NCBI GenBank assembly: GCA_029975475.1
Contig: JARKPB010000008.1
Coordinates: forward strand, 930,001-994,000
Length of the DNA: 64,000 bases
Reading direction: 5' to 3'
DNA from: Anaerolineaceae bacterium
Lineage (GTDB): Bacteria > Chloroflexota > Anaerolineae > Anaerolineales > Anaerolineaceae
The position numbers and the translations under genes were made by a program. The notes under the pieces are model-generated. The model saw nothing but the letters and a program-made list of their open reading frames with translations, was not told the DNA's origin and did not search any database. Positions 1 through 64,000 of the stretch are shown here, in pieces; position 1 is the stretch's first letter, and every line of letters starts with the position of its first letter.

Positions 1-367
1 CAACCAGAACCTCACCGATTGAAAACTGTTCTCCCGCGGATACCGGGCGCACCTTTCCCGGATCCGCTCCGCCAACTTTTGCCAGCACGCACGCATTTGG
101 CGGGCCGTATACCCGGCAGCCGGTTTGTTGTTGAATGCTGGCCGCATCCATGGTGTGGTCATAATGGGCGTGGGTGATCAAAAGGCCGTCTGCGCCGCGG
201 ATATGAGAACGAATGAGCTCTCGATCTGGGTTTACCCGGAAAAAGAGGTTTTTCCAGACTGGCGGGCGGGTAAAAAACGGATCGATCAGTACCCTGATCC
301 CCCGCCAGGAAAACTCCAGCCCGGCAGCCCCAAGCCAGCGAATTTGTACCCCATCCTGATATTCCAT
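1..367 (-). CDS. MBL-fold metallohydrolase, N-terminal part (runs off the window)
   Basis: The frame is open from an ATG at 367 down to base 1, so only the first 122 residues are here. The product opens with a beta-strand pattern typical of metallo-beta-lactamase-fold hydrolases, then a ...LIDPFF... strand. It carries the metal-binding motif H-A-H-Y-D-H at residues 66-71, the family HxHxDH signature that binds zinc or iron. The early IRWLGAAGLEFSW resembles the UlaG/RomA-like group, but the substrate cannot be told without the C-terminus. No clear Shine-Dalgarno precedes the ATG. A TAAAAT box on the minus strand at 374-379 lies 6 nt upstream, so the mRNA may be leaderless. The gene is divergent from the nicotinamidase-like gene. 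Confidence 0.8.
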   Translation of the reverse strand, partial: MEYQDGVQIRWLGAAGLEFSWRGIRVLIDPFFTRPPVWKNLFFRVNPDRELIRSHIRGADGLLITHAHYDHTMDAASIQQQTGCRVYGPPNACVLAKVGGADPGKVRPVSAGEQFSIGEVLV

Positions 368-405
368 TGGTTTATTTTAATCCAGGACAGAGCGAAGCAA
401 AAGCA

Positions 406-433
406 TTGACAGCCGATTGAAAATTCTTATAAT
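406..433 (+). promoter_or_regulatory. Consensus sigma-70-type promoter
   Basis: A perfect TTGACA (406-411) and a perfect TATAAT (428-433) are separated by 16 nt. Transcription would start near 440, giving a short leader with GGAGAA before the ATG at 465. It drives the isochorismatase-family gene. Confidence 0.85.
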
Positions 434-464
434 AGTGTATAAATAACACTAATTGGAGAAGATA

Positions 465-1169
465 ATGAACCTATCAAAAGATGCCGCGAGCTTCATTCCC
501 TATCTACAGAACTGGGTGGATACGCTCCCTGCCGTACCATTTGATCAGGCAATCCAGGATCCAGAACGCACGGCGATACTATCGGTTGATGTGATTAACG
601 GGTTTTGTCATGAAGGTGTTCTGGCCAGTCCGCGCGTAAAAGCCATCATTGAACCTATAACAACCTTAATGAAAACCGCCTGGGCGCGCGGAGTACGTAA
701 TTTTCTACTCAGCCAGGATACCCACGAACCCGACGCGGTTGAATTTGGCGCCTGGCCGCCCCACTGCGTGAGAGGGACGAGTGAAGCGGAGACTGTGCCA
801 GAAATCCGCGCCCTGCCCTTTTTCGATCAGATGACCCTGCTGGAAAAGAACAGCATCGCCAGCGGACTGAACACCGGGTTGAATGTCTGGCTGGAAAATC
901 ACCCTGAAGTGGATACCTTCATTGTGGTTGGGGATTGCACGGATCTATGTACGTATCAACTGGCCATGCACCTGCGCCTTGACGCGAATGCGCGGCAGTT
1001 AAAGCGCAGGGTGATCGTCCCGGCAGATTGCGTCGATACCTACGATCTGAGCATTGAAACCGCTCAATCTATCAACGCCTTGCCGCACCCTGGCGATCTT
1101 CTCCACTCCTTTTTCCTCTACCACATGAAATTAAATGGCGTGAAGGTATTTCTTAAAATATTGAATTAG
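465..1169 (+). CDS. Isochorismatase-family cysteine hydrolase, nicotinamidase-like
   Basis: This 234-residue protein has the cysteine-hydrolase fold of nicotinamidases and isochorismatases. The expected catalytic triad is visible: D42 in LSVDVINGF, K128 in LLEKNS and C162 in DCTDLCTYQLA. The segment QDTHEPDAVEF followed by WPPHCVRGT (residues 84-104) is close to the metal-binding and WP.HC..GT signature of nicotinamidases, so hydrolysis of nicotinamide to nicotinate in NAD salvage is the likeliest role; other amidase activities are possible. The start chosen is the ATG at 465 because GGAGAA sits 5 nt upstream; a TTG at 453 is in frame but overlaps the ribosome-binding site. A consensus promoter lies just upstream. 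Confidence 0.85.
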   Translation: MNLSKDAASFIPYLQNWVDTLPAVPFDQAIQDPERTAILSVDVINGFCHEGVLASPRVKAIIEPITTLMKTAWARGVRNFLLSQDTHEPDAVEFGAWPPHCVRGTSEAETVPEIRALPFFDQMTLLEKNSIASGLNTGLNVWLENHPEVDTFIVVGDCTDLCTYQLAMHLRLDANARQLKRRVIVPADCVDTYDLSIETAQSINALPHPGDLLHSFFLYHMKLNGVKVFLKILN

Positions 1170-1181
1170 AAAATAATTCCC

Positions 1182-1210
1182 TTGTAACTGAATGCGTGAT
1201 TTGCTATAGT
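1182..1210 (+). promoter_or_regulatory. Promoter for the structured RNA at 1217-1400
   Basis: TTGTAA (1182-1187), a 17-nt spacer and TATAGT (1205-1210). The predicted start, about 1216-1218, coincides with the first base of the long terminal stem of the RNA, which supports an independent RNA gene. Confidence 0.65.
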
Positions 1211-1216
1211 GAAATT

Positions 1217-1400
1217 GCATGAGCAGCCGATGCTAGTGCACGAAGTATGACGGGGTAACCTGTGTGTTTCGTTGACTGAAAGGCCGCCAGGCCTGTATAG
1301 AGCGGTAAAAGCGCTCTAGGAATGACGTACCGATCCGGGAAACGGTTCCCACCTAAGTTGGGATGAACGTCTGAACAAGAATTAATCGGCTGCTCATGTC
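1217..1400 (+). ncRNA. Long structured RNA, candidate raiA/ARRPOF-type
   Basis: About 184 nt closed by a perfect 14-bp terminal helix: 1218-1231 pairs with 1385-1398 (CATGAGCAGCCGAT with its exact complement). Inside are further pairable blocks such as CCGGGAAACGG and CCCACCTAAGTTGGG, and no open reading frame with a ribosome-binding site. It has its own promoter and ends shortly before tRNA-Arg. The length, closed-junction shape and motifs such as GACGGGGTAACC recall the raiA (ARRPOF) family from memory, but I could not run a covariance search. That a structured RNA is encoded here is well supported; the family name is tentative. Confidence 0.6.
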
Positions 1401-1424
1401 TTATTTAATCGAGTGTCCTCATGG

Positions 1425-1430
1425 TATAAT
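1425..1430 (+). promoter_or_regulatory. -10 box of tRNA-Arg
   Basis: A TATAAT box ends 10 nt before the tRNA. No convincing -35 is visible at the expected place (TTATTT at 1401-1406 is weak). Confidence 0.5.
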
Positions 1431-1440
1431 CACAGCCGTT

Positions 1441-1514
1441 GCCCGAGTGGCTCAATAGGACAGAGCAAGGCACTCCTAACGCCTAGGTTGTGGGTTCGAG
1501 TCCCGCCTCGGGCA
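1441..1514 (+). tRNA. tRNA-Arg (anticodon CCU)
   Basis: A 74-nt cloverleaf: acceptor arms GCCCGAG and CTCGGGC, D-stem GCTC/GAGC, anticodon loop CTCCTAA, T-arm GTGGG-TTCGAGT-CCCGC, discriminator A at 1514. The anticodon CCU reads AGG. CCA is not encoded. Pair 31-39 is an A-C mismatch, so the anticodon stem has four good pairs. Confidence 0.93.
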
Positions 1515-1580
1515 CTCATCAAGCTGATTCCTGTGATAAAAAGAAAACGATTTTCATTCCCCCCCAGATTGCCTTCTAAC

Positions 1581-1651
1581 TTGTAAATTGATTTAGATTT
1601 GGTATAATAGCATTGATGAACGTTTGGGTGCCCCCCTCACCCAGGCGTTCA
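1581..1651 (+). promoter_or_regulatory. Strong promoter feeding a 14-bp hairpin; possible small RNA
   Basis: TTGTAA (1581-1586), 16 nt, TATAAT (1603-1608). The predicted start, about 1615, is immediately followed by a stem 1617-1630 / 1638-1651 (TGAACGTTTGGGTG with CACCCAGGCGTTCA). Its two central U-G wobbles pair only in plus-strand RNA. No gene follows on this strand; the unit runs into the 3' end of the opposite gene at 1664. It may be a short RNA or an antisense leader. No strong U-run follows the hairpin. Confidence 0.5.
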
Positions 1652-1663
1652 TTGCTTTAATGA

Positions 1664-2026
1664 CTATTCTTGCGGTCCATGATCGCTTGAGTCTGAATCA
1701 TCCATCTGATCTTCGAGAACTTCATCCACACTGCGCCGAACCCATAATACCAACATCGGTCCATCGGGTGTGTTAAGCGAGCGGGCCGCCAATATGGGAG
1801 ATTTCGTCTCCAGCCCCATCCGGTTTCGATAATGCAGGTACATGGCTGAGTTCTCTTTCCACGCGCGGTGGCAGCGCTCAACCAGTGCGTCCCCGTTATA
1901 GGTGCGTACCCGGGTCAGCGCGGTATCATATAAGATTGGCCCCTCGTTCAACCCGACAGCCCAGCCGTCATCAATGGTTTCAAATACAGGCGGAGGCCCT
2001 TCGATAATGGTGATTTTGTCATCCAT
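1664..2026 (-). CDS. Conserved-looking hypothetical protein, 120 aa
   Basis: I do not recognise a family. The 120-residue product has no signal peptide or membrane segment. The middle contains an aromatic/basic stretch (RTYNGDALVERCHRAWKEN) and a hydrophobic strand pair near MLVLWVRR; the last 25 residues are very acidic (EDQMDDSDSSD), so it is probably soluble. TGGAGCG lies about 6 nt upstream of the ATG on the minus strand and supports the start. It stands alone, convergent with the promoter-hairpin unit at 1581-1651 and divergent from the Hsp20 gene. The codon pattern is like that of its neighbours. Confidence 0.65.
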   Translation of the reverse strand: MDDKITIIEGPPPVFETIDDGWAVGLNEGPILYDTALTRVRTYNGDALVERCHRAWKENSAMYLHYRNRMGLETKSPILAARSLNTPDGPMLVLWVRRSVDEVLEDQMDDSDSSDHGPQE

Positions 2027-2165
2027 ATTCGCTCCAGTCGTGCCTAATATACCATACTCTGCGAGATATTCCAGCTGTTAAGAAAACGCTAACAATTCAC
2101 TAAGATGATTCCGATATGCGGATCGTAAGATGATTGAAATGATCCAAATAATACTGGAGGAACCC

Positions 2166-2591
2166 ATGACATACTATTTCAATTATCCGATGCTGCGCCG
2201 CCGCGGCGGTTTTGCCCGACCGGTTGACCGCACAAGCGCGAACTGGCAGCAATGCGATGACGCGGAATTGACTCTGCGCCTGGACGCTGTCGAACAGGAA
2301 GACGCCTTTAAGGTTATCGCCTCGGTCCCGGGATTAAATATTGAAGATCTCGACATTGAATTTGCTGAAGATGTGTTGAAAATTTCCGGCGAATTTAAAT
2401 CTGAGTTTTCTGAAGATGAACGCCTGGCGCTTCAGGAACGGCCGCGGGGCAAATTTAGCCGCACGATTCGCTTCAATAAACCGGTCAAAGGTGAAGAAAT
2501 CAGCGCCAGCCTGAAAAATGGGGTTCTGACGCTGTATATTCCCAAAGCGGAAGCCGCCATTCCCCGCAAGATTACCGTCAAACCTGAATAA
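2166..2591 (+). CDS. Small heat-shock protein, Hsp20/alpha-crystallin family
   Basis: A 141-residue cytoplasmic chaperone that binds unfolding proteins as an oligomer without ATP. The alpha-crystallin domain covers roughly residues 35-141: FKVIASVPGLNIEDLDIEF, then KFSRTIRFNKPV and the family hallmark ASLKNGVLTLYIPK near the C-terminus. The N-terminal arm is short and arginine-rich (MLRRRGG). I chose ATG 2166, not the in-frame ATG at 2130, because GGAGGAA lies 5 nt upstream of 2166. No CIRCE element is visible upstream. A hairpin (2599-2627) follows. Confidence 0.92.
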   Translation: MTYYFNYPMLRRRGGFARPVDRTSANWQQCDDAELTLRLDAVEQEDAFKVIASVPGLNIEDLDIEFAEDVLKISGEFKSEFSEDERLALQERPRGKFSRTIRFNKPVKGEEISASLKNGVLTLYIPKAEAAIPRKITVKPE

Positions 2592-2598
2592 CCTGAAA

Positions 2599-2627
2599 AC
2601 TTCTCCCCGGTCCTCCCGGGGAGAAGT
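2599..2627 (+). terminator. Hairpin after the Hsp20 gene
   Basis: A perfect 12-bp stem 2599-2610 / 2616-2627 (ACTTCTCCCCGG with its complement), 5-nt loop, followed by ATTTAAC rather than a full U-run. It is a weak intrinsic terminator or 3'-end protector. Confidence 0.6.
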
Positions 2628-2648
2628 ATTTAACAGTACAATATAGGC

Positions 2649-3425
2649 ATGCCTGACCTGAACCTGAGCGCTGTCATTGGGCTACCTGACGGTGCGGTGC
2701 GCTACTTTGACACGATTGGATCGACCAATGATGCCGCCCTGGAATGGCTGACTGCCGGAGCGCCGGAATTAGCCCTTGTGATCGCGGATCAGCAAACTTC
2801 CGGCCGGGGACGTCTGGGAAGAAAATGGATTACCCGGCCGGGCAGCGCCGTCGCTGCCAGTCTGATCCTGCACCCGACAGATGCCGAAAGCGCGCATCTG
2901 CCGCTGTTTTCTCCCCTCGCCGGGTTGGCGCTGTGCGAAACGCTGGAAGAAGATTATCATCTTGCCCCGCAGATCAAATGGCCAAACGATGTTTTACTGG
3001 AAGGAAAAAAAACCTGCGGAATTTTGGCTGAGGCAAGCTGGTCAGGGAATAAATGTCAGGGTCTGGTGATAGGTATCGGCATCAATATTGCACGGGATTC
3101 AGTGCCGCCGGATTCAGAGGTTCTCTTCCCGGCCACCTGCCTTGAGGCGCACACCAGCCTGGTGGTTGAACGGTACGCGCTGCTGGCAGGCTGGCTGAAA
3201 GCATTTCAACGCCGCAGAGGGCAGCTGGGCAGCCCGGAGTTTATCACTGCCTGGAAAAACCGGCTGGCTTTTTTACATCGCGAGGTTAAAATAGTACAAT
3301 CAAAGGGCGAGGAAATCGTCGGCACGCTGGAAAATGTCCTTGAGAACGGCGATCTTGTGCTGCGCGACGCGCTCGATCAAAACCATTATTTTCAGGCCGG
3401 GGATGTGCATCTACGCCCGCTGTAA
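2649..3425 (+). CDS. birA: Biotin--[acetyl-CoA-carboxylase] ligase, monofunctional
   Basis: A 258-residue ligase that activates biotin with ATP and transfers it to the biotin-carrier lysine of carboxylases. It starts directly at the catalytic domain (STNDAALEWL near residue 26) and lacks the N-terminal DNA-binding domain of E. coli BirA, so it should not act as a repressor. The biotinyl-AMP loop GRGRLGRKW (residues 53-61) and the KWPNDVLL motif (about 115-122) are both intact, and a C-terminal SH3-like region follows. There is no Shine-Dalgarno; TACAAT at 2637-2642 ends 6 nt before the ATG, suggesting a leaderless transcript. The small membrane gene follows 18 nt downstream. Confidence 0.93.
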   Translation: MPDLNLSAVIGLPDGAVRYFDTIGSTNDAALEWLTAGAPELALVIADQQTSGRGRLGRKWITRPGSAVAASLILHPTDAESAHLPLFSPLAGLALCETLEEDYHLAPQIKWPNDVLLEGKKTCGILAEASWSGNKCQGLVIGIGINIARDSVPPDSEVLFPATCLEAHTSLVVERYALLAGWLKAFQRRRGQLGSPEFITAWKNRLAFLHREVKIVQSKGEEIVGTLENVLENGDLVLRDALDQNHYFQAGDVHLRPL

Positions 3426-3443
3426 AAGCAAAGAGAGGGAACC

Positions 3444-3680
3444 ATGCTGGATGATCTGAGAAATTCTGCCGTTGGCAATATGGATGAAGAACAATCGCCG
3501 CTGGAAGCCGAGATTGTTCAGCGGCCGCGCCCCAGGCCGGTCAACCGACCGAAATCCAGTTTTCTGGGTATGACCGCTCCGCAAAGATTTGTCCTGGCTT
3601 TGATGCTGTTCCTGCTCACCTGCGTACTGGGGGTTTTTTGTCTGGTGATCACCGGCGCTGTTTATTTGCCCTTCTTTTAA
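3444..3680 (+). CDS. Small single-pass membrane protein, 78 aa
   Basis: Residues 1-45 are hydrophilic, with an acidic start and a run of Arg-Pro pairs (RPRPRPVNRP). Residues about 47-78 form one long hydrophobic helix ending almost at the C-terminus. No family is recognised. GAGAGGGA lies 5 nt upstream of the ATG, and the gene sits 18 nt after birA, so it is probably co-transcribed. It converges on gyrA across a shared hairpin. Confidence 0.65.
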   Translation: MLDDLRNSAVGNMDEEQSPLEAEIVQRPRPRPVNRPKSSFLGMTAPQRFVLALMLFLLTCVLGVFCLVITGAVYLPFF

Positions 3681-3687
3681 ATTTCAA

Positions 3688-3713
3688 CCGGGATTGCCGA
3701 ACGGCAATCCCGG
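3688..3713. terminator. Convergent hairpin between the small membrane gene and gyrA
   Basis: A perfect 12-bp stem (3688-3699 with 3702-3713) around an AA loop. The flanks are T/A-rich on both sides but lack a clean U-run, so termination could work for either strand. Confidence 0.6.
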
Positions 3714-3737
3714 TAATCTTCTGGCCGCCAGCCTCGA

Positions 3738-6236
3738 TTAAAACAGTTTTCCCTGCTGGTTCCCGGTTTCCACCACCGTTACTTCCGATTTTTTCAAATC
3801 AGAAGCTGAAATCCGCGCGACCGTGGCCACCACCGCGCCTTTATTGATGTCCATCAATCGGAAACCGCGCGTGGCGCGGCCGCTGACGCCAATATTGGCC
3901 ACTTTTAACCTTAAAACAATCCCGTCCGTAGTGATCAGGGTAACATCATCCTCATCTTGAACCACACGGGCAGATGTTACCTTACCAATCTTCGCCAGAT
4001 TTTTCTGGTCAATGGTGGCGACCCCGCCGGTTGCCCGGCCTTTTACCGGATAGGCATCAAGCGGCGTGCGTTTACCGTAACCCAGTTCGGTTACCACCAG
4101 CAGAGACCCGCCGGGTTCAACCACTTCCATCGAGGTCAACTGGTCTCCATTTTTTAATCCAATCCCGGTCACTCCAGATGCGTTGCGCCCCATGACGCGA
4201 ACTTCATTTTCATCAATCCGCAGCGCCTGCCCCTGAGATGTCACCAGGATTAATTCGCTTTTCCCGTCGGTCAAACGAACCCAGCCAAGCTGATCGCCGT
4301 TTTCCAGATTCATGGCAATCATCCCAGATGGGCGAACGGCTGAGAATTCTGACAGCGCCACCCGTTTTATTTTTCCATTGATGGTCGCCATAGACAGGAA
4401 CTGGCCCTCTTCAAAATTCGGAACCGAGAGGGCTGCCGTAACCCGCTCACCCGGATCCATCGAAAGGACATTCACAATCGGTATTCCCTTATCAGACCGG
4501 CCGGCATCCGGAATTTGATAGACTTTTTCCGAATAAATTTTTCCTTTATCCGTGAAAAACAGGAGGGTATGCAGGGTCCGCGCCGCGATCAGCATCAGGA
4601 CTTCATCTTCCTCGCGCATACTCTGGCCAATTACCCCGCGTCCTCCCCGGCCTTGAGCCCGATAGAGCTGACTGGATACCCGCTTGATATATCCGCGCTG
4701 GGTCAGGGTGATCAGCACCGGTTCATCTGCCACCAGATCTTCTTCCTTAAATTCTTCCTGCGTCTCTCCGGTGATCTTCGTGCGGCGTTCATCCCCGTAC
4801 GTCGCAGCCATCGCCTGCAGGTCCAATTTAATTACCTGCAAGATTTTTGCCGGATCCGCCAGTAATTCTTCCAGGTATGCAATCCGTTCTTTGGTCTGAC
4901 GCAGCTCGTCTTCGATCTTCTGCCGCTCGAGAGCAGCCAGGCGGCGCAGCTGCAGATCCAAAATTGCCTGAGCCTGAGCTTCGGTCAATTTGAAACGCGC
5001 GATCAAACGCTCCCGGGCAGTTTCAGCATCCGGGGATTTCCGGATCGTATCGATGACCGCATCCAGGTTGTTGATCGCGATCATCAATCCTTCCAGAATA
5101 TGAGCGCGCTGGCGGGCTTTTTCCAGCTCGTACTCAGAGCGGCGGGTGATCACTTCCTGACGGTGCTCGATATACAGCATCAAAGCGCGCTTCAGCGAGA
5201 GCAAACGCGGCTCCCCCTTAACCAGGGCGAGCAGGTGGACGCTGAAAGTCGACTGCAGCGGCGTAAATTTATACAGCTGATTGAGAACCTGTTTGGGCTG
5301 AGTATTTCTGCGCAGCTCAATTACGATGCTCATGCCCCGCCGGTCTGATTCATCCCTCAAATCGGAAATCGCGTCGATTTTTCCTTCGCGTACCAGATCA
5401 GCGATGCGCTCAATCAGCGTCGTTTTATTGACCTGATAAGGGATCTGGGTTATGACAATGGCATAACGGTTGCCCTTGATTTCTTCAATATGGGCCACCC
5501 CGCGCACAATTAACCGTCCGCGGCCGGTCGAATAGACCTGCTTGATGGAATCTTTCCCGATGATCACACCGCCAGTTGGAAAATCAGGCCCGGGCAGCAG
5601 CTCCATCAGTTCTTCAACCGAAACTTCTTCCTGATATTGATAATGATCAATAAGATAACAGACCGCCGCGGACAGCTCGCGCAGGTTATGCGGGGGAATG
5701 TTCGTCGCCATTCCAACCGCGATACCCGAAGACCCATTCAGCAGTAAATTGGGCAGGCGCGCCGGCAGGACAAGCGGCTCCTGCAACGATCCGTCGAAGT
5801 TGTCGCCAAAATCCACCGTATTTTTATCAATATCCGCCAGCATTTCATCTGCCAGCACACTTAACCGCGCTTCGGTATACCGCATGGCAGCCGGTGCGTC
5901 TCCGTCAATAGAGCCGAAGTTGCCCTGGCCGTCCACCAGCATATAGCGCATAGAAAAATCCTGAGCCATTCTCGCCATGGCGTCGTAGACTGCCATGTCT
6001 CCGTGGGGGTGATATTTACCCAGGACTTCACCCACGATTCTGGCAGATTTTTTATAGGCGCTGTTTGAGCGAATCCCCATATCGTGCATGGCATACAGAA
6101 TGCGTCGGTGGACGGGTTTCAGCCCATCCCGCGCGTCCGGTAACGCCCGGCTGACGATCACGCTCATCGCGTAATCTAGATACGCGCTGCGCATCTGTTC
6201 ATCAATATCAACGGATTGAATGCTGCCAATTTCCAT
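3738..6236 (-). CDS. gyrA: DNA gyrase subunit A
   Basis: An 832-residue topoisomerase II subunit that cuts and rejoins DNA. The catalytic tyrosine is Y120 in [10 protein letters not shown]. The winged-helix and tower domains and a coiled-coil stretch (about 370-460) precede the six-bladed C-terminal wrapping domain. QGRGGRG near residue 530 matches the GyrA box position and supports gyrase over ParC. The quinolone-determining region reads [10 protein letters not shown]: Met81 stands where E. coli has Ser83, and Asp85 corresponds to Asp87. Upstream on the minus strand is TATAAT (6270-6275). The gene is alone, with no gyrB nearby. Confidence 0.94.
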
Positions 6237-6332
6237 AGTGATTAATCCTGAAAACGAGGTCGAACGCCAATTATACCCCAGGTGGTACCGAACCTAAATC
6301 TTAATAAAAAAGCGGCCGGACAGACATTACGT

Positions 6333-6338
6333 TATAAT
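6333..6338 (+). promoter_or_regulatory. -10 box of the pst operon
   Basis: TATAAT ends 8 nt before the pstS ATG at 6347, and no ribosome-binding site lies between. A second TATAAT overlaps the start codon itself (6343-6348). No -35 is clear, so an activator may be needed, as is usual for phosphate-starvation genes; no Pho-box repeat could be recognised with confidence. Confidence 0.55.
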
Positions 6339-6346
6339 TTTGTATA

Positions 6347-7234
6347 ATGCGCTCAAAATTTGTTGTTTTCACCTGCCTGCTTACCGGCCTGATGGTTTTA
6401 AGCGCCTGCAGCAGCCCCGCTGACCAGAACCCGCCAGCCGCGATTCCCCAGGTTTATATTCAAAATAAAGGCTCGGATACAATGGTCAACCTTGCCCTCG
6501 CCTGGGCAGAGCGCTATCAGAGCGAACACCCGGAAGTGCGCATCTCGGTAACCGGCGGGGGAACCGGCACCGGAATCACGAGCCTGCTCGACCGGACAAT
6601 CGACATTGGCAACGCCTCGCGGGCCGTTAAACAAGAGGAAATTGACGACGCCGCCAAACTCGGGATTGAACTGAAAGAAATCGTGGTCGCCCGGGACGCG
6701 ATCGCGGTGATCGTCCACCCCGATAACCCGGTAGACCACCTGACGCTGGAGCAAATTTCAGCCATCTTCCGCGGCGAAATCACCAACTGGTCTGAAGTAG
6801 GCGGAGAAGACCGGCCGATTGTCAAACTCTCGCGCGAGACGAACTCCGGAACCCATGTTTACTTTCTGGAAAGGGTTGTGCGCCTCGGTAAAAAGGGGGA
6901 TAAATTCCTCTTTTCGCCCGATACCCTGCTGCTGCCGTCTTCTGAAGGCATCATTGCCGAAACCAGTGAAAACCCGAACGCTATTGGCTATGACGGTCTG
7001 GGGTATATCACCCCGCATGTCAAAGTTCTCGCGGTTTCTGACTCGGGGTCGGATCGTTTCATTTTACCGTCCATCGAAACCGTCAACGACGGCAGCTACC
7101 CAATTTCGCGCGACCTGTACATGGTTACCCGCGGAACGCCAGTTGGGGCGGTGAAACAATACATCGACTGGATCCTGTCCTCCGAAGCGCAACGCATTGT
7201 TTCAGATCTGGGTTTTGTTCCCGTGCTGCGATGA
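6347..7234 (+). CDS. pstS: Phosphate ABC transporter substrate-binding lipoprotein
   Basis: A 295-residue periplasmic-type binding protein anchored by a lipid. The signal peptide runs to the lipobox LSAC, with C21 as the modified residue. The mature part has the PstS fold: GSDTMVNLALAWAE, the phosphate-loop region TGGGTGTGITSLLD, NASRAV, and the SRETNSGTHVYF segment. It delivers inorganic phosphate to PstCA. ATG 6347 is chosen because it gives an ideal lipoprotein signal; the leader is nearly absent. The stop overlaps the pstC start by ATGA. No phoU or phoBR follows pstB. Confidence 0.93.
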   Translation: MRSKFVVFTCLLTGLMVLSACSSPADQNPPAAIPQVYIQNKGSDTMVNLALAWAERYQSEHPEVRISVTGGGTGTGITSLLDRTIDIGNASRAVKQEEIDDAAKLGIELKEIVVARDAIAVIVHPDNPVDHLTLEQISAIFRGEITNWSEVGGEDRPIVKLSRETNSGTHVYFLERVVRLGKKGDKFLFSPDTLLLPSSEGIIAETSENPNAIGYDGLGYITPHVKVLAVSDSGSDRFILPSIETVNDGSYPISRDLYMVTRGTPVGAVKQYIDWILSSEAQRIVSDLGFVPVLR

Positions 7235-8145
7235 ATACCACTTTTCAGAAATCCTCCGCCCTGCCTGCCAGTGAATGGATCATCACCCGCCTGATTCAGA
7301 TCTCAGGCTATTTGAGTATTGTCTTTGTCGGCCTGATCAGCATCTTTCTCATATCAGAAGGTTCACCCGCGCTGGTTGAGGTTCCATTCAGCTCTCTGTT
7401 CGGGGAACGCTGGTATCCCATCGAAGGATATTATTCCATCTGGCCGCTGCTGTCAGGTTCTTTGTTGATCACCGTCAGCGCCATCTTGCTGGCTTTGCCG
7501 CTCGGCATTGGCACAGCCGTGTATATCAGCGAAATTGCCCCGCAATGGATAAAGGAAATCTTAAAGCCGCTGGTTGAGCTGCTGGCTGGATTGCCTAGTG
7601 TCGTGCTGGGGTTTATCGGCATCCTGGTCCTGGTGCCTTTTTTACGCCGAGCGCTGGATCTTCCAACCGGCCTGTCCGGCTTTACCGGCGCGCTGCTGCT
7701 GGGATGGATTGCTATTCCCACCATTGTTTCGATCGCTGAAGACGCTTTGAACAATGTCCCGGCGTCCTACCGTCAGGCAGCGCTGGCGCTGGGAGCGACC
7801 CGCTGGCAAACCATCTGGGGCGTTACCGTTCCTGCTGCTCGCTCAGGCATCCTGACCGCCTTAATGCTCGGAATAGGCAGAACTCTGGGCGAAACGATGG
7901 CGGTGATGATGGTTACCGGCAATGCGCCGGTGTTGCCATCCGGGTTAAACGCCTTATTCCAGCCGTTACGCACCATGACCGCGACGATCGCATCAGAGAT
8001 GGGTGAAGTGGCAAAAGGCAGCACGCATTATCACGTCCTCTTCCTGATTGGCATGGCTCTGTTTATTTTTTCCCTGACGGTAAATGCCATCGCCTTCACG
8101 CTCAGCAACCGAAGGAAAAAACGGGCGGAACGCTTACTTTCTTGA
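7231..8145 (+). CDS. pstC: Phosphate ABC transporter permease PstC
   Basis: A 304-residue inner-membrane subunit that forms the phosphate channel with PstA. About six hydrophobic segments are visible, the first near residues 22-44. The cytoplasmic coupling loop ALALGATRWQTIWGVTVPAARSGI is the binding-protein-dependent permease signature that contacts the ATPase PstB. It overlaps pstS by 4 nt (ATGA) and precedes pstA by 6 nt, so translation is probably coupled. The length fits the family. Confidence 0.94.
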   Translation: MNTTFQKSSALPASEWIITRLIQISGYLSIVFVGLISIFLISEGSPALVEVPFSSLFGERWYPIEGYYSIWPLLSGSLLITVSAILLALPLGIGTAVYISEIAPQWIKEILKPLVELLAGLPSVVLGFIGILVLVPFLRRALDLPTGLSGFTGALLLGWIAIPTIVSIAEDALNNVPASYRQAALALGATRWQTIWGVTVPAARSGILTALMLGIGRTLGETMAVMMVTGNAPVLPSGLNALFQPLRTMTATIASEMGEVAKGSTHYHVLFLIGMALFIFSLTVNAIAFTLSNRRKKRAERLLS

Positions 8146-8151
8146 GGATGT

Positions 8152-9021
8152 ATGGAAATCAAGCTGCGAAAATACTTCACGCCGGCGAGAAAAGAGAAAA
8201 TAGGCGAATCAACCCTGATCCTGTTCGGTCTAATCACGGTACTGCCCATCATTGCCCTGATCGTTTTTATCATCATCAAGGGTCTGCCGGCAATCAGCTG
8301 GACCTTTCTCACTGAAATGCCCAAAAACGGGATGCGCGAAGGCGGCATACTCCCCGCAATCATCGGCACATTTTATTTGACCCTCGGCACGGCTCTGTTC
8401 GCTGTGCCCCCGGGAATCGCAGCCGCCATATTTCTGGCGGAATACGCGCCGGACAACCGGGCGACCCGTCTGATCCGCATCGCGATTGTCAACCTGGCTG
8501 GAATACCCTCGGTTGTCTACGGCCTTTTCGGACTGGGGTTGTTTGTCATCTTCCTGAAGTTCGGGATCAGCATCCTGGCGGCTTCTTTGACGCTTTCCAT
8601 TATGACCCTGCCGGTGATTATCAGCACAGCAGAAGAAGCGCTGCGGGCTGTGCCTTCTTCCTTCCGGGTTGTCTCGATATCCCTGGGAGCGACCCGCTGG
8701 CAGACCATCCGCAGGATCGTGTTACCGCAGGCTCTCCCCGGCATCCTCACCGGGGTGATCCTGGGGTTAGAGCGCGCCGCGGGAGAAACAGCCCCGATAT
8801 TATTTACCGGAGCCGCGTTTTTCCTGCCCCGCCTGCCGCAATCGCCTATGGATGCCACCATGGCTCTGCCTTATCATTTATTTGTGATTTCAACCCAGGT
8901 GCCCGGGATGCCGGTGGATATTCAGTACGGCACCGTCCTGGTTTTACTGGCATTCGTTCTCGGAATGAACATTCTGGCTTCCGTCATTCGATCCCGCGCG
9001 CGAGCCCGGCGACAGTGGTAG
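8152..9021 (+). CDS. pstA: Phosphate ABC transporter permease PstA
   Basis: A 289-residue membrane partner of PstC with about six transmembrane segments. It has the same EAA-type loop, SISLGATRWQTIRRIVLPQALPGILTG, around residues 175-200, followed by ERAAGETAPILFTGAAF, which is typical of PstA. GAGGATG just before the ATG acts as the ribosome-binding site. The stop lies 2 nt before the pstB ATG, consistent with one pstSCAB operon. Confidence 0.94.
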   Translation: MEIKLRKYFTPARKEKIGESTLILFGLITVLPIIALIVFIIIKGLPAISWTFLTEMPKNGMREGGILPAIIGTFYLTLGTALFAVPPGIAAAIFLAEYAPDNRATRLIRIAIVNLAGIPSVVYGLFGLGLFVIFLKFGISILAASLTLSIMTLPVIISTAEEALRAVPSSFRVVSISLGATRWQTIRRIVLPQALPGILTGVILGLERAAGETAPILFTGAAFFLPRLPQSPMDATMALPYHLFVISTQVPGMPVDIQYGTVLVLLAFVLGMNILASVIRSRARARRQW

Positions 9022-9023
9022 GT

Positions 9024-9779
9024 ATGGAAAAAATTCTGATTCGCGATTTTTCCCTCACGTATTCAGACGGCCAGGAATCCTTAAAGCAGGTGAATCTGGC
9101 GGTCCCTGAAAACGCGATCACCGTCCTTTTTGGCCCGGCGGGGGGCGGTAAAAGTTCGCTCTTACGCTCGATCAACCGCCTCAACGAACTGGCAGATGTG
9201 GCCGAGCAAAAAGGGCAAATCCTACTCAACGGTCAGGACATCTACGCCCCCGGGGTTAACCCAATTGATATCCGCCGCAAAGTTGGCATGGTGTTTTCCA
9301 GGCCGGTGGTCTTGCCCTTATCAATTTATGACAACGTGATTTATGGAAATTCCGTTGCCGGTCAAAAAAACCGCAAACTTCTCGATCAACAGGTTGAGAC
9401 CGCACTCCGGCAGGCGGTTTTATGGGAAGAAGTTCACGACCGTCTTAATGACCCGGCGGCCATGCTTTCCGGGGGGCAGCAGCAGCGTCTTTGCCTTGCC
9501 CGCGTCCTGGCGCTGGAACCTGAAGTCATCATGCTGGACGAACCCACCTCTGCCCTTGATCCAGTCTCGACATCAAAAATCGAAAGCCTGCTGCAGGAAC
9601 TTAAACGCACCTACACAATCATCCTGGCGCCCCACAACACCCAGCAGGCCGCCCGCATGGCGGATTTCGCCGCCTTCTTTTTACAGGGCGAACTGATCGA
9701 ATACGGCACGGGCGACATTATGTTTACCCGACCCAAAGATCAAAGGACTCAGGATTATATATCCGGCCGTTTTGGTTAA
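9024..9779 (+). CDS. pstB: Phosphate ABC transporter ATP-binding protein
   Basis: A 251-residue ATPase that powers PstCA. Walker A is GPAGGGKS (residues 37-44; the more usual form is GPSGCGKS), then the signature LSGGQQQRLCLARVLA, Walker B VIMLDEPTSALDP and the switch histidine in APHNTQQA. ATG 9024 is taken as the start, 2 nt after pstA; an in-frame GTG at 9015 would overlap pstA by 7 nt. It is the last gene of the operon; the T-box promoter begins 15 nt after its stop codon, with no clear terminator between. Confidence 0.93.
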   Translation: MEKILIRDFSLTYSDGQESLKQVNLAVPENAITVLFGPAGGGKSSLLRSINRLNELADVAEQKGQILLNGQDIYAPGVNPIDIRRKVGMVFSRPVVLPLSIYDNVIYGNSVAGQKNRKLLDQQVETALRQAVLWEEVHDRLNDPAAMLSGGQQQRLCLARVLALEPEVIMLDEPTSALDPVSTSKIESLLQELKRTYTIILAPHNTQQAARMADFAAFFLQGELIEYGTGDIMFTRPKDQRTQDYISGRFG

Positions 9780-9794
9780 AACGCAACCAGGCTA

Positions 9795-9822
9795 TTGACA
9801 AAGCTGAATTTGCCCCTATAAT
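9795..9822 (+). promoter_or_regulatory. Consensus promoter of the T-box operon
   Basis: Perfect TTGACA (9795-9800), 16-nt spacer, perfect TATAAT (9817-9822). Transcription should start near 9829, just 5' of T-box Stem I. Confidence 0.85.
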
Positions 9823-9828
9823 CAAGGA

Positions 9829-10130
9829 AATTAATAATCAAAAACGTAGAGAGGGAAGAGTACTTTTCTCCCAGTCGGCACAGAGAGCAGGAACAGGTGA
9901 GAGCCTGCCCGAACCGAGAAAAGGAATGGGCCCTGGAGTTGCAGGGTGAAAGGTAGCGAGTAGCCCGCGCCGGAGTTACCACCGTTATCCAGGTAAAGGG
10001 TATAGATTGTATCGTACCCAAAAAAGTGAGGCTGGCAAAACCCCTGGTGCTATCACCGGGGATTTTTTTTCAGCCTAACTGGGGTGGCACCGCGGACTTC
10101 AAGTTCGTCCCCTTTGGGACGAACTTTTTT
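9829..10130 (+). promoter_or_regulatory. Tryptophan-specific T-box riboswitch
   Basis: A tRNA-sensing leader of about 300 nt. Stem I elements include the loop-E AGTAC near 9859-9862 and the distal GGTGAGAGCC (9896-9905). The specifier loop reads GAA-TGG-GCC with the codon UGG (Trp) at 9927-9929. The T-box core TGGCACCGCGG lies at 10085-10095; its UGGC bulge would pair with a GCCA acceptor end, as in tRNA-Trp with discriminator G. A terminator (10101-10111 / 10116-10126, then U4) competes with the antiterminator. Uncharged tRNA-Trp should therefore switch on the downstream trpB2. A second hairpin at 10041-10060 is followed by U8 that can also pair inside Stem III. Confidence 0.93.
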
Positions 10131-10174
10131 ATTGTCCGTCCCCAGAAAATTTATATCTTATTGAGAGGTGTGCC

Positions 10175-11554
10175 ATGTCTGAAACAACCAAATATATCCT
10201 GCACGAGTCCGATCTGCCAAAATTCTGGTACAACATCGCCGCAGACAGCCCGATTCCGCCAGCGGCCGTTCTGCACCCCGGAACGCACCAACCGGTAACG
10301 CCTGATTTTCTATCGGCCCTCTTTCCAGCGGGCCTGATTGAGCAGGAAGTATCCACGGAAAGATATATTGAAATCCCGACTGAAGTCAGGGAAATTTACA
10401 AATTGTGGCGGCCGACCCCGCTGCTGCGCGCCCGGCGGCTGGAAAAAGCGTTAGACACACCGGCGCATATTTATTACAAATATGAAGGGGTATCCCCGAG
10501 CGGCAGCCATAAATCCAATACCGCGGTTCCGCAGGCATTTTATAACAAAATTGACGGCACCCGCGCCATGACCACTGAAACTGGTGCTGGACAGTGGGGA
10601 ACGGCTTTATCCATGGCCTGTCAGTTCTTTGGACTGGATCTGGAAGTTTACATGGTCAAGGTCTCATACAATCAGAAACCTTACCGACGATTCTTGATGG
10701 AGACCTACGGCGCGCAAGTATACGCCAGTCCCAGCGAACGCACCCAGGCCGGGCGGACGATTCTTGGGGAAGACCCGGACAATCACGGCTCTCTCGGCAT
10801 CGCGATTTCTGAAGCGGTCGAAGCGGCCGCGGTGTCTGCCGGGCAGAAAAAATACGGTCTGGGGTCTGTGCTCAATCACGTGCTGCTCCACCAAACGGTC
10901 ATCGGCGAAGAAGCCCTCAAACAGATGGATCTGGCCGGAGAGTATCCCGACATGGTCATTGGGTGCGTGGGCGGCGGGTCGAACTTTGCTGGGATCGCTT
11001 TCCCATTCCTGCGGCAAAACCTGGTAGAGGGAAGAAAAACCCGTTTAATCGCGGTAGAACCGGCGGCTACCCCTTCCTTAACGCGGGGAATATATACCTA
11101 TGATTACGGAGATACCGCCCGGATGGCGCCAATTGTCAAAATGTATACTCTGGGTCATTCATTCATGCCGCCGGCGATTCACGCGGGCGGTTTGCGCTAC
11201 CATGGAATGGCGCCTCAACTCAGCGCGCTGTATTCCGGCGGTCTGATTGAAGCCGTCGCGGTAAATCAACTGGCGACCTTTGAAGCCGCGGTCACATTTG
11301 CGCGCACAGAAGGTATCTTGCCCGCGCCTGAATCGGCCCATGCCATCCGAACGGCAATGGATCAAGCCCTACTGGCGCGCGAGACTGGCGAGAAAAAGGT
11401 AATCTTGTTTAATCTCTCCGGGCACGGGCATTTTGATCTCTCCGCCTATCACCTGTATCAATCCGGAATGCTGGAGGATTTCGATTTTCCGCAGCGTGAA
11501 ATTGACAGCATCCCAGATCGAACGCCGAAGATTGATGAAGTTCTGGCCATGTAA
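10175..11554 (+). CDS. trpB: TrpB2-type tryptophan synthase beta chain
   Basis: A 459-residue PLP enzyme. The lysine that forms the Schiff base is K113 in SPSGSHKSN; the phosphate-binding GGGSN is at about residues 268-272. The long N-terminus and overall length match the TrpB2 (TrpB-like) family and not the roughly 400-residue TrpB1. TrpB2 condenses indole, or in some lineages another nucleophile, with serine or phosphoserine. No trpA is adjacent, so indole rescue rather than channelled synthesis is plausible. The Trp T-box upstream links it directly to tryptophan supply. GAGAGGTG precedes the ATG by 5 nt. Confidence 0.9.
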
Positions 11555-11555
11555 T

Positions 11556-11596
11556 AAAATCAGGGCAGTTCCCGGTGAACTGCCCTGATTTTTTTT
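11556..11596. terminator. Bidirectional intrinsic terminator after trpB2 and the histidine kinase
   Basis: A stem AATCAGGGCAGTTC / GAACTGCCCTGATT with loop CCGGT, a run of eight Ts on the plus side and an A-rich 5' flank (TTTTATTAC on the minus side). It serves both convergent genes. Confidence 0.88.
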
Positions 11597-14500
11597 ATTC
11601 CGCAATCGGAACCGTGATGTGAAAGGTGGTTCCCTTACGGTGTTCGGATTCAAACCAGATTTTACCGCCCTGCATCTCAACCAGGCTGCGGGTAATATTT
11701 AATCCCAGACCGGTGCCAGGTACTTCCCGTGTTTTGGGATCATCTGACCGGAAGAACTTCTGGAAGATCTTCTTCTGGTCTTCTTCTGAAATCCCAATCC
11801 CATTGTCTTTTACCCAGAGGTGGACCACTTCTTTCGCGCCTTGCGGATCCCACTGATTGTTACACTGCTCGGCGCCAATCAAGATCTCGCCGCCGCTTTC
11901 CGTGTATTTGTGCGCGTTGCTGACCAGATTGACCAAAACCTGAACCAGACGGGTGCGGTCAGCCCATACGCTGCCCAGGTTTTCCGGTAACTCGACCAGA
12001 AGCTGCTGCGTTTTTTCCTCAATTTGCTTTTTCGTAGAACGAACCACTTCTTCGACTGCTTCAGGAATCTGGACGGCATTGAATTCGAGCTTCAACCGGC
12101 CAGCCTCAATCTTTGAGAGATCGTTTAGATCTGAGATTAAGGTGTTCATGCGGTCAATGTTGGAGCGGATTGTGCTCAGGAAACTCGCCTGAGCTTCGTT
12201 GATCGGACCAACCGCTCCCGCGGCCAGGAGATCGTTATACCCTTTAATCGAGGTCATCGGGTTCTTCAATTCATGAGCGACGAAGGAAACAAATTCGCTT
12301 TTGGCGAGGTTGGCTGCCTGAACCGCGGCGTAAAGCTGCGCATTGGCGATCGAAACCGCTGCGTGGTCAGCCAGGCGCTGTAAAAATCCGAAACGGGTTT
12401 CGGAAACCAGGTCCTCATTTTCAGATTCCAGCAAAACCAGTCCGATCGTGCCGCTTTCTCTCTGGATAGGCAGCAGCACCTGGGCTTTGGCTGAACTGAG
12501 CAGCCGAGGATCTCCTTCTTTTAGAATTCGCTTGATTGCGAGATCTTGTTCGCTTATGTTATCCAGCGATAAATCGCTCAATGGAATGACCCCGTTTTCA
12601 TACCGGTCAAGCTCGGTTGAATAACCCATTTGCGCCTGAACTCTGACCGTATTATCGACCAGCAAACCGACCAGCCCTGCCGGCGCGGCGGTCTGGCGGA
12701 CTGCCCATTCCAGGGTGATCTGCATCGCCCTGCGGGTGTCGAGGGTGGTGTTCAATTCGCGGTCAATCCGCTGCATGACCGATAATTCCTCAACTCTGGC
12801 GGCAAGTTCCTGATCGGTCAGTGTATACAGACGGGCATTCTCGAGCGCCACCGCTGCCTGAGCAGCAAACGCCAGCAGAAGATTCGTGTCATCGCGGTTA
12901 AACGGAGATCCGTCGCGCTTATTAATGACCTCCAGAACGCCAATCACCTTATCTTTGACGATCATCGGCACGACCAGTAAGGCGCGGGTTACAAAACCGG
13001 TTGCCTGATCATTTTGATTAAACCAACCTGGTGTCGTGGTCACGTCGTTCGAGATGACCGGCTCGCGGGTGGTGGCTGATTTTCCGACCAGCCCGGCAGT
13101 CAGCGGCATCCGCCGGTTTACCAGGTCTTCGGCGACGGGACCAACCGTGGCTTTAAATACCAGTTCCCTGGTTTCTTCATCAACCATCAAAAGGCTGCCC
13201 GCTTCACAGTTCAAGATCATGGTCGCTTTTTCAAGGATGGTTTGCAGCAGCGGCTCAACATCCAGCGTCTGGGTCAATTGCCGGTTGACCTCGTTCAGGG
13301 TGGCCATTTGAACCGCCCGCCGCTCTGATTCAAGCAGCAAACGCGCCTTGACGATCGCGCCGGCCACCTGATCTGCGATGGACTGCAGCAGGTTGATCTC
13401 CTCTGTTGTGTAGACTTCGGATATTTTACGGTTGCCCAGACTGAGGACCCCGACCGTCTCCGCGCCAGTATTCAGCGGCACACAGGCCCAGGCATACAGG
13501 CCAGAACGAACAGATAAAAATCCGCGTTTTTGGGCTTCTGTCGCGTAATCATCGGTGACGATGGCTTTTCGCTGCTTGACAACAATATCTTCCAGGACAG
13601 CCCCAACCAGCGGCCGGCCGTCATTTTCTGTAAACCGCTCATTATTTTCCACATAAAATGCCTGCAGAAGGGTGCGGCTGGTGGAATCCAGCAAGGCGAG
13701 CTGAAAATCATCAGCCGGAATGATCTGGGTTACCTGGGTGTAAATTAGCTCGTATAAATCATCCAGGGTCAGGGTCACATTAACTCCTTGAGCCACCCTG
13801 GAAAGCACGTTCATCGCTTTGACCCGGTTTTCCATATTGGCCAGCACCTGGGCGCGCTCAATCGCCAGGGCTGCCTGGCTGGCCAGATCGCGCAAATACC
13901 CCAGTTCCCTGGAGGTGTAATATTCACCGGAGATTCTTTGGCCGAGGGCAATCCAGCCAGCCAGACGCCGCGTGCCCGGCAAGGGTATAAACAGGTTTGT
14001 TCCCAGCAGGCTGATCCGGTTTCGATCCTGCACAAGCGATTCGGGCAGATTATCCAGGCTGCCAAACACCAGCGGACCGTTGGCTTCAGTAATTTCCTTA
14101 ACAAGCATGGATTTAAAGGAAAAGCGCAAATCGGAACTTAATCGTCCTGACTCATCCGGAGTGGCGGTATATTGATCGTTAAATGGATCCAGAATGTAGA
14201 TATGCAGCCGGCCGGGAGCAAGCGTATCGCTTAATTCTCTTCGTAACTGCTTCAGCAGGGAGGCTAAATCGATCGCGGAGGATACCTGCTGGGCGAACTG
14301 GCGGATTCGGTCCTGATAAACCCTTTCGCCGCGGAAGAAGATGCGGTCCACCGCGTTCTGCAGCGCCTGGCGGGCAGGCAAAAAGAGCAAGGCAATTAAG
14401 AAAACCAGAATACCAGTGATGATCGGATTGCCGCTGTTCACCACGGTGGAGCCAATCAATCCAAACCCGGCGACCATCAGGCCGTAACCAACCGCAACCA

Positions 14501-15614
14501 GGACCGCCATGAGGGTGTAAAGTACCGCGCGGCTGAGGATGTAATCCGTAGAAAGCAAGCGGTAGCGCTGAATGGTGTACGCCGAGGCGAGGGGGAAAGC
14601 CACCATCGGCAGGAACAGCAGGGAGGAAAATGGGATGGTGGTCATCAGAAACTGGGACAATACGAGCCAGATCGCGATCGGCGCAAAAGAGATCGCAGTG
14701 CTGATGAGAATCAATCGAATCTGCTCGCGTTCCAGGTAGGAGGTACGCGGATAGCGGCGGAAGCCCAGCCAGCAAATCGCAATCACAAAAGCCAGCCCTG
14801 AAAAAGCAAATTCGATCCGCCAAAGGATGGAAAAAATCAGCGGTTGAGTGAGATTGTACGACCAGGCCAGACTGAACACGCCCAGCCCCAGGCTTATCCC
14901 GTACCAGACCCAGCGCAGGACAGGCAAACGGCGGATGATCGGATCTTCACCCGGGAAGAGCAGCGGAAGGGTGAGTATTGCCCCGCCAGCAAGCGCCAGG
15001 GACAGGGTCCAGAGCCAGGTAAAAGCATGCGTGGAATAGAGATCAAAAAGCCCCGCAGTGCAAATCGCCACGGAGGTCGTGAAAATCACAAATGCACGCC
15101 CTTCCCGCGTGTGACGGCGGAGAAAGAAGACCCATAAAGCGCTGACCAGATAAAACAGACCAATGATATAGGGCACGTAATGATAAGCCCAGCGGTCATT
15201 GTCCGGAAAAGTGATCAGGTTAATAGAAAATTCTTCCAGGCTGCCCTGCGGGGACCGAACTTTCAACATCACCTGCGCGCCGACAGGGAGGGACCCGAGG
15301 GTGTCAGTCAGGTTTTGCGGCGACGTCACAGCCGTGCCGTTGACATCTATGATCTGGTAACCAAAAGACAGGCCGGCTGATCTGGCAGGCCAGACAGATG
15401 GGCTGGCGCTGGAATCGAGGTCATTGATCATCAGATTCTGTTCGATGAACGCGCCAATGAATGGTTTTTCCATCCATGAGGCCGCGAGAAAAGGTGCAGC
15501 GAGGAAAACCGCCAGCGCGAGCATCACGTAAAAGAAGGTCAGCACCTGGGGCAGCGCCTGCCTCAATCGTAATCCACTGATGGGTGTGTCAATTCCAGAA
15601 GTGCGATCCTGCAT
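11595..15614 (-). CDS. Multi-GAF membrane sensor histidine kinase
   Basis: A 1339-residue kinase. One transmembrane helix (about 24-46) is followed by an external PDZ-like segment (GYQIIDVNGTAVTSPQNL, about 85-140), then about eight more membrane helices (150-410). The cytoplasmic part has about four GAF-type modules (roughly 430-590, 605-770, 785-945, 960-1100), a HisKA domain with the phospho-acceptor His1114 in FVAHELKNPM, and an ATPase domain with N-box N1233, DNGIGIS and GTGLGLN. The input could be both a small molecule and a membrane signal. No response regulator is adjacent; the lipoprotein gene lies 90 nt upstream on the same strand. Confidence 0.88.
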   Translation of the reverse strand: MQDRTSGIDTPISGLRLRQALPQVLTFFYVMLALAVFLAAPFLAASWMEKPFIGAFIEQNLMINDLDSSASPSVWPARSAGLSFGYQIIDVNGTAVTSPQNLTDTLGSLPVGAQVMLKVRSPQGSLEEFSINLITFPDNDRWAYHYVPYIIGLFYLVSALWVFFLRRHTREGRAFVIFTTSVAICTAGLFDLYSTHAFTWLWTLSLALAGGAILTLPLLFPGEDPIIRRLPVLRWVWYGISLGLGVFSLAWSYNLTQPLIFSILWRIEFAFSGLAFVIAICWLGFRRYPRTSYLEREQIRLILISTAISFAPIAIWLVLSQFLMTTIPFSSLLFLPMVAFPLASAYTIQRYRLLSTDYILSRAVLYTLMAVLVAVGYGLMVAGFGLIGSTVVNSGNPIITGILVFLIALLFLPARQALQNAVDRIFFRGERVYQDRIRQFAQQVSSAIDLASLLKQLRRELSDTLAPGRLHIYILDPFNDQYTATPDESGRLSSDLRFSFKSMLVKEITEANGPLVFGSLDNLPESLVQDRNRISLLGTNLFIPLPGTRRLAGWIALGQRISGEYYTSRELGYLRDLASQAALAIERAQVLANMENRVKAMNVLSRVAQGVNVTLTLDDLYELIYTQVTQIIPADDFQLALLDSTSRTLLQAFYVENNERFTENDGRPLVGAVLEDIVVKQRKAIVTDDYATEAQKRGFLSVRSGLYAWACVPLNTGAETVGVLSLGNRKISEVYTTEEINLLQSIADQVAGAIVKARLLLESERRAVQMATLNEVNRQLTQTLDVEPLLQTILEKATMILNCEAGSLLMVDEETRELVFKATVGPVAEDLVNRRMPLTAGLVGKSATTREPVISNDVTTTPGWFNQNDQATGFVTRALLVVPMIVKDKVIGVLEVINKRDGSPFNRDDTNLLLAFAAQAAVALENARLYTLTDQELAARVEELSVMQRIDRELNTTLDTRRAMQITLEWAVRQTAAPAGLVGLLVDNTVRVQAQMGYSTELDRYENGVIPLSDLSLDNISEQDLAIKRILKEGDPRLLSSAKAQVLLPIQRESGTIGLVLLESENEDLVSETRFGFLQRLADHAAVSIANAQLYAAVQAANLAKSEFVSFVAHELKNPMTSIKGYNDLLAAGAVGPINEAQASFLSTIRSNIDRMNTLISDLNDLSKIEAGRLKLEFNAVQIPEAVEEVVRSTKKQIEEKTQQLLVELPENLGSVWADRTRLVQVLVNLVSNAHKYTESGGEILIGAEQCNNQWDPQGAKEVVHLWVKDNGIGISEEDQKKIFQKFFRSDDPKTREVPGTGLGLNITRSLVEMQGGKIWFESEHRKGTTFHITVPIAE

Positions 15615-15704
15615 TTCAACCTCATTTATTTGTTTATGCGCACAGATAAATTATACTTTCGCCTGTTCGCATTGAGCTTCGGTGACAATTAACAGTTTAG
15701 ATAA

Positions 15705-16988
15705 CTACGGGCAAAGATCCGCAGGTAAAAATTCCCGGTTCGTGAATCCAAAGCGCTGCGCGCCTAACTCCTCAAGAACATGGAGGTTGCGTCTGCCCCA
15801 CTGCATCAATAATTCACAGGTCTTTTCGGGAGATTGACCGGCCCATTGATCCGCAAACTGGCTGACGGCTTCCAGATACGCCTGATTGACCGCACTGGTT
15901 TCAGCGTATTTGCGCAATTCAGCCGTCCAACGGTCTTGCGCGGCTTTATCCCCTTCCAGCACGGCGATCATTACCAGGCGAAATCTGGCGTAAGCATTGA
16001 TATATTCCTGTTCCAGAGCCGAATTGAGAAAGTCTTGATAAGGGGGTTGATTGATGGCGATTCGCTCAAAAATCGGCACAGCCCGATCAAACAGGCGTTG
16101 TTTAAAGAAAGCTTCGGCATCCTGTAATGCGTGAATACGGTATACCGCCGGCGCTTTCTCCTCGGCAGCCACCTGCCAGCGTCCAGTGTCCGCTGAATAT
16201 ACCCACACTCTGGTCAGCGAGCGCTGCACACCCGCGCTCACCGATTGTACCGAACTGCCGGTCACCCAGATCGCTGGCTTGCCGCCGCGGGGCCGAACTT
16301 CAATCACCGGGTTTGGCAGGTCGCTGCTCGCGCCTTCCATGCGGTTTTCAAGGCTTTGCCCGTTCCAATTGTATAGATGCAGCAGCTTTGAGCAGCTATA
16401 CGCATTACAGCTGGTGTAACCGGTCAAAATCTCAGTGCTTCCATCGCTGTTTAGATCCTGAGCGCGCTCAAAAGTCGGGGCTGAAGTCCCTTCTGGCGAC
16501 GCGCTCTTCCAAACCAGTGAACATTGCATTTCGCCGCAAAGATAGACCAGCATCAGGCCGCTTTTAGGGCTGAGGCGTGAATCCGGATCGGGAATGGACA
16601 GCACGTAATCCGGTTTGCCGTCGTGGTTGAGATCGGTGATCAATATTTGCTGCCTGTCCAGGGTGATGTTTTCAGCCTGAAATGCTTCACGGATCAGTTC
16701 TTCGGGCAGGTTCGGTTTTAAATTCAGCTCCATCCGGCAGGGCAGCCCGGGAAACCCGGACAGCGCTGCTTTTCCGTTACAAAGGAATATAGGCTCGCTG
16801 GTTGGTTGAAGGTTCGCTTTTGGAGCAGGGTCTAGCAGCCAGGGCGTGGGGCTTGGAACGGCCGGAAAAACGGGAGTCACCGTGTTCGTAAAAGTTGATT
16901 TTGCCTCCTGAAAGGATTGCGCGCAGCCAGCCAGCAGCCCCAGAGAAAGAAGCAGTGCGAATATGATGATGATTCGGCGCTTAACCAT
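15705..16988 (-). CDS. Secreted lipoprotein with FG-GAP/VCBS-like motifs
   Basis: A 427-residue protein with a signal peptide ending in the lipobox LAGC (C22). A Pro/Thr-rich linker (about 37-65) follows. Two aspartate-rich loops, DLNHDGKPDY and DLNSDGSTEI, look like the calcium-binding loops of FG-GAP/VCBS beta-propeller repeats. The C-terminal third is helical and TPR-like (DAEAFFKQRLFDRAVPIFERIAI). The function is unknown. GAGGG lies 8 nt before the ATG. It may be co-transcribed with the histidine kinase (90 nt apart). Its minus-strand -10 TATAAT (17021-17026) overlaps the -10 of the divergent gene. Confidence 0.75.
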   Translation of the reverse strand: MVKRRIIIIFALLLSLGLLAGCAQSFQEAKSTFTNTVTPVFPAVPSPTPWLLDPAPKANLQPTSEPIFLCNGKAALSGFPGLPCRMELNLKPNLPEELIREAFQAENITLDRQQILITDLNHDGKPDYVLSIPDPDSRLSPKSGLMLVYLCGEMQCSLVWKSASPEGTSAPTFERAQDLNSDGSTEILTGYTSCNAYSCSKLLHLYNWNGQSLENRMEGASSDLPNPVIEVRPRGGKPAIWVTGSSVQSVSAGVQRSLTRVWVYSADTGRWQVAAEEKAPAVYRIHALQDAEAFFKQRLFDRAVPIFERIAINQPPYQDFLNSALEQEYINAYARFRLVMIAVLEGDKAAQDRWTAELRKYAETSAVNQAYLEAVSQFADQWAGQSPEKTCELLMQWGRRNLHVLEELGAQRFGFTNREFLPADLCP

Positions 16989-17020
16989 TCATAACCCTCT
17001 TTTATTTACCGGTTCAGGTC

Positions 17021-17028
17021 ATTATACT
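17021..17028. promoter_or_regulatory. Shared -10 region of two divergent genes
   Basis: ATTATACT reads as TATACT (17023-17028) on the plus strand, ending 7 nt before the ATG at 17036, and as TATAAT (17026-17021) on the minus strand for the lipoprotein gene. Only one polymerase could occupy it at a time. Confidence 0.5.
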
Positions 17029-17035
17029 CATTATC

Positions 17036-19303
17036 ATGCGAATGGTTTTTCACCGCCCCTACCATCCGGGCAGTCCTGTGGAGTTTGAATACCCGCTCCA
17101 GAGATTTCTACCAGTGATTCGCCCCGGGATGATCAGCGGCCTGATTGAGAGGGAGCTGCAGGCTGGAAGCTGGCTGCTGGATCCCTTTGGCAGCCACCCG
17201 GGCGCTGCCCTGGAATGCGCCCGGCAGGGGTTCCCGGTCATGGTGGCCAGCAACAACCCGATTCTCGCATTTACTTTGAAAGTCCTGGCTGCGAACCATT
17301 CCGCAGAACTGGCCCAGAGCGCAATCGCGGCGCTTGCGAACAGCCGGAAAGGCAGTGAATCCATCGAGGCGCACCTGAAATCGCTATATGACACGGAATG
17401 CCCCCGCTGCGCTTCGATAATTCAGGCTGACAGCTATGTCTGGAAAAAAGGCGAGCGGCTGCCCATCAGCCGGTCGCTGCGCTGTCCCGAATGCGGAACG
17501 AACGGCGAGTTTTCGATCACACAAACGGATGAAAATTCCCTCCGAAAGACCGGCAACGACGCCTTACATCGTTCTCGAGCTGTGGACCGCATCCTGACTC
17601 CGGGCGACCCGATTGAACCAGCTGTCCGCGAATTATTGAACTTTTACCAGCCACGACCGCTGTATTTTCTTTTTACCTTCATTAACCGGATTGAGATGCT
17701 GGACCTGTCGCCAGAACAGCGCGAGATCCTGACCGCGATTGCTCTTTCGCTGTGCGATATGGCCTCCTCTTTATGGCCTCACCCCGCCGCTCGATCGCGG
17801 CCGCGGCAGCTCAGCCAACCGGGGCAATACCGGGAATTTAATCTCTGGAAAGTGGTTGAAGAAAGCCCGCAGCTGTGGTGCCAGCGGTTAGACCAGGCGA
17901 TCGAATTTACCCGCTGGCCAGCCCTACCCTCCGGCGCAGGTATTTGCCTGTTCCCCAGCCGGATTCGCGATCTGATGCCCCTTGAAGATGAAGTGCATTT
18001 TAAGGGGGTCGCGGCAGTATTCCCGCGCCCCAATCAGGCGTTGTGGACCCTGTCCGCGGTTTGGTCAGGATGGCTGTGGGGGCGGCAGGCTGTAGCACCA
18101 TTACGGAATGCGCTGGACCGCAAACGCTATGACTGGGCCTGGCACTCCGCAGCCCTTGAACAGGCGGTCACAGCGATCAGCCGAAACGCTGCGGATGGTC
18201 TCCCAATTTTTGCGCTGGTGCCAGAAATCAGCGCCGGGCTGGGGCTGTCCATCTTTTCCGCTGTACAGAAAGCCAATTTAGAATTGACCGGATTGGCTTA
18301 TTCTGAAGCTGAAGAGATCCTTCAGCTCACCGGTAAATTTACCCGCGCGGCCAGGAGAGTTGGCCCAGCGCTGGAACAACTTTTCCCGGACGCAGTTGAA
18401 GACGAACTCAGCGCGCGGGGAATGCCTGCCCGTTATCCAACACTGCTCATCGGAGCGCTTTCCCGGGCACTGGCTGAGAACAGCCCTTTGGTCGCAGCCC
18501 CTTCATTGTCAAAAAATCCTCCCACAGACAGCCTGTATCAGCGCCTGGGACGCCTCATTAGCAATCCATCGCGGTTTCAGCGGTTGGGCAGCCAGGCAGC
18601 AGAGATTGACAGCGGCTGGTGGTGGCTGCGTCATCCGTCAGAACCGCCAGAAGAAAGTCTGGATGAAAAGATCGAAGTTGCGGTTGTCCGCGCGCTTCAA
18701 AACAATCTGGAAATCGCAGAGAAACCGCTCTTTGAAGAACTTTGCGTTCAGTTTCCCGGGACTTTGACGCCTGATCCGCAATGGATCCAGGCTGTTTTAC
18801 AATCCTACGGCACCCCCTTGCCCAACGGGCACTGGACGCTTGCCCGTCAGGAACAACCAAAGCAGCGGATCCAAGATCTTGAAGATATCCGTAAGATCCT
18901 GAAAAGTCTGGCGGAGCATTTGAATATTAAGTTTGAAATACTGCCACCCAGAATTCCAAACAGCCATGAGGGCGTCCTCTGGAGGGCAAGGGATAACGAG
19001 CCGGTCTTTCTCTTTTACATTTCTGCATCCGGCAGAATTCTCGCCGATCTTCTTCAACCCCAACCCATCCCTGTCGACCGCTGCATCACGGTTATTCCTG
19101 GCAGCCGCGCGCACCTGATCGCCCTGCGCCTGACACGCGATCCCAGGCTCAGCCAGCTGATGGATCAGGGCTGGCGGTTTCTCAAGTTTCGCCATCTCCG
19201 TTTGCTTGCCGACCAAAAAGATTTATCGATCGAAACCTTTCATCAAGCTCTTTCGAAAGATCCTCCTGCGCCGCAAGACAACGGGCAGTTAAGCCTGTTC
19301 TAG
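17036..19303 (+). CDS. DNA-methylase-like protein with zinc ribbon, probably degenerate
   Basis: A 755-residue protein. Residues 46-80 (SWLLDPFGSHPGAALECARQG ... NNPILAFTLKVLA) resemble SAM-binding motif I and the following strand of adenine/cytosine-N4 DNA methylases of the zinc-ribbon type. C122-x2-C125 and C150-x2-C153 form a zinc ribbon at the usual place. The catalytic (D/N)PP(Y/W) motif of these enzymes is not visible; the equivalent region reads VFPRPNQALWTLSAVW. It may be a pseudo-methylase used as a DNA- or RNA-binding protein. No restriction gene is adjacent. No Shine-Dalgarno is present; TATACT ends 7 nt before the ATG. An intrinsic terminator follows. Confidence 0.6.
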   Translation: MRMVFHRPYHPGSPVEFEYPLQRFLPVIRPGMISGLIERELQAGSWLLDPFGSHPGAALECARQGFPVMVASNNPILAFTLKVLAANHSAELAQSAIAALANSRKGSESIEAHLKSLYDTECPRCASIIQADSYVWKKGERLPISRSLRCPECGTNGEFSITQTDENSLRKTGNDALHRSRAVDRILTPGDPIEPAVRELLNFYQPRPLYFLFTFINRIEMLDLSPEQREILTAIALSLCDMASSLWPHPAARSRPRQLSQPGQYREFNLWKVVEESPQLWCQRLDQAIEFTRWPALPSGAGICLFPSRIRDLMPLEDEVHFKGVAAVFPRPNQALWTLSAVWSGWLWGRQAVAPLRNALDRKRYDWAWHSAALEQAVTAISRNAADGLPIFALVPEISAGLGLSIFSAVQKANLELTGLAYSEAEEILQLTGKFTRAARRVGPALEQLFPDAVEDELSARGMPARYPTLLIGALSRALAENSPLVAAPSLSKNPPTDSLYQRLGRLISNPSRFQRLGSQAAEIDSGWWWLRHPSEPPEESLDEKIEVAVVRALQNNLEIAEKPLFEELCVQFPGTLTPDPQWIQAVLQSYGTPLPNGHWTLARQEQPKQRIQDLEDIRKILKSLAEHLNIKFEILPPRIPNSHEGVLWRARDNEPVFLFYISASGRILADLLQPQPIPVDRCITVIPGSRAHLIALRLTRDPRLSQLMDQGWRFLKFRHLRLLADQKDLSIETFHQALSKDPPAPQDNGQLSLF

Positions 19304-19306
19304 CTG

Positions 19307-19335
19307 ACCGCCGCCCTCTTCAGGGCGGCGGTTTT
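19307..19335 (+). terminator. Intrinsic terminator
   Basis: A GC-rich stem 19308-19317 / 19322-19331 (CCGCCGCCCT with AGGGCGGCGG), loop CTTC, then TTTT. It ends the methylase-like gene just before the convergent PBP gene. Confidence 0.85.
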
Positions 19336-19342
19336 GATTTCA

Positions 19343-22300
19343 TCAGGGAGTTGCGGAAGGTGTCGCGGTTTCGGTTGCCGTGGGCGTTAAAGTCTGGGTA
19401 GCGGTGCTGGTTGGCGTGGGCGTATTGGTCGGCGTCGGTGTAGGCAGATTTAAGACGATGGTTATCTGCTTTTTCGCAGTCGTTCCTTTGGTACTGGTAG
19501 CGGTCAACCTGAGGGTGACTTTACCGGAAGGAAAATCCTTCAAGTCCCAGGTCAGCAATTTCTCGGCATCCTTAAACTCTCGATCAACGTCTCTGGCAAG
19601 GTATTTCCATTCTTTGGGTTTCTCGCCAAAACCGTATTGAACTGAAAACTTTTTGAAATTGTCTCCCCGGGCAACGATAAACACATCCAGCTGCGGTTCG
19701 GTCACTACCTGTCCGTCGGTGAGATTCGCAAAAGCCAGCAAAACTTTCGGATCATTTGCGCGGCATTCCCTTTCTGGCATGAACTGAACCGGCACATCCA
19801 GATTATGGTCTTTGGCCCATTTCTCGCCGTCTCCGGTTTCGGTTAACCATTTTCTCGCCCATTTGTCCGTGACATTAGCGACAATTTTCTCTTCAGTGTA
19901 TTCATCACAGGCGGGTGAAGCCAGCAGCCCTGTCCAGCTGTCAAGCCTGACCCGCTGCCACAAATCCTGGCTTTTATCCGGAGGCAGTTGATCAAAGGCG
20001 AAAATTTCACTGATCTGATCAGGGCACCACTGGGAGGGTTCCGCGCCTGACCAGCGGCAGACAATGCGGTCCACAACTCCGGCCGGGCGAATAAATGGAC
20101 TGGGCGCGTTGGGCAGCATTGCAATCGCCTGCTGGAAAAATTGCGACCAGATCGGCGCCGCGCCGGTTAGGCCAGTGGTATTGACCATGGGCGTGTAATC
20201 CGCATTCCCCACCCAGACCCCTACCGCCAGGTCGGGTGTGAAACCCAGAGTCCAGTTATCGCGAAAGTCATTGGTCGTGCCCGTCTTCGCGGCGACCTGG
20301 AAGGGCAAATTTAAGACCGAGTTCGCGCCAAACATCCAGGACCGGGCGTCATTATCAGACAGGATCGAGGAAATAAAATAGGCATGCTCGGGGCGCATCA
20401 CCTGCTCGCCGCTCGGGGGGGTGTACTGGTAAATCACCTGCCCGGTACGGTCTTCAATTCTGGTAATCGCGACCGGCGGGATACGGATGCCGCGGTTGGC
20501 GAAAACCGCATAAGCTCCGGTCAATTCCAGCAAGCTGACATCCCCGCCGCCCAGGGTTAAAGACAACCCGTAATCAGCGCGGTTAAGGGTGGTAATGCCT
20601 AGACGCTGGGCAAAGGCGATAAAACCATCCTTTTCACTGGTTTGCGGGTTATCATAAATGCCGATAAAATCGAGCGTTTTCACCGCCGGGATATTGAACG
20701 AATTGGCAAGCGCCAGCCGGACCGTCACCGGCCCGTGAAAACGGCCGTCGTAATTGACCGGTTTATACGGATCGCGCGTGTCGTTTGGATCGCCCGATGG
20801 CGGAAATTCGCTGGGCACATCCCAGATGACGGTCGCCGGGGTCCAGCCCTTTTCAAACGCGGCTGCGTAAGTCAGCGGCTTAATGGATGAACCCGGCTGG
20901 CGAGGCGCCACAGCCATGTTGACCTGACCGGAGATGGCTTCGTTGTTAAAATCTGAAGAACCCACCATGGCCAGAATTTCGCCGGTTGAGGGCTGGATGG
21001 CCACCAGCGCCCCGTTGCTGGCGTTCTTGTCTTTCAGCCCCGCCACGGTATCGCGCACAATGCGCTGGCCAAGTTCCTGCATCTCCGGATCAAGGGTTGT
21101 GTAGATGCGAAAACCGGAGCGGTAGATTGTTTGCGGGTCGTACATCCCTTCCAGCAGCATGCGAATATAGTTGACCCAGTGAGGATATTTCAGGTCATTC
21201 TGAGCCTGGCGAAAATTGTATTGCTCGATTTCCTGCGAGGCGGTCGCCACCTCCTCAGGGGTGATGCACAGGCGCTCCCGCTCAGGCCCCAGGTTGACAC
21301 AGCCTTCCTTCTGGCTGAGTTCATACATCAACAGCAATACCTGCTTCTGCCTGGCGAGAGTCACATCACGATTGGTGAAAATATCATAAATTCCCGGCGA
21401 CTGGGGTAAACCCGCCAAAAAAGCCGATTGGCCAAGGGTCAGCTCGCTGGCAGGCACGCCAAAATACGTCTCAGAAGCTGCTTCAATACCATACGCCAGC
21501 TGTCCGTAATTATTTTCATTTAGATAAATCTCTAAGATCTCATCTTTGCTGTAATTCCGGGTAATTTCAGCAGCCAGGACGATTTCGCGGGTCTTTCTGC
21601 GCACGGTTTGTTCGTAAGCTTCGTCCGGTGAAAGCAGCAAATTTCGCGCCAGCTGCTGGGTTATGGTAGAGGCGCCAGAAACGACTTCGCCTGATGTGTA
21701 ATTCTGCCACATCGCCCGGCCAATCGCCCAGATATCAAAGCCCGGATTGATATAAAAATCTTTATCTTCGGTTGCGATTGTGGCCGCCAGCAAGTATTTG
21801 GATATCTTATCCAGCTTTACATAGGTTCGCCTGCCCGCATTCGGGTCAATGATTTCATAAATCACATTCCCATCGCGGTCATAAATCCGCGCGGTCTCAA
21901 ACTGAGAGGCTTGCGCCCGCAGCTCATCAACGCTGGGTAAACTGGCGCGGATGGTGAAATATTGATAGACCAAAAACGTGCCTATCGCTACCAGGACTAG
22001 AACGGCAAGAAATAGAAAAGCGACAATCACCTGGAAAAAACATCCCGCGGTTTTCTTTCCGCCGGTTGTTTTCTTAGGTGGTGGGGCGGCAGGAGGCTGC
22101 TGAGATGAGCTGATGCGGCGCAGCCGCAGCTGCCGCGAGGTTTTTTCAGCCGCACCGGGAGGATACCAGTCCCCGGGCATCGGAGACTGATCCTCCGGCC
22201 GGGTCGGCGAGGAAGGGCTGGCGGGTTCGCCCGCGGAATAGGCGGGAAGAGAATTGCGAAATGCGACCGGCGTTACGGTCGTGGCGCTTAAGTCCACTTC

Positions 22301-22630
22301 TTCAATTCGGTCGGGGATTTGCTCTGGCTCGAAAAAAGCCGGCGGCGGCGAAAGGGATGGGTCAGCCCCATCCGCACCGCCGTCGTTTTCAGCCGCGGGC
22401 AGCTCCTGGCCTGATAATTCGCCAAACCATCCTCCCGTTTGATCAGGCAGACCGGTAGGATGGCGCTGGCCTTCGGTCACACCTTCCACCGGTGCAGAGA
22501 CAGGCGGCAGCGGTCGGACCGGGGGTTGGGTTTTTTCCGCTTCCTCTTCTGCTTTCTGTGCGGCTTCCAAAATTTTCTTCAATCGCTGATTGGGTTGAGT
22601 TTTTTCTTCAGGTGAAGTTGTTTCGCTCAT
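19343..22630 (-). CDS. Class A penicillin-binding protein (PBP1A type)
   Basis: A 1095-residue bifunctional peptidoglycan synthase. The cytoplasmic N-terminal tail of about 200 residues is unusually long and Pro/Glu-rich. One membrane helix (about 200-225) follows, then the glycosyltransferase domain with its catalytic Glu in ATEDKDFYINPG (about 284-295). The transpeptidase has S581-S-I-K584, SFN (about 642) and KTGTT (about 780). After it come an Ig-like domain (FANLTDGQVVTEPQLDVFIVARG) and a Thr/Pro-rich tail rich in TPT repeats. The enzyme polymerises and crosslinks glycan strands outside the membrane. It stands alone, divergent from the glycosidase-like gene. Confidence 0.93.
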   Translation of the reverse strand: MSETTSPEEKTQPNQRLKKILEAAQKAEEEAEKTQPPVRPLPPVSAPVEGVTEGQRHPTGLPDQTGGWFGELSGQELPAAENDGGADGADPSLSPPPAFFEPEQIPDRIEEVDLSATTVTPVAFRNSLPAYSAGEPASPSSPTRPEDQSPMPGDWYPPGAAEKTSRQLRLRRISSSQQPPAAPPPKKTTGGKKTAGCFFQVIVAFLFLAVLVLVAIGTFLVYQYFTIRASLPSVDELRAQASQFETARIYDRDGNVIYEIIDPNAGRRTYVKLDKISKYLLAATIATEDKDFYINPGFDIWAIGRAMWQNYTSGEVVSGASTITQQLARNLLLSPDEAYEQTVRRKTREIVLAAEITRNYSKDEILEIYLNENNYGQLAYGIEAASETYFGVPASELTLGQSAFLAGLPQSPGIYDIFTNRDVTLARQKQVLLLMYELSQKEGCVNLGPERERLCITPEEVATASQEIEQYNFRQAQNDLKYPHWVNYIRMLLEGMYDPQTIYRSGFRIYTTLDPEMQELGQRIVRDTVAGLKDKNASNGALVAIQPSTGEILAMVGSSDFNNEAISGQVNMAVAPRQPGSSIKPLTYAAAFEKGWTPATVIWDVPSEFPPSGDPNDTRDPYKPVNYDGRFHGPVTVRLALANSFNIPAVKTLDFIGIYDNPQTSEKDGFIAFAQRLGITTLNRADYGLSLTLGGGDVSLLELTGAYAVFANRGIRIPPVAITRIEDRTGQVIYQYTPPSGEQVMRPEHAYFISSILSDNDARSWMFGANSVLNLPFQVAAKTGTTNDFRDNWTLGFTPDLAVGVWVGNADYTPMVNTTGLTGAAPIWSQFFQQAIAMLPNAPSPFIRPAGVVDRIVCRWSGAEPSQWCPDQISEIFAFDQLPPDKSQDLWQRVRLDSWTGLLASPACDEYTEEKIVANVTDKWARKWLTETGDGEKWAKDHNLDVPVQFMPERECRANDPKVLLAFANLTDGQVVTEPQLDVFIVARGDNFKKFSVQYGFGEKPKEWKYLARDVDREFKDAEKLLTWDLKDFPSGKVTLRLTATSTKGTTAKKQITIVLNLPTPTPTNTPTPTSTATQTLTPTATETATPSATP

Positions 22631-22677
22631 ATACTTTACCGCTGGTTATGAAAATTCAAACTCCGTGCCGGTTTGAT

Positions 22678-22706
22678 TTGACCTGTCCAAAGGTTCCTTT
22701 TACAAT
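22678..22706 (+). promoter_or_regulatory. Promoter giving a probably leaderless mRNA
   Basis: TTGACC (22678-22683), 17-nt spacer, TACAAT (22701-22706). The ATG of the next gene begins 6 nt after the -10, so transcription should start at or next to the start codon. Confidence 0.7.
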
Positions 22707-22712
22707 CATACC

Positions 22713-25076
22713 ATGCAACCCTGGCAGCCAAATCCTCAAATTCCGGTTCAACTTCCAATTTGCGCGGACGCGCGGATTGTACCACTCGAGTATACGAATG
22801 ATCACACCTGGGAATTATGCCTGGGAGGTGGAGACCCGCCGGCGGTTTCGCTTCAAACCACGTATGGCCTTCGCGCCCGGCAAATGCGCCTGTTTTTTCA
22901 GTTTATTTTTGAACGCAGCTGGGTCGCTGATCCGCAAGATTACGTTTCAACACCAGAAATTCAAGCGATGTATCCGAATTTTATCCGTCTTTTTGCCAGA
23001 CCCGCAGACGGGCTTGAAGTCAGAATGGATTTCTGGTGCCCGGCATCCACACTGATTTGCGGCCGAATCAAATTCTCAAATACAACCAGTCAAACCCTGC
23101 CTTTTGTCTTTCGCATCGCTGCCCAGTTAACCCCGCTTGAAGAAGGCGAAAGAATAGCCAATCGGCAGGCTGGCATCAACCAGATTCTTTCTGGGAAGGC
23201 TGGCAATTTATTTCCCGTTTTATTCATTACGGGCGGACCTGAACCTTCCAGCGGGGCGATACCGGGGCTGGATCTGGACCTGCAGCTATCCCCCGAGAGC
23301 AGCCGGCTGGTCACCTGGTGTCTGGCATCCGAGGCTTCGATGGATGTGTCGCTGGATAAAGCCCGGAAAATGACCGCGACCGATTGGGAGTCCAACCTTG
23401 CCCGGATTGAACAACTGGACAGATCCAGTGTAATTTCAATAACCAGCGGTGATCCAGCCCTGGATCTGGCGGTGCGGTTTTCTCAGATCCGCGCAGCCAG
23501 TTTCCTCATGCGCAGTCCCAAATTTCGCAGCGATGATTTTCGCCTGATCGCGAACCGCCTTCCTGATACCGGCTATTCGCGCCGTGGTGACGGAAGCGAT
23601 TTTCCAGATGGCTGGAAGGCTGTCACCACGCTGGACCTTACCCATTTTGTAAGATGTGCCAGCCCCGGAAATTCAGACATCTGCGCCGGGATGATGAAAA
23701 GCTATCTTTCAGCCTCAAGCGATGGACTGCCCGCTTTTCGCCACGGGGACGCGGGTCTGTTTTCAAAATACCTTGCCCAGCCAACGCTGCTGGCAGCCAT
23801 CGCCTGTCTGACGGAGGAAGATCAAAACAAACTTTTGACTCCCGCAATCGTGAAAACGCTTTCCGCATATTTGACAGCCTGGTTCAACCAGGATGGCGAC
23901 CAGGACGGCTGGCCAGAATGGCAGACCCCCACCCAGACTGGGTTCAACCTCCCAATCTTTGACCGTCATTTACCCACGGCTCAATCCGCTCCCCCGCAGC
24001 TGGTAGAGACACCTGTCCTGGCCGGGTTGCTGCTCAACGAAATTCGATTGCTGCTTAAACTGAGCCAGACACACCCGGGATATGTAAATCAAGAGATGTT
24101 GACCGGAAAGGCAAAACGCTTGTCCGCAGCCATGTGTGAGTACTGGAAAAAGAACCGCCGTTTCGGTTATCAACACAGCCAATATCATATGAGCCCGGCC
24201 AGTCTGATACTGGCGAGAACAGAAAAAGAAGCCAGTATACGGGTTCGGAAAAAACTCGGTTTCCCCCAGCCTCTACTGGTCCGCGCTTTGACGGACAGCG
24301 GAGAGACCTGTTCCGGGGTGATTACCGTGAGCGGGAAAGACGCAAGCGGCCAGCCGCAGGAGGAAACCATTTCCCTTAACCGGATTCCCTGGCTAAACGG
24401 GCGCATGCTAACCGTTACGCGGAACACATTTTCCCAGATCGAACGCTGCACCATCTCCAGAATTCGCCCCAAGACCGCGGTCGAAGTCAGCACAATAGAC
24501 TTTAGTCTGACGGATGGCACCTGTTGGTTTCCCCTATTGAGCCCAGATTTACCCGCCGAGGTGCGTTTACCCGCGCTCGAGCAACTGGAAGCCAAGATCC
24601 TGGAGGAGGACGGATTATCACCGTATGACGGATCGCAAGAGAATGACCTTCAGGTCTCTTCTCCATTTTTTTCTGCCTGGATCATTGACCTGTTGTTGGA
24701 TCAGAAAAAATCTGCTTTAGCGGTCAAAATCTGGGATAAAATCGCAACTTTTTCCGCGCGAGCATTTCAACAGACAGGCTGCCTTTGGTCAGAGTATCGT
24801 CACAAAGATGGAAAACCCGCCGGAGAAAAGAACGGGTTGTACAGTCTGCTGCCGATCCAATGTTTCCTGCGCATCCTTGGTATCGAAAATCTCTCCGGCG
24901 ATCAGGTCCTCCTGAACGGCTTATCCGCATATCCTGAAGAGATCACCCTGCGGTACCGTCTCTGGCAGATCAAGGCAGGCCCGTCTGGCACCACTGTGCA
25001 GTACGGGGCAAATCCCCCGGTATCCGTTAACTCGCCAGGAAATTACCGAATCGTTTTGGGGAAAACTGTGGTTTAA
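22713..25076 (+). CDS. Six-hairpin-glycosidase-like protein of unknown function
   Basis: A 787-residue soluble protein without a signal peptide. The N-terminal 220 residues are beta-rich; the rest is helical. The segment FNQDGDQDGWPEWQTPTQ (about 393-410) resembles the DxDGxPEW loops of alpha/alpha-six-barrel sugar hydrolases such as amylo-alpha-glucosidases and GH63-type enzymes. A C-terminal beta domain ends in SPGNYRIVL. It may therefore act on a glycan or glycogen-like polymer in the cytoplasm, but the catalytic acids cannot be assigned. It has a good promoter and no ribosome-binding site. Two c-di-AMP receptor genes follow 19 nt later. Confidence 0.55.
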   Translation: MQPWQPNPQIPVQLPICADARIVPLEYTNDHTWELCLGGGDPPAVSLQTTYGLRARQMRLFFQFIFERSWVADPQDYVSTPEIQAMYPNFIRLFARPADGLEVRMDFWCPASTLICGRIKFSNTTSQTLPFVFRIAAQLTPLEEGERIANRQAGINQILSGKAGNLFPVLFITGGPEPSSGAIPGLDLDLQLSPESSRLVTWCLASEASMDVSLDKARKMTATDWESNLARIEQLDRSSVISITSGDPALDLAVRFSQIRAASFLMRSPKFRSDDFRLIANRLPDTGYSRRGDGSDFPDGWKAVTTLDLTHFVRCASPGNSDICAGMMKSYLSASSDGLPAFRHGDAGLFSKYLAQPTLLAAIACLTEEDQNKLLTPAIVKTLSAYLTAWFNQDGDQDGWPEWQTPTQTGFNLPIFDRHLPTAQSAPPQLVETPVLAGLLLNEIRLLLKLSQTHPGYVNQEMLTGKAKRLSAAMCEYWKKNRRFGYQHSQYHMSPASLILARTEKEASIRVRKKLGFPQPLLVRALTDSGETCSGVITVSGKDASGQPQEETISLNRIPWLNGRMLTVTRNTFSQIERCTISRIRPKTAVEVSTIDFSLTDGTCWFPLLSPDLPAEVRLPALEQLEAKILEEDGLSPYDGSQENDLQVSSPFFSAWIIDLLLDQKKSALAVKIWDKIATFSARAFQQTGCLWSEYRHKDGKPAGEKNGLYSLLPIQCFLRILGIENLSGDQVLLNGLSAYPEEITLRYRLWQIKAGPSGTTVQYGANPPVSVNSPGNYRIVLGKTVV

Positions 25077-25095
25077 TAGAAACAGTGGAGCAGGC

Positions 25096-25437
25096 ATGAC
25101 AGATCAAACAAGTAACCAGAAACTATTGCTTGCGGTCGTGCAAGCGCAAGATGCGGATTCAGCCCATGCCGCGCTTGGGAAGCTGGGCATTACCCTGGTA
25201 CGCTTACCCAGTGTTGGCGGTTTTCTTGGCCGGCGAAACACAACTCTCTTGATTGGCTTGCCCGAGGAAAAACAAACCGAAGCCGTCGCAGCCTTAAATG
25301 AAACCTGCCGCCAGAGAGTGGAGTATATCGCCGTCCCTCTGGAAAGCGCTCCCCTTCCGCTGCCGGCGCCAACACCGATTACCATCGGGGGGGCAACGAT
25401 CTTTGCCCTTGAAGTGGAACATTTCGAAGAGGTGTAA
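25096..25437 (+). CDS. Cyclic-di-AMP receptor, DarA/PstA family (first copy)
   Basis: A 113-residue PII-like protein. The family binds the second messenger c-di-AMP between subunits of a trimer. It has the expected beta-alpha-beta start (KLLLAVVQAQDADSAHAALGKLGITLVRLPSVGGFLGRRNTTLLIGL), where the T/S-x-G-G-F-L-x-(R/K)-(R/G)-N/Q-T loop is the family signature, then the second half ending in GGATIFALEVEHFEEV. The downstream partner is the same family, 2 nt away. Its target is unknown. GGAGCAGGC precedes the ATG. Confidence 0.88.
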   Translation: MTDQTSNQKLLLAVVQAQDADSAHAALGKLGITLVRLPSVGGFLGRRNTTLLIGLPEEKQTEAVAALNETCRQRVEYIAVPLESAPLPLPAPTPITIGGATIFALEVEHFEEV

Positions 25438-25439
25438 TT

Positions 25440-25706
25440 ATGAAACTCATCATTGCCATTTTACACGACCACGATCAAGATAATGTCTCCCACGCCCTGA
25501 CCTCGAATGCATTTCGGGTTACCACCATCGCCTCGACCGGCGGTTTTCTCAGAAAAGGGCAGACGACCATGCTGGTCGGCGTTGAGGATGAGCAGCTGGA
25601 ACAGGCGCTCGAGGTGATCCGCGATAATTTATCACCGGCACCCTCCCCGGATATGAAAAGAGCGACCATTTTTGTGGTCAAAGTCGATCAATACACCCAT
25701 TTCTAA
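25440..25706 (+). CDS. Cyclic-di-AMP receptor, DarA/PstA family (second copy)
   Basis: An 88-residue paralogue of the preceding gene with the same signature (STGGFLRKGQTTMLVGV, residues 31-47) and the C-terminal ATIFVVKVDQYTHF strand. It is about 25 residues shorter; the B-loop between the two halves is almost absent. It could form mixed trimers with its neighbour. It starts 2 nt after the first copy, so the two are translated together. A strong terminator follows. Confidence 0.88.
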   Translation: MKLIIAILHDHDQDNVSHALTSNAFRVTTIASTGGFLRKGQTTMLVGVEDEQLEQALEVIRDNLSPAPSPDMKRATIFVVKVDQYTHF

Positions 25707-25725
25707 CGGGGATCAGACCAAAAGC

Positions 25726-25753
25726 AAAAACCGGCTTTCGCCGGTTTTTTTTT
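25726..25753. terminator. Bidirectional intrinsic terminator
   Basis: A stem 25731-25735 / 25740-25744 (CCGGC/GCCGG), extended by A-T pairs, with loop TTTC, a run of eight or more Ts on the plus side and an A-run 5'. It is shared by the darA pair and the convergent AMMECR1 gene. Confidence 0.85.
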
Positions 25754-26321
25754 ATTCCTCAAATTCTTCCACCTGATAGAGAGCGACATCCAGGATTTTT
25801 TTTCGCCAGAGATCAGCCGGGCTGCCCATTTTGCGGCACAATAATGATAAAAAGTCTTCGGGATCTGGAATTTGACGCCAAACCTGCGGCAGGAAAGTGG
25901 CGCGGCGAAAACCTTCGCGCAAAATCACTCCATCCACGTGGGGATGAAGCAATTTCGTTAAGTCCGTGGGCTGGGTGTAATGCAAGGGCTGCGGAGAGGT
26001 TAGCCTGGAGATCTCAATGTGCAGCCTGGGTAATTCGGCTGGTTGAACCGGCGGGAACCGCGGATCATCCATCGCAGCCGCGATCGCGTGCTCGCGGACA
26101 TCCAGCGCCAGAGGCTGGTAAGCCTCCAACGCGCCAATGCAGCCCCTTAATTCGCCGCCCTCCGTCAGGGTAACGAATGACGCTCCTTCCTCACGAAGCG
26201 CCGGTGAAAGCGACTCGAGCGAGACCGCCGGGAGATCTTTCTGAAGAACCGCACTTTCGATCGCCTTCCTCGCCAGCCGCAGCAGGTAGGATTTCTCCTC
26301 ATCCGTTAGACGGTTTTCCAT
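25752..26321 (-). CDS. amrA: AMMECR1 / AmmeMemoRadiSam system protein A
   Basis: A 189-residue protein of the AMMECR1 family. The hallmark LRGCIGALEAYQPL (residues 58-71) is intact, with DDPRFPPV and the HPHVDGVILREGFRRATFLPQVW segment that follow it in the family. In other genomes the gene sits beside MEMO1-like and radical-SAM genes; neither is visible here, and its chemistry is not established. The start codon shares one base with the upstream flavin reductase stop (TAATG), so translation is coupled. Confidence 0.9.
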   Translation of the reverse strand: MENRLTDEEKSYLLRLARKAIESAVLQKDLPAVSLESLSPALREEGASFVTLTEGGELRGCIGALEAYQPLALDVREHAIAAAMDDPRFPPVQPAELPRLHIEISRLTSPQPLHYTQPTDLTKLLHPHVDGVILREGFRRATFLPQVWRQIPDPEDFLSLLCRKMGSPADLWRKKILDVALYQVEEFEE

Positions 26322-26824
26322 TACTCTTTCTCCAGGGTATGGTAAGCCCGATTGAGATACACCAGCGGATCATAATGATCGCTCAGATAACATACTTCAC
26401 GTACCCGGGCGATAAACAACGTCGCTTCTTCCAGAGGGTGTTCATGAAGGACTGATCCTGTCAGCGCCGCCAGCGATCCCGAAAACCACGGCAAGCCGTC
26501 AGATGTGAATTGAACATCCAGCCCTGTAAAACGGTCATCTTCGACACCGGTTCGGCCGGCAAAACGATCGGCAATTTCTCGCTGACCCCTGGATAGAATC
26601 GAGATGGATATTTTCCCGCTGGCTCGGATCAGGTCCCAGGTTCGGGTATGCTGGTTGATCGTCACACAAAACAGAGGCGGGTGCATCGAAATCGAGACAA
26701 AGGAATTGACGGTCATCCCGTGCAGCTTGCCCGCCGACGCGCTGCACGCCACTGCCACGCCGGTGGTCCAATGCCGCATACATTGGCGGAAAAGATCGGA
26801 AGCTGGATCATGTGAGTCGATCAT
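26321..26824 (-). CDS. Flavin reductase-like FMN-binding protein
   Basis: A 167-residue protein of the flavin reductase (HpaC/RutF/FRP) family. It shows MRHWTTGVAVACSASAGKLHGMTVNSFVSISMHPPLFCVTINQHTRTW, with the typical GMTVNSF-SxxPP flavin-binding stretch near residues 35-52, and a C-terminal H-x6-Y-L region (DHYDPLVYLNRAYHTL). The start used is ATG 26824, because the upstream frame to 27067 runs across both divergent promoters. TTGACG-N17-TATAAA on the minus strand ends 6 nt before this ATG, suggesting a leaderless mRNA. It is co-transcribed with the AMMECR1 gene. Confidence 0.83.
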   Translation of the reverse strand: MIDSHDPASDLFRQCMRHWTTGVAVACSASAGKLHGMTVNSFVSISMHPPLFCVTINQHTRTWDLIRASGKISISILSRGQREIADRFAGRTGVEDDRFTGLDVQFTSDGLPWFSGSLAALTGSVLHEHPLEEATLFIARVREVCYLSDHYDPLVYLNRAYHTLEKE

Positions 26825-26830
26825 AGTCTC

Positions 26831-26859
26831 TTTATACATTCCCGTGTGAGCGCCGTCAA
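26831..26859 (-). promoter_or_regulatory. Minus-strand promoter of the flavin reductase-AMMECR1 pair
   Basis: TTGACG (26859-26854), 17-nt spacer, TATAAA (26836-26831), then 6 nt to the ATG at 26824. It is divergent from the amidase promoter about 70 bp away. Confidence 0.7.
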
Positions 26860-26913
26860 GACCGCGGAAAGACTTTGGGCAAAACGTCATGGCACACTTC
26901 TTGTACATTCTTT

Positions 26914-26919
26914 TATAAT
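26914..26919 (+). promoter_or_regulatory. -10 box of the cell-wall operon, leaderless layout
   Basis: TATAAT ends 7 nt before ATG 26927, and no Shine-Dalgarno lies between. The -35 is poor. Confidence 0.55.
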
Positions 26920-26926
26920 TAAAACA

Positions 26927-27799
26927 ATGAAACCTCCATCTATACCCGATGAAACCATATCCGCCGCCCCTCATCCCGCCGGGCAACCGCCCGCGAATGA
27001 GAGCAGTGACAGGTTGCCGCGCGGGACAACCCCACCCGCAGATTTTCAGGTCTGGCCGGCGGTGCAAACCTTCCTGGGAATTGCGTTTATTCTCGCGACA
27101 TTGTTCACATTATTCACCCCGGCGAATTTATTCTCAACCCAGTGGGTTGATCAAATGATCGCCGCCTGGAATGCCCCGGTCCAGACCACCCCGATCGCGG
27201 GCATCGAACCAAACAAACCGGTTATCCGGGTTGGCATTGTCGCGGGTCATTCGGGTGACCAAAACGACCCGGGGGCGGTTTGCGAACCACCGCTCGATAA
27301 CCGGATGACAGAAGCACAAATAAACCTGATGATCGCCCAAAAGGTTGTCGCCCTTCTGGAAAAAGAAGGCTACAGCGTTGACTTATTGACCGAAATGGAC
27401 AAAAGATTACCCGAATATCAGGCAAATGTACTGGTATCCATCCACACCGATTCTTGCGCCTTCATCAATAACGAAGCAACCGGGTTTAAAGTTGCTGACG
27501 GCGCGAACGCCTTATACCCCCAACTCGCCCAGCGCCTGAAAAACTGCCTCATTTCGCGCTACGCGAAGGCCACAAAATTACCGGTTCACCCGGGAAGCGT
27601 CACGGATGACATGACCCGCTACCACGCATTTGATGAAATTGATACCAATACCACCGCGGCGATCATTGAAATTGGGTTTATGAACCTGGATTACAACTTT
27701 CTGATTAACAATGCAGATCTGGTAGCTCAAGGGATTGCGGACGGGATCAATTGTTTTGTCCGCAATGAAAGCATTGATAATCTCCCTACAACCCAATGA
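26927..27799 (+). CDS. Membrane-anchored N-acetylmuramoyl-L-alanine amidase (Amidase_3)
   Basis: A 290-residue cell-wall hydrolase. A Pro-rich cytoplasmic tail (1-40) precedes one membrane helix (about 43-65). The zinc amidase domain starts at IRVGIVAGHSGDQNDPGAVC, with the metal-binding His of AGHSG and the Glu of MTEAQINLMIA, and continues with VSIHTDSC (second His) and AAIIEIGFMN (catalytic Glu). This matches Amidase_3. ATG 26927 is preferred over an ORF start at 26846 because it lies just downstream of a TATAAT. The stop overlaps the next start (ATGA). The operon partners are two L,D-transpeptidases. Confidence 0.87.
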   Translation: MKPPSIPDETISAAPHPAGQPPANESSDRLPRGTTPPADFQVWPAVQTFLGIAFILATLFTLFTPANLFSTQWVDQMIAAWNAPVQTTPIAGIEPNKPVIRVGIVAGHSGDQNDPGAVCEPPLDNRMTEAQINLMIAQKVVALLEKEGYSVDLLTEMDKRLPEYQANVLVSIHTDSCAFINNEATGFKVADGANALYPQLAQRLKNCLISRYAKATKLPVHPGSVTDDMTRYHAFDEIDTNTTAAIIEIGFMNLDYNFLINNADLVAQGIADGINCFVRNESIDNLPTTQ

Positions 27800-28809
27800 G
27801 CAACCCTCACCTGTCCGCCGCGATCGATCAGATAGAGCAGGCCAAGCAGGCTTTAAGGACGGGCCAGCGGTCGCAGGCGCGCGCGCTGGCAAAATCCGCC
27901 GCTGACCTTGCCCCTGAGCTGGAAGATCCCTGGCTGATTCTGGCAGCCCTTTCGCCACCCCGGGCCAGTATTGGCTATCTGGAAATCGCGCTGCGCGTCA
28001 ACCCAGATTCCCAGACCGCCCGGCGGGGGCTTGAATGGGCGAAAAAACGACTGGCACAGGAACAAGCAGTTTCCCAGACGGAACCGCATCAGGCGCGAGA
28101 TCCTTTACCGCTCGCGCGGCCAAAACGCAGCCCGCCAGCGCTGATTGGGCTGCTCGCCGGAATGCTCAGCCTGGCAGCTTGCGCGGCCATCTTTTTTTTC
28201 TTGATTAATCCGTATCTTCACCCCCCGGCTCGATCTTCCGCCGCCTACCGGGCGGCCGGAACACTTGAGAAACCTACTCTGACCCCGACCGTTACACCGA
28301 CCTTCACACCGACCGCAACCCCCACGGTAACGCCTACTCCGACCAACACCCCTGAGCCGACTCGAACGCGCACCCCGCGCCCCACTGATACCCCAACCGC
28401 GCGGACGAACTGGTCGGGCTCCTATGAATTTCCGGCGAATGTCAGCGTGGGAGAAAATGAGCGCTGGATGGACATTGACCTGTCCGCTCAACGAGCCTAC
28501 GCCTATGAGGGCAACCGCCTGGTAAAAAGTTTCGTGGTTTCAACCGGAACCTGGCAGCACCCAACCGTCACCGGTCAATTCAAGATTTATGTGAAATACC
28601 GCTACGCGGATATGTCTGGGCCGGGTTATTATTTACCGGATGTGCCGTATGTGATGTATTTTTATAAAGGCTACGGTCTGCACGGCACCTACTGGCATAA
28701 CAATTTTGGCACCCCGATGAGCCACGGCTGTGTGAACTTTACGATTGAGGATGCGGGCTGGGTATATAATTTTACGGAGGTTGGCACCCTGGTAAATGTT
28801 CATGAATAA
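27796..28809 (+). CDS. L,D-transpeptidase (YkuD) with cytoplasmic helical-repeat N-terminus
   Basis: A 337-residue protein. Residues 1-95 are TPR-like helices (AIDQIEQAKQALRTGQRSQARALAKSAADLAP), then comes a membrane helix (about 115-137), a Thr/Pro linker rich in TPT repeats (about 155-205) and an external YkuD domain. The catalytic motif HGTYWHNNFGTPMSHGCVNF is intact, with C312 as nucleophile. The enzyme makes 3-3 crosslinks or attaches proteins to peptidoglycan. It overlaps the amidase by 4 nt and the next L,D-transpeptidase by 1 nt. Confidence 0.9.
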   Translation: MSNPHLSAAIDQIEQAKQALRTGQRSQARALAKSAADLAPELEDPWLILAALSPPRASIGYLEIALRVNPDSQTARRGLEWAKKRLAQEQAVSQTEPHQARDPLPLARPKRSPPALIGLLAGMLSLAACAAIFFFLINPYLHPPARSSAAYRAAGTLEKPTLTPTVTPTFTPTATPTVTPTPTNTPEPTRTRTPRPTDTPTARTNWSGSYEFPANVSVGENERWMDIDLSAQRAYAYEGNRLVKSFVVSTGTWQHPTVTGQFKIYVKYRYADMSGPGYYLPDVPYVMYFYKGYGLHGTYWHNNFGTPMSHGCVNFTIEDAGWVYNFTEVGTLVNVHE

Positions 28810-29852
28810 TGCACACCCTGGATAAGTCCATTCTTTCCACTATGTCGCGCCGGGAATTCTTAAAATGCACCGGCTCCGCTCTCCTTTCTCTGTTTCTTTG
28901 CGCAGCAGCACCGTCCATCCAGGGGGTAACGGACGCGCCCAGTATGGGAAGGGTGACGGATAAATCCGTCGTTATTTACGACCGTCCCAATTACAGCGGG
29001 AAAATCGTCAAATATTACTGGCAGGACCTGGTATTCCCCATCACTGGAATCACTATCGGCGATGTACCCGAACACAACCGCTTCTGGTATGAACTGAACG
29101 GTGAAGGCTTTGTGCATTCAGGCAGCGTTCAACCGGTCAAAATTAAGATCAATACCCCTTTGAATCAAAAACCCGAAAAAGATGTGCTGGCCGAAGTAAG
29201 CGTGCCGTACACAGATGCTTATCAAAAACCGGCCAGAGACAGTAAAATTGACCGCCGGCTGTACTATCAGACCACCCACTGGGTCACCGATGTGATCGTG
29301 GATAACGATAATCATACCTGGTACAAATTATTAGACGACGCCTTTAAACAGTACTATTTCGCGGACGGCCGCCATCTGAGGATCTTACCCGCTTCTGATC
29401 TGACAGCCCTCTCAGGCGATATCCCGCCAGATGAGAAACACATCGTAGCCAGGCTATCAGAGCAGGTGGTCATTGCCTATGAAGGTGATGAACCGGTGTT
29501 TGTCAGCCGGATGTCCTCCGGCGCGAAATTCTCCAATGGGAATTTCCAGACACCCCCGGGCAGTTATCAGATTAGATTTAAACGCCCCAGCCGTCACATG
29601 ACCTCGGGGAGCCCGGCTGCGCCCAACAGCTACGACCTTCCCGGGGTTCCGTGGTGCTGTTTTATTACCGAGAGCGGCATCTCATTTCACGGCACTTACT
29701 GGCACAATGATTTCGGGCGTCCGCGCTCACACGGGTGTATGAACTTACCCAGTGACGCAGCCCGCTGGATCTACCGCTGGACTTTTCCCGGTGTGCCCGC
29801 TGATAAGCAATGGGCCTATCATTATGCAGGCACCCGGGTTGAAGTGGTATAA
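28809..29852 (+). CDS. Tat-exported L,D-transpeptidase (YkuD) with SH3-like modules
   Basis: A 347-residue exported enzyme. The N-terminus has a twin-arginine motif, SRREFLK (13-19), and a hydrophobic stretch ending near AAAPS. Two SH3-like or GW-like modules follow (about 48-110 and 120-195). The YkuD domain ends with HGTYWHNDFGRPRSHGCMNL, nucleophile C310. It is a second crosslinking enzyme in the operon, secreted folded through Tat rather than membrane-anchored. The start shares a base with the upstream stop (TAATG), which favours 28809 over the internal Met12. Confidence 0.9.
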   Translation: MHTLDKSILSTMSRREFLKCTGSALLSLFLCAAAPSIQGVTDAPSMGRVTDKSVVIYDRPNYSGKIVKYYWQDLVFPITGITIGDVPEHNRFWYELNGEGFVHSGSVQPVKIKINTPLNQKPEKDVLAEVSVPYTDAYQKPARDSKIDRRLYYQTTHWVTDVIVDNDNHTWYKLLDDAFKQYYFADGRHLRILPASDLTALSGDIPPDEKHIVARLSEQVVIAYEGDEPVFVSRMSSGAKFSNGNFQTPPGSYQIRFKRPSRHMTSGSPAAPNSYDLPGVPWCCFITESGISFHGTYWHNDFGRPRSHGCMNLPSDAARWIYRWTFPGVPADKQWAYHYAGTRVEVV

Positions 29853-29906
29853 ATCGATTGTCTTGGCTATACTGTATAAAACCAGATGGATGAACAGGAG
29901 AATCCC

Positions 29907-30485
29907 ATGAACCCGATTTACCTTCTGCCCCATTATTTTTTGAAGCGCCAGGTGTTTTCTTTTACCGGCACATTTCGGATATTTGACGATTACGGGCGGT
30001 TATTAATGTTTAGCCGCCAAAAAATGTTCAAGCTAAAAGAAGACATCCGGGTTTACACGGATGAAAACCGCACCCAGGAGTTACTGTATATCCAGGCCAG
30101 AAACGTGATTGATTTCTCGGCCGCCTATGATATTTACGACAGCCTGGAACAGGTGAAGGTTGGGGTTCTGCGCCGGCGCGGGTGGCAATCCATGGTGCGA
30201 GACGCCTGGGAAATTCTGGATCCGTGGGACCGCCCGGTAGGCATCCTGCAGGAAGACAGCCAGGGCAGAGCTCTTTTGAGGCGCTTCCTGCTTGGTTCGC
30301 TGCTGCCGCAGGATTACGACCTGTTAATTAATAACACGCGGGTAGCTGATTTTAAGCAGCGCTTTCACCTCTTCCGCTATGAAATGGACCTGTATTTACA
30401 CGAGAACACCCAGGGATGGCTTGATCCGCGGCTGGCAATCTGCCTGGCGATTTTACTTGCAGCCATCGAAGGCAGGCAAAATTAA
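29907..30485 (+). CDS. LURP-one-related (YxjI-like) protein
   Basis: A 192-residue protein with the LURP-one/YxjI beta-barrel pattern: FSFTGTFRIFDDYGRLLMFSRQKMFKLKEDIRVY, ending in a hydrophobic helix about 173-187 (LAICLAILLAAIEG). The family has a tubby-like fold and may bind lipids; its function is unknown. ATG 29907 is chosen because CAGGAGA lies 8 nt upstream. It overlaps the next gene by one base (TAATG), so the two form a pair. Confidence 0.78.
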   Translation: MNPIYLLPHYFLKRQVFSFTGTFRIFDDYGRLLMFSRQKMFKLKEDIRVYTDENRTQELLYIQARNVIDFSAAYDIYDSLEQVKVGVLRRRGWQSMVRDAWEILDPWDRPVGILQEDSQGRALLRRFLLGSLLPQDYDLLINNTRVADFKQRFHLFRYEMDLYLHENTQGWLDPRLAICLAILLAAIEGRQN

Positions 30486-30910
30486 TGTCTCCCACCAAAC
30501 CCATTTTTACGGGCCTTGTTATTGATGAGTATGACCAGCCAGTAGAAACCGGGTTTATTGGCAGCGAACCCGCATACATCATCAATGACGCTGGTTTTCG
30601 CCGTTATGTGCCTTCAGAAACCATTGACCGAGCAGTGCTTCAAGAAATCATGACCAGCCTCAGCGAAAACAAAGATCAAATAATTGACCAAACCGCCAAA
30701 ATGCTGGGTCAGGATGATATCTTTAGCCGGGCAATGTTGAAACATCAGCTCGAAAACGTCGACCAGCAAATCGAGCAAATCCTTCAAACCGGGCTGCCGG
30801 ATGAAATGCGCGCCTACATGGGCATGATGGGATTTCGAATCATTGTGAACATTCACGGCGAAGTGCTGCGGATCGAGCAACCAGGCCGGGTTGACGGTGG
30901 TGACGAATAG
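30485..30910 (+). CDS. Hypothetical protein coupled to the LURP-one gene, 141 aa
   Basis: No family is recognised. The protein is soluble and acidic: a beta-rich N-terminal third (GLVIDEYDQPVETGFIGSEPAYIINDAGFRRYV) is followed by a helical middle (IDRAVLQEIMTSLSENKDQIIDQTAKML) and a conserved-looking MRAYMGMMGFRIIVNIHGEVLRIEQPG segment. The TAATG overlap with the LURP-one gene implies coupled translation and a shared role. Confidence 0.65.
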   Translation: MSPTKPIFTGLVIDEYDQPVETGFIGSEPAYIINDAGFRRYVPSETIDRAVLQEIMTSLSENKDQIIDQTAKMLGQDDIFSRAMLKHQLENVDQQIEQILQTGLPDEMRAYMGMMGFRIIVNIHGEVLRIEQPGRVDGGDE

Positions 30911-30981
30911 CGCGGTTCTAATTATTTTCTGATAAAGCTGGGATAAAATCGAATCGACCGCTAGATTACCTGGAGTGGCCT

Positions 30982-31815
30982 GTGAACACAAACGACACAA
31001 TTGAAGCCAATGACCTCAATTTTGAATTTGAAGTGCTGGCTTATTCCAACAACAAGCCAGTTGTGGTTGAATTCTGGGCAACCTGGTGCCAGCCCTGTCA
31101 GTGGTTCAGCCCGATGCTTCTGAAATTGATCAACATGACGGGCAGCGCCATTCGTCTGGCGCGAGTGAATGTCGATTTATCTCCAAACCTGACTTTACAA
31201 TACGGGGTTCGCACGCTGCCAACATTAAAAGCTTTCCTGCAAGGGCGGGTTGTGGCGGAATTGGTCGGCGCACAACCAGAAAAAAGGGTTGTGGAGTTTT
31301 TAGCCTCCCTGGAGCCCCCCTCCGCGACACACCTCGATTTTGAAAAAGCGGTCAGCCTGTACCATCAGCGCCGCTACGATGAAGCTGAAGCGCTGTTCAG
31401 AAATATTTTAGAAGAAACTCCCAATGACCCCGCCAGCCTGCTGGGACTGGCAAAGATTTTGCTCGCCCGCGGAAAAGCGGGGCCAGCCATGAACATCCTC
31501 AACAATTTTCCTGATTCCCATGAACTGGCGCAGGCTGAAATTTTAAAGCCGTTTTGTCAGGCGCTTGGCGAGCTTCAGAGCGGTCGTCTGGTGATTGAAA
31601 AAGACCTGGATATCGCCTATCAACACGCGCTCCAGCTGGCAGCAAAGGGCAATATCCCGGCAGCTCTGGACGGCTTGCTGGATATTCTGCGCAGCGATAA
31701 GCGTTACCGCAACGGGGCAGCCCACAAAGTGATTTTATCCCTGCTCGAGCTGCTGGGAAATGAAGACCCTGAATCCAGGGCTTACCGCAATGAGCTTGCT
31801 TCCCTCCTGTTCTAA
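30982..31815 (+). CDS. Thioredoxin-domain protein with TPR tail, CnoX/YbbN-like
   Basis: A 277-residue protein. Residues 1-110 form a thioredoxin domain with an active-site C36-Q-P-C39 in FWATWCQPCQWF; residues 115-277 are TPR-like helices (FEKAVSLYHQRRYDEAEALFRNILEETP). This layout is that of CnoX/YbbN chaperedoxins, which hold oxidised clients for GroEL. E. coli CnoX lacks the CxxC, while others keep it; here it is intact, so redox activity is likely. It starts at GTG 30982 with GGAG 6 nt upstream. A strong terminator follows. Confidence 0.85.
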   Translation: MNTNDTIEANDLNFEFEVLAYSNNKPVVVEFWATWCQPCQWFSPMLLKLINMTGSAIRLARVNVDLSPNLTLQYGVRTLPTLKAFLQGRVVAELVGAQPEKRVVEFLASLEPPSATHLDFEKAVSLYHQRRYDEAEALFRNILEETPNDPASLLGLAKILLARGKAGPAMNILNNFPDSHELAQAEILKPFCQALGELQSGRLVIEKDLDIAYQHALQLAAKGNIPAALDGLLDILRSDKRYRNGAAHKVILSLLELLGNEDPESRAYRNELASLLF

Positions 31816-31857
31816 AACATTCCAGCCCGCCGGTAAAGGCGGGCTGGAGTGTTTTTT
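31816..31857 (+). terminator. Intrinsic terminator
   Basis: A long stem AACATTCCAGCCCGCC / GGCGGGCTGGAGTGTT around GGTAAA, followed by TTTTTT. Confidence 0.88.
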
Positions 31858-31865
31858 GCGGGCGA

Positions 31866-32837
31866 TTACTTTGAAAGAAATAACTCGCGCCAGGTCGTTG
31901 GATCGACCAGGCTGCGGTTGGGCACGTTGGAAATCATGGATTCCTGAACATTTTTAGAGGAATTGTCATTGTCGCTGGCTGAAACGCCAAAGCCCAGGCG
32001 CATGCCGTTATACGGGCTGACCCCAAACATCGACCAGGGTATGGCAAATTCACCACGGTAGGCGGGTTTTGAATCGCCTGTGATGCCGCGCGAAATCGCG
32101 ATTTTTACCTGAGAACGCGGACCGGCCACGCTCGCCGGGAACCATAAATACGCCTCGCTGGGGCCATTAAGAGTATACAGGCCCTCACCACCTTTTCCCC
32201 CGGAGATGCCCAGTTGATAGTCATCCGCGCTCAAAACCGTTGAGTAAAAATCGCCCAGCAAATCGGTATCCAGCAGGATTTCAATGCTATCCCCTTTGTA
32301 AAGGTCAGCGCCAGTCGCGTTTTGGACATATTTATCATCCGTGACCTTGACCGCCACATACAGGTAAGTGTTATCCCAGGCAACGCGGTAAGCGAGATCC
32401 AGGTCGTCCGGCCCGTCCCACGCGCTCTTGTTGTAAATCCATAAATTGCCGGGCAGCTGCGGTGCATCCCATTCATCCCAGGTACCATCCAGAACCGGGG
32501 GATTTTTCATGTACGGGGCGACAATTTGTTTCCCGCTTCGGAATGGGACGGCTGTGGGCGATGACGTGATGGTTGTGGATACACTGGTCGGCTGAGGGGT
32601 GTTGGTTGGTTCGGTTGTGTTTGTTGGCGCAGGCGTATCGCTGGGCGCGACTGTTGCCGTTGCTGTTTCAATAACGACAGGAGGCAGGGTGGGCGTGGCT
32701 GAAAGCTGGGCAACGATCGCCGTCATGGTTAAGTTGGGCGCCGGTATCACCGGCGTTTCCGGCTGATTCAACAGCGGAAGGTTACAGGCGCTTAAGAAAA
32801 GCAGAAGTGCCGGAATAACAACCAGATACTTTTTCAT
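31866..32837 (-). CDS. Lipoprotein with CBM9-like (DOMON-type) sugar-binding domain
   Basis: A 323-residue secreted lipoprotein. The signal peptide ends in the lipobox LSAC (C18). A Thr/Pro linker (about 45-105) leads to a C-terminal CBM9-like domain that starts with PVLDGTWDEWD and continues with AYRVAWDNTYLYVAVKVTDDK, DSIEILLDTD and AIPWSMFG, the normal order of this fold. It probably binds a carbohydrate or related ligand at the cell surface; no catalytic part is present. ATG 32837 is chosen because GGAGGTAAGG lies just upstream; longer frames to 32936 have no such site. Confidence 0.82.
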   Translation of the reverse strand: MKKYLVVIPALLLFLSACNLPLLNQPETPVIPAPNLTMTAIVAQLSATPTLPPVVIETATATVAPSDTPAPTNTTEPTNTPQPTSVSTTITSSPTAVPFRSGKQIVAPYMKNPPVLDGTWDEWDAPQLPGNLWIYNKSAWDGPDDLDLAYRVAWDNTYLYVAVKVTDDKYVQNATGADLYKGDSIEILLDTDLLGDFYSTVLSADDYQLGISGGKGGEGLYTLNGPSEAYLWFPASVAGPRSQVKIAISRGITGDSKPAYRGEFAIPWSMFGVSPYNGMRLGFGVSASDNDNSSKNVQESMISNVPNRSLVDPTTWRELFLSK

Positions 32838-32951
32838 CCTTACCTCCGGTTTCAGAGTTCTTATTATATTAACCCCAAATGAGCGCTTTTTCCAGTCAAG
32901 AATCATTCGATTTTCAGGATCCGCTATAATTATCAAGCCGAGGGTTTTATC

Positions 32952-33614
32952 ATGAATTCGTCCTCACCGACGATTGACTGCCTTGAAATACGCGTGGTCT
33001 TGTTTACGGTTCAACAGAATCAGCTGCAGGTGCTGCTGCAGGTACAAAGCGGCTCCACCTACATGCTGCCGGGAACATCCATCCCGAAATCAGCCGGCCT
33101 TGAAGAAACCGCGCTGCAGGCGGTCCGGCCGGTAGTCCGCGATCATCAGGTATACCTCGAGCAGCTTTACACCTACGGCGGATCCTCGCGCCAGACAGAC
33201 GAACGCCTGATCAGTGTGGTTTATTTTGCCCTGATTCCTGGCAGCGCGCTTGGCAACCATTCCATAGACGAAAAAGCGTACCGGTGGTTCCCAATCAATC
33301 AGCTTCCCAACCTGGATACTGACCATACAGACATCATTCAGTACGCCCTTCGGCGGCTGCGCTATAAAATCGAATATTCCGCCGTCGGTTTTGAATTGCT
33401 GCCTGACACCTTCACCCTTTCCGCGCTCCAAAAAATCTATGAAATCATTCTGGGCGAGAAGCTGGATAAACGCAACTTCCGCCGACGAATTTTGCAGGCG
33501 AACATTATCGAGGCAACCAGCGCTTACGAAACCGGAGAAGGTCGGCCCGCCCGGCTGTATCGTTACCGCGCGGACGCCGTGGCGGAAGTCAAAGCCCGCC
33601 GGTTATTCCCCTAG
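32952..33614 (+). CDS. Nudix-fold transcriptional regulator, NrtR-like
   Basis: A 220-residue protein. The N-terminal half has the Nudix fold of NrtR-type regulators, but the Nudix box (about 47-67, GLEETALQAVRPVV) lacks the REUxEE glutamates needed for hydrolysis, so it is probably a ligand sensor. The C-terminal part (about 145-220: LSALQKIYEIILGEKLDKRNFRRRIL) is the winged-helix DNA-binding domain seen in NrtR. Known NrtRs control NAD genes and sense ADP-ribose; the target here is not shown, though a nicotinamidase-like gene lies at 465. TATAAT is at 32925-32930, with GAGGG before the ATG. Confidence 0.78.
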   Translation: MNSSSPTIDCLEIRVVLFTVQQNQLQVLLQVQSGSTYMLPGTSIPKSAGLEETALQAVRPVVRDHQVYLEQLYTYGGSSRQTDERLISVVYFALIPGSALGNHSIDEKAYRWFPINQLPNLDTDHTDIIQYALRRLRYKIEYSAVGFELLPDTFTLSALQKIYEIILGEKLDKRNFRRRILQANIIEATSAYETGEGRPARLYRYRADAVAEVKARRLFP

Positions 33615-34102
33615 ACTTTGTAGGTTGAATCTTGGGATAATTTTTGAAAAGCGCCCTGACTCCACAGCTTGATCGCCTGCGGTTTGTAACCCACCGAGCT
33701 GCTGATTTCCCTTTCAAAGAGAAGGAGCAGATCGTCTTGTGAGTCAGGATTCCAGCGCCGCCTGTAAAGCGGGATCACATACAATAATCCGAAGGGCAGG
33801 ATCACCATTGCCAGGATCCACAACATCGGTTGATAAAATCCCGTGCCAATCAAGACCAGTGTTCCCGCCAGCAATCCGACGAGCGTGGCGCGGGTCTTTT
33901 TGATGGTCCGAGCAACCTGTTTGGCGGCGCAGGCGCGGCAGATCACAACCTCTCCCGTTTGAATATCGCGGTATTTTGCCAGCGGGCTTTGCGTGGCTAC
34001 GCGAAACATAGCCCTAATCTTCCCGTAATGAAAAGGAATGACCATGCGGTCGCCTTGGTCTTGATCACACTGAATACATTTCATTTTCGTCGGGTCTTCC
34101 AC
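33611..34102 (-). CDS. Zinc-ribbon membrane protein, 163 aa
   Basis: No family is recognised. Cysteine pairs C9-x2-C12 and C55-x2-C58 (CIQCDQ and CRACAAK) probably hold zinc in an N-terminal cytoplasmic domain. Two adjacent membrane helices follow (about 74-90 and 92-112), then a basic loop and a soluble tail. The start is GTG 34102, with AAGAAGG 6 nt upstream; an ATG at 34084 is the alternative. It overlaps the convergent NrtR-like gene by 4 bp and may be co-transcribed with rlmD, 41 nt upstream. Confidence 0.65.
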   Translation of the reverse strand: MEDPTKMKCIQCDQDQGDRMVIPFHYGKIRAMFRVATQSPLAKYRDIQTGEVVICRACAAKQVARTIKKTRATLVGLLAGTLVLIGTGFYQPMLWILAMVILPFGLLYVIPLYRRRWNPDSQDDLLLLFEREISSSVGYKPQAIKLWSQGAFQKLSQDSTYKV

Positions 34103-34143
34103 TTTTTACCTTCTTATGAAAATGATGCTTCCATCCATCAGGG

Positions 34144-35394
34144 TTAACACCGGCCTTCAAACAGGCTGATGGTTTCGATGTGCAGCGTTTGCGGAAACAT
34201 ATCGACCGGTTGAACCATTCTCAGCGCAAAACCATTCTCGCACAGATATTTTGCATCTCTGGCGAACGATGAAGGATCGCAGGAGATGTAGACGATCCGC
34301 TTCGGACGAATCTTGATCATCTCGTCCAGAACCCGGCGGTCCAACCCGGCCCGCGGCGGATCAGCCAGCAGCGTATCCACCCCGTTTAACGCCAGCGCGG
34401 GCAGGATTTCTTCGGTTGTGCCCTGATAAAGGGAAATCTGGTCATACTGATCCAGGTTGACAGCGAAATCCTGACAGGCGGATTCAGAAGACTCAACCGC
34501 GATCACCTGCCGGTAACCCCTGGCTAGAAAAGCGGTGAACAAACCAACCCCGCAGTACAGATCAACCAGAACGCTTCCCTCTTCCGGAACCAGCTCCAGC
34601 ACTTTCTGGACCATTCGCTCAGCCTGCGGCAGATTGACCTGGAAAAACGAAGCCGCGGATACATAAAAATTTTGATCGAGGATTTTGATTTCAATCCCGC
34701 CCTCTCCAGCCAATATACTGGTACCGTTCGGGCTGAGATGAACGACTGACACCGGTGCCTCCAGAAAGAGTTCCGGTGCCGGTTGGCCTTTTTCGGTTTC
34801 CAGCCCAATCAGAAGCTCATCGGCTGTGTTGCAGCGAATATGCACGCGTTCTTTGCCCGGCGGCGCGTCCAGATCCAACTGCGGCCAGAATTGCTGGATG
34901 GCCGGCATGGGTAAATGACAGGTATGAATTTCAACCATCCGGGAGGAATTCATCCGTTGAAATCCCAGCCTGCCGTTCTGACTGACATGAAATTGAACCG
35001 CGCTGCGGTAATCCCATTCACAGGGGCTGGCGAGTGTCTCCAACACCGGGGGGTCTTTAAGCTGGCTGATTCTTTCAAGTTGTTCGCGAACCAGATTACG
35101 TTTTAAATCGCATTGATCCGCGTAACTCAGATGCTGGTAATGGCACCCACCGCAATCGCCGTAGTGAGGGCAGCGGGCATCAACACGTTGAGGGGAGCGG
35201 GTGACCAGTTCCAAAAGCCTTCCGCGGGCGTAGCCTTTCCGCGATTCAACGACTTCAATCCAGCCCGACTCGCCGGGCAGCGCCAACGGGACAAACACAG
35301 CCTTGCCGTCCGGTAATCGAGCAAGCGCATCACCACCGTATACCAGGCGGTCAAAAGTAACTTTAACAGGCTGTGTCGATGAACCATTCATCAA
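34144..35394 (-). CDS. 23S rRNA (uracil-C5)-methyltransferase, RlmD/RlmCD family
   Basis: A 416-residue SAM-dependent enzyme that methylates uracil C5 in 23S rRNA. A TRAM RNA-binding domain (1-65) is followed by the iron-sulfur cysteines C75-x5-C81-x2-C84 (CPHYGDCGGC) and a fourth Cys in HTCHLP. The SAM loop is VDLYCGVGLFTAFLA. DPPRAGLD and the nucleophile in YISCDPSSFARD are intact. All four iron-sulfur ligands are present. Whether it modifies U1939, U747 or both cannot be decided. The stop of rlmD and the next genes lie on one strand; the ABC-exporter stop is 2 nt upstream of its start. Confidence 0.9.
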   Translation of the reverse strand: MMNGSSTQPVKVTFDRLVYGGDALARLPDGKAVFVPLALPGESGWIEVVESRKGYARGRLLELVTRSPQRVDARCPHYGDCGGCHYQHLSYADQCDLKRNLVREQLERISQLKDPPVLETLASPCEWDYRSAVQFHVSQNGRLGFQRMNSSRMVEIHTCHLPMPAIQQFWPQLDLDAPPGKERVHIRCNTADELLIGLETEKGQPAPELFLEAPVSVVHLSPNGTSILAGEGGIEIKILDQNFYVSAASFFQVNLPQAERMVQKVLELVPEEGSVLVDLYCGVGLFTAFLARGYRQVIAVESSESACQDFAVNLDQYDQISLYQGTTEEILPALALNGVDTLLADPPRAGLDRRVLDEMIKIRPKRIVYISCDPSSFARDAKYLCENGFALRMVQPVDMFPQTLHIETISLFEGRC

Positions 35395-35396
35395 AA

Positions 35397-37226
35397 CTAT
35401 TCGTTCGCTCCGATCACCTCTGATTTTACCAGCATGGCTTCCAGGCTGGTTTCCATTTGGCTGCGGAATTGCTGGGTGTACAGCTGGTAATACTTACCAC
35501 GTTTTGCCAGCAATTCTTTGTGGCTGCCGGCTTCCTGCAGCCGTCCATCCTCAATCACCAGAATCCGATCGGCTTTCTTGATGGTTGACAGACGGTGCGC
35601 GATCACAAAACTGGTGCAGCGGTCCATCAGGGCTTGCATTCCTTTCTGGATCATCGCTTCGGTGAGGGTATCCACGCTGCTGGTCGCTTCATCCATAATG
35701 AAAATTTCTGGCTGCGCCAGCACGGCGCGCGCCAGGCTGATCAACTGTTTCTGGCCAACTGAAAGCAGGTTTCCACCTTCACCAACTTCTTCATCATATC
35801 CTTTTTCGTATTTTTGGATGAATTCATGCGCCCCAACCAGCCTGGCAGCTTCTTCAATTTCCTGATCGCTGGCATCCAGGCGGCCGTAGCGGATATTTTC
35901 GCGAATCGTACCCGAAAACAGATGCGGCGTTTGCAAAACGATGCCAACCCTTGATTGAATTGCCCGCAGGGTCAGCCGGGTATAGTCCCTGCCGTTTATT
36001 CGTATCTGACCTTCTTTTGGCTCGTAAAAGCGGCACAGCAGGTTAACGATGGTGGTTTTCCCGCCCCCGGTAGGTCCAACCAGCGCGATGGTCTCTCCCT
36101 TATTAACTTTAAAGGATAAATCTGAGATCACCGGCTTTTCATCCTCATAGGCAAACGAAACCTGGTCAAACTCAATGTCGCCAAAGATCGTGCCTGGATC
36201 TTCCGCGTCAGGGCGGTCAACCACGCCAGGCACGGCGTCTATCAAAGAAAACATGCGCTCGGCGGATGCGATCGCCTGCTGAATTTCAGCAAAAACCCTG
36301 GCCAGGTCTTGAATTGGCCACATCATGAAGGTAATGTAAGAAACAAAAGCCTGAATACCGCCGATAGTCATCCCGGCGTATAGAGCCTGTAAACCGCCGT
36401 ACCAGACCACCGCCCCGAGGGCAAACGAAGAAATGATCTGAACCACCGGAAGGAAAAGCGCCGATAACCAGGCTGCGCGGTAGCTTGCCCGGTACATGTC
36501 GCTGGTCAGAGCTCCAAATTCGCGCATATTTTCCGGTTCGCGGCCGAGCGCTTTGACCACGCGCACACCGGTGATATTTTCGTTATAAGCCCCTGTGATC
36601 TTAGAGTTAAACTTGCGGACATTGCGGTATTCACCCAAAATCCGGCGGCGGAATTGGATCGCCACAAATAACAAGACCGGCAGGATGGCCAGCACGATCA
36701 AGGCCAGGCGCCAGTTAATGACCAGCATGAAAAACATGGCGGTCAGGATATTCATCAACGCCCAGGTGGAGTCCAGCATGCCCCAGGTGACCAGATCGGC
36801 GACCCGATCTGAGTCAGATGTCACCCGCGACATGATCCAACCCACCGGCGTGCGGCTGTAATAAGCCAGCGAGAGCTGCTGAAGATGATTAAACATCTTC
36901 CGGCGAAGGTCGTAGCGAATCCGTTCACCCAGCACACCGGCCAGGTAAATAAACCCAAAAACAGCAATCGATTGAACCACCGAAAGCGCCAGATACAGGA
37001 TCAAGATATTGACCAGCGCTGCTCGATTTCCAGGGATGATGCCGTCATCCAGAATGCTTTTACCGAGATAGGTAAACACCGAATCCAAGCCGGAGACAAT
37101 CAGGATGCAGATGAGAAAACCAATCACCCAACGCAAATGCGGACGGGTCAGGCTTAGAATCCGGCGAAATACTTTTCCGTCAAACTTTGATTCAAACTCT
37201 TCTTCTTCAAAGAAATCAGCTGACAC
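35397..37226 (-). CDS. Heterodimeric ABC exporter subunit with catalytic Walker B
   Basis: A 609-residue half-transporter with six membrane helices (about 25-310) and a C-terminal ATPase. Walker A is GPTGGGKT, Walker B FIMDEATSSVD with the catalytic Glu present, but the signature is LLSVGQKQ instead of LSGGQ. The partner has the opposite set of changes, so the two should form one consensus and one degenerate ATP site, as in TM287/288-type exporters. Start GTG 37226 is preferred: AAGGAG lies 7 nt upstream, whereas the ATG at 37256 would lie within the partner gene with no ribosome-binding site. The substrate is unknown, probably a lipid or drug. Confidence 0.88.
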   Translation of the reverse strand: MSADFFEEEEFESKFDGKVFRRILSLTRPHLRWVIGFLICILIVSGLDSVFTYLGKSILDDGIIPGNRAALVNILILYLALSVVQSIAVFGFIYLAGVLGERIRYDLRRKMFNHLQQLSLAYYSRTPVGWIMSRVTSDSDRVADLVTWGMLDSTWALMNILTAMFFMLVINWRLALIVLAILPVLLFVAIQFRRRILGEYRNVRKFNSKITGAYNENITGVRVVKALGREPENMREFGALTSDMYRASYRAAWLSALFLPVVQIISSFALGAVVWYGGLQALYAGMTIGGIQAFVSYITFMMWPIQDLARVFAEIQQAIASAERMFSLIDAVPGVVDRPDAEDPGTIFGDIEFDQVSFAYEDEKPVISDLSFKVNKGETIALVGPTGGGKTTIVNLLCRFYEPKEGQIRINGRDYTRLTLRAIQSRVGIVLQTPHLFSGTIRENIRYGRLDASDQEIEEAARLVGAHEFIQKYEKGYDEEVGEGGNLLSVGQKQLISLARAVLAQPEIFIMDEATSSVDTLTEAMIQKGMQALMDRCTSFVIAHRLSTIKKADRILVIEDGRLQEAGSHKELLAKRGKYYQLYTQQFRSQMETSLEAMLVKSEVIGANE

Positions 37227-39027
37227 TGGCAATCTCCTTCTCAAGTTCGACTTCAATGCGTGTCTGCATGTTAAAGATCTCTTGATACACGCCCGGTATC
37301 TGGATCAACTCGTCGTGCCGGCCAGACTGGATGATTTTGCCTTCATCCATTACCAGGATCAAATCGGCGTCCATGATGCTTTGCACCCGGTGAGCAATAA
37401 TGAAGGTGGTGCGGTCCTTCATTAGGTTGCGGAGAGCATCCCGGATCTCCGCTTCGGTCTCCGTATCAACTGCCGAGGTTGAATCATCCAGAATCAGAAT
37501 GCGGGGATTTTTCAACAGGGTGCGCGCGATAGCAACGCGCTGCTTTTGCCCGCCGCTGAGGGTGACGCCTTTCTCACCGACCAGCGTGTGGTAACCTTTT
37601 TCAAATTTGATAATTGAATCATGAATCGCGGCCGCCTTCGCCGCTCGCTCGATTTCATCCTGGGTAACATTCCTGCCCACGCCGTAGGTGATATTCTCCG
37701 CAATTGAGCGAGAAAACAGGAAAGGCTCCTGTTCGACAATCCCAATCTCGCGGCGTAAAATCCGGCGCGGATAGCGGTTGATTTCCACGCCGTCCAGCAA
37801 AATTCTTCCCGCGGTATAGTCATAAAATCTCGGAAGAAGATTGACCAGGGTTGTTTTGCCGGAACCGGTTGATCCGAGTAAAGCCACCACCTGCCCGGGC
37901 AGGCATTCAAAGGAGATGTTTTCCAGGGCAATGTTGCCTTCCTGATAGGTGAATCCCACTTCTTCAAACTTTAAATGACCTTTGATACCGTTCTCAGGAA
38001 GATAATCCCCTTCATCCAGAGGTTCGCGATCCTGTTTGATGATTTCCAGGACGCGGGTATACGACACCATGCCGGTCGACATCTGCACAATCAAGCGGCC
38101 CAGGTTGCGCAGCGGAAAGATGATCCAGACGATTAAACCAGCGTAAGCCAGATAGCTGCCGAAGGAAATTTCATTGTTGATCGCCATCAATGCCCCGATC
38201 AGGTAGCCGCTCAAGATTTGCAGGTTGCAAAGCGTATCCGAAAGCGGCCAGAAAAACGCATGCATCTTAAGCAGGCGCTTTCCACGCAGAAATTTTTCCC
38301 AGTTATCTTTTTCAAACTTGTCCATTTCGTAGGTTTGTCGGGCAAATGCCTTAACAACCCGCACGCCGGTCAGGTTTTCCTGTAAAGTGGTGGAGAGAGT
38401 CGCCTCCTGTTCTTGATAATTCTCATAAGCGGCTGAAATTTTCTTGAAAAACCACAGGGAGGTGATCAGCACAAAGGGGATGACAATAATAGAAAGCAAG
38501 GCAAGTTTTACATTGATATAAAGCAGGGCGGCAAAATTTACCAGAAACAGGAATAGAATGCGGCCGGCCCCGACCGATTGTTCCGAGAAGAAACGCCTCA
38601 GAGCATCCACATCTGAAGTGCTGCGCTGGATCAACTCGCCGGTTTGCGTTTTGGAATGGTAGGTAAAAGAAAGATGCTGAATGTGGTCGAACAAATAATT
38701 ACGCAGCCGGCGGGTCACGCTTTCAGCCGTGAACGCAGCCAAACGCCCGGATAAAAAGGCAAAACCGCCCTCCACAACCGCCAGAAGGACGAATCCTGCT
38801 GCGATAATGGGCAGGGCGATGCGGTGGGTGGATTCAGAAAAATAATTATCCACAAAATAACGCAGCAGCAGGTAGGTAGAGGTCTTGGCGAGCGCGCTGA
38901 CGCCCAGACTCAAATTGGCGAGGATGAAGGTCCCGCGGTAACCGGTCAGCATTCGCCAGAGGCCTACCAGACGGTTGTTCGAGATGATATTGCGCAGATC
39001 ATAAGATTTTTCAATGCTCGCAGCCAA
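37216..39027 (-). CDS. Heterodimeric ABC exporter subunit with degenerate Walker B
   Basis: A 603-residue half-transporter of six membrane helices plus ATPase. Walker A is GSTGSGKT and the signature LSGGQKQRVAIA is canonical. Walker B is LILDDSTSAVD, where Asp replaces the catalytic Glu. The same change marks the non-hydrolysing half of heterodimeric exporters. It starts at TTG 39027 with AGGAGA 6 nt upstream. The next gene overlaps its 3' end by 11 bp, which suggests that equal amounts of the two subunits are made. Confidence 0.9.
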   Translation of the reverse strand: MAASIEKSYDLRNIISNNRLVGLWRMLTGYRGTFILANLSLGVSALAKTSTYLLLRYFVDNYFSESTHRIALPIIAAGFVLLAVVEGGFAFLSGRLAAFTAESVTRRLRNYLFDHIQHLSFTYHSKTQTGELIQRSTSDVDALRRFFSEQSVGAGRILFLFLVNFAALLYINVKLALLSIIVIPFVLITSLWFFKKISAAYENYQEQEATLSTTLQENLTGVRVVKAFARQTYEMDKFEKDNWEKFLRGKRLLKMHAFFWPLSDTLCNLQILSGYLIGALMAINNEISFGSYLAYAGLIVWIIFPLRNLGRLIVQMSTGMVSYTRVLEIIKQDREPLDEGDYLPENGIKGHLKFEEVGFTYQEGNIALENISFECLPGQVVALLGSTGSGKTTLVNLLPRFYDYTAGRILLDGVEINRYPRRILRREIGIVEQEPFLFSRSIAENITYGVGRNVTQDEIERAAKAAAIHDSIIKFEKGYHTLVGEKGVTLSGGQKQRVAIARTLLKNPRILILDDSTSAVDTETEAEIRDALRNLMKDRTTFIIAHRVQSIMDADLILVMDEGKIIQSGRHDELIQIPGVYQEIFNMQTRIEVELEKEIASVS

Positions 39028-39170
39028 GGTGTCTCCTGTAATGCCTTTTTTAATACCTGAATACCTGATGATACATTATAACGAACCCTATTGTCTCCGA
39101 TTTATTCCGAAATGTGCCTGACCATCTGGTCAGGATTGAGCATATCCAGTAGGCTATGGATTGTTTACGG

Positions 39171-39176
39171 TATAAT
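39171..39176 (+). promoter_or_regulatory. -10 box of the spermidine-synthase-like gene
   Basis: TATAAT ends 7 nt before ATG 39184, with no ribosome-binding site between. It is another leaderless layout; no good -35 is seen. Confidence 0.5.
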
Positions 39177-39183
39177 CCCTGAC

Positions 39184-40737
39184 ATGAAAAGATGGGTGTA
39201 CGGGACGGTTTTTATCGCGGGTTTGTGCACGCTGGGCGCGGAAATGTCCGCTTCGCGCTTGCTGGGGAATTATTTTGGAACCTCCAACCTGGTCTGGGCA
39301 AGCATTATTGGCCTGATCATGATTTACCTGGCTGCTGGATATTTCCTTGGCGGCCGGTGGGCAGACCGTTCGCCCAGATACGTCACGCTCTACCGCATTC
39401 TTGCCTGGGCCGGGCTGGCGGTAGGCCTGGTGCCGCTGCTTTCCCGCCCGGTTTTACGCCTGGCAGCGGACGCGTTTGATCAACTTTCATTTGGGGTTTT
39501 GGCAGGGTCATTTCTCGGAGTCCTGATCCTGTTTATCATTCCGATCAGTCTTCTCGGGACCGCTTCGCCGTTTGCCATTCGGCTGCTGGTCGACGACCCG
39601 CATACCTCTGGCTCGGTCAGCGGGCGCGTCTACGCGATCTCGACGATCGGCTCTTTTTTTGGCACCTTCCTGCCGGTGCTGATTTTAACCCCTCTGGTCG
39701 GCACATACCGCACGTTTCTCATTTTCGCCGGCCTGCTGGTCTTAACCGCCCTGGCTGGCCTGGCAAAAACCGCCGGATGGAAACCCGCTCTGGCATATTC
39801 CTGGATGCTGCTGGTACTGATTATTCTTGCGATATTTGGAACCCCCGGCAGGGATAAAAACACATCCGGCCTGATTTTTGAAAAAGAATCCGCCTATAAC
39901 TATATCCAAGTACTACAATTCGGGGATACCCGAATTTTACGACTGAATGAAGGTCAGGGTATCCACTCCCAGTATCACCCGACAGAATTATCCTACAACG
40001 GCCCCTGGGAGCAGGTCCTGGTCGCGCCGTTTTTCAATCCCCCTCCGGTTGACCCGGGCCAGTTCAAACGCATGGCGATCATCGGCCTTGCCGCCGGCAC
40101 AACCGCCCGCCAGGCAGCCGCGGTTTTTCCCGGAATTCAGATTGACGGGTTTGAAATTGACCCCGAAATCGTCAAAGTCGGCAGGCGGTTTTTTGACATG
40201 AATGACCCCAATTTGACCGTGTATGTCGAGGACGGCCGCTGGGGGCTTGAACACGACCCCAACCGCTTTCAGGTGATCAGCGTGGACGCCTATCGGCCCC
40301 CGTACATCCCCGCGCACATGGTCACCCGGGAATTTTTTCAGATCGTTTACGACCATCTCACTCCCGACGGCGTGATGGTCATCAACGTCGGGCGCGCCCC
40401 TTCTGACCGCCGCCTGGTCGATGCCATGTACCGCACCATTTTAACCGTCTTCCCGACGGCTTTTATCATGGACTTGCCCGACACATTTAATACCCTCATT
40501 TACGCCACCCGCAAGCCGGTAGACCGTTCGTATCTGCAGGCAAATTACGAAGCCCTGCTGCCGCGCAGCGACGTTCATCCGCTGCTGCCGACCTTGATTA
40601 AAAAAACAAGCGACAATTTACAGCCCGCTCCTGCTGACGGAATGATTTTTACCGATGACCGGGCGGCGATCGAATGGTTGACCAATGCCATGATTCTCAA
40701 TTTCTTGACCAGCGGTGAAACGGAGAACCTGCAATGA
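39184..40737 (+). CDS. Membrane-fused spermidine-synthase-like protein
   Basis: A 517-residue protein. The N-terminal 220 residues hold about six or seven membrane helices. The C-terminal half is a Rossmann-type domain like polyamine aminopropyltransferases: MAIIGLAAGTTARQAAAVFP (SAM loop), DGFEIDPEIVKVGRRFF, and VISVDAYRPPYIP where true spermidine synthases have a D(S/T) gatekeeper. The usual GGGD/G loop is altered to GLAAGT, so the substrate is uncertain. ATG 39184 is chosen because the longer frame (39091) spans the promoter. The next gene overlaps by 4 nt. Confidence 0.75.
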   Translation: MKRWVYGTVFIAGLCTLGAEMSASRLLGNYFGTSNLVWASIIGLIMIYLAAGYFLGGRWADRSPRYVTLYRILAWAGLAVGLVPLLSRPVLRLAADAFDQLSFGVLAGSFLGVLILFIIPISLLGTASPFAIRLLVDDPHTSGSVSGRVYAISTIGSFFGTFLPVLILTPLVGTYRTFLIFAGLLVLTALAGLAKTAGWKPALAYSWMLLVLIILAIFGTPGRDKNTSGLIFEKESAYNYIQVLQFGDTRILRLNEGQGIHSQYHPTELSYNGPWEQVLVAPFFNPPPVDPGQFKRMAIIGLAAGTTARQAAAVFPGIQIDGFEIDPEIVKVGRRFFDMNDPNLTVYVEDGRWGLEHDPNRFQVISVDAYRPPYIPAHMVTREFFQIVYDHLTPDGVMVINVGRAPSDRRLVDAMYRTILTVFPTAFIMDLPDTFNTLIYATRKPVDRSYLQANYEALLPRSDVHPLLPTLIKKTSDNLQPAPADGMIFTDDRAAIEWLTNAMILNFLTSGETENLQ

Positions 40738-41411
40738 AAGTCTGGCTAAAATTTTTTCACGTGTTTATCACCATCGCGGTGCCTTTGGTTTTGCTGATGA
40801 GCGCGATCCGCTTGATGCTCACACCGGCATTCATTAATTTTGAATACCGCCTGCCGGGTTTCCCCGCGGATGTCTACGGTTTTTCAACTGCCGACCGCCT
40901 GAAATGGGCTGATCTTTCCGTTCAGTACCTGCTTAATCAAGAACCGATAAGCTTTCTGGGAGACCTGCGCCTGGATGAGGTCACACCCCTTTTTAATGAA
41001 AGAGAATTATCTCACATGCTCGATGTCAAGATCCTGGTTCAGCGCATGTTAACCGCCCTCGCTGTTCTGGCCGGGACCCTTTTCGTTCTCTGCCTGGTAT
41101 TTTACTGGAAAAAGCAAGCGCCAGCATTCTGGCGGGCGGTGGTTTCAGGAGGCTGGTTAACCCTCGGTCTGCTGGGATTTATTCTTATCCTGACCTTCAC
41201 GGCATTTGACTGGCTATTCACGAAATTTCACAACATCTTTTTTGTGGGCGATACCTGGTTGTTCCTGTACACCGACAGCCTGATCCGCCTTTTCCCGATG
41301 AAGTTCTGGCAAGACGCTTTCACCTTTGTCGGAATCCTCACCGGAGCTGGCGCGTTGCTTGTGATCCTGATCGGCAGCTGGCTGGCAAAAACCCCCAGGA
41401 CCACCGGATAA
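40734..41411 (+). CDS. DUF1461 / TIGR01906-family integral membrane protein
   Basis: A 225-residue protein with four membrane helices (about 5-27, 104-124, 136-158, 198-218) and a large external loop between the first two. The segment FDWLFTKFHNIFFVGDTWLFLYTDSLIRLFPMKFW (about 160-195) is characteristic of the DUF1461 family. The function is unknown. It starts inside the end of the spermidine-synthase-like gene (ATGA), so the two are translationally coupled. Confidence 0.85.
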   Translation: MKVWLKFFHVFITIAVPLVLLMSAIRLMLTPAFINFEYRLPGFPADVYGFSTADRLKWADLSVQYLLNQEPISFLGDLRLDEVTPLFNERELSHMLDVKILVQRMLTALAVLAGTLFVLCLVFYWKKQAPAFWRAVVSGGWLTLGLLGFILILTFTAFDWLFTKFHNIFFVGDTWLFLYTDSLIRLFPMKFWQDAFTFVGILTGAGALLVILIGSWLAKTPRTTG

Positions 41412-41414
41412 TTT

Positions 41415-41446
41415 AAAGAGGCGGGTTTCTCCCGCCTCTTTTTTTT
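41415..41446 (+). terminator. Intrinsic terminator
   Basis: A stem AAAGAGGCGGG / CCCGCCTCTTT, loop TTTCT, followed by a run of Ts. It also faces the 3' end of gpmA. Confidence 0.87.
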
Positions 41447-41460
41447 CTGCGACAGCGCGG

Positions 41461-42207
41461 TTATTTGGCTTTTCCCTGATTTGCCACCGACTGGATGGCC
41501 GCCTGCACCGCTTCTTGATCGCCAAGGTAATAATGGCGGATGGGTTTCAATTCCTGATCCAGTTCGTAAATCAGCGGCACGCCTGTTGGAATGTTCAGGC
41601 TGACAATCTCTTCATCGGGAATATTGTCCAGATATTTCACCAGCGAACGCAGACTGTTGCCGTGCGCGACGATAATCACCCGCTTACCGGAGAGAATGGC
41701 CGGCGCGACTGTCTCGTGCCAGAACGGCAGGAAGCGCTCAACGGTATCCTTCAAACACTCGGTCAGCGGAATTTCTTCCTTTTTTAGCCCGGCATAGCGC
41801 GGATCGCGGCCCGGGTAGCGTTCATCCGCGGGATCCAGCTCTGGCGGCCGGACATCATAGGAACGCCGCCAGAGGTGAACCTGTTCTTCGCCAAATTTAA
41901 GCGCCATTTCCGCTTTGTTTAACCCCTGCAGCGCTCCGTAATGGCGTTCGTTTAACCGCCAGGTATTGATCACCGGGATCCACATCTGGTCAAGCTCGTC
42001 CAGGGTGATCCACAGGGTGCGGATGGCGCGCTTGAGCACAGATGTGTAGGCGATGTCAAATACATAACCGCCTTCCCGCAGCAAACGACCGGCGGTGTGC
42101 GCCTCCTCAAGACCCTTCTCGGTTAAATCCACATCGGTCCAACCCGTAAAGCGGTTCTCTTTATTCCAAAGGCTTTCACCGTGGCGGAGTAAAACAAGTG
42201 TGTACAT
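41461..42207 (-). CDS. gpmA: 2,3-bisphosphoglycerate-dependent phosphoglycerate mutase
   Basis: A 248-residue glycolytic enzyme that interconverts 3- and 2-phosphoglycerate. The phosphorylated histidine is H9 in [29 protein letters not shown] and [14 protein letters not shown] supply the remaining active-site residues. The length matches the E. coli enzyme. ATG 42207 is chosen because AAGGAAAGGA lies upstream and it opens directly on the conserved strand; a longer frame to 42273 runs through a terminator hairpin. Confidence 0.94.
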
Positions 42208-42226
42208 AACGTATCCTTTCCTTGGT

Positions 42227-42263
42227 AAATAAAACTGTAGCGCAAGGGCCGCTTGCGCTACAG
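42227..42263 (-). terminator. Intrinsic terminator of the UgpC/MsmK-type gene
   Basis: On the minus strand, a perfect 12-bp stem (42252-42263 with 42235-42246; CTGTAGCGCAAG and complement) is followed by TTTTATTT (42234-42227). It separates the ATPase gene from gpmA. Confidence 0.85.
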
Positions 42264-42281
42264 AATTCGACAACCGACCCG

Positions 42282-43394
42282 TTAACGAACGGCGACCGGG
42301 TTTTCTTTGTTCACAGATGGGTCAAAGATATGGAAATTATCCATATTAAAGACCAGTTGAACCTGATCACCCATGCTGAAGCGGGTGCGCGGATCCACGC
42401 GGGCGACAAAACTGTTTGGACCGCTCACCATGTACAGGAAAATTTCATTGCCCATCAACTCGGTCACATCAACCCGGGCTTCAACCGCTGCGGCATGGAT
42501 ACCGCCAGGTATGAACGCCGGGTTGTAGATGTCTTCCGGGCGGATCCCGAAGATCACCTCGCGCCCAGCCATTGGCATATAGGTCGCGCGGCGGTTTTCA
42601 GGAATTTCTACCGCGAACTGGCCTGAATCCGCGAACAGTTTTTCGCCGTCCCTGCGCAGGGTAACCGGGAAGAAGTTCATCGCCGGTGAACCGATGAAAC
42701 CAGCCACAAAGAGGTTGCCCGGCCGGTCGTACAGGTTCTGGGGGGTATCCAGCTGTTGTAAAATGCCTTTGTTCATGACCGCGATCCGGGTAGCCATGGT
42801 CATGGCTTCGGTCTGATCATGGGTAACATAGATGAAGGTGGTCTTCAACCGCTGGTGAAGTTTGCTGATTTCCGCGCGGGTCTGAACGCGCAGCTTGGCA
42901 TCCAGGTTTGAGAGCGGTTCATCGAAAAGGAATACTTTCGGTTCGCGCACAATGGCGCGGCCGACAGCGACACGCTGACGCTGGCCGCCAGACAGCTCGC
43001 GGGGTTTGCGCTTGAGCAAGGCTTCAATCCCAAGGATTTGAGCAGCCTCTTTCACACGGCGGTCAATCTCTGACTTTGGCACTTTGCGCAATTTCAAACC
43101 AAAGGCCATATTGTCATAAACCGTCATGTGCGGGTAGAGCGCGTAGCTCTGGAACACCATGGCGATATCGCGGTCTTTGGGGGGAACATCATTCACCACG
43201 CGGTCGCCAATGATCACTTCGCCGGAAGTGATTTCTTCCAGCCCAGCCAGGCAGCGCAGCGCCGTGGTCTTCCCGCAGCCGGACGGCCCTACCAAAACCA
43301 GAAACTCTTTATCTTCAATTTCGAGATTCAGGTCGTTGAGGGCTTGAAAATCGCCAAACTTCTTGTTGACATGTTTGTAGGTTACACCGGCCAT
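42282..43394 (-). CDS. Sugar ABC transporter ATP-binding protein, UgpC/MsmK/MalK type
   Basis: A 370-residue ATPase. It has Walker [10 protein letters not shown], signature [12 protein letters not shown], Walker [13 protein letters not shown] and the switch H of [13 protein letters not shown], then a C-terminal TOBE/MalK-type regulatory domain (about 240-370, [11 protein letters not shown]). No permease or binding-protein gene is near, so it probably serves several sugar importers encoded elsewhere, as MsmK/MsmX do. AAAGGAGG lies 6 nt before the ATG; the promoter TTGCCC-N18-TATAAT is at 43458-43429. Confidence 0.92.
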
Positions 43395-43483
43395 GTCAGC
43401 CTCCTTTCGGAAAGAGTATAGTGATTAGATTATATGACAGCATCACGCGAGAGGGCAAGTGATTTTAAGCATTAATTCAGGAT

Positions 43484-43514
43484 TAAAAAAAGACCGGCCG
43501 CAGCCGGTCTTTTA
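43484..43514 (-). terminator. Intrinsic terminator of the zinc-ribbon membrane gene
   Basis: A stem GACCGGC / GCCGGTC (43492-43498 with 43503-43509), loop CGCA, and on the minus strand TTTTTTTAATC after it. Confidence 0.85.
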
Positions 43515-43527
43515 CCGTAATTACGGG

Positions 43528-44262
43528 CTATTCTTTTAAACAGAGCGCGCCTCCGACCACCAGCAGCAGGTAACTGGCATAGGTCATAAACAATCCAGCC
43601 ATCGGCTTTATCTCGATTGCGGCAAATTGCATATCGCTTTTGCTGGGCTGATTGGCCAGTAAAAAGATGGTCAGAATCGCAGCCGCAGCCACACCAGCAG
43701 CGATGAAAGCGAATCCTTCCCACTTTCCAAACCGGCCGCGAATAAAAATCAAGATCACCAGCACCGCGGCGAGAAACGCCAGTACCAGCAGCGCCAGCAA
43801 AATCGGGCTGCCGCTGTCCATGCCGGTCTGCTCCATGTCCTTCATACCCACAGCCAGCTGCCAGCCGTTCATCCGCGCCAATTCTTGCCCGGAACAGGAG
43901 ATCAGCAGCCAGGGGAGAAAGAAAGACACAATCGCCAGCAGCGCGCCAGACCCGGAGATAAAATGCCCAATTCCGGCTTTTTTACGCATGGCTGGCATCC
44001 CGTATCCCGGGAAGGGCGGATAAGGACCGGCCTGCGGCCAGGGCTGAGCTGGCGGCGGGTAAGCGGGCGGGTAAGGCTGCGGGGCGGGGGGCGGAGCGGG
44101 GGGTTGAACAGGCACAGCCCCTACAGGCAATCCGCAGGCACCGCAAAAAGCAGCATCTGCCGCCAGTTCATTGCCGCACTGGACACAAAACTTTTTCCCC
44201 GTCGGCTGCGGCGCGCTTTCGGGAACACCTCTGGGACTGTAGATGGTTGGTTCATCAGACAT
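43528..44262 (-). CDS. Zinc-ribbon, proline-rich, four-helix membrane protein
   Basis: A 244-residue protein. A double-CxxC zinc ribbon (FCVQCGNELAADAAFCGACG, residues 25-44) is followed by a Pro/Tyr-rich stretch (about 50-90) and four membrane helices (about 100-122, 152-174, 180-203, 222-242). It resembles zinc-ribbon-plus-Pro-rich membrane proteins of unknown function found in many bacteria. AAGGGAGG precedes the ATG. It is divergent from nnr. Confidence 0.7.
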   Translation of the reverse strand: MSDEPTIYSPRGVPESAPQPTGKKFCVQCGNELAADAAFCGACGLPVGAVPVQPPAPPPAPQPYPPAYPPPAQPWPQAGPYPPFPGYGMPAMRKKAGIGHFISGSGALLAIVSFFLPWLLISCSGQELARMNGWQLAVGMKDMEQTGMDSGSPILLALLVLAFLAAVLVILIFIRGRFGKWEGFAFIAAGVAAAAILTIFLLANQPSKSDMQFAAIEIKPMAGLFMTYASYLLLVVGGALCLKE

Positions 44263-44363
44263 GGCAACCTCCCTTTTCTTCTTATTATTATAGTGATGAT
44301 TTTAGAACCTGCACACCGGATCGTTGCTTCATTCCACCTGTATAATACGGAAAGGAGGTGTTC

Positions 44364-45983
44364 ATGAAGATTGTCAGTGTCCGTGAAATGCATGCGATTG
44401 AACAGGCAGCCGTGCAGCATGGGCTGGATGAAGAAGGATTGATGCGCCGGGCGGGGTTAAGTATTGCCCGTATCATCAACGAACGCTACACCCCGGGAAC
44501 AAACCGCACCGCAACCGGATTGATCGGCGGAAAAAACAACGGGGGGGACACGCTGCTTGCGCTCATCGCCCTGGCCAAAGCCGGGTGGCAGGTGCGCGCT
44601 TTTCTGGTTAAACCGCGCAGCCCGGATGATCCTTTGGTTGCCCGTCTGATTGAGGCGCGTTCGCCAGTCGTCGGGATTGAAGATGATCCCGATTTTAAAA
44701 CCCTGGCTGAATGGCTGCAAACCAGCACCATCCTCCTGGACGGGATCGCAGGCACCGGCGTGCAGCTGCCGTTAAGGCAAGAAACCGCGAAAGTCTGTCG
44801 GTTTGTCAGGCAATTTGAACGCAAACCGGCCGTCGTTGCGGTGGACTGTCCTTCCGGTGTAGATTGCGATTCAGGCGCGGTCGCGCCTGAAACGATCCCG
44901 GCCAACCTGACAATCTGTATCGAAGCGGTAAAAAGAGGTATGCTTCGATTTCCAGCTTTTGAATTTTTAGGGGACCTGGCGATCGCGCCTTTGAATTTAC
45001 CGGTGAATTCTGACACCATCGTGCCGGCAGACTGGCGCGTCACCGGTTCCAGGGAATGCCGCTCACTGCTGCCGCCCCGGCCCCCCACCGCGCATAAAGG
45101 TACCTTTGGCAAAGTCTTAATATCAGCAGGGTGCGTAAATTACCCGGGCGCAGCCCTGCTGGCCGCCAGAGCGGCTTACCGCGCCGGCGCGGGGTTGGTG
45201 ACTCTGGCCGTTCCGCCGGTTGTGCAAACCCTGATCGCCGGGCAGATTCCAGAAGCCACCTGGGTAATGATCCCGGATGAGAACGGCGGCGTTGGCCCGG
45301 ACGCTGTCCCCATCATCCTGCAAGCGTGCGAAAAAACGGACGCTCTTTTAATTGGCCCCGGCTGGGGAATGGATGGTCACACTGGCAAATTTTTAACAGC
45401 ATTTTTCCAGGCAAAAAACGCCAGCGCCTCGAAGTCGTTTGGGTTTGTATCTAATCCAGTTGCCCACGATAAAGCGTTAAAAGCGTTTCCAAAGCTGGTC
45501 ATCGACGCGGACGGGCTGAAACTACTTGCCGCCTTGCCAGGATGGCACGAATTGCTGCCGCCTAATACCATCCTGACCCCTCATCCGGGAGAGATGAGTG
45601 TTCTCACTGGCTTAAGTATCCAGGAAATCCAGGAGAACCGCATCGAAATCGCTGCCCGTTACGCGCAGGAATGGCGCCAGGTCGTGGTGTTAAAAGGCGC
45701 GTTGACCGTGGTCAGCGACCCGGCCGGGAAAACCAGAGTGATCCCGCTGGCCACATCCGCACTCGCCACCGCGGGTACCGGTGATGTACTCGCCGGGATG
45801 ATTGCCGGTTATCTTGCCCAGGGCCTTCAACCCTTTGAGGCTGGTCTGCTGGCTGCCTGGGTGCACGCCAATGCGGGCATTCTGGCCGCAAGACAACATG
45901 GGGCCGCTGCCGCGGTGATCGCCGGGGATGTGGTTGAAGTAATTCCTAACGCCACAGCGGAGCTGGCAAACAGCAAAAAATAA
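44364..45983 (+). CDS. nnr: Bifunctional NAD(P)H-hydrate repair enzyme
   Basis: A 539-residue fusion. Residues 1-215 are the epimerase domain (YjeF_N): MKIVSVREMHAIEQAAV, GGKNNGGDTLLA and the catalytic Asp region VAVDCPSGVDCDSG. Residues 225-539 are the ADP-dependent dehydratase: KGTFGKVLI, LIGPGWG, LTPHPGEMSVLTGL and the ATAGTGDVLAGMIAG loop. Together they repair damaged NAD(P)H. Both active sites look intact. ATG 44364 has AAAGGAGGTG 4 nt upstream, and TATAAT is at 44341-44346. Confidence 0.94.
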   Translation: MKIVSVREMHAIEQAAVQHGLDEEGLMRRAGLSIARIINERYTPGTNRTATGLIGGKNNGGDTLLALIALAKAGWQVRAFLVKPRSPDDPLVARLIEARSPVVGIEDDPDFKTLAEWLQTSTILLDGIAGTGVQLPLRQETAKVCRFVRQFERKPAVVAVDCPSGVDCDSGAVAPETIPANLTICIEAVKRGMLRFPAFEFLGDLAIAPLNLPVNSDTIVPADWRVTGSRECRSLLPPRPPTAHKGTFGKVLISAGCVNYPGAALLAARAAYRAGAGLVTLAVPPVVQTLIAGQIPEATWVMIPDENGGVGPDAVPIILQACEKTDALLIGPGWGMDGHTGKFLTAFFQAKNASASKSFGFVSNPVAHDKALKAFPKLVIDADGLKLLAALPGWHELLPPNTILTPHPGEMSVLTGLSIQEIQENRIEIAARYAQEWRQVVVLKGALTVVSDPAGKTRVIPLATSALATAGTGDVLAGMIAGYLAQGLQPFEAGLLAAWVHANAGILAARQHGAAAAVIAGDVVEVIPNATAELANSKK

Positions 45984-45985
45984 TT

Positions 45986-46010
45986 CAAGGCCGGGTTTCG
46001 CCCGGCCTTG
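45986..46010 (+). terminator. Hairpin after nnr
   Basis: A stem CAAGGCCGGG / CCCGGCCTTG with loop TTTCG, immediately after the stop codon. The U-run is weak (CTGTTCCTTT). Confidence 0.65.
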
Positions 46011-46033
46011 CTGTTCCTTTCGATTGGAGAAAA

Positions 46034-46387
46034 TCAGGCAGCCTCTTCGCCCGTTTTTCCACCCTTCTTAACTTTGGCTTCAATTTTTGATTTCTGCTCT
46101 TCAAGGATGACCTGGCCCTGCTTTTGCAGTTCTTCCGCGCGGGCTTTGGCTGTCGCCAGGAAGCTCTCAGCGGCTTTGACCGCCTCGTCCGCGGTTTGCT
46201 GAGCCTGCTGGTAGGTCATCTCAACCGTATCGCTGGCTTTATCATAGAGTTCGATGCTCTTGTCTTTGATATATTTTCGGGTCTCTTCACCGGATTGCGG
46301 CGCGAGCAGCAGCGCGGCGACAGCGCCGGTAAGACCGCCAACGATGAAACCGACTAAAAAAGCGCCAAAATTGTCACGATCAGACAT
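46034..46387 (-). CDS. YtxH-family membrane-associated protein
   Basis: A 117-residue protein. One glycine-rich N-terminal helix (FGAFLVGFIVGGLTGAVAALLLAPQSGEETRKYI, residues 7-40) carries the YtxH hallmark, in which AP.SGEETR follows the helix. A long charged coiled-coil tail with many Ala/Glu/Lys follows. YtxH proteins are stress-linked, with unknown chemistry. GGAGAG lies upstream. The upstream gene on the same strand is 39 nt away. Confidence 0.83.
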   Translation of the reverse strand: MSDRDNFGAFLVGFIVGGLTGAVAALLLAPQSGEETRKYIKDKSIELYDKASDTVEMTYQQAQQTADEAVKAAESFLATAKARAEELQKQGQVILEEQKSKIEAKVKKGGKTGEEAA

Positions 46388-46426
46388 GGTTACTCTCCTT
46401 TGGTGTGATAAATCATTTTTGATGCT

Positions 46427-46861
46427 TTACCCTTTCCAGGGGCGCAGCAGTTCGAAGAAACGTTTAACCCCGGCCGCCAGGGTATTGACCTTGATCACCG
46501 GAGCAGCGAAGTGATCGCCGACAAATTTGGTCGTCCCGCGCATGGTGTTTACCGTGTCGCGAGTTGACTCGAGGATCGGCTTCACCTCGTTTTGCAATAA
46601 ATTAATCAGCGCAGACAGCTGCACAATCAAAATCACCAGGGCTGCGCCGATAATAATCGACTCAACTGCCATGAAGATGATAAAAACATCCCGAATTCGT
46701 TCGGTTGTGTCGCCTTTGGCGGTCATGAGACCAAACACCGCAAACCCGAGCAAGGCCAGTATGACCAACCCGACCAGTATAAAAACCCAGGTCTTTGGTT
46801 TATTTTCCTGCACTTCCTGAGCGGAATTACCCTTTGAAGTTTCTTCGTTCACGCTGCTCAC
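46427..46861 (-). CDS. DUF948-like two-helix membrane protein
   Basis: A 144-residue protein with a hydrophilic N-terminus, two membrane helices (about 24-46 and 60-83) and an amphipathic C-terminal part (LINLLQNEVKPILESTRDTVNTMRGTTKFVGDHF), which resembles the DUF948 pattern. It sits 39 nt upstream of the YtxH gene, a pairing common for these two families, so a shared envelope-stress role is plausible. No enzyme motif is visible. Confidence 0.7.
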   Translation of the reverse strand: MSSVNEETSKGNSAQEVQENKPKTWVFILVGLVILALLGFAVFGLMTAKGDTTERIRDVFIIFMAVESIIIGAALVILIVQLSALINLLQNEVKPILESTRDTVNTMRGTTKFVGDHFAAPVIKVNTLAAGVKRFFELLRPWKG

Positions 46862-46921
46862 GCTCCGCTTTTTGTGTTAAATCATTATAACATCAGTTTT
46901 CAATACCGATAAAAAGGGTAA

Positions 46922-47725
46922 TCAATCGGGTTTGTTATTGAGATTCGTTCTGGACTGATGGGATTCTAAATCCCCAAACCCAGGGATCTGTTCTACCCCG
47001 TTATCGAGGGTAAACCCGGGGTCCTGGCTTTGCTTTTGCCATTTTAAAGATGGTCCCGAATCCACCTGTCCGGGCTGATCGTTGATCAAGTTTCCTTTGG
47101 CGATATAGCCCTCGTTAAATAAATTTTCCGTCTTGCTAACAGCCGCATCAGCTGCTGTTCCGCCAAAATCAGGCAGGTTCGGCACGGCCGTCAGCGGCAC
47201 ATTCCGGTGCGTTGGCGGATTCTGGTTGGAGCGGTAGGGTAAATCTTCATGAACCAGCGCGCCGGACTCATCCCGGTAATACGCGCGCCACACCGTGCGG
47301 CCAGTCCCCCTGGTGACCGGAAGCCGGTATTGAACGACCTTTTCATACGGCACTTGACGAGATGTTAAATCGGGTGTTTGCGCAGCGGTGCGCACTCTTT
47401 TTTGCGCTTCTCCCATGCCAGCGGGTTTTACGGGTAAAGCAGGAAGGGTATCGCCCTTAAAACTGTCCATTTCCAGCCACTGATTGTGCTCCTGATTTAA
47501 AGAGCGCGAGAGCTCGTCAATTCTGCCGCGCAAGATATCCAGCGCTCGCCAGGTATCCATAGCAGCACGGCGAAATTCATCGGAAGAAGGGCCGTCCCAG
47601 TGAAATTCAAGCGCTGAAACGCAGGAATAATATTCGCGCAGGAGGTCGCCAATGTCATCGCCGCCTTGCTGTATTCGCTTTACCAAAGCCTGTACCGCTT
47701 CGGTATCCATGTGAATAACTTTCAT
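46922..47725 (-). CDS. WXG100-like N-terminal domain protein with unknown C-terminus
   Basis: A 267-residue protein without a signal peptide. Residues 1-90 form a helix-turn-helix hairpin typical of WXG100/ESAT-6 proteins; the turn is FHWDGPSSDEF, with W43-x-G45. The C-terminal 170 residues are polar, low in helix and rich in Pro/Gln/Asn, and match nothing I know. Such proteins are often exported by type VII secretion, but no EssC/FtsK-like ATPase is seen here. GAGGAAAA precedes the ATG; the promoter TTGGCG-N17-TATAAT is at 47784-47756, with an 8-bp dyad (47802-47823) upstream. Confidence 0.6.
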   Translation of the reverse strand: MKVIHMDTEAVQALVKRIQQGGDDIGDLLREYYSCVSALEFHWDGPSSDEFRRAAMDTWRALDILRGRIDELSRSLNQEHNQWLEMDSFKGDTLPALPVKPAGMGEAQKRVRTAAQTPDLTSRQVPYEKVVQYRLPVTRGTGRTVWRAYYRDESGALVHEDLPYRSNQNPPTHRNVPLTAVPNLPDFGGTAADAAVSKTENLFNEGYIAKGNLINDQPGQVDSGPSLKWQKQSQDPGFTLDNGVEQIPGFGDLESHQSRTNLNNKPD

Positions 47726-47755
47726 TTTTCCTCAGTATAGCTCAACGGATATCTT

Positions 47756-47823
47756 ATTATAGAGAACTTGAAGCGAAACGCCAATATGTTCAGACAATTA
47801 CCGCGGAATTAAATCATTCCGCG
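47756..47823 (-). promoter_or_regulatory. Promoter and upstream dyad of the WXG100-like gene
   Basis: Minus-strand TTGGCG (47784-47779), 17 nt, TATAAT (47761-47756). Upstream lies an inverted repeat CGCGGAAT-N6-ATTCCGCG (47802-47823) that could bind a regulator. Confidence 0.5.
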
Positions 47824-47835
47824 CCTAAAGGTGAA

Positions 47836-47870
47836 TAAAAAAACTATCCGGAGATTTTCCGGATAGTTTT
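47836..47870 (-). terminator. Intrinsic terminator of the cytochrome oxidase operon
   Basis: On the minus strand, a stem 47869-47859 / 47851-47841 (AAACTATCCGG with its complement) is followed by a run of Ts (47840-47837 and beyond). Confidence 0.85.
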
Positions 47871-47879
47871 GCGTGGGAT

Positions 47880-49517
47880 TTACCAGAACCTCCCTCCAAC
47901 AGCGTTGGGAGCGAAATTGCTGATCAGCTGCACCAGCACCGGGCCGTACCCGATGATCACTAGTACCAGCGAAAGCACAATCCAAAGTTTCCAGTTGTCC
48001 AGCCAGGCCGGTGTTTTTGCCGGCGGCAGCTCAGATTCAGCCACCGGGACTTCTATCTCCACTTCAGACTTTTTCTTGCCCAGCCAGGTACCAATCACCA
48101 CAATAAAATAAAAGACGCCGCCAATAAATAAAATCACACCCCCGACAGCAGTAAATATCTTTGGCAGCATCCATTCAGGGAAATTCGCAGTATAGGTCGC
48201 GGTTGAAAGTGGAACCCGCCGGGGCGCGCCTAACAATCCAAGCCAGTGCATTCCGCCTGAGAAAAAGACCATCCCCACAAACCAGGTCCAGACCGTCCAG
48301 AGCGCCAATTTGACGGAATACAGCGGCTTACCGGTTAAATAGGGGATAAGCCAGAAGGTGATGGCCATGAACGTCAGCGTCGAGGCGGTTGCGACCGTAA
48401 GGTGAAAATGGCCGGGGACCCAGGTGGTGTTGTGGATCACGAGATTCAGCGAGGCAGACGCGTTGATAATGCCGCCGATTCCGCCAAAGAAAAAGAGAAA
48501 ACCCGCCAGCAGCTGCCCGGCGACTGAGGGATCCTTCCAGGGTAAATTTTTGATCCACCCAAACGTTCCCTTTCCACCGCGGTCGCGGGCCGCGCGTTCC
48601 AGCGAAGCAATCACTGTGAAAGCGGTCATAAACGATGGGATCACCACCATAAAAGTCAAGAGCGTGTGCACATATTTCCAGAGAAGCGGAACGCCCGGGT
48701 CTGAAAACTGATGGTGGAAACCGACCGGAGTTGAAAACACCAGAAAACCCCAGAAAGAAAGCCGCGCGAGCGAATCGCTGAAGAGTTTTCCGCCCACCTG
48801 CTTTGGCAGCATGCCGTACCAGGATACATAAGCGGGAAGCAGCCAGAAATAAACCAGCGGGTGCCCGGTAAACCAGAAAAGGGTGCGGTTTAACAGCACA
48901 TCGGTGGCCGGGACCAGTTTTAATGACCAGGGAATCACCAAAGCCAGCATCTGCGCTGCAATACCAAGGGTAGCCAGCTGCCAGAGGAGCACATTCACCG
49001 CTGACCCCATGGCTATCAGGGGAGTACGCACACCGGGATTCTCTTTGCGCCAGCGCCAGAGTGTCGCCAGCTGACTCCAGCCAATCATCCAGGATCCAAT
49101 CACCAGAATGGTCAAACCGATATAAAACAGCGGACTGGCTTTCAACGGGGGATAGAACGTGTACAGGACGCTGGCTTGATTGGCAAACAAGGTATAGCCG
49201 GACAGGATCAAACCGGCGATCATCATCCCATACCCGGCGACAGCCAGACCAAACCACCTCAAAGGTTTTTGAAGCCCTTTCAGGATCGTAAAAGTGTGAA
49301 AACCAGTGATAAACAGGGTGGTGAAAACCAGCGCGTTTAATACTCCGTGAAGCGTGACCCCCTGATAGTATGAAGCGATCAATGGCTTCAAGAACGGGTA
49401 TAAATCTATACTGGCTTTGTCCAGGGCTTGAAGCGGTCCGAGCAAGATGCCAATCGAAAGCGCTGCCAGCGCAACGCCAATTTGAACGCCAATGAAACGC
49501 TTATCTCGCTGCTGCAT
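47880..49517 (-). CDS. cbaA: ba3-type cytochrome c oxidase subunit I
   Basis: A 545-residue membrane protein with about 13 helices: the oxygen-reducing, proton-pumping subunit of a B-type heme-copper oxidase. The crosslinked His-Tyr pair is in the WFTGHPLVYFWLLPAY motif; the CuB histidines follow in GFHHQF, and the heme ligands in VPGHFHLT and TLHGVLNAL. The short form without a cytochrome c fusion and its companion subunits II and IIa match ba3 oxidases, which work at low oxygen. GGAGGAATC precedes the ATG. It is the last gene of the cbaDBA operon. Confidence 0.92.
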   Translation of the reverse strand: MQQRDKRFIGVQIGVALAALSIGILLGPLQALDKASIDLYPFLKPLIASYYQGVTLHGVLNALVFTTLFITGFHTFTILKGLQKPLRWFGLAVAGYGMMIAGLILSGYTLFANQASVLYTFYPPLKASPLFYIGLTILVIGSWMIGWSQLATLWRWRKENPGVRTPLIAMGSAVNVLLWQLATLGIAAQMLALVIPWSLKLVPATDVLLNRTLFWFTGHPLVYFWLLPAYVSWYGMLPKQVGGKLFSDSLARLSFWGFLVFSTPVGFHHQFSDPGVPLLWKYVHTLLTFMVVIPSFMTAFTVIASLERAARDRGGKGTFGWIKNLPWKDPSVAGQLLAGFLFFFGGIGGIINASASLNLVIHNTTWVPGHFHLTVATASTLTFMAITFWLIPYLTGKPLYSVKLALWTVWTWFVGMVFFSGGMHWLGLLGAPRRVPLSTATYTANFPEWMLPKIFTAVGGVILFIGGVFYFIVVIGTWLGKKKSEVEIEVPVAESELPPAKTPAWLDNWKLWIVLSLVLVIIGYGPVLVQLISNFAPNAVGGRFW

Positions 49518-49525
49518 GATTCCTC

Positions 49526-50002
49526 CTATGGTTTTGGCTCAACAATGATTTTTCCAGCCATCGCCTGGTGACCTACGCCGCAATATTCATGGCAGAGAAA
49601 CAGGTATTCACCCGGATCTTTAAACGTAACGCTCGCCTCGGAAATCTGGCCGGGGAGGATCATCAAATTGATATTCGTCTTTTCGATAAAAATGCCGTGA
49701 GTGATATCCCGCGATGTGATTTTGAAAGTTACTCTGGAACCCGCCGGAACCCGAACCTCGTTTGGATTGTAGCCCCAGGCAAAGGCGACCATCACGACCT
49801 GATATTTTCCTTCGGTAATCTGGTAAACCCCGGGCTTATCAAAAGGCGGGGTTTGGGCCAGTTTCGCCGGATCAACAGAACCCGCCACACCGGGGAGCTG
49901 CAGCCCCAAACCAAAGCTGGCCAGCGAGATGGCTGCCAGCATCAAGATGACGGCAGAGATGGTGATGGCGATCCATATTTTCTCATAGCGGTGGATTTCC
50001 AT
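49526..50002 (-). CDS. cbaB: ba3-type cytochrome c oxidase subunit II (CuA)
   Basis: A 158-residue protein with one N-terminal membrane helix (about 10-33) and an external cupredoxin domain. The dinuclear CuA site is complete: the early His of DITHGIFIE and the loop CHEYCGVGHQAM (C-x3-C-x3-H-x2-M). It passes electrons from cytochrome c to subunit I. The gene is 8 nt upstream of cbaA and 3 nt after the cbaD stop. The length matches Thermus-type subunit II. Confidence 0.93.
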   Translation of the reverse strand: MEIHRYEKIWIAITISAVILMLAAISLASFGLGLQLPGVAGSVDPAKLAQTPPFDKPGVYQITEGKYQVVMVAFAWGYNPNEVRVPAGSRVTFKITSRDITHGIFIEKTNINLMILPGQISEASVTFKDPGEYLFLCHEYCGVGHQAMAGKIIVEPKP

Positions 50003-50005
50003 GAC

Positions 50006-50122
50006 TTACACCCCTCCCCGCTGGAGCAGGATCAGGTAAACCCCGATCCAGGAAAGGATGGTTAACGCTAAAAAAATGATCAGAATCGCAAAGGTTCCTC
50101 TGGGTTGGTGTTCCTGCTTCAT
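50006..50122 (-). CDS. cbaD: ba3 oxidase subunit IIa (38-aa single-helix subunit)
   Basis: A short frame easily missed: ATG at 50122, stop at 50006, 38 residues. It has a basic N-terminus (MKQEHQPRG), one membrane helix (about 11-32) and a RGGV end. Size, topology and position before subunit II fit subunit IIa of ba3 oxidases. A very good ribosome-binding site, GGAGG, lies 6 nt upstream. It is the first gene of cbaDBA. The promoter lies in the 90 nt between it and the Rrf2 gene. Confidence 0.82.
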   Translation of the reverse strand: MKQEHQPRGTFAILIIFLALTILSWIGVYLILLQRGGV

Positions 50123-50211
50123 CAGCAGCCTCCTGCACGCAAAAAATGATTTGCCCAAGTAGACCGTTTATATCATTATTGCACAAATTTCATTTTGGAA
50201 GAATGAGAATA

Positions 50212-50646
50212 TTATTCTGGATTTTTTACCAGGTGATCCACCGCCCCGTGAATCAGCATCGATAAGCGCAGATCCGATAATTCTTTGATCAGATTTGATT
50301 GCAGGTAATTCCATAATCCTCTTAAAGTACAGGGGGGCTCGCTGTTCCCCTTTTGTCCGCAATCGGCACAGTTCACCAGACAGACCGCGCCTTCCAGCGC
50401 TTCTGTAATGGTCAGCAAGGATATTTCTTCCGGTGGAAGGGTTAACCGCAGACCGCCTTTTGGCCCTGGCGAGGCTTTAATCAACCCGTTTTGCATCAAG
50501 GTGTGGCCGATCTGGTGTAAAAAAGGCAGCGGGATGTTTAATTTCTTTGCCAGCGCAGCAGTTGGAATAGCCTGATCTTTACCGTTTTCAGCCAGAGCAA
50601 CCATTAATTGAATCCCGTAATCCAATCTTCGGCTAATTTTAAACAT
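50212..50646 (-). CDS. Rrf2-family regulator with cysteine cluster
   Basis: A 144-residue repressor-type protein. The winged helix is at the N-terminus (FKISRRLDYGIQLMVALAENG, PTAALAKKLNIPLPFLHQIGHTLMQNGLI and SPGPKGGLRL). The loop CLVNCADCGQKGNSEPPC (about 92-109) has four Cys, room for an iron-sulfur cluster as in IscR/NsrR/RsrR. It may sense oxygen, nitric oxide or iron. ATG 50646 is chosen because AAGGAAGT lies upstream. The gene lies between the oxidase operon and a divergent cytochrome c, which it probably controls. Confidence 0.87.
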   Translation of the reverse strand: MFKISRRLDYGIQLMVALAENGKDQAIPTAALAKKLNIPLPFLHQIGHTLMQNGLIKASPGPKGGLRLTLPPEEISLLTITEALEGAVCLVNCADCGQKGNSEPPCTLRGLWNYLQSNLIKELSDLRLSMLIHGAVDHLVKNPE

Positions 50647-50710
50647 CGCAACTTCCTTTATTGAGAAGGACAAAAGTTGATTTATTATACACTTAATCGG
50701 TCATTATTAT

Positions 50711-50752
50711 CCAATATATTGGCTTTCTTTTCGGAATCTTTTGTACTATAAT
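50711..50752 (+). promoter_or_regulatory. Palindromic operator candidate and promoter of the cytochrome c gene
   Basis: A perfect 12-bp palindrome CCAATATATTGG (50711-50722) is followed by TTTCTT (50724-50729) and TATAAT (50747-50752). The palindrome abuts the -35 region, a good place for repression by the divergently encoded Rrf2 protein. Confidence 0.55.
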
Positions 50753-50786
50753 GACGTTGCAACATGAAAAATCTCAGGAGGAACTT

Positions 50787-51218
50787 ATGAAGAAACGCAT
50801 GGCATTTATTCTGGCGGCGCTGGTGATCACTGCGCTGGTTCTTACCGCCTGCGGCGGGGCTGTCGCTGAAAAACCGGCCGCGATGGAAAAACAGGTTGTC
50901 CCGGACGCCTATAAAGGCAAAACCAATCCTTTCTCGGGAGATGCGGCTGCGGCTGAAAAAGGCAAGGAAGCTTACGCCCTCTACTGCGCTTCTTGCCACG
51001 GCGATGGTGGCAAAGGCGACGGGCCAGCCGGCGCAGCGCTTGACCCCAAACCGGCTGATTTGACCACCCTGTCCGATGTTGGGGATGATTTCATTTTCTG
51101 GTACATTATGGAAGGCGGCGTTGGCGTTGGGACCAATTCAGCCATGCCCGCGCAAAAAGGCGTGTTATCCGATGAACAGGTCTGGCAAATTGTAACCTTT
51201 GTCCGCACCCTCAAATAA
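50787..51218 (+). CDS. Lipoprotein monoheme cytochrome c
   Basis: A 143-residue electron carrier. The signal peptide ends at the lipobox LTAC (C21). The heme motif CASCH is at about residues 72-76, and a distal Met is likely in NSAMPAQKG (about 119-127). It has a class I cytochrome c fold and a membrane lipid anchor, so it is a likely donor to the CuA site of the nearby ba3 oxidase. AGGAGGAAC precedes ATG 50787; a longer frame from 50751 overlaps the -10 box. Confidence 0.9.
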   Translation: MKKRMAFILAALVITALVLTACGGAVAEKPAAMEKQVVPDAYKGKTNPFSGDAAAAEKGKEAYALYCASCHGDGGKGDGPAGAALDPKPADLTTLSDVGDDFIFWYIMEGGVGVGTNSAMPAQKGVLSDEQVWQIVTFVRTLK

Positions 51219-51230
51219 ATCTTCCCCTGA

Positions 51231-51266
51231 TAAAAAAATCCACCCGCTCGGGTGGATTTTTTTATT
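51231..51266. terminator. Bidirectional intrinsic terminator
   Basis: A stem AAAAAAATCCACCCG / CGGGTGGATTTTTTT on either side of CT. It ends the cytochrome c gene and overlaps the rsfS stop. Confidence 0.88.
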
Positions 51267-51606
51267 GTAGACGCAGGAGCACTTTACCAGCTTCCCAGAT
51301 TTGCTCAAGCCGGTAATAGCTTCTTTGTTCCGGCGATAACAAATGAACCACGACATCACCAAAGTCCAGAACGACCCAGCCGTAGCGGCCGGTGCCTTCG
51401 GATTTCCCTTTGCGGTGATATTTTTTTGAAATGCCATCTCTCACTGCGTCTTCCAGGGCATCGATCATTCGGTCGCTGGTGCCGGTACAGATGACAAAAT
51501 AATCGGTAAACGAAGCGATTCCGCGAACATCCAGTAATACGATATCTTCACCAATTTTTTCTTCAAGGATGTTGACAACATCCTTCGCCAGATCAAGACC
51601 GTTCAG
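51262..51606 (-). CDS. rsfS: Ribosomal silencing factor RsfS, with a CTG start codon
   Basis: A 114-residue protein that binds L14 (uL14) of the large subunit and blocks 30S joining when nutrients are scarce. The frame reads M-N-G-L-D-L-A-K-D from a CTG at 51606, then EDIVLLDVRGIASFTDYFVICTGTSDR, KYHRKGKSEGTGRYGWVVLDFGDVVVHLLSPEQRSYYRLEQIW, all typical of RsfS. The frame meets a stop two codons before the CTG, so no ATG, GTG or TTG is available before residue M43. GAGGTG at 51611-51616 is 4 nt upstream of the CTG. Its partners nadD or a Nudix gene are not adjacent. Confidence 0.88.
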   Translation of the reverse strand: MNGLDLAKDVVNILEEKIGEDIVLLDVRGIASFTDYFVICTGTSDRMIDALEDAVRDGISKKYHRKGKSEGTGRYGWVVLDFGDVVVHLLSPEQRSYYRLEQIWEAGKVLLRLQ

Positions 51607-51636
51607 GTTTCACCTCTTGTTATGACTGTGGGTTGG

Positions 51637-52257
51637 TTAAACCATACCAGAAGCGGTTCTATCGGTCAAGGGATGCACTGAGATGGCTTTATATACGGAA
51701 CCGCCGGGCTTTAATTCACTCTGGAATAAAATCACTGTGCTGGCCTGAAATTGCGCCACGGATTTGTTCTTCTCACCCCTGATCAGCGTCATGAGGCGCT
51801 GACCATCCGAAACATTCAAGGGAACGGGGATGCGAGCCAGGGTAAGGTGCGCCTGGAACGGCCTGTCTTCAACGGGCAAACCACGCCGGCGCAGCTGTTC
51901 CGCAATCACACCGTGAAGATTCAGCAGGGATGAAGAGGGCTCAAAGCCGAGCCAGACAACGCGCGGTTTTTCAACGCGCGGAAACGCCCCAAGCCCGCGG
52001 ATGACCAGCGGAAACGAAGAAAGGCCTGAGAGGACTTCCTGAAGGGAAGATGAGAGTAAATGTAAAGTCTGCGCGGGTTGATCGCCTAAAAAGTGCAGGG
52101 TCAAATGCAGGTTATCCGTTCTGACCGGCCGCAATCCGGCCAGTTTCCCCAGCTCAAGCGCCTGATAATAACGGGCAACCGCTTCCCGGGTTTCGCCGGG
52201 AAGCTCAAGCGCGATAAAGGAGCGGATGGCTGCGGTATTACCGGATGACGGCTTCAA
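51637..52257 (-). CDS. thpR: RNA 2',3'-cyclic phosphodiesterase (ThpR/LigT)
   Basis: A 206-residue member of the 2H phosphoesterase family. The two catalytic HxTx motifs are HLTLHFLG (about 51-58) and HLTLARI (about 137-143). It opens 2',3'-cyclic phosphates on RNA. The annotated start, TTG 52257, overlaps the upstream PCuAC gene by 20 bp and has no clear ribosome-binding site; the family normally begins near RSFIALELPG (residue 12), but no ATG/GTG exists there. The true start is uncertain. Confidence 0.85.
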   Translation of the reverse strand: MKPSSGNTAAIRSFIALELPGETREAVARYYQALELGKLAGLRPVRTDNLHLTLHFLGDQPAQTLHLLSSSLQEVLSGLSSFPLVIRGLGAFPRVEKPRVVWLGFEPSSSLLNLHGVIAEQLRRRGLPVEDRPFQAHLTLARIPVPLNVSDGQRLMTLIRGEKNKSVAQFQASTVILFQSELKPGGSVYKAISVHPLTDRTASGMV

Positions 52258-52666
52258 AGGTGATATCCTGCCCGTCGTCCAGGCGCAGGGTCAGAGAAAC
52301 CCGTTCACCGGGATTAAGATCACGGGTCAACCCAATCAGCATAATGTGATAATCCCCCGGTTTAAATTCGACCACCTTTCCAGCAGGCAAGGGGATTGCG
52401 TCTTGATGCATCATCTTCATCGTGCCGCTGCTGTCCATCATGGAACGGTGAAGCTCAGTCTTGTCAGCCAGGTCGCTGGAAGCAGCAACGATCTGAACAT
52501 CCTTTCCGGTTCCATTGGTGATTTTCAAGTAGACCGCGCTGTTTTCTCCAATTTTCGCTGCCCTGCCCCAGGAATCTTCAACCGCCACCCCGCCTGTCCC
52601 TTTCCCGCCGCAGCCAGCGAACAATATAAAAGCGAGAAATATTATGAAGGGAAATAATTTTTTCAT
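52238..52666 (-). CDS. Periplasmic copper chaperone PCuA(C)
   Basis: A 142-residue lipoprotein (lipobox LFAGC, Cys about 19) of the PCuAC family (DUF461). The copper ligands H-x3-M and M-x21-H-x-M pattern can be seen in ELHRSMMDSSGTMKMMHQ and GDYHIMLIGL. PCuAC loads copper into the CuA site of cytochrome oxidases, so it fits with the ba3 operon about 2 kb away. GGGAGGTAAA precedes ATG 52666; an upstream frame (52729) has no such site. It is co-transcribed with thpR. Confidence 0.87.
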   Translation of the reverse strand: MKKLFPFIIFLAFILFAGCGGKGTGGVAVEDSWGRAAKIGENSAVYLKITNGTGKDVQIVAASSDLADKTELHRSMMDSSGTMKMMHQDAIPLPAGKVVEFKPGDYHIMLIGLTRDLNPGERVSLTLRLDDGQDITFEAVIR

Positions 52667-52818
52667 TTTTACCTCCCTAAAAAGTATAACCTGAACTGAA
52701 TCTTGCGCAAGCCAGCCCGGGCAGCTCAATTACGAAGCGGTTTTGCAATGCAATTGCAAGGAATAGAACCCATCGGGTGATGTTAAAATATTTTTATTCG
52801 TTCAAACAGGGATTTTTT

Positions 52819-53523
52819 ATGGCGGGTGAAACCATTCTGGTTGTGGATGACAGTCCTGAAATCTTAAAATTTGTGAGTCAATACGTGCTGGCCCCGCTGG
52901 GCTACCAGGCCATCCTGGCAAAAGACGGGGTGAAAGGACTGGAAGCCGCGCTGGCGCATAACCCGGATCTGATCCTTTTGGATATGAGCATGCCGCGCAT
53001 GAACGGGCTGCAAGTTCTCGGGGAACTGCGCAAGGCAGAAAACCAAACGCCGGTCATATTTATGACCATGCACGGCTCGGAAAATATCGCGGTTGAGGTA
53101 TTTCGCCTGGGCGTTCGGGATTATATCGCCAAACCATTCACCATCGAGGAGTTAACCAGCGCGATCGATCGAGCCCTGAATGAAGAACGGCTGCAACGCG
53201 AGCGCCAGGAATTATCGCGTCAGTTAATCGCGACCGAAACGGTTCGGCAGATGGTGGTGACCCTTTCCCATTACCTGAACAACAGTCTCAGCATCGTTCA
53301 GGGGGGGTTGGAAGTGTTGGATGAAGAAATTCGATCTCACAAATTGGATTTTGATACCAGTCTGCAGGTAATCCACGACAGCAAACAAAGCTTGAAAAAA
53401 ATTAAAACCGTCATGCGGGTCCTTCAGCAGCTGAACAGTATTGAAGATAAATCCTACCTGGGCAGCTTACGCATGGTTGACATTGAAAAAGCCTTACTGG
53501 AAGAATTATCCAAAGCGGATTAG
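52819..53523 (+). CDS. Response regulator with a DHp-like C-terminal helix pair
   Basis: A 234-residue protein. The receiver domain has the acidic pair D10-D11, the phosphorylation site D55 in LILLDMSMP and K105 in YIAKPF. From about residue 120 a coiled helix leads to VVTLSHYLNNSLSIVQGGLEVL, where H151 lies in a sequence like the HisKA box, followed by a second helix, but no ATPase domain. It may be a phosphotransfer or dimerisation module, or an anti-sigma-type partner binder. No kinase is adjacent. AGGGA lies 6 nt upstream of the ATG. Confidence 0.78.
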   Translation: MAGETILVVDDSPEILKFVSQYVLAPLGYQAILAKDGVKGLEAALAHNPDLILLDMSMPRMNGLQVLGELRKAENQTPVIFMTMHGSENIAVEVFRLGVRDYIAKPFTIEELTSAIDRALNEERLQRERQELSRQLIATETVRQMVVTLSHYLNNSLSIVQGGLEVLDEEIRSHKLDFDTSLQVIHDSKQSLKKIKTVMRVLQQLNSIEDKSYLGSLRMVDIEKALLEELSKAD

Positions 53524-53581
53524 ATGCTGCCCGGCCATCAAGAATCTACACAAGCGGCATGAACTGTGGTATAAGAAAGTT

Positions 53582-53757
53582 ACCCTGCTGTGCCCGTGAT
53601 GCCGCATCACCGGTTTTGAGCCAACACTTGAAAAAACTCGTTCGTGCTCTGAGGGTAACGCGATAGGCTCAGGCCAAGGCGGATCTTCTCAGGCCGGACA
53701 TAACCTGCTTTGGCAGGTTCAAAACTCCGCGGCACACGACATAGTGGGGTCTTTTTA
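53582..53757 (+). ncRNA. Structured RNA, possible 6S RNA
   Basis: About 175 nt whose ends pair: ACCCTGCTGTG... (53582 onward) with ...CATAGTGGGGT (53740-53750) through a long, wobble-rich helix, extended by TGCCGC / GCGGCA. Inside are GTGATGCCGCATCAC, a TTGAGCC / GGCTCA stem, and a small ACCTGC-TTT-GGCAGGT hairpin on the 3' side. After the closing stem comes CTTTTTATTA, a terminator tail. A -10 TATAAG is at 53570-53575. The layout (closing stem, central bubble with a 3' hairpin, apical stem) is that of 6S RNA, but the family call is from shape and memory only. No protein frame is supported. Confidence 0.5.
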
Positions 53758-53768
53758 TTACCTTCTGG

Positions 53769-53797
53769 TTGACAAACTGATTTCTTAGTAGTATTAT
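53769..53797 (+). promoter_or_regulatory. Promoter of tRNA-Met
   Basis: TTGACA (53769-53774), 17 nt, TATTAT (53792-53797). Transcription begins just before the tRNA and would run on into the repeat array. Confidence 0.8.
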
Positions 53798-53808
53798 TGC
53801 GCACGTTT

Positions 53809-53880
53809 GGCGAGGTAGCTCAATGGTGGAGCAGGGGACTCATAAGCCCTTGGATGTGGGTTCAAATCCCACCCTCGCCA
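53809..53880 (+). tRNA. tRNA-Met (anticodon CAU; elongator or Ile2)
   Basis: A 72-nt cloverleaf: acceptor GGCGAGG / CCTCGCC, D-stem GCTC/GAGC, anticodon loop CTCATAA, T-arm GTGGG-TTCAAAT-CCCAC, discriminator A at 53880. The anticodon CAT could be elongator Met or the lysidine-modified Ile2; the sequence does not decide. It lacks the three G-C pairs of initiator tRNA. Pair 31-39 is an A-G mismatch. CCA is not encoded. Confidence 0.9.
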
Positions 53881-53882
53881 CT

Positions 53883-54178
53883 CAACGTTTTCAGCGCTAA
53901 GCCCTGTCTGTACGGTTCCCCGCGGTGCGGGGCAGGCAAATCCCACCCTCGCCACTCAACGTTTTCGGCGCTAAGCCCTGTCTGTGCGGTTCCCCGCGGT
54001 GCGGGGCAGGCAAATCCCACCCTCGCCACTCAACGTTTTCAGCGCTAAGCCCTGTCTGCGCGGTTCCCCGCGGTGCGGGGCAGGCAAATCCCACCCTCGC
54101 CACTCAACGTTTTCGGCGCTAAGCCCTGTCTGTGCGGTTCCCCGCGGTGCGGGGCAGGCAAATCCCACACTCGCCACT
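53883..54178 (+). repeat. Four tandem 74-bp repeats that copy the tRNA-Met 3' end
   Basis: Exactly four units (53883-53956, 53957-54030, 54031-54104, 54105-54178) with very few differences: base 11 alternates A/G/A/G, bases 29-30 vary, and unit 4 has CACACT for CACCCT. Each ends in the same 20 bases (CAAATCCCACCCTCGCCACT), which are the last 18 nt of the tRNA plus CT. The first 54 bases carry a GC-rich hairpin CCCCGC-GGT-GCGGGG. No variable spacer is present and no terminator lies between the tRNA and the array. Alternation suggests duplication of a 148-bp dimer. No protein is supported in it. Confidence 0.95.
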
Positions 54179-54211
54179 ATTTAACAGGCTAAGTTTGTTA
54201 TGATTCCCATT

Positions 54212-54250
54212 TGATAAAAATAAACGGCCAGGCGGTTTGCCTGACCGTTT
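54212..54250 (-). terminator. Intrinsic terminator of the AOR-family gene
   Basis: On the minus strand, a stem 54250-54239 / 54233-54222 (one mismatch) is followed by TATTTTTATC. It marks the right edge of the repeat array. Confidence 0.8.
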
Positions 54251-54269
54251 GTTTCCTTCCTTTTCGCTC

Positions 54270-56435
54270 CTACCCGCCGTGCTTTTTTACCAGCGCAATC
54301 ACTTCTGGAATATCCAGCCCCACCGACAAAAGGGTTTCTGCCTTTGGCACACCCCTTTCGGTCCATCCGCGGCGTTTATAAACGGCGTCCAGCAGCTGTT
54401 CGTAGCGATTCTGACGGTATTTCCTCAACGCAGCCACTTTCTCGCTTGTGGTCATGCCGTCTGGATTAATCCCTGCTTCTTCGCGAAGCTGGGTATCATA
54501 ACGGTCCAGCCGAGATTCATATTCTCGTTCGGTTACGGGTCCCATCGCACGGTAGGGCGGATAATCATCCTTTCGCTTTCCAAATCCCATGCGCAGGTTG
54601 AATACCCGCTGAAAATGATAGACTTTCTCAGACTGGCGCATTAGATCTTCATGACTGGCGGGATTGCCGGTAACCCCCTGATAAAGCCAGGTGTAATTTT
54701 CCACGTGTTCCGGGACTTTCGCTGGTTCACTTGCCGTGCGGTTGCTGACCGGGATAATATCGTTCCACGGCAATTTACACAACCCGTGCAGGCTGAACCA
54801 TGTGCGCCAGATCGGGAAATAATGCAGCGCTTCCGCTTTGGCTTCAAAGGTTGGCAGTTGTTTATGAACCATCTCCATGAAGATTAACCAGGCTTCGTCA
54901 TGCTGCGGACCTTTTGATGCCATGGCGTAACCGCCCTGTTGGGCCAGAGATTCTTTCGAGATGTAATTGGATATCTCCAGCCCTTTTACCTCCATCCCAA
55001 TATCTTGCATTACCTTCGGATCAGCGCCAAACCGTTTTGCAAAAATTTGTTTCATGGCGCGGATTCCCTGACCAATGATCAGGCCAAACCCTTCACCCCG
55101 GGCCATTTGATGGATCAGCTCCAAAGCGGTGTCCGCATCTCCCCAGCGAAGTTCAACTCCGCCCGTATGCTGGCTGTTAATCAAGCCGTACTCGTAGCAT
55201 TCATAGGCAAAAGCCATGGAATTACCCAGAGAAATGGTATCAATCCCGTAGGTATCCGCGTAAAACATCATTTCGAGGAGCGCGTCAGGATCAAAAATTC
55301 CGAGATTTGATCCGATCGCGCCCAATGTTTCGTATTCCGGGCCATCCACAAAGACCACCTGCCCTTTATAAGGTCCAGTGGTCAAATGGATATGCGGGAC
55401 ACCGTGGGCGCAGGAAAGGGTGCAGCCAACCCAGCATCCATCAGGGCCGCGCCGGTCATAGCGTTGTTTCCAGACTTCACCGCTGATTCGGCTGTGATCT
55501 GGATGCCCGCCAAAGCGAAAGTTTTCTACCGGCAGTAAATCAAATCGATCCATTATCTCAACAAGATACGGTGTGCCCATTCCGCGCATATCATTCTGAG
55601 ACTGGTCGAAATCAGCAATTTCTTTATTGATCCGCTGGCCGGCTTTGCGAATCAGAGCCATATCCGCGACACCGTTCTTATCGCCGCTCAGATCGGTGTA
55701 CTTGACCACAATCGCCTTAATTTTCTTGTCTCTTAATACCCTTCCGCATCCGCCGCGGGCGGCCTGTTTTATCCGCACTTCCTGACGGCGGGGGTCATAA
55801 TAGCTGATGTTTAGACCGCAAATTGGCAGGTATTCAGCCGCTTTTCCAGCCGAAATGACGGATATTCCGCGTTTTTCATTTTCATCTGCGGCATAGATTT
55901 CAGTTAACTGCCTGGCAAGTAAATGCGTATCGACCGCTTCGAGGGGGGCCGCATCAACCTGAACCACTCCCCGGTCACCGTCAATCACAATAATAACGTC
56001 TTCAGCGGCTTTGCCCTGAACTTCAAGTGCGTCGAAGCCGGCGTATTTCAAATACGGACCAAAGAAACCGCCGCCGTTTGAGTCGATCACGCTGTGAGTT
56101 GCCGGCGAAATTGTTACCGCTGTGCATTTGCCGCTGCCGGGATACTGCGTGATTCCGCCAATCGGACCTCCGGCGATGACTAGCTCATTTTCAGGGTCAT
56201 CCCAGCGGGTATTTTCCTTAACCGCATTCCACAATAACCAGAGGCAGAAACCACGGCCGCCTGTGAAGGTTTCTTTCATCTTCTCATCCACAGGTTTGAT
56301 CTTAATCGCAGGTTGCCCAAGATCGATATACAGCGTACGGTTCGCATACCCGCGTTGAACCGGTTTTTTTTCATACTGCAAACTGGCCAGATTCCGATGA
56401 GCAGCCAGCAAATCAGTAGGGACAGGGATTGCCAT
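54270..56435 (-). CDS. Aldehyde ferredoxin oxidoreductase-family tungsten/molybdenum enzyme
   Basis: A 721-residue cytoplasmic redox enzyme with a bis-pterin metal site and one [4Fe-4S] cluster. The N-terminal domain has FTGGRGFCLWLLW and the NSGGGFFGPYLKYAGFD-like stretch (here DSNGGGFFGPYLKYAGFDALEVQG). Cluster cysteines are C334-x3-C338-x3-C342 (CWVGCTLSC), with C553 in HGLC as fourth. The family oxidises aldehydes to acids with ferredoxin. It is longer than typical AORs (about 605-620), with an extra C-terminal 60-80 residues. No ferredoxin gene or moa/moe genes are near. GGAG precedes the ATG; -10 TATAAT is at 56475-56470. Confidence 0.88.
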   Translation of the reverse strand: MAIPVPTDLLAAHRNLASLQYEKKPVQRGYANRTLYIDLGQPAIKIKPVDEKMKETFTGGRGFCLWLLWNAVKENTRWDDPENELVIAGGPIGGITQYPGSGKCTAVTISPATHSVIDSNGGGFFGPYLKYAGFDALEVQGKAAEDVIIVIDGDRGVVQVDAAPLEAVDTHLLARQLTEIYAADENEKRGISVISAGKAAEYLPICGLNISYYDPRRQEVRIKQAARGGCGRVLRDKKIKAIVVKYTDLSGDKNGVADMALIRKAGQRINKEIADFDQSQNDMRGMGTPYLVEIMDRFDLLPVENFRFGGHPDHSRISGEVWKQRYDRRGPDGCWVGCTLSCAHGVPHIHLTTGPYKGQVVFVDGPEYETLGAIGSNLGIFDPDALLEMMFYADTYGIDTISLGNSMAFAYECYEYGLINSQHTGGVELRWGDADTALELIHQMARGEGFGLIIGQGIRAMKQIFAKRFGADPKVMQDIGMEVKGLEISNYISKESLAQQGGYAMASKGPQHDEAWLIFMEMVHKQLPTFEAKAEALHYFPIWRTWFSLHGLCKLPWNDIIPVSNRTASEPAKVPEHVENYTWLYQGVTGNPASHEDLMRQSEKVYHFQRVFNLRMGFGKRKDDYPPYRAMGPVTEREYESRLDRYDTQLREEAGINPDGMTTSEKVAALRKYRQNRYEQLLDAVYKRRGWTERGVPKAETLLSVGLDIPEVIALVKKHGG

Positions 56436-56576
56436 GATTGACTCCTTTTCCGTACGGAGAATTTATTCCATTATAACGATCGCAAGGATAATTATTTCTT
56501 TTCACTGTCATTCATCAATTTGATAAATGTCACTTCAAGGTGTTTTACTGACCAGGAATGAATATCCGGAAGATGC

Positions 56577-56582
56577 TATAAT
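56577..56582 (+). promoter_or_regulatory. -10 box of the serine dehydratase operon
   Basis: TATAAT 19 nt before ATG 56602. It decides the start: a longer frame from 56527 begins upstream of this promoter. No clear -35 is present. Confidence 0.55.
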
Positions 56583-56601
56583 CCTGCGCAGAGTACTTAA
56601 A

Positions 56602-57285
56602 ATGACAGAAAAGCGTTTCATATCCGTCTTTGAAGCCATCGGCCCGGTCATGGTGGGTCCTTCCAGCTCGCATACCGCCGGCGCAGTAAGGCTCGGATTG
56701 ATGGGCCGCGCGTTGTTAGGAAGCACCCCGCAAAACGCGTTGATCCGCCTGCACGGGTCCTTTGCAAAAACCGGACGGGGTCACGGAACCGATCGGGCCA
56801 TCATCGCTGGCCTGCTGGGGCTGGGAACCGCCGATCAGCGTATTCGCCTGAGCCATACCCTCGCAGGAGATTGCGGACTGGCGTTTTCGTTTGAGGAAAT
56901 CGATCTTGGCGCGGATGTTCACCCGAACAGCGCGCAATTTATCCTCAGCGCCGGAGAGCGCCAGGTAACTTTCACCGGCTCTTCGCTGGGTGGTGGGAGG
57001 ATCGAGATTATTGATCTGCAGGGTTATCCGGTCTCCTTCAACGGGGAATATTGCACCCTGATCATCATCTCCGCGGATCAGCCCGGAACAATCAACACCA
57101 TTACTGGATGGCTGGCTGAAGCGCACATAAACATTGCCTTCTTAAAAGTGGAGCGGCAAAAAATCGGCGAAGAAGCGATCATGATTATCGAGACCGATCA
57201 ACCGGTCACACGGGAATTATCGGTAAAAATTGCTTCATTACCCTGGGTCCGCTGGTCGCGGATCGTGCCAAAATTGGGAGATTAA
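56602..57285 (+). CDS. sdaAB: L-serine ammonia-lyase (iron-sulfur), beta subunit
   Basis: A 227-residue subunit of the two-part iron-sulfur serine dehydratase that turns L-serine into pyruvate and ammonia. SVFEAIGPVMVGPSSSHTAGAVRLG (about 7-31) is the family hallmark. Residues about 150-227 are an ACT domain (CTLIIISADQPGTINTITGWLAEAHINIAFLKVERQ) that likely senses serine. The alpha-subunit gene begins 3 nt after the stop. The start is set by the -10 box and by similarity to the normal N-terminus. Confidence 0.93.
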   Translation: MTEKRFISVFEAIGPVMVGPSSSHTAGAVRLGLMGRALLGSTPQNALIRLHGSFAKTGRGHGTDRAIIAGLLGLGTADQRIRLSHTLAGDCGLAFSFEEIDLGADVHPNSAQFILSAGERQVTFTGSSLGGGRIEIIDLQGYPVSFNGEYCTLIIISADQPGTINTITGWLAEAHINIAFLKVERQKIGEEAIMIIETDQPVTRELSVKIASLPWVRWSRIVPKLGD

Positions 57286-57288
57286 GCG

Positions 57289-58191
57289 ATGTACCAATCG
57301 ATTTCAGAACTGGTGCAGGCCGCTGTGGATCTGGAAACCAGCATCAGTGAAATTATTCTTCAGCAGGAGATACAAAATACAGCGCGCACGCGCGAAGAAA
57401 TCTGGGCGGGGATGGCGAAACGGCTGGAAGTGATGAAAACCAGCGCTGAAGAAGGATTGCGTAAACCGGTGCGCTCCCTTTCCGGGATGCTGCGCGGAAA
57501 TGCGCACCAGTTTAACAGTTGGCTCAGCGAAAACAAACCGCGAGCCACAAACGGTATCCTCAGCCGCGCTGTTGCCCGCGCGCTTTCAGTGGGGGAAGTG
57601 AACGCGAGTATGGGATGCATTGTGGCTACTCCGACCGCCGGCGCGGCCGGAACGCTCCCGGCTGTTTTGCTAAGCCTGCAAGAAAGCTGCGGATTGAGTG
57701 ACACTGCGCTGATTCAATCCCTGTTCACAGCCGCGGGGGTCGGTTCGGTGATCATGCTGCGCGCGACCATCTCCGGCGCAGCCGCGGGATGTCAGGCCGA
57801 GACAGGTTCTGCCGCTGCGATGGCTGCCGCCGCAGGTGTTGAAGCGCTGGGCGGAAGCCCGGACCAGGCAGCCCATGCGGCCGCTTTTGCCTTGCAAAAC
57901 ATGCTCGGGCTGGTCTGCGACCCGATTGGTGGGCTGGTTGAAGTCCCCTGCGTATTTCGGAATGCAGGTTCCGCCGCGCAAAGCCTGGTAGCGATTGACC
58001 TGGCGCTGGCTGGAATCAAGAATCCAGTTCCGGCGGATGAAATTATTGACGCGATGGAACGGATTGGCAGACGAATGGATGAGCGTTTTAAGGAGACCGC
58101 GCAAGGCGGAATCGCAGCCACGCCCACCGGCAGGCAGCTGACAAAATATTTCTTTCCCGGAACTGCATCCGCGGATTCAGAGGGATTATGA
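57289..58191 (+). CDS. sdaAA: L-serine ammonia-lyase (iron-sulfur), alpha subunit
   Basis: A 300-residue catalytic subunit. The three cluster cysteines are expected in AAGCQAETGSAAAM, LVCDPIGGLVEVPC and its second Cys; all are present. SMGCIVATPTAGAAGTLPAVL is another conserved stretch. A [4Fe-4S] cluster polarises the serine hydroxyl without PLP. GGGAG lies 8 nt before the ATG. The stop overlaps the next gene by 4 nt (ATGA), tying the AAA ATPase to this operon. Confidence 0.94.
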   Translation: MYQSISELVQAAVDLETSISEIILQQEIQNTARTREEIWAGMAKRLEVMKTSAEEGLRKPVRSLSGMLRGNAHQFNSWLSENKPRATNGILSRAVARALSVGEVNASMGCIVATPTAGAAGTLPAVLLSLQESCGLSDTALIQSLFTAAGVGSVIMLRATISGAAAGCQAETGSAAAMAAAAGVEALGGSPDQAAHAAAFALQNMLGLVCDPIGGLVEVPCVFRNAGSAAQSLVAIDLALAGIKNPVPADEIIDAMERIGRRMDERFKETAQGGIAATPTGRQLTKYFFPGTASADSEGL

Positions 58192-59717
58192 GCATTCAAG
58201 AACAGCTGGATATTTATCTGCGCTCACGGTTTACACTGATCGTGCTGGTAACCAATGAGGAAGAACGGGCTCTGGAAGAAATCCGTCAGACCTGCAATAA
58301 GGGCGGCAGGCTGTGCGTTACCTGGGATCTGGCAGACGGATTCCAGTGGGGCGGGAACGGTTCCGGTAATTTACCGTCCGCCAAAGACCCGCTGGCAGCC
58401 CTGGAGCAGATTGACCGCTGGGAGTCGCAACAGTCCGCACTTTTTGTTTTGAAAGATTTTCACGAGACCTGGAACAACCCCCAGATCAAGCGAAAATTGC
58501 GCTCGCTCAGCCAAAAACTGAAATACACAAAGAAATCCATGCTGATTACCTCGATTCACAGCAAACTTCCTGAAGAACTGCGCGACGATGCTGTGCTGCT
58601 CACCCTGGCGCTGCCCAACGCGCCAGAGTTGCAGGAAGTCCTGGAAAAATTAACCGCCACGCCGGGGATCCCGGTTCAATTAACCCCGCTGGGCCGTGAA
58701 AAACTGGTGCAGGCTGCCATTGGCCTGACAACCGCTCAGGCGCAGCGCGTTTTTGCCAAAGCGATTGTTACCGACGGCGTTCTGGATGATCGGGATATTG
58801 ATCTGGTGACAGAAGAAAAGAAGCAGATCATTCGTGAAAGTGAAGCACTGGAGTTTTACAGCGCTCGCGAAAGCCCCGAAGATGTGGGCGGCTTGGGTGT
58901 CCTGAAAGACTGGCTGCGGCTGCGGGAACGCGCTTTTAGCCGTGAAGCCAGGGATTACGGCTTGCCGGCGCCAAAGGGAATCGCTCTAATCGGAATTCCA
59001 GGCACCGGGAAAAGTCTTACGGCGAAAATGATCGGCGGGTTGTGGCGGCTGCCCCTGCTTCGGCTGGATGTCGGCGCACTGTTTGGTTCGCTGGTAGGCG
59101 AATCAGAAGAACGCGCCCGCCGGGCTTTACATCTGGCAGAGACAGTCGCGCCCTGCGTGGTCTGGATCGATGAAGTCGAAAAAGCGCTGGCGCACGGCGG
59201 ACTGGACGCCGGGACCTCCACCCGGGTTTTCGGGACGATCCTGACCTGGATGCAGGAAAAGACAGCCCCGTGTTTTGTGGTCGCCACCGCCAATGATATC
59301 TCCAGTTTGCCCCCGGAACTGCTGCGGAAAGGGCGCTTTGATGAAATTTTCTTCCTCGATCTGCCCACAGCGGAAGAACGGCGCGAGATCTTTGAAGTTC
59401 ATCTGCGCAAACGAAACCGCCTGCCCCAGGATTACGATCTGGCAGCGTTGGTCGCTGCTTCTGAAGGATATGTCGGTTCGGAAATCGAGCAGGCGGTGAT
59501 TGACGCCATGTATATCGGTTTTAATGACCACAACCGCGAATTTACCACGGCGGATATCTTGAATGCCTTACAACATCAGGTGCCGTTATCTGTTTCACAG
59601 CGAGAAACCATTGAAGCGCTGCGCGCGTGGCTTAAAGAAGGCCGGGCGCAATCCGCCTCCTTCCAATCCGCAGGTGACGCCGCCGCCCAGGCTGTCCGCA
59701 TTCAACTCGAATTCTAG
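58188..59717 (+). CDS. Ycf46-like AAA ATPase
   Basis: A 509-residue protein. An N-terminal nucleotide-fold-like domain (1-170, without a Walker A) precedes a single AAA module: Walker A GIPGTGKS (about 268-275), Walker [13 protein letters not shown] (about 323-334), second region of homology with [11 protein letters not shown], and a C-terminal helical lid. The layout matches Ycf46 of cyanobacteria and chloroplasts, which may help low-carbon responses. The N-terminal half lacks intact ATPase motifs. It starts inside sdaAA and runs into the HEAT/WD40 gene 13 nt later. Confidence 0.85.
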
Positions 59718-59730
59718 TTCACAGGGTTGA

Positions 59731-62385
59731 ATGACCAGACCCACCTTAGAAGCCCATCTCCCGGCGCAAATCCGCCGCTGGAACAACCTCTTAAACAGCA
59801 GGTTTCCGCTGGTTGGCGCCTGGCTTCAAGATCACGCTGTCCAGAATCTGTGCGCTGCTGCCCGCCAGGGTTCTTCTCAAGCGGCGAAGATTCTGGCAGA
59901 CGCCGCTGCGCGCCATCCGCAGCCGGAAATCCGGCGCGGTTGTGTGCTGGCAGTCGCCAAAGACCTGCCGGCCTCATCGGTCGAGGGATTGTGGGAGTCC
60001 TGGGCAGAAACGCGCAGTGAGGAAATCTTCCGCCTGATTCAATCGTACCCGTGGCTGCCAGCGCGGAGATCCGATATTTCTTTACTGGCCTGTTTAAAAC
60101 TTGGTCGAATGCAGGCAGCCCGCAACATTGGCCGGGAAGAACTCACGAAACTGCTCAACTATCGTTTCGACCGCGATGAAACCGTAAGCAGGGCAGCGGA
60201 TGAAGCCTTGAAATCCCTCAAGCGTCAAACCACCATCAACGCGCTCTGCGCACTTTGGGCTCAATCACGCCAACCAGACCTTGAAAAAATGATTCAGGGC
60301 CGCTATATTGCCCAATCCCCACCCCATCTTTTGGTGCTGACCGCCTTAAAATCAGCCCGTACCGAACTGGTCGTGTCGGGGAATGAGACGGTGATCCTTC
60401 CGCTGATCGCCGCTTTATCCGATCCGGATCCTGAGATCGCACGGCGGGCAGTAGCCTGTCTGCGCGGATTAACCAACCAGGACGCAGTTAATGAATTGTG
60501 CCGTCAATGGGTCCTCAGCGGAGATGACCGCCTGGAAGCCGTCATCCGTCAGTCGCGTTATCTGCCATCCAGGCCGCGCACGCATAAATTTTTGATCGCC
60601 CTTTTGACCGATCGAAATGAGATTGTGCATCATGCCGATCCTGAGGATGTCAGCTTTCTACTTTCCCTGACCTCCCACCCCAACCCCATTATTTCCAGCA
60701 ATGTGGACCGCGCCCTTCATCATCTGTTAAAACCCGCCAGCAAGGCCGCCCTATGCAGCCTGGTGATAAAAGAAGGGGATACCCGCGCAGCGCAGATCTG
60801 CCTGGAGAGCGGATATTTGCCCGAAAAACCAGAAGAGCAGGCTTTATTTCATTTTTACGCTGAAAACTGGCAGGAACTTGAGAGCCTGGACAGCCGCCAC
60901 AGCATGCTGCGCGCGGCTTACATCGCCGCCGATGCATCAGAACGGCGGCGAATGGCTGACTGGATTCAACGCTCGGGGAAAACAAACCTGCTGGATGTGC
61001 TCAATCCCGCGATCCAGTTCCTGACCGATCAAAGCGAACAAGATCAGACCTATCTGGCCAGTCTGCTGCTGGGCAACCGCGCTTACGAGCAGGCATTTGA
61101 GCTCGCGCTGCACTGCAGCCCTGAGCTGAGCGCGAATATTATTCTTCGGTTGAACGAGAGTGGTTACCGACCAGAACCGGCAAATCAGCGCGCCTTCGCG
61201 CAATTGCTTGGAACAGCCCGAACCCTTTGTCCGCTGAATGATGCCGTCCGGCAGGTTCCGCTGGCACTGCCCGCCGCCGTTCTTTCCGCAAACGGGAGGG
61301 TGAACAGCTTGAGCTTTTCCCCTTGCAGCTCACAGCTGGCGGTCGGCAGCAGCCAAAAATTGGTTGTGCTGTGGGACTATCAGCGAGGGGAACCGCAGCA
61401 GGTCATTCGCGGCTTCAAGCACGCGGTCGGTCCAACTGTCTTTGGTGAAAACGGAGAATTATGGATTGGCGAACGCGGCCGAAACGGATTTGATTTTGGC
61501 CTCTACCGCTGGTCAAACCGACTGGAAAAAACCGCTGCTCTGCCCGCCTCCGTTTTGAATATTGAACCTGAAAATCATGGCGTCTGGGTAACCAGCCGGG
61601 ATGCCGCCCTGATTCACCTGGAAGCCCGCTCCGCCGCCGAGCAAATCAACCTTTCATCCTGGGCGCGGGCTGTGGCTTTCTCTCCGGACCGCCAGGCGAT
61701 CGCAGCCTGCGACCGCACGATTCTATTCATACAGCGCGGTCATCCAGGCGCATACCGGCGAATTCAAATCGTCAATCAACAAAACAGTGCTGTCCGGGCA
61801 GGGATCATCAGTGCCGCGGTTTTTAGCGCGGACAGCCAGTCCCTGGTGATTGGACAACATAACGGCCAGATCCTCCGGCTGGATCGCCCGCTTGACCAGC
61901 GGCGAATCAAAGTGACGCTGACCGCCGCGGCAGCCGGGAAAATCACCGCGCTGGTCAGAGACCGCCAGAGAGGCTTGATCTGGACCGCCAGTTACGGCGG
62001 CCAGATTGGAATTTTATCTCCGCAAAAGGATAATTTCGCGACAACCGGGCTGCGAACAGGCAAAAGCGGTCTGACCGCGATCAACCTGGACCCGATGGGC
62101 AGATTCCTCGCTGCTGGCTACGCGAATAATCAGTGGGATTTGTGGGATGTCCGCTCGCAGGATTTGCCCGTCTTATTCCGCTCTGCAATCGGCACAATCT
62201 CGCCGGCGGGTGTTGAAACAATCTTCTGCCTTGAAGAGAACCCGCTGCTGCCGGCTGCCGTGCGAGGCTGGCTGACCTACACGGGTCTGCTCTTGCGCCA
62301 TCGCTTTCAATATGATATAGATATCGCCAGTCTTCCGGCGATTAAACCCGGCAATCACGAAATCATCCTGGAAGAAAACGGTTAA
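59731..62385 (+). CDS. HEAT-repeat and WD40-repeat scaffold protein, 884 aa
   Basis: No named family is recognised. Residues about 30-500 are short alpha-helical repeats resembling HEAT (SSQAAKILADAAARHPQPEIRRGCVLAVAKDL; LIAALSDPDPEIARRAVACLRGLTN). From about 520 a beta-propeller begins: GRVNSLSFSPCSSQLAVGSSQKLVVLWDYQRGEP, repeating with AVAFSPDRQAIAACDRTILFI and AINLDPMGRFLAAGYANNQWDLWDVRSQDL. It has no signal or membrane segment. As a protein-binding scaffold between an AAA ATPase and an Hsp70-like ATPase, it may present clients. It starts 13 nt after the AAA gene. Confidence 0.75.
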   Translation: MTRPTLEAHLPAQIRRWNNLLNSRFPLVGAWLQDHAVQNLCAAARQGSSQAAKILADAAARHPQPEIRRGCVLAVAKDLPASSVEGLWESWAETRSEEIFRLIQSYPWLPARRSDISLLACLKLGRMQAARNIGREELTKLLNYRFDRDETVSRAADEALKSLKRQTTINALCALWAQSRQPDLEKMIQGRYIAQSPPHLLVLTALKSARTELVVSGNETVILPLIAALSDPDPEIARRAVACLRGLTNQDAVNELCRQWVLSGDDRLEAVIRQSRYLPSRPRTHKFLIALLTDRNEIVHHADPEDVSFLLSLTSHPNPIISSNVDRALHHLLKPASKAALCSLVIKEGDTRAAQICLESGYLPEKPEEQALFHFYAENWQELESLDSRHSMLRAAYIAADASERRRMADWIQRSGKTNLLDVLNPAIQFLTDQSEQDQTYLASLLLGNRAYEQAFELALHCSPELSANIILRLNESGYRPEPANQRAFAQLLGTARTLCPLNDAVRQVPLALPAAVLSANGRVNSLSFSPCSSQLAVGSSQKLVVLWDYQRGEPQQVIRGFKHAVGPTVFGENGELWIGERGRNGFDFGLYRWSNRLEKTAALPASVLNIEPENHGVWVTSRDAALIHLEARSAAEQINLSSWARAVAFSPDRQAIAACDRTILFIQRGHPGAYRRIQIVNQQNSAVRAGIISAAVFSADSQSLVIGQHNGQILRLDRPLDQRRIKVTLTAAAAGKITALVRDRQRGLIWTASYGGQIGILSPQKDNFATTGLRTGKSGLTAINLDPMGRFLAAGYANNQWDLWDVRSQDLPVLFRSAIGTISPAGVETIFCLEENPLLPAAVRGWLTYTGLLLRHRFQYDIDIASLPAIKPGNHEIILEENG

Positions 62386-62417
62386 CCCCACTTCCAGCAG
62401 CCAGGGTATCACTTTTT

Positions 62418-64000
62418 ATGTCAGGAAAAATCGCAGTTGATTTCGGCACATCCAACACACTGGTCGCCGCCTGGGATGAAACCCGGCGCGACGCCCGGCC
62501 GATTTTAATTCCTGACTATTCATTTTCCCTGTCGGCCGGAACCGCATCCATCCCGCTGATTCCCTCCCTGATCCATTACACCCCGGACCGCCGCCAGTGG
62601 ATTGGAGCCCAGGTGATTGACCGCGGATTATATTCATCCGAACGAACCTTTCGATGGATGAAACGTTATATTTCCAACCGCACGCCGACCCGCCTGACAC
62701 TGGACGGCGTTGAACGCACTCCGCTATCGGCGGCTGGTGATTTTCTGAACGCGGTCTTATTCTTCGCCCGCCAGGAATTATCCAGTCCGGATGAAGAAGT
62801 GGCTTTTAGCGTGCCGGTTGAGACCTTTGAACATTACGAAAACTGGTTGACCGAACTGGCGGACCGCTGCGGTTTCCACCGTTTTCGTTTGATTGACGAG
62901 CCTTCCGCTGCTGCCCTTGGTTACGATGCTCATATTCAACCGGGCAGCGTGTATATGATTTTTGATTTTGGCGGCGGAACCATGCACGCTTCGGTCATCC
63001 TGATTGAACAGGAAGAAAGCGCAAGCGTCGGCCGGCGCTGCCGGGTGCTTGGAAAAGCAGGCCGGGATATCGGTGGTTCTACCCTCGATCAATGGCTGTA
63101 TCAGCAATCGCTGCAATCCGCGCATCTCCACCCTCACGATCCAGAGGTGCGTCAGGCTTCACGCAATATCCTGGTAGCGTGTGAAAAAATTAAAGAAAAA
63201 CTCTCCTTTGATGATTTTGCCAGCCAGGAAATCAACCTGTCCGATGGGAAAAACTTCCATATCGAGTGGACTCGAAGCCGGTTTGAAGATTTGATGGACC
63301 GAAACGGCCTCTTCCTCGAAATCAACCGCATGATCCGCTCCGCGATCAATCAGGCGCATGAAAAAGGCTATTCCGAAGAAGCCATCCAGTCTGTTCTGGT
63401 CGTTGGCGGGTCAGCCCAGGTGCCAGCGGTTCAGCGGCTGCTGCGCCAGAACTTTGGAAGTGAGAAGGTGCTGGTCGATCGGCCGCTGGACGCGGTAGTC
63501 CGCGGGGCAGCCGCTTTTGTCGCCGGGGTAGATTTCTATGACCACATCCAGCATGATTATGCCATTCGCTACCTGGATCCAGCCAGCGGGGAATACCGCT
63601 ATCGCGCTCTGGTCGCGCACGGCACCCCTTACCCGACCCCCGGGCCGGTCGCCCGCCTGGCCGTCAAGCCATCGTATGACGGGCAAACCGATTTGGGTCT
63701 GGCGATTTTTGAGATGGCCGCTCAGAACAAAGCTGAATCCCAGCCGTATGAACTGGTGTTTGATCAAACCGGCGCGGCCCGCATTGTGCAGATCACCCCG
63801 GAAGAATTGGAGCAGCGCTCGTATTTCTGGTTAAACGAGAAAAGTCCTACTTTTCTACACGCCGATCCGCCCGCCGCAAGGGGTGAGGCGCGTTTTGAAG
63901 TAGAATTCAGTATTGACAGCAACAAGCGCCTGCTGCTTACCGCGCGCGACTTGCGCACCCGTCGGTTATTATATAAAGACTACCCCGTGGTAAAACTGGT
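62418..64000 (+). CDS. Hsp70/DnaK-like ATPase, truncated by the window end
   Basis: 527 residues are visible, with no stop. The actin-like ATPase has phosphate-1 VDFGTSNTLVAAW (6-18), phosphate-2 IFDFGGGTMHASVIL (about 181-195) and the adenosine loop VLVVGGSAQVPAVQRLL (about 325-341), so ATP binding is intact. A beta-sandwich-like substrate domain starts near 390. It is more divergent than housekeeping DnaK; GIDLGTTNS of DnaK reads AVDFGTSNT, and no dnaJ or grpE is adjacent. It follows the HEAT/WD40 gene by 32 nt and belongs to the same run. Confidence 0.88.
   Translation, partial: MSGKIAVDFGTSNTLVAAWDETRRDARPILIPDYSFSLSAGTASIPLIPSLIHYTPDRRQWIGAQVIDRGLYSSERTFRWMKRYISNRTPTRLTLDGVERTPLSAAGDFLNAVLFFARQELSSPDEEVAFSVPVETFEHYENWLTELADRCGFHRFRLIDEPSAAALGYDAHIQPGSVYMIFDFGGGTMHASVILIEQEESASVGRRCRVLGKAGRDIGGSTLDQWLYQQSLQSAHLHPHDPEVRQASRNILVACEKIKEKLSFDDFASQEINLSDGKNFHIEWTRSRFEDLMDRNGLFLEINRMIRSAINQAHEKGYSEEAIQSVLVVGGSAQVPAVQRLLRQNFGSEKVLVDRPLDAVVRGAAAFVAGVDFYDHIQHDYAIRYLDPASGEYRYRALVAHGTPYPTPGPVARLAVKPSYDGQTDLGLAIFEMAAQNKAESQPYELVFDQTGAARIVQITPEELEQRSYFWLNEKSPTFLHADPPAARGEARFEVEFSIDSNKRLLLTARDLRTRRLLYKDYPVVKL

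Follow-up and report, generated by a model that had tools for sequence, protein, structure and literature searches.

Tandem units ending in copies of the tRNA 3' end behind a tRNA-Met gene of an Anaerolineaceae bacterium, and the recurrence of this layout behind other tRNA genes

We analyzed a window of 64,000 nucleotides from an Anaerolineaceae bacterium (assembly GCA_029975475.1, contig JARKPB010000008.1, positions 930,001 to 994,000), whose genome is called G000 below. On the forward strand, the window carries an intact tRNA-Met(CAU) gene with no encoded CCA at 53809-53880 (Rfam RF00005, 69.5 bits; ARAGORN places its end at 53881). Directly 3' of this gene lie four head-to-tail units of 74 bp (53883-54178), and TRF reports a repeat of period 74 with 4.3 copies and 97% match over 53863-54178. 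The tRNA ends in the 18 nt CAAATCCCACCCTCGCCA (53863-53880), followed by CT up to 53882, and this tail with its CT has five occurrences in the tRNA and the array, the last of which has one mismatch (CACACTCG). A preliminary description of the locus had given the shared tail as 20 bp plus CT. The recurrence stands, with the reservation of the mismatched last copy, and the length has to be corrected to 18 nt of tRNA plus CT. The same description had reported four 74-bp units with the tail present five times, a strict A/G alternation at base 11 of the units, and a single base of difference between units 2 and 4, all of which we recovered in the sequence.

All units are on the forward strand. Unit 1 (53883-53956) is composed, in this order, of a trailer, a weakly tRNA-like stretch (53896-53917), a GC hairpin (53918-53932), CAGG, the tail (53937-53954), and CT. 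Unit 2 (53957-54030) has its hairpin at 53992-54006 and its tail at 54011-54028, unit 3 (54031-54104) at 54066-54080 and 54085-54102, and unit 4 (54105-54178) at 54140-54154 and 54159-54176, the latter being the tail with the mismatch. The hairpin has 6 bp of GC (CCCCGC GGT GCGGGG) and occupies the middle of the unit, not its start as previously thought. The tRNA-like stretch ahead of it had been overlooked.

A sigma-70-like promoter (TTGACA-17-TATTAT) was found by a consensus scan on the same strand at 53769-53797, 11 bases 5' of the tRNA. It has 11 of the 12 consensus matches, for a mean of 0.4 such sites in shuffled sequences. Just upstream of this promoter, a 6S RNA match that is not part of the array occupies 53579-53754 of the forward strand (Rfam RF00013, 52.6 bits for a gathering score of 46.4). 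The terminator scan revealed none between tRNA-Met and the array, in agreement with the preliminary description, and the first terminator-like hairpin comes after the array (54222-54251, both strands). The absence of an integrase or element at the locus was also supported: a Pfam search of 42 open reading frames of the window (one of 163 aa and the complete set of 41 with 200 aa or more) identified no recombinase or transposase, and none of the five PF00589 matches of G000 is within the window. Far from the array, the window has a T-box leader at 9838-10115 (RF00230, 121 bits), ahead of an open reading frame for a 459-aa PLP-dependent enzyme (10175-11554).

The preliminary description had proposed to search related genomes for like arrays beside tRNA genes, and these were found behind many different ones. 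After masking of other tRNAs, each tRNA tail was searched for in its own 300 nt of downstream sequence (shorter where some contigs end) and, as a control, in the downstream region of every other tRNA of that genome, counting exact matches of at least 13 nt. Summed over six genomes, tRNAs were followed by their own tail in 26 of 277 cases, versus 7 of 12,538 mismatched pairings. These include 2 of the 46 tRNAs of G000 (control 0 of 2,070), 8 of 44 in G042 (0 of 1,892), 6 of 49 in G113 (1 of 2,352), 4 of 43 in G029 (4 of 1,806), and 6 of 48 in G071, which belongs to another family (2 of 2,256). Genome G017 had none among its 47 tRNAs (control 0 of 2,162). In one genome, a threshold of 12 nt gives 10 of 44 tRNA genes versus 6 of 1,892 mismatched pairings. 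A looser test (at most 4 mismatches, 600 nt) found upstream copies only beside neighbouring tRNAs or one pseudo-tRNA. The exact test misses the arrays of tRNA-Cys(GCA) and tRNA-Ser(CGA) in G000, where matches are shorter. This genome has four loci in total. Three are those of Met, Cys, and Ser(CGA), and the fourth is a single copy that follows another tRNA(CAU), either elongator or Ile2. The tail test also missed two hairpin-GTGATA modules with decayed tails behind tRNA-Lys(CTT) of G113 (L190). Hence, these counts are underestimates. The layout is a recurring kind of repeat, not a local oddity. To judge from the sequences compared, the arrangement is present in two families of one order, partly with a shared hairpin module.

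We then define as array loci 27 loci of G000, G042, G113, and G029, of which 24 follow from the 12-nt rule and three were added by hand, the Leu locus of G029 being weak. To describe what a unit is made of, the stretch before the hairpin was aligned within tRNA positions 29-58 for 19 units of seven genomes, picked where the insert was recognisable; 14 of the 27 array loci are part of this comparison and the other 13 are not. In 16 of the 19 units, no other tRNA matched this stretch as well as the unit's own. The three ties are the Met unit of the window, the Met unit of G104, and the Pro unit of G042. In the window's unit there are 8 matching bases; 23 of 500 shuffles score at least as high, and another tRNA ties with it. 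Taken alone, the tRNA-likeness of this unit is thus weak, and its assignment draws on its position and on the parallel units at other loci. We read the 16 best-matching units as a copy of the 3' half of the tRNA with its trailer, in which a hairpin appears inserted near the T loop. The hairpin is mostly in the T arm; a few loci have it in the variable region instead, or beside the acceptor strand. Some loci, such as Gly and Ser(GGA) of G042, keep just the tail with an altered hairpin loop. The unit behind tRNA-Gly(TCC) of G113 (L176) contains several hairpins, one of them apparently within the loop of another.

A simple duplication of the terminal tail was considered as well. It is an incomplete account, given that those 16 units resemble the tRNA ahead of the insert as well.

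The hairpin of the Met units is kept among relatives. In nine units from seven species of genus g9, a set that leaves aside the window's unit and was picked partly for a visible hairpin, the five pairs are 93% paired and four of them have changed on both sides. Double changes affect 12 cells, versus 4.8 in shuffles (0 of 500 reach 12), and the signal is destroyed when the partner is slid. Two of the five measures were unremarkable, namely the number of pairs with double changes (4 versus 2.7, 93 of 500 shuffles) and the further pair types (8 versus 8.6, 414 of 500). Such compensatory changes support a kept hairpin in the Met units, not common descent, because the units were picked partly for a visible hairpin.

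The rest of the unit changes quickly. At the tRNA-Met locus, at least one tail copy is present in 9 of the 12 species of genus g9 in which tRNA-Met was found (of 16 genomes searched), with one to five copies and differing spacers. For comparison, no tail copy was seen in the 26 other relatives inspected, which are the best-matching loci among 101 genomes (one with 113 nt downstream). The differences in copy number and spacers within g9 indicate fast turnover. Across 18 arrays, tail cores are at least 83% identical to the tRNA, a figure biased by the detection of copies with at most 2 mismatches in 12, while pairwise spacer identity drops, the lowest values being 0.36 (G042 Ser), 0.51-0.65 (G029 Lys), 0.59 (G008 Met), and 0.53 (G103 Met). 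Units inside one array are often near-identical.

The preliminary description knew of no repeat family with this architecture. This does not hold, since the repeats of the E. coli tyrT/tyrV tRNA pair (rtT RNA, RF00391), to which our E. coli comparison is confined, share the layout and are the closest known case. They too lie directly behind a tRNA gene, each ends in the tRNA 3' end, and they have an earlier tRNA stretch and a T-loop insert rich in hairpins. In NC_000913.3, the distance from the tRNA tails to their copies is 175 and 178 bp, and in the tRNA copy, GGTTCGA and ATCCTTCC are split by a hairpin-rich insert 68 nt long. This spacing, the size of the insert, and a tail with CCA set the E. 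coli repeats apart. In the 1970s, the E. coli tyrT region was reportedly found to contain about three repeats of a 178-bp sequence, each with the 3' end of tRNA-Tyr. The tRNA-Met array has the first trait of this layout, a tandem repeat right behind a tRNA with units that end in its tail. The second trait, a hairpin insert in a 3'-half tRNA copy, is that of the 16 of 19 units, the window's unit tying with another tRNA. The Rfam model of RtT (RF00391) matches E. coli and none of ten loci from G000, G042, and G008, and at ten array loci Rfam gave, besides tRNA and 6S, only sub-threshold matches.

Other relatives of the rtT repeats have been mentioned. A passage of PMC2965389 counts enterobacterial attenuator-like elements similar to rtT among the BIMEs, and PMC4986893 reports that in Actinobacillus pleuropneumoniae the tRNA genes for Asn and Lys are preceded by relatives of RtT. 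In Dehalococcoides, according to the portions of PMC3146451 consulted, the 3' tail of an RNA gene (ssrA) is repeated downstream, with an insertion in the T loop and a conserved motif just before the 20-bp tail repeat. The same portions describe multi-gene islands with repeats across up to 100 kb, unlike our short units, and an integration module headed by the serine integrase DsiB in 16 of 31 islands. Our literature search returned no description of the arrangement beyond Dehalococcoides (PMC3146451) and papers that mention rtT, and none of its extension to numerous tRNA genes with a hairpin module in common. A layout matched to one tRNA locus of E. coli is frequent in the related genomes analyzed here. 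This recurrence makes several questions testable: the origin of such repeats, the T arm as a site of interruption, and whether rtT-like RNAs are general or accidental.

How might such arrays arise? Our preferred reading, to which we give a probability of about 0.5, is that hairpin-interrupted copies of the tRNA arise recurrently by local duplication and are amplified through their tails, mainly as a DNA-level by-product of the instability of tRNA 3' ends. The array would derive from the 3' half of the tRNA gene that precedes it, and a unit would consist of the trailer, tRNA remains from the 3' side of the anticodon to the T stem, a GC hairpin near the T loop, and the tail. A local duplication accompanied by the insertion of a hairpin would seed one interrupted copy behind the intact tRNA, and this would happen recurrently. 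Unequal tail-to-tail recombination, or slippage, could then gain and lose units. The tail would stay tRNA-like because it is the site of exchange with the selected tRNA gene, while the remainder turns over. Several observations speak against this reading. Plain duplication leaves unexplained the recurring hairpin and the kept pairing of the Met hairpins, as well as the presence, in two families, of a hairpin and RTGMTA directly ahead of the T loop of various tRNAs. In addition, the window's unit fails the test of tRNA-likeness on its own, and some loci have only the tail and a changed loop.

A rival reading is a mini-element. A GC hairpin followed by RTGMTA directly 5' of the T loop is found at tRNA-Lys, Gly, Glu, Ser, Pro, and CAU loci of G008, G113, G029, and G071. 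The module is shared by different tRNAs of two genera (g9 and g30) and of a further family. Several units of G042 and G000 have GCTKCGC or CTGCGC in place of RTGMTA. Such a module might be read by a putative recombinase or HUH-type enzyme that targets T arms and restores the tRNA, the units being cassettes bounded by tails. We regard this as unlikely, even if a number of results favor it. Among the loci fetched, a perfect GC hairpin with RTGMTA occurs in 20 distinct contexts, of which 11 enter a T loop, all 11 behind tRNAs, and 9 do not. A scan of six genomes with a strict pattern, devised after the arrays were seen, gave 19 sense and 4 antisense hits in the 300 nt downstream of tRNAs, versus 3 sense and 4 antisense upstream; two of the 19 are double-counted at one tRNA pair and two are at non-array tRNA-Leu loci. 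The spacers behind tRNA-Ser(CGA) of G042 follow an a-b-a order, and the compensatory changes in the Met hairpins point in the same direction.

Against a mini-element, no enzyme was found for it. Matches to Y1_Tnp number one or two in each of four genomes, and none of the four motifs searched was present at five Y1 transposase loci. The hairpin form of the module is absent from the viral contigs searched, and the 25 matches of its 15-mer alone are not above the chance estimated for so large a collection. For the GCTKCGC-type motif with a hairpin, the loci then fetched gave 97 of 611, with 83 of 523 and 53 of 457 for control motifs, which is little excess. Both the position and the sequence of the insert vary among loci. 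A hitherto undescribed family of tRNA-bound mini-elements, defined by the hairpin and RTGM(TA) before the T loop of a 3'-half tRNA tail, set behind intact tRNAs by a putative activity in at least two families of one order, and to which the E. coli tyrT repeat would be distant or convergent, can be put forward only tentatively. In one locus (G105:C101, 2069-2431; L058/L164), a gene for a Y1 transposase (RAYT-like) and a REP-like palindrome lie directly behind a tRNA-Met unit.

The 3' ends and T loops of tRNA genes are common attachment sites, and the preliminary description had mentioned them as such. Under this explanation, the units would be remnants of elements that integrated into tRNAs by means of a tyrosine or serine recombinase, amplified after the loss of the element. 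We consider it improbable. The ssrA islands of Dehalococcoides provide a precedent for it (PMC3146451, in the portions cited above). In G042, a tail copy of fMet with a hairpin in the T loop is close to an integrase fragment (L305, G042:C8, near 67,624). On the other hand, G000 itself offers a genuine case for comparison: a 30.2-kb integrated element outside the window (G000:C18, ~597,500-627,800; L169, L170), with a tyrosine integrase beside tRNA-Pro(GGG) and a far att copy 30.2 kb away. As in the arrays, a tail copy lies behind the tRNA, but here it is a single copy, uninterrupted from the anticodon past the tRNA end. When the last 45 nt of the tRNA are compared with the 27 array loci, exact identity extends over 26 nt at most, and over 19 nt at the tRNA-Met array; the array sequences show inserts or diverged loops, and point changes alone could also limit the length of these matches. 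Simple att scars do not fit the array units, as far as sequences can tell, because the array matches are interrupted, unlike the tRNA-Pro(GGG) att copy. Furthermore, none of the PF00589 matches of G000 and G042 adjoins their array tRNAs. With regard to an integron-like cassette array, three of 13 PF00589 matches were scanned with an IntI profile and scored 41-63 bits, far below its cut-off of 265. Copies of tRNA tails near tRNAs should not be read automatically as integrase scars. The fMet tail copy at L305 adjoins a terminator hairpin that itself carries a further hairpin insert in its loop.

The arrays could instead be transcribed and processed trailers that work as RNA, like E. coli rtT, which we deem quite improbable. 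The promoter-like site 5' of tRNA-Met, the lack of a terminator before the array in the scan, and the hairpin kept in the Met units of relatives are in line with it. The number and sequence of units vary among species of one genus, which speaks against a functional RNA, and the whole transcript at the tRNA-Met array folds little better than shuffled sequences (z of -1.37, 7 of 100 shuffles being as good). A terminator-like hairpin precedes the first tail copy in 11 of 26 array loci (G029 Leu and G071 left out), and read-through transcription is for this reason unlikely as a general explanation. For comparison, 73 of the 155 array-free tRNAs of the same four genomes have a terminator-like hairpin within 80 nt. 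At loci without an intervening terminator, tRNA-Met included, transcription probably also extends through the array as a long trailer, and such loci may yield RNA products.

That the array is an assembly error or an ordinary dispersed REP repeat can practically be discarded: even if two arrays end at contig ends (G042 Gln, L122; G008 Lys, L083), like arrays are found within large contigs (4.1 Mb in G029, 4.4 Mb in G071), the 74-bp unit is confined to one place in G000 (G000:C18:983883-984178), and 23 of 30 examined matches of the motif GGNTGCTKCGCRA fell within open frames 185 codons or longer, the others being in arrays (3), in other noncoding sequence (3), and unassigned (1). The preliminary description had named scattering of the unit away from tRNAs, as a REP element, as the outcome that would contradict it, and this is not what we observed. 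Array units have in common with REP and BIME sequences the short palindromes in noncoding DNA; they differ in being tied to tRNA tails and not dispersed. The motif GGNTGCTKCGCRA has 41 matches in five genomes, versus 15 for the reversed pattern. The exact 29-base pattern of the unit gave no match in viral contigs, and the core 17-mer matches in 9 genome-contig stretches, which we take for chance. Contigs ending inside the Gln array of G042 and the Lys array of G008 are expected if assembly breaks at such repeats.

One minor observation concerns loci L311, L319, and L305, which have in their middle a noncoding sequence common to G113, G029, and G042, at which Rfam gave no match. All three contain CCTTTACAGG(G/A)TGCTTCGCGA, and the shared sequence also has GGCACGGATTC(G/A)GGAT nearby.
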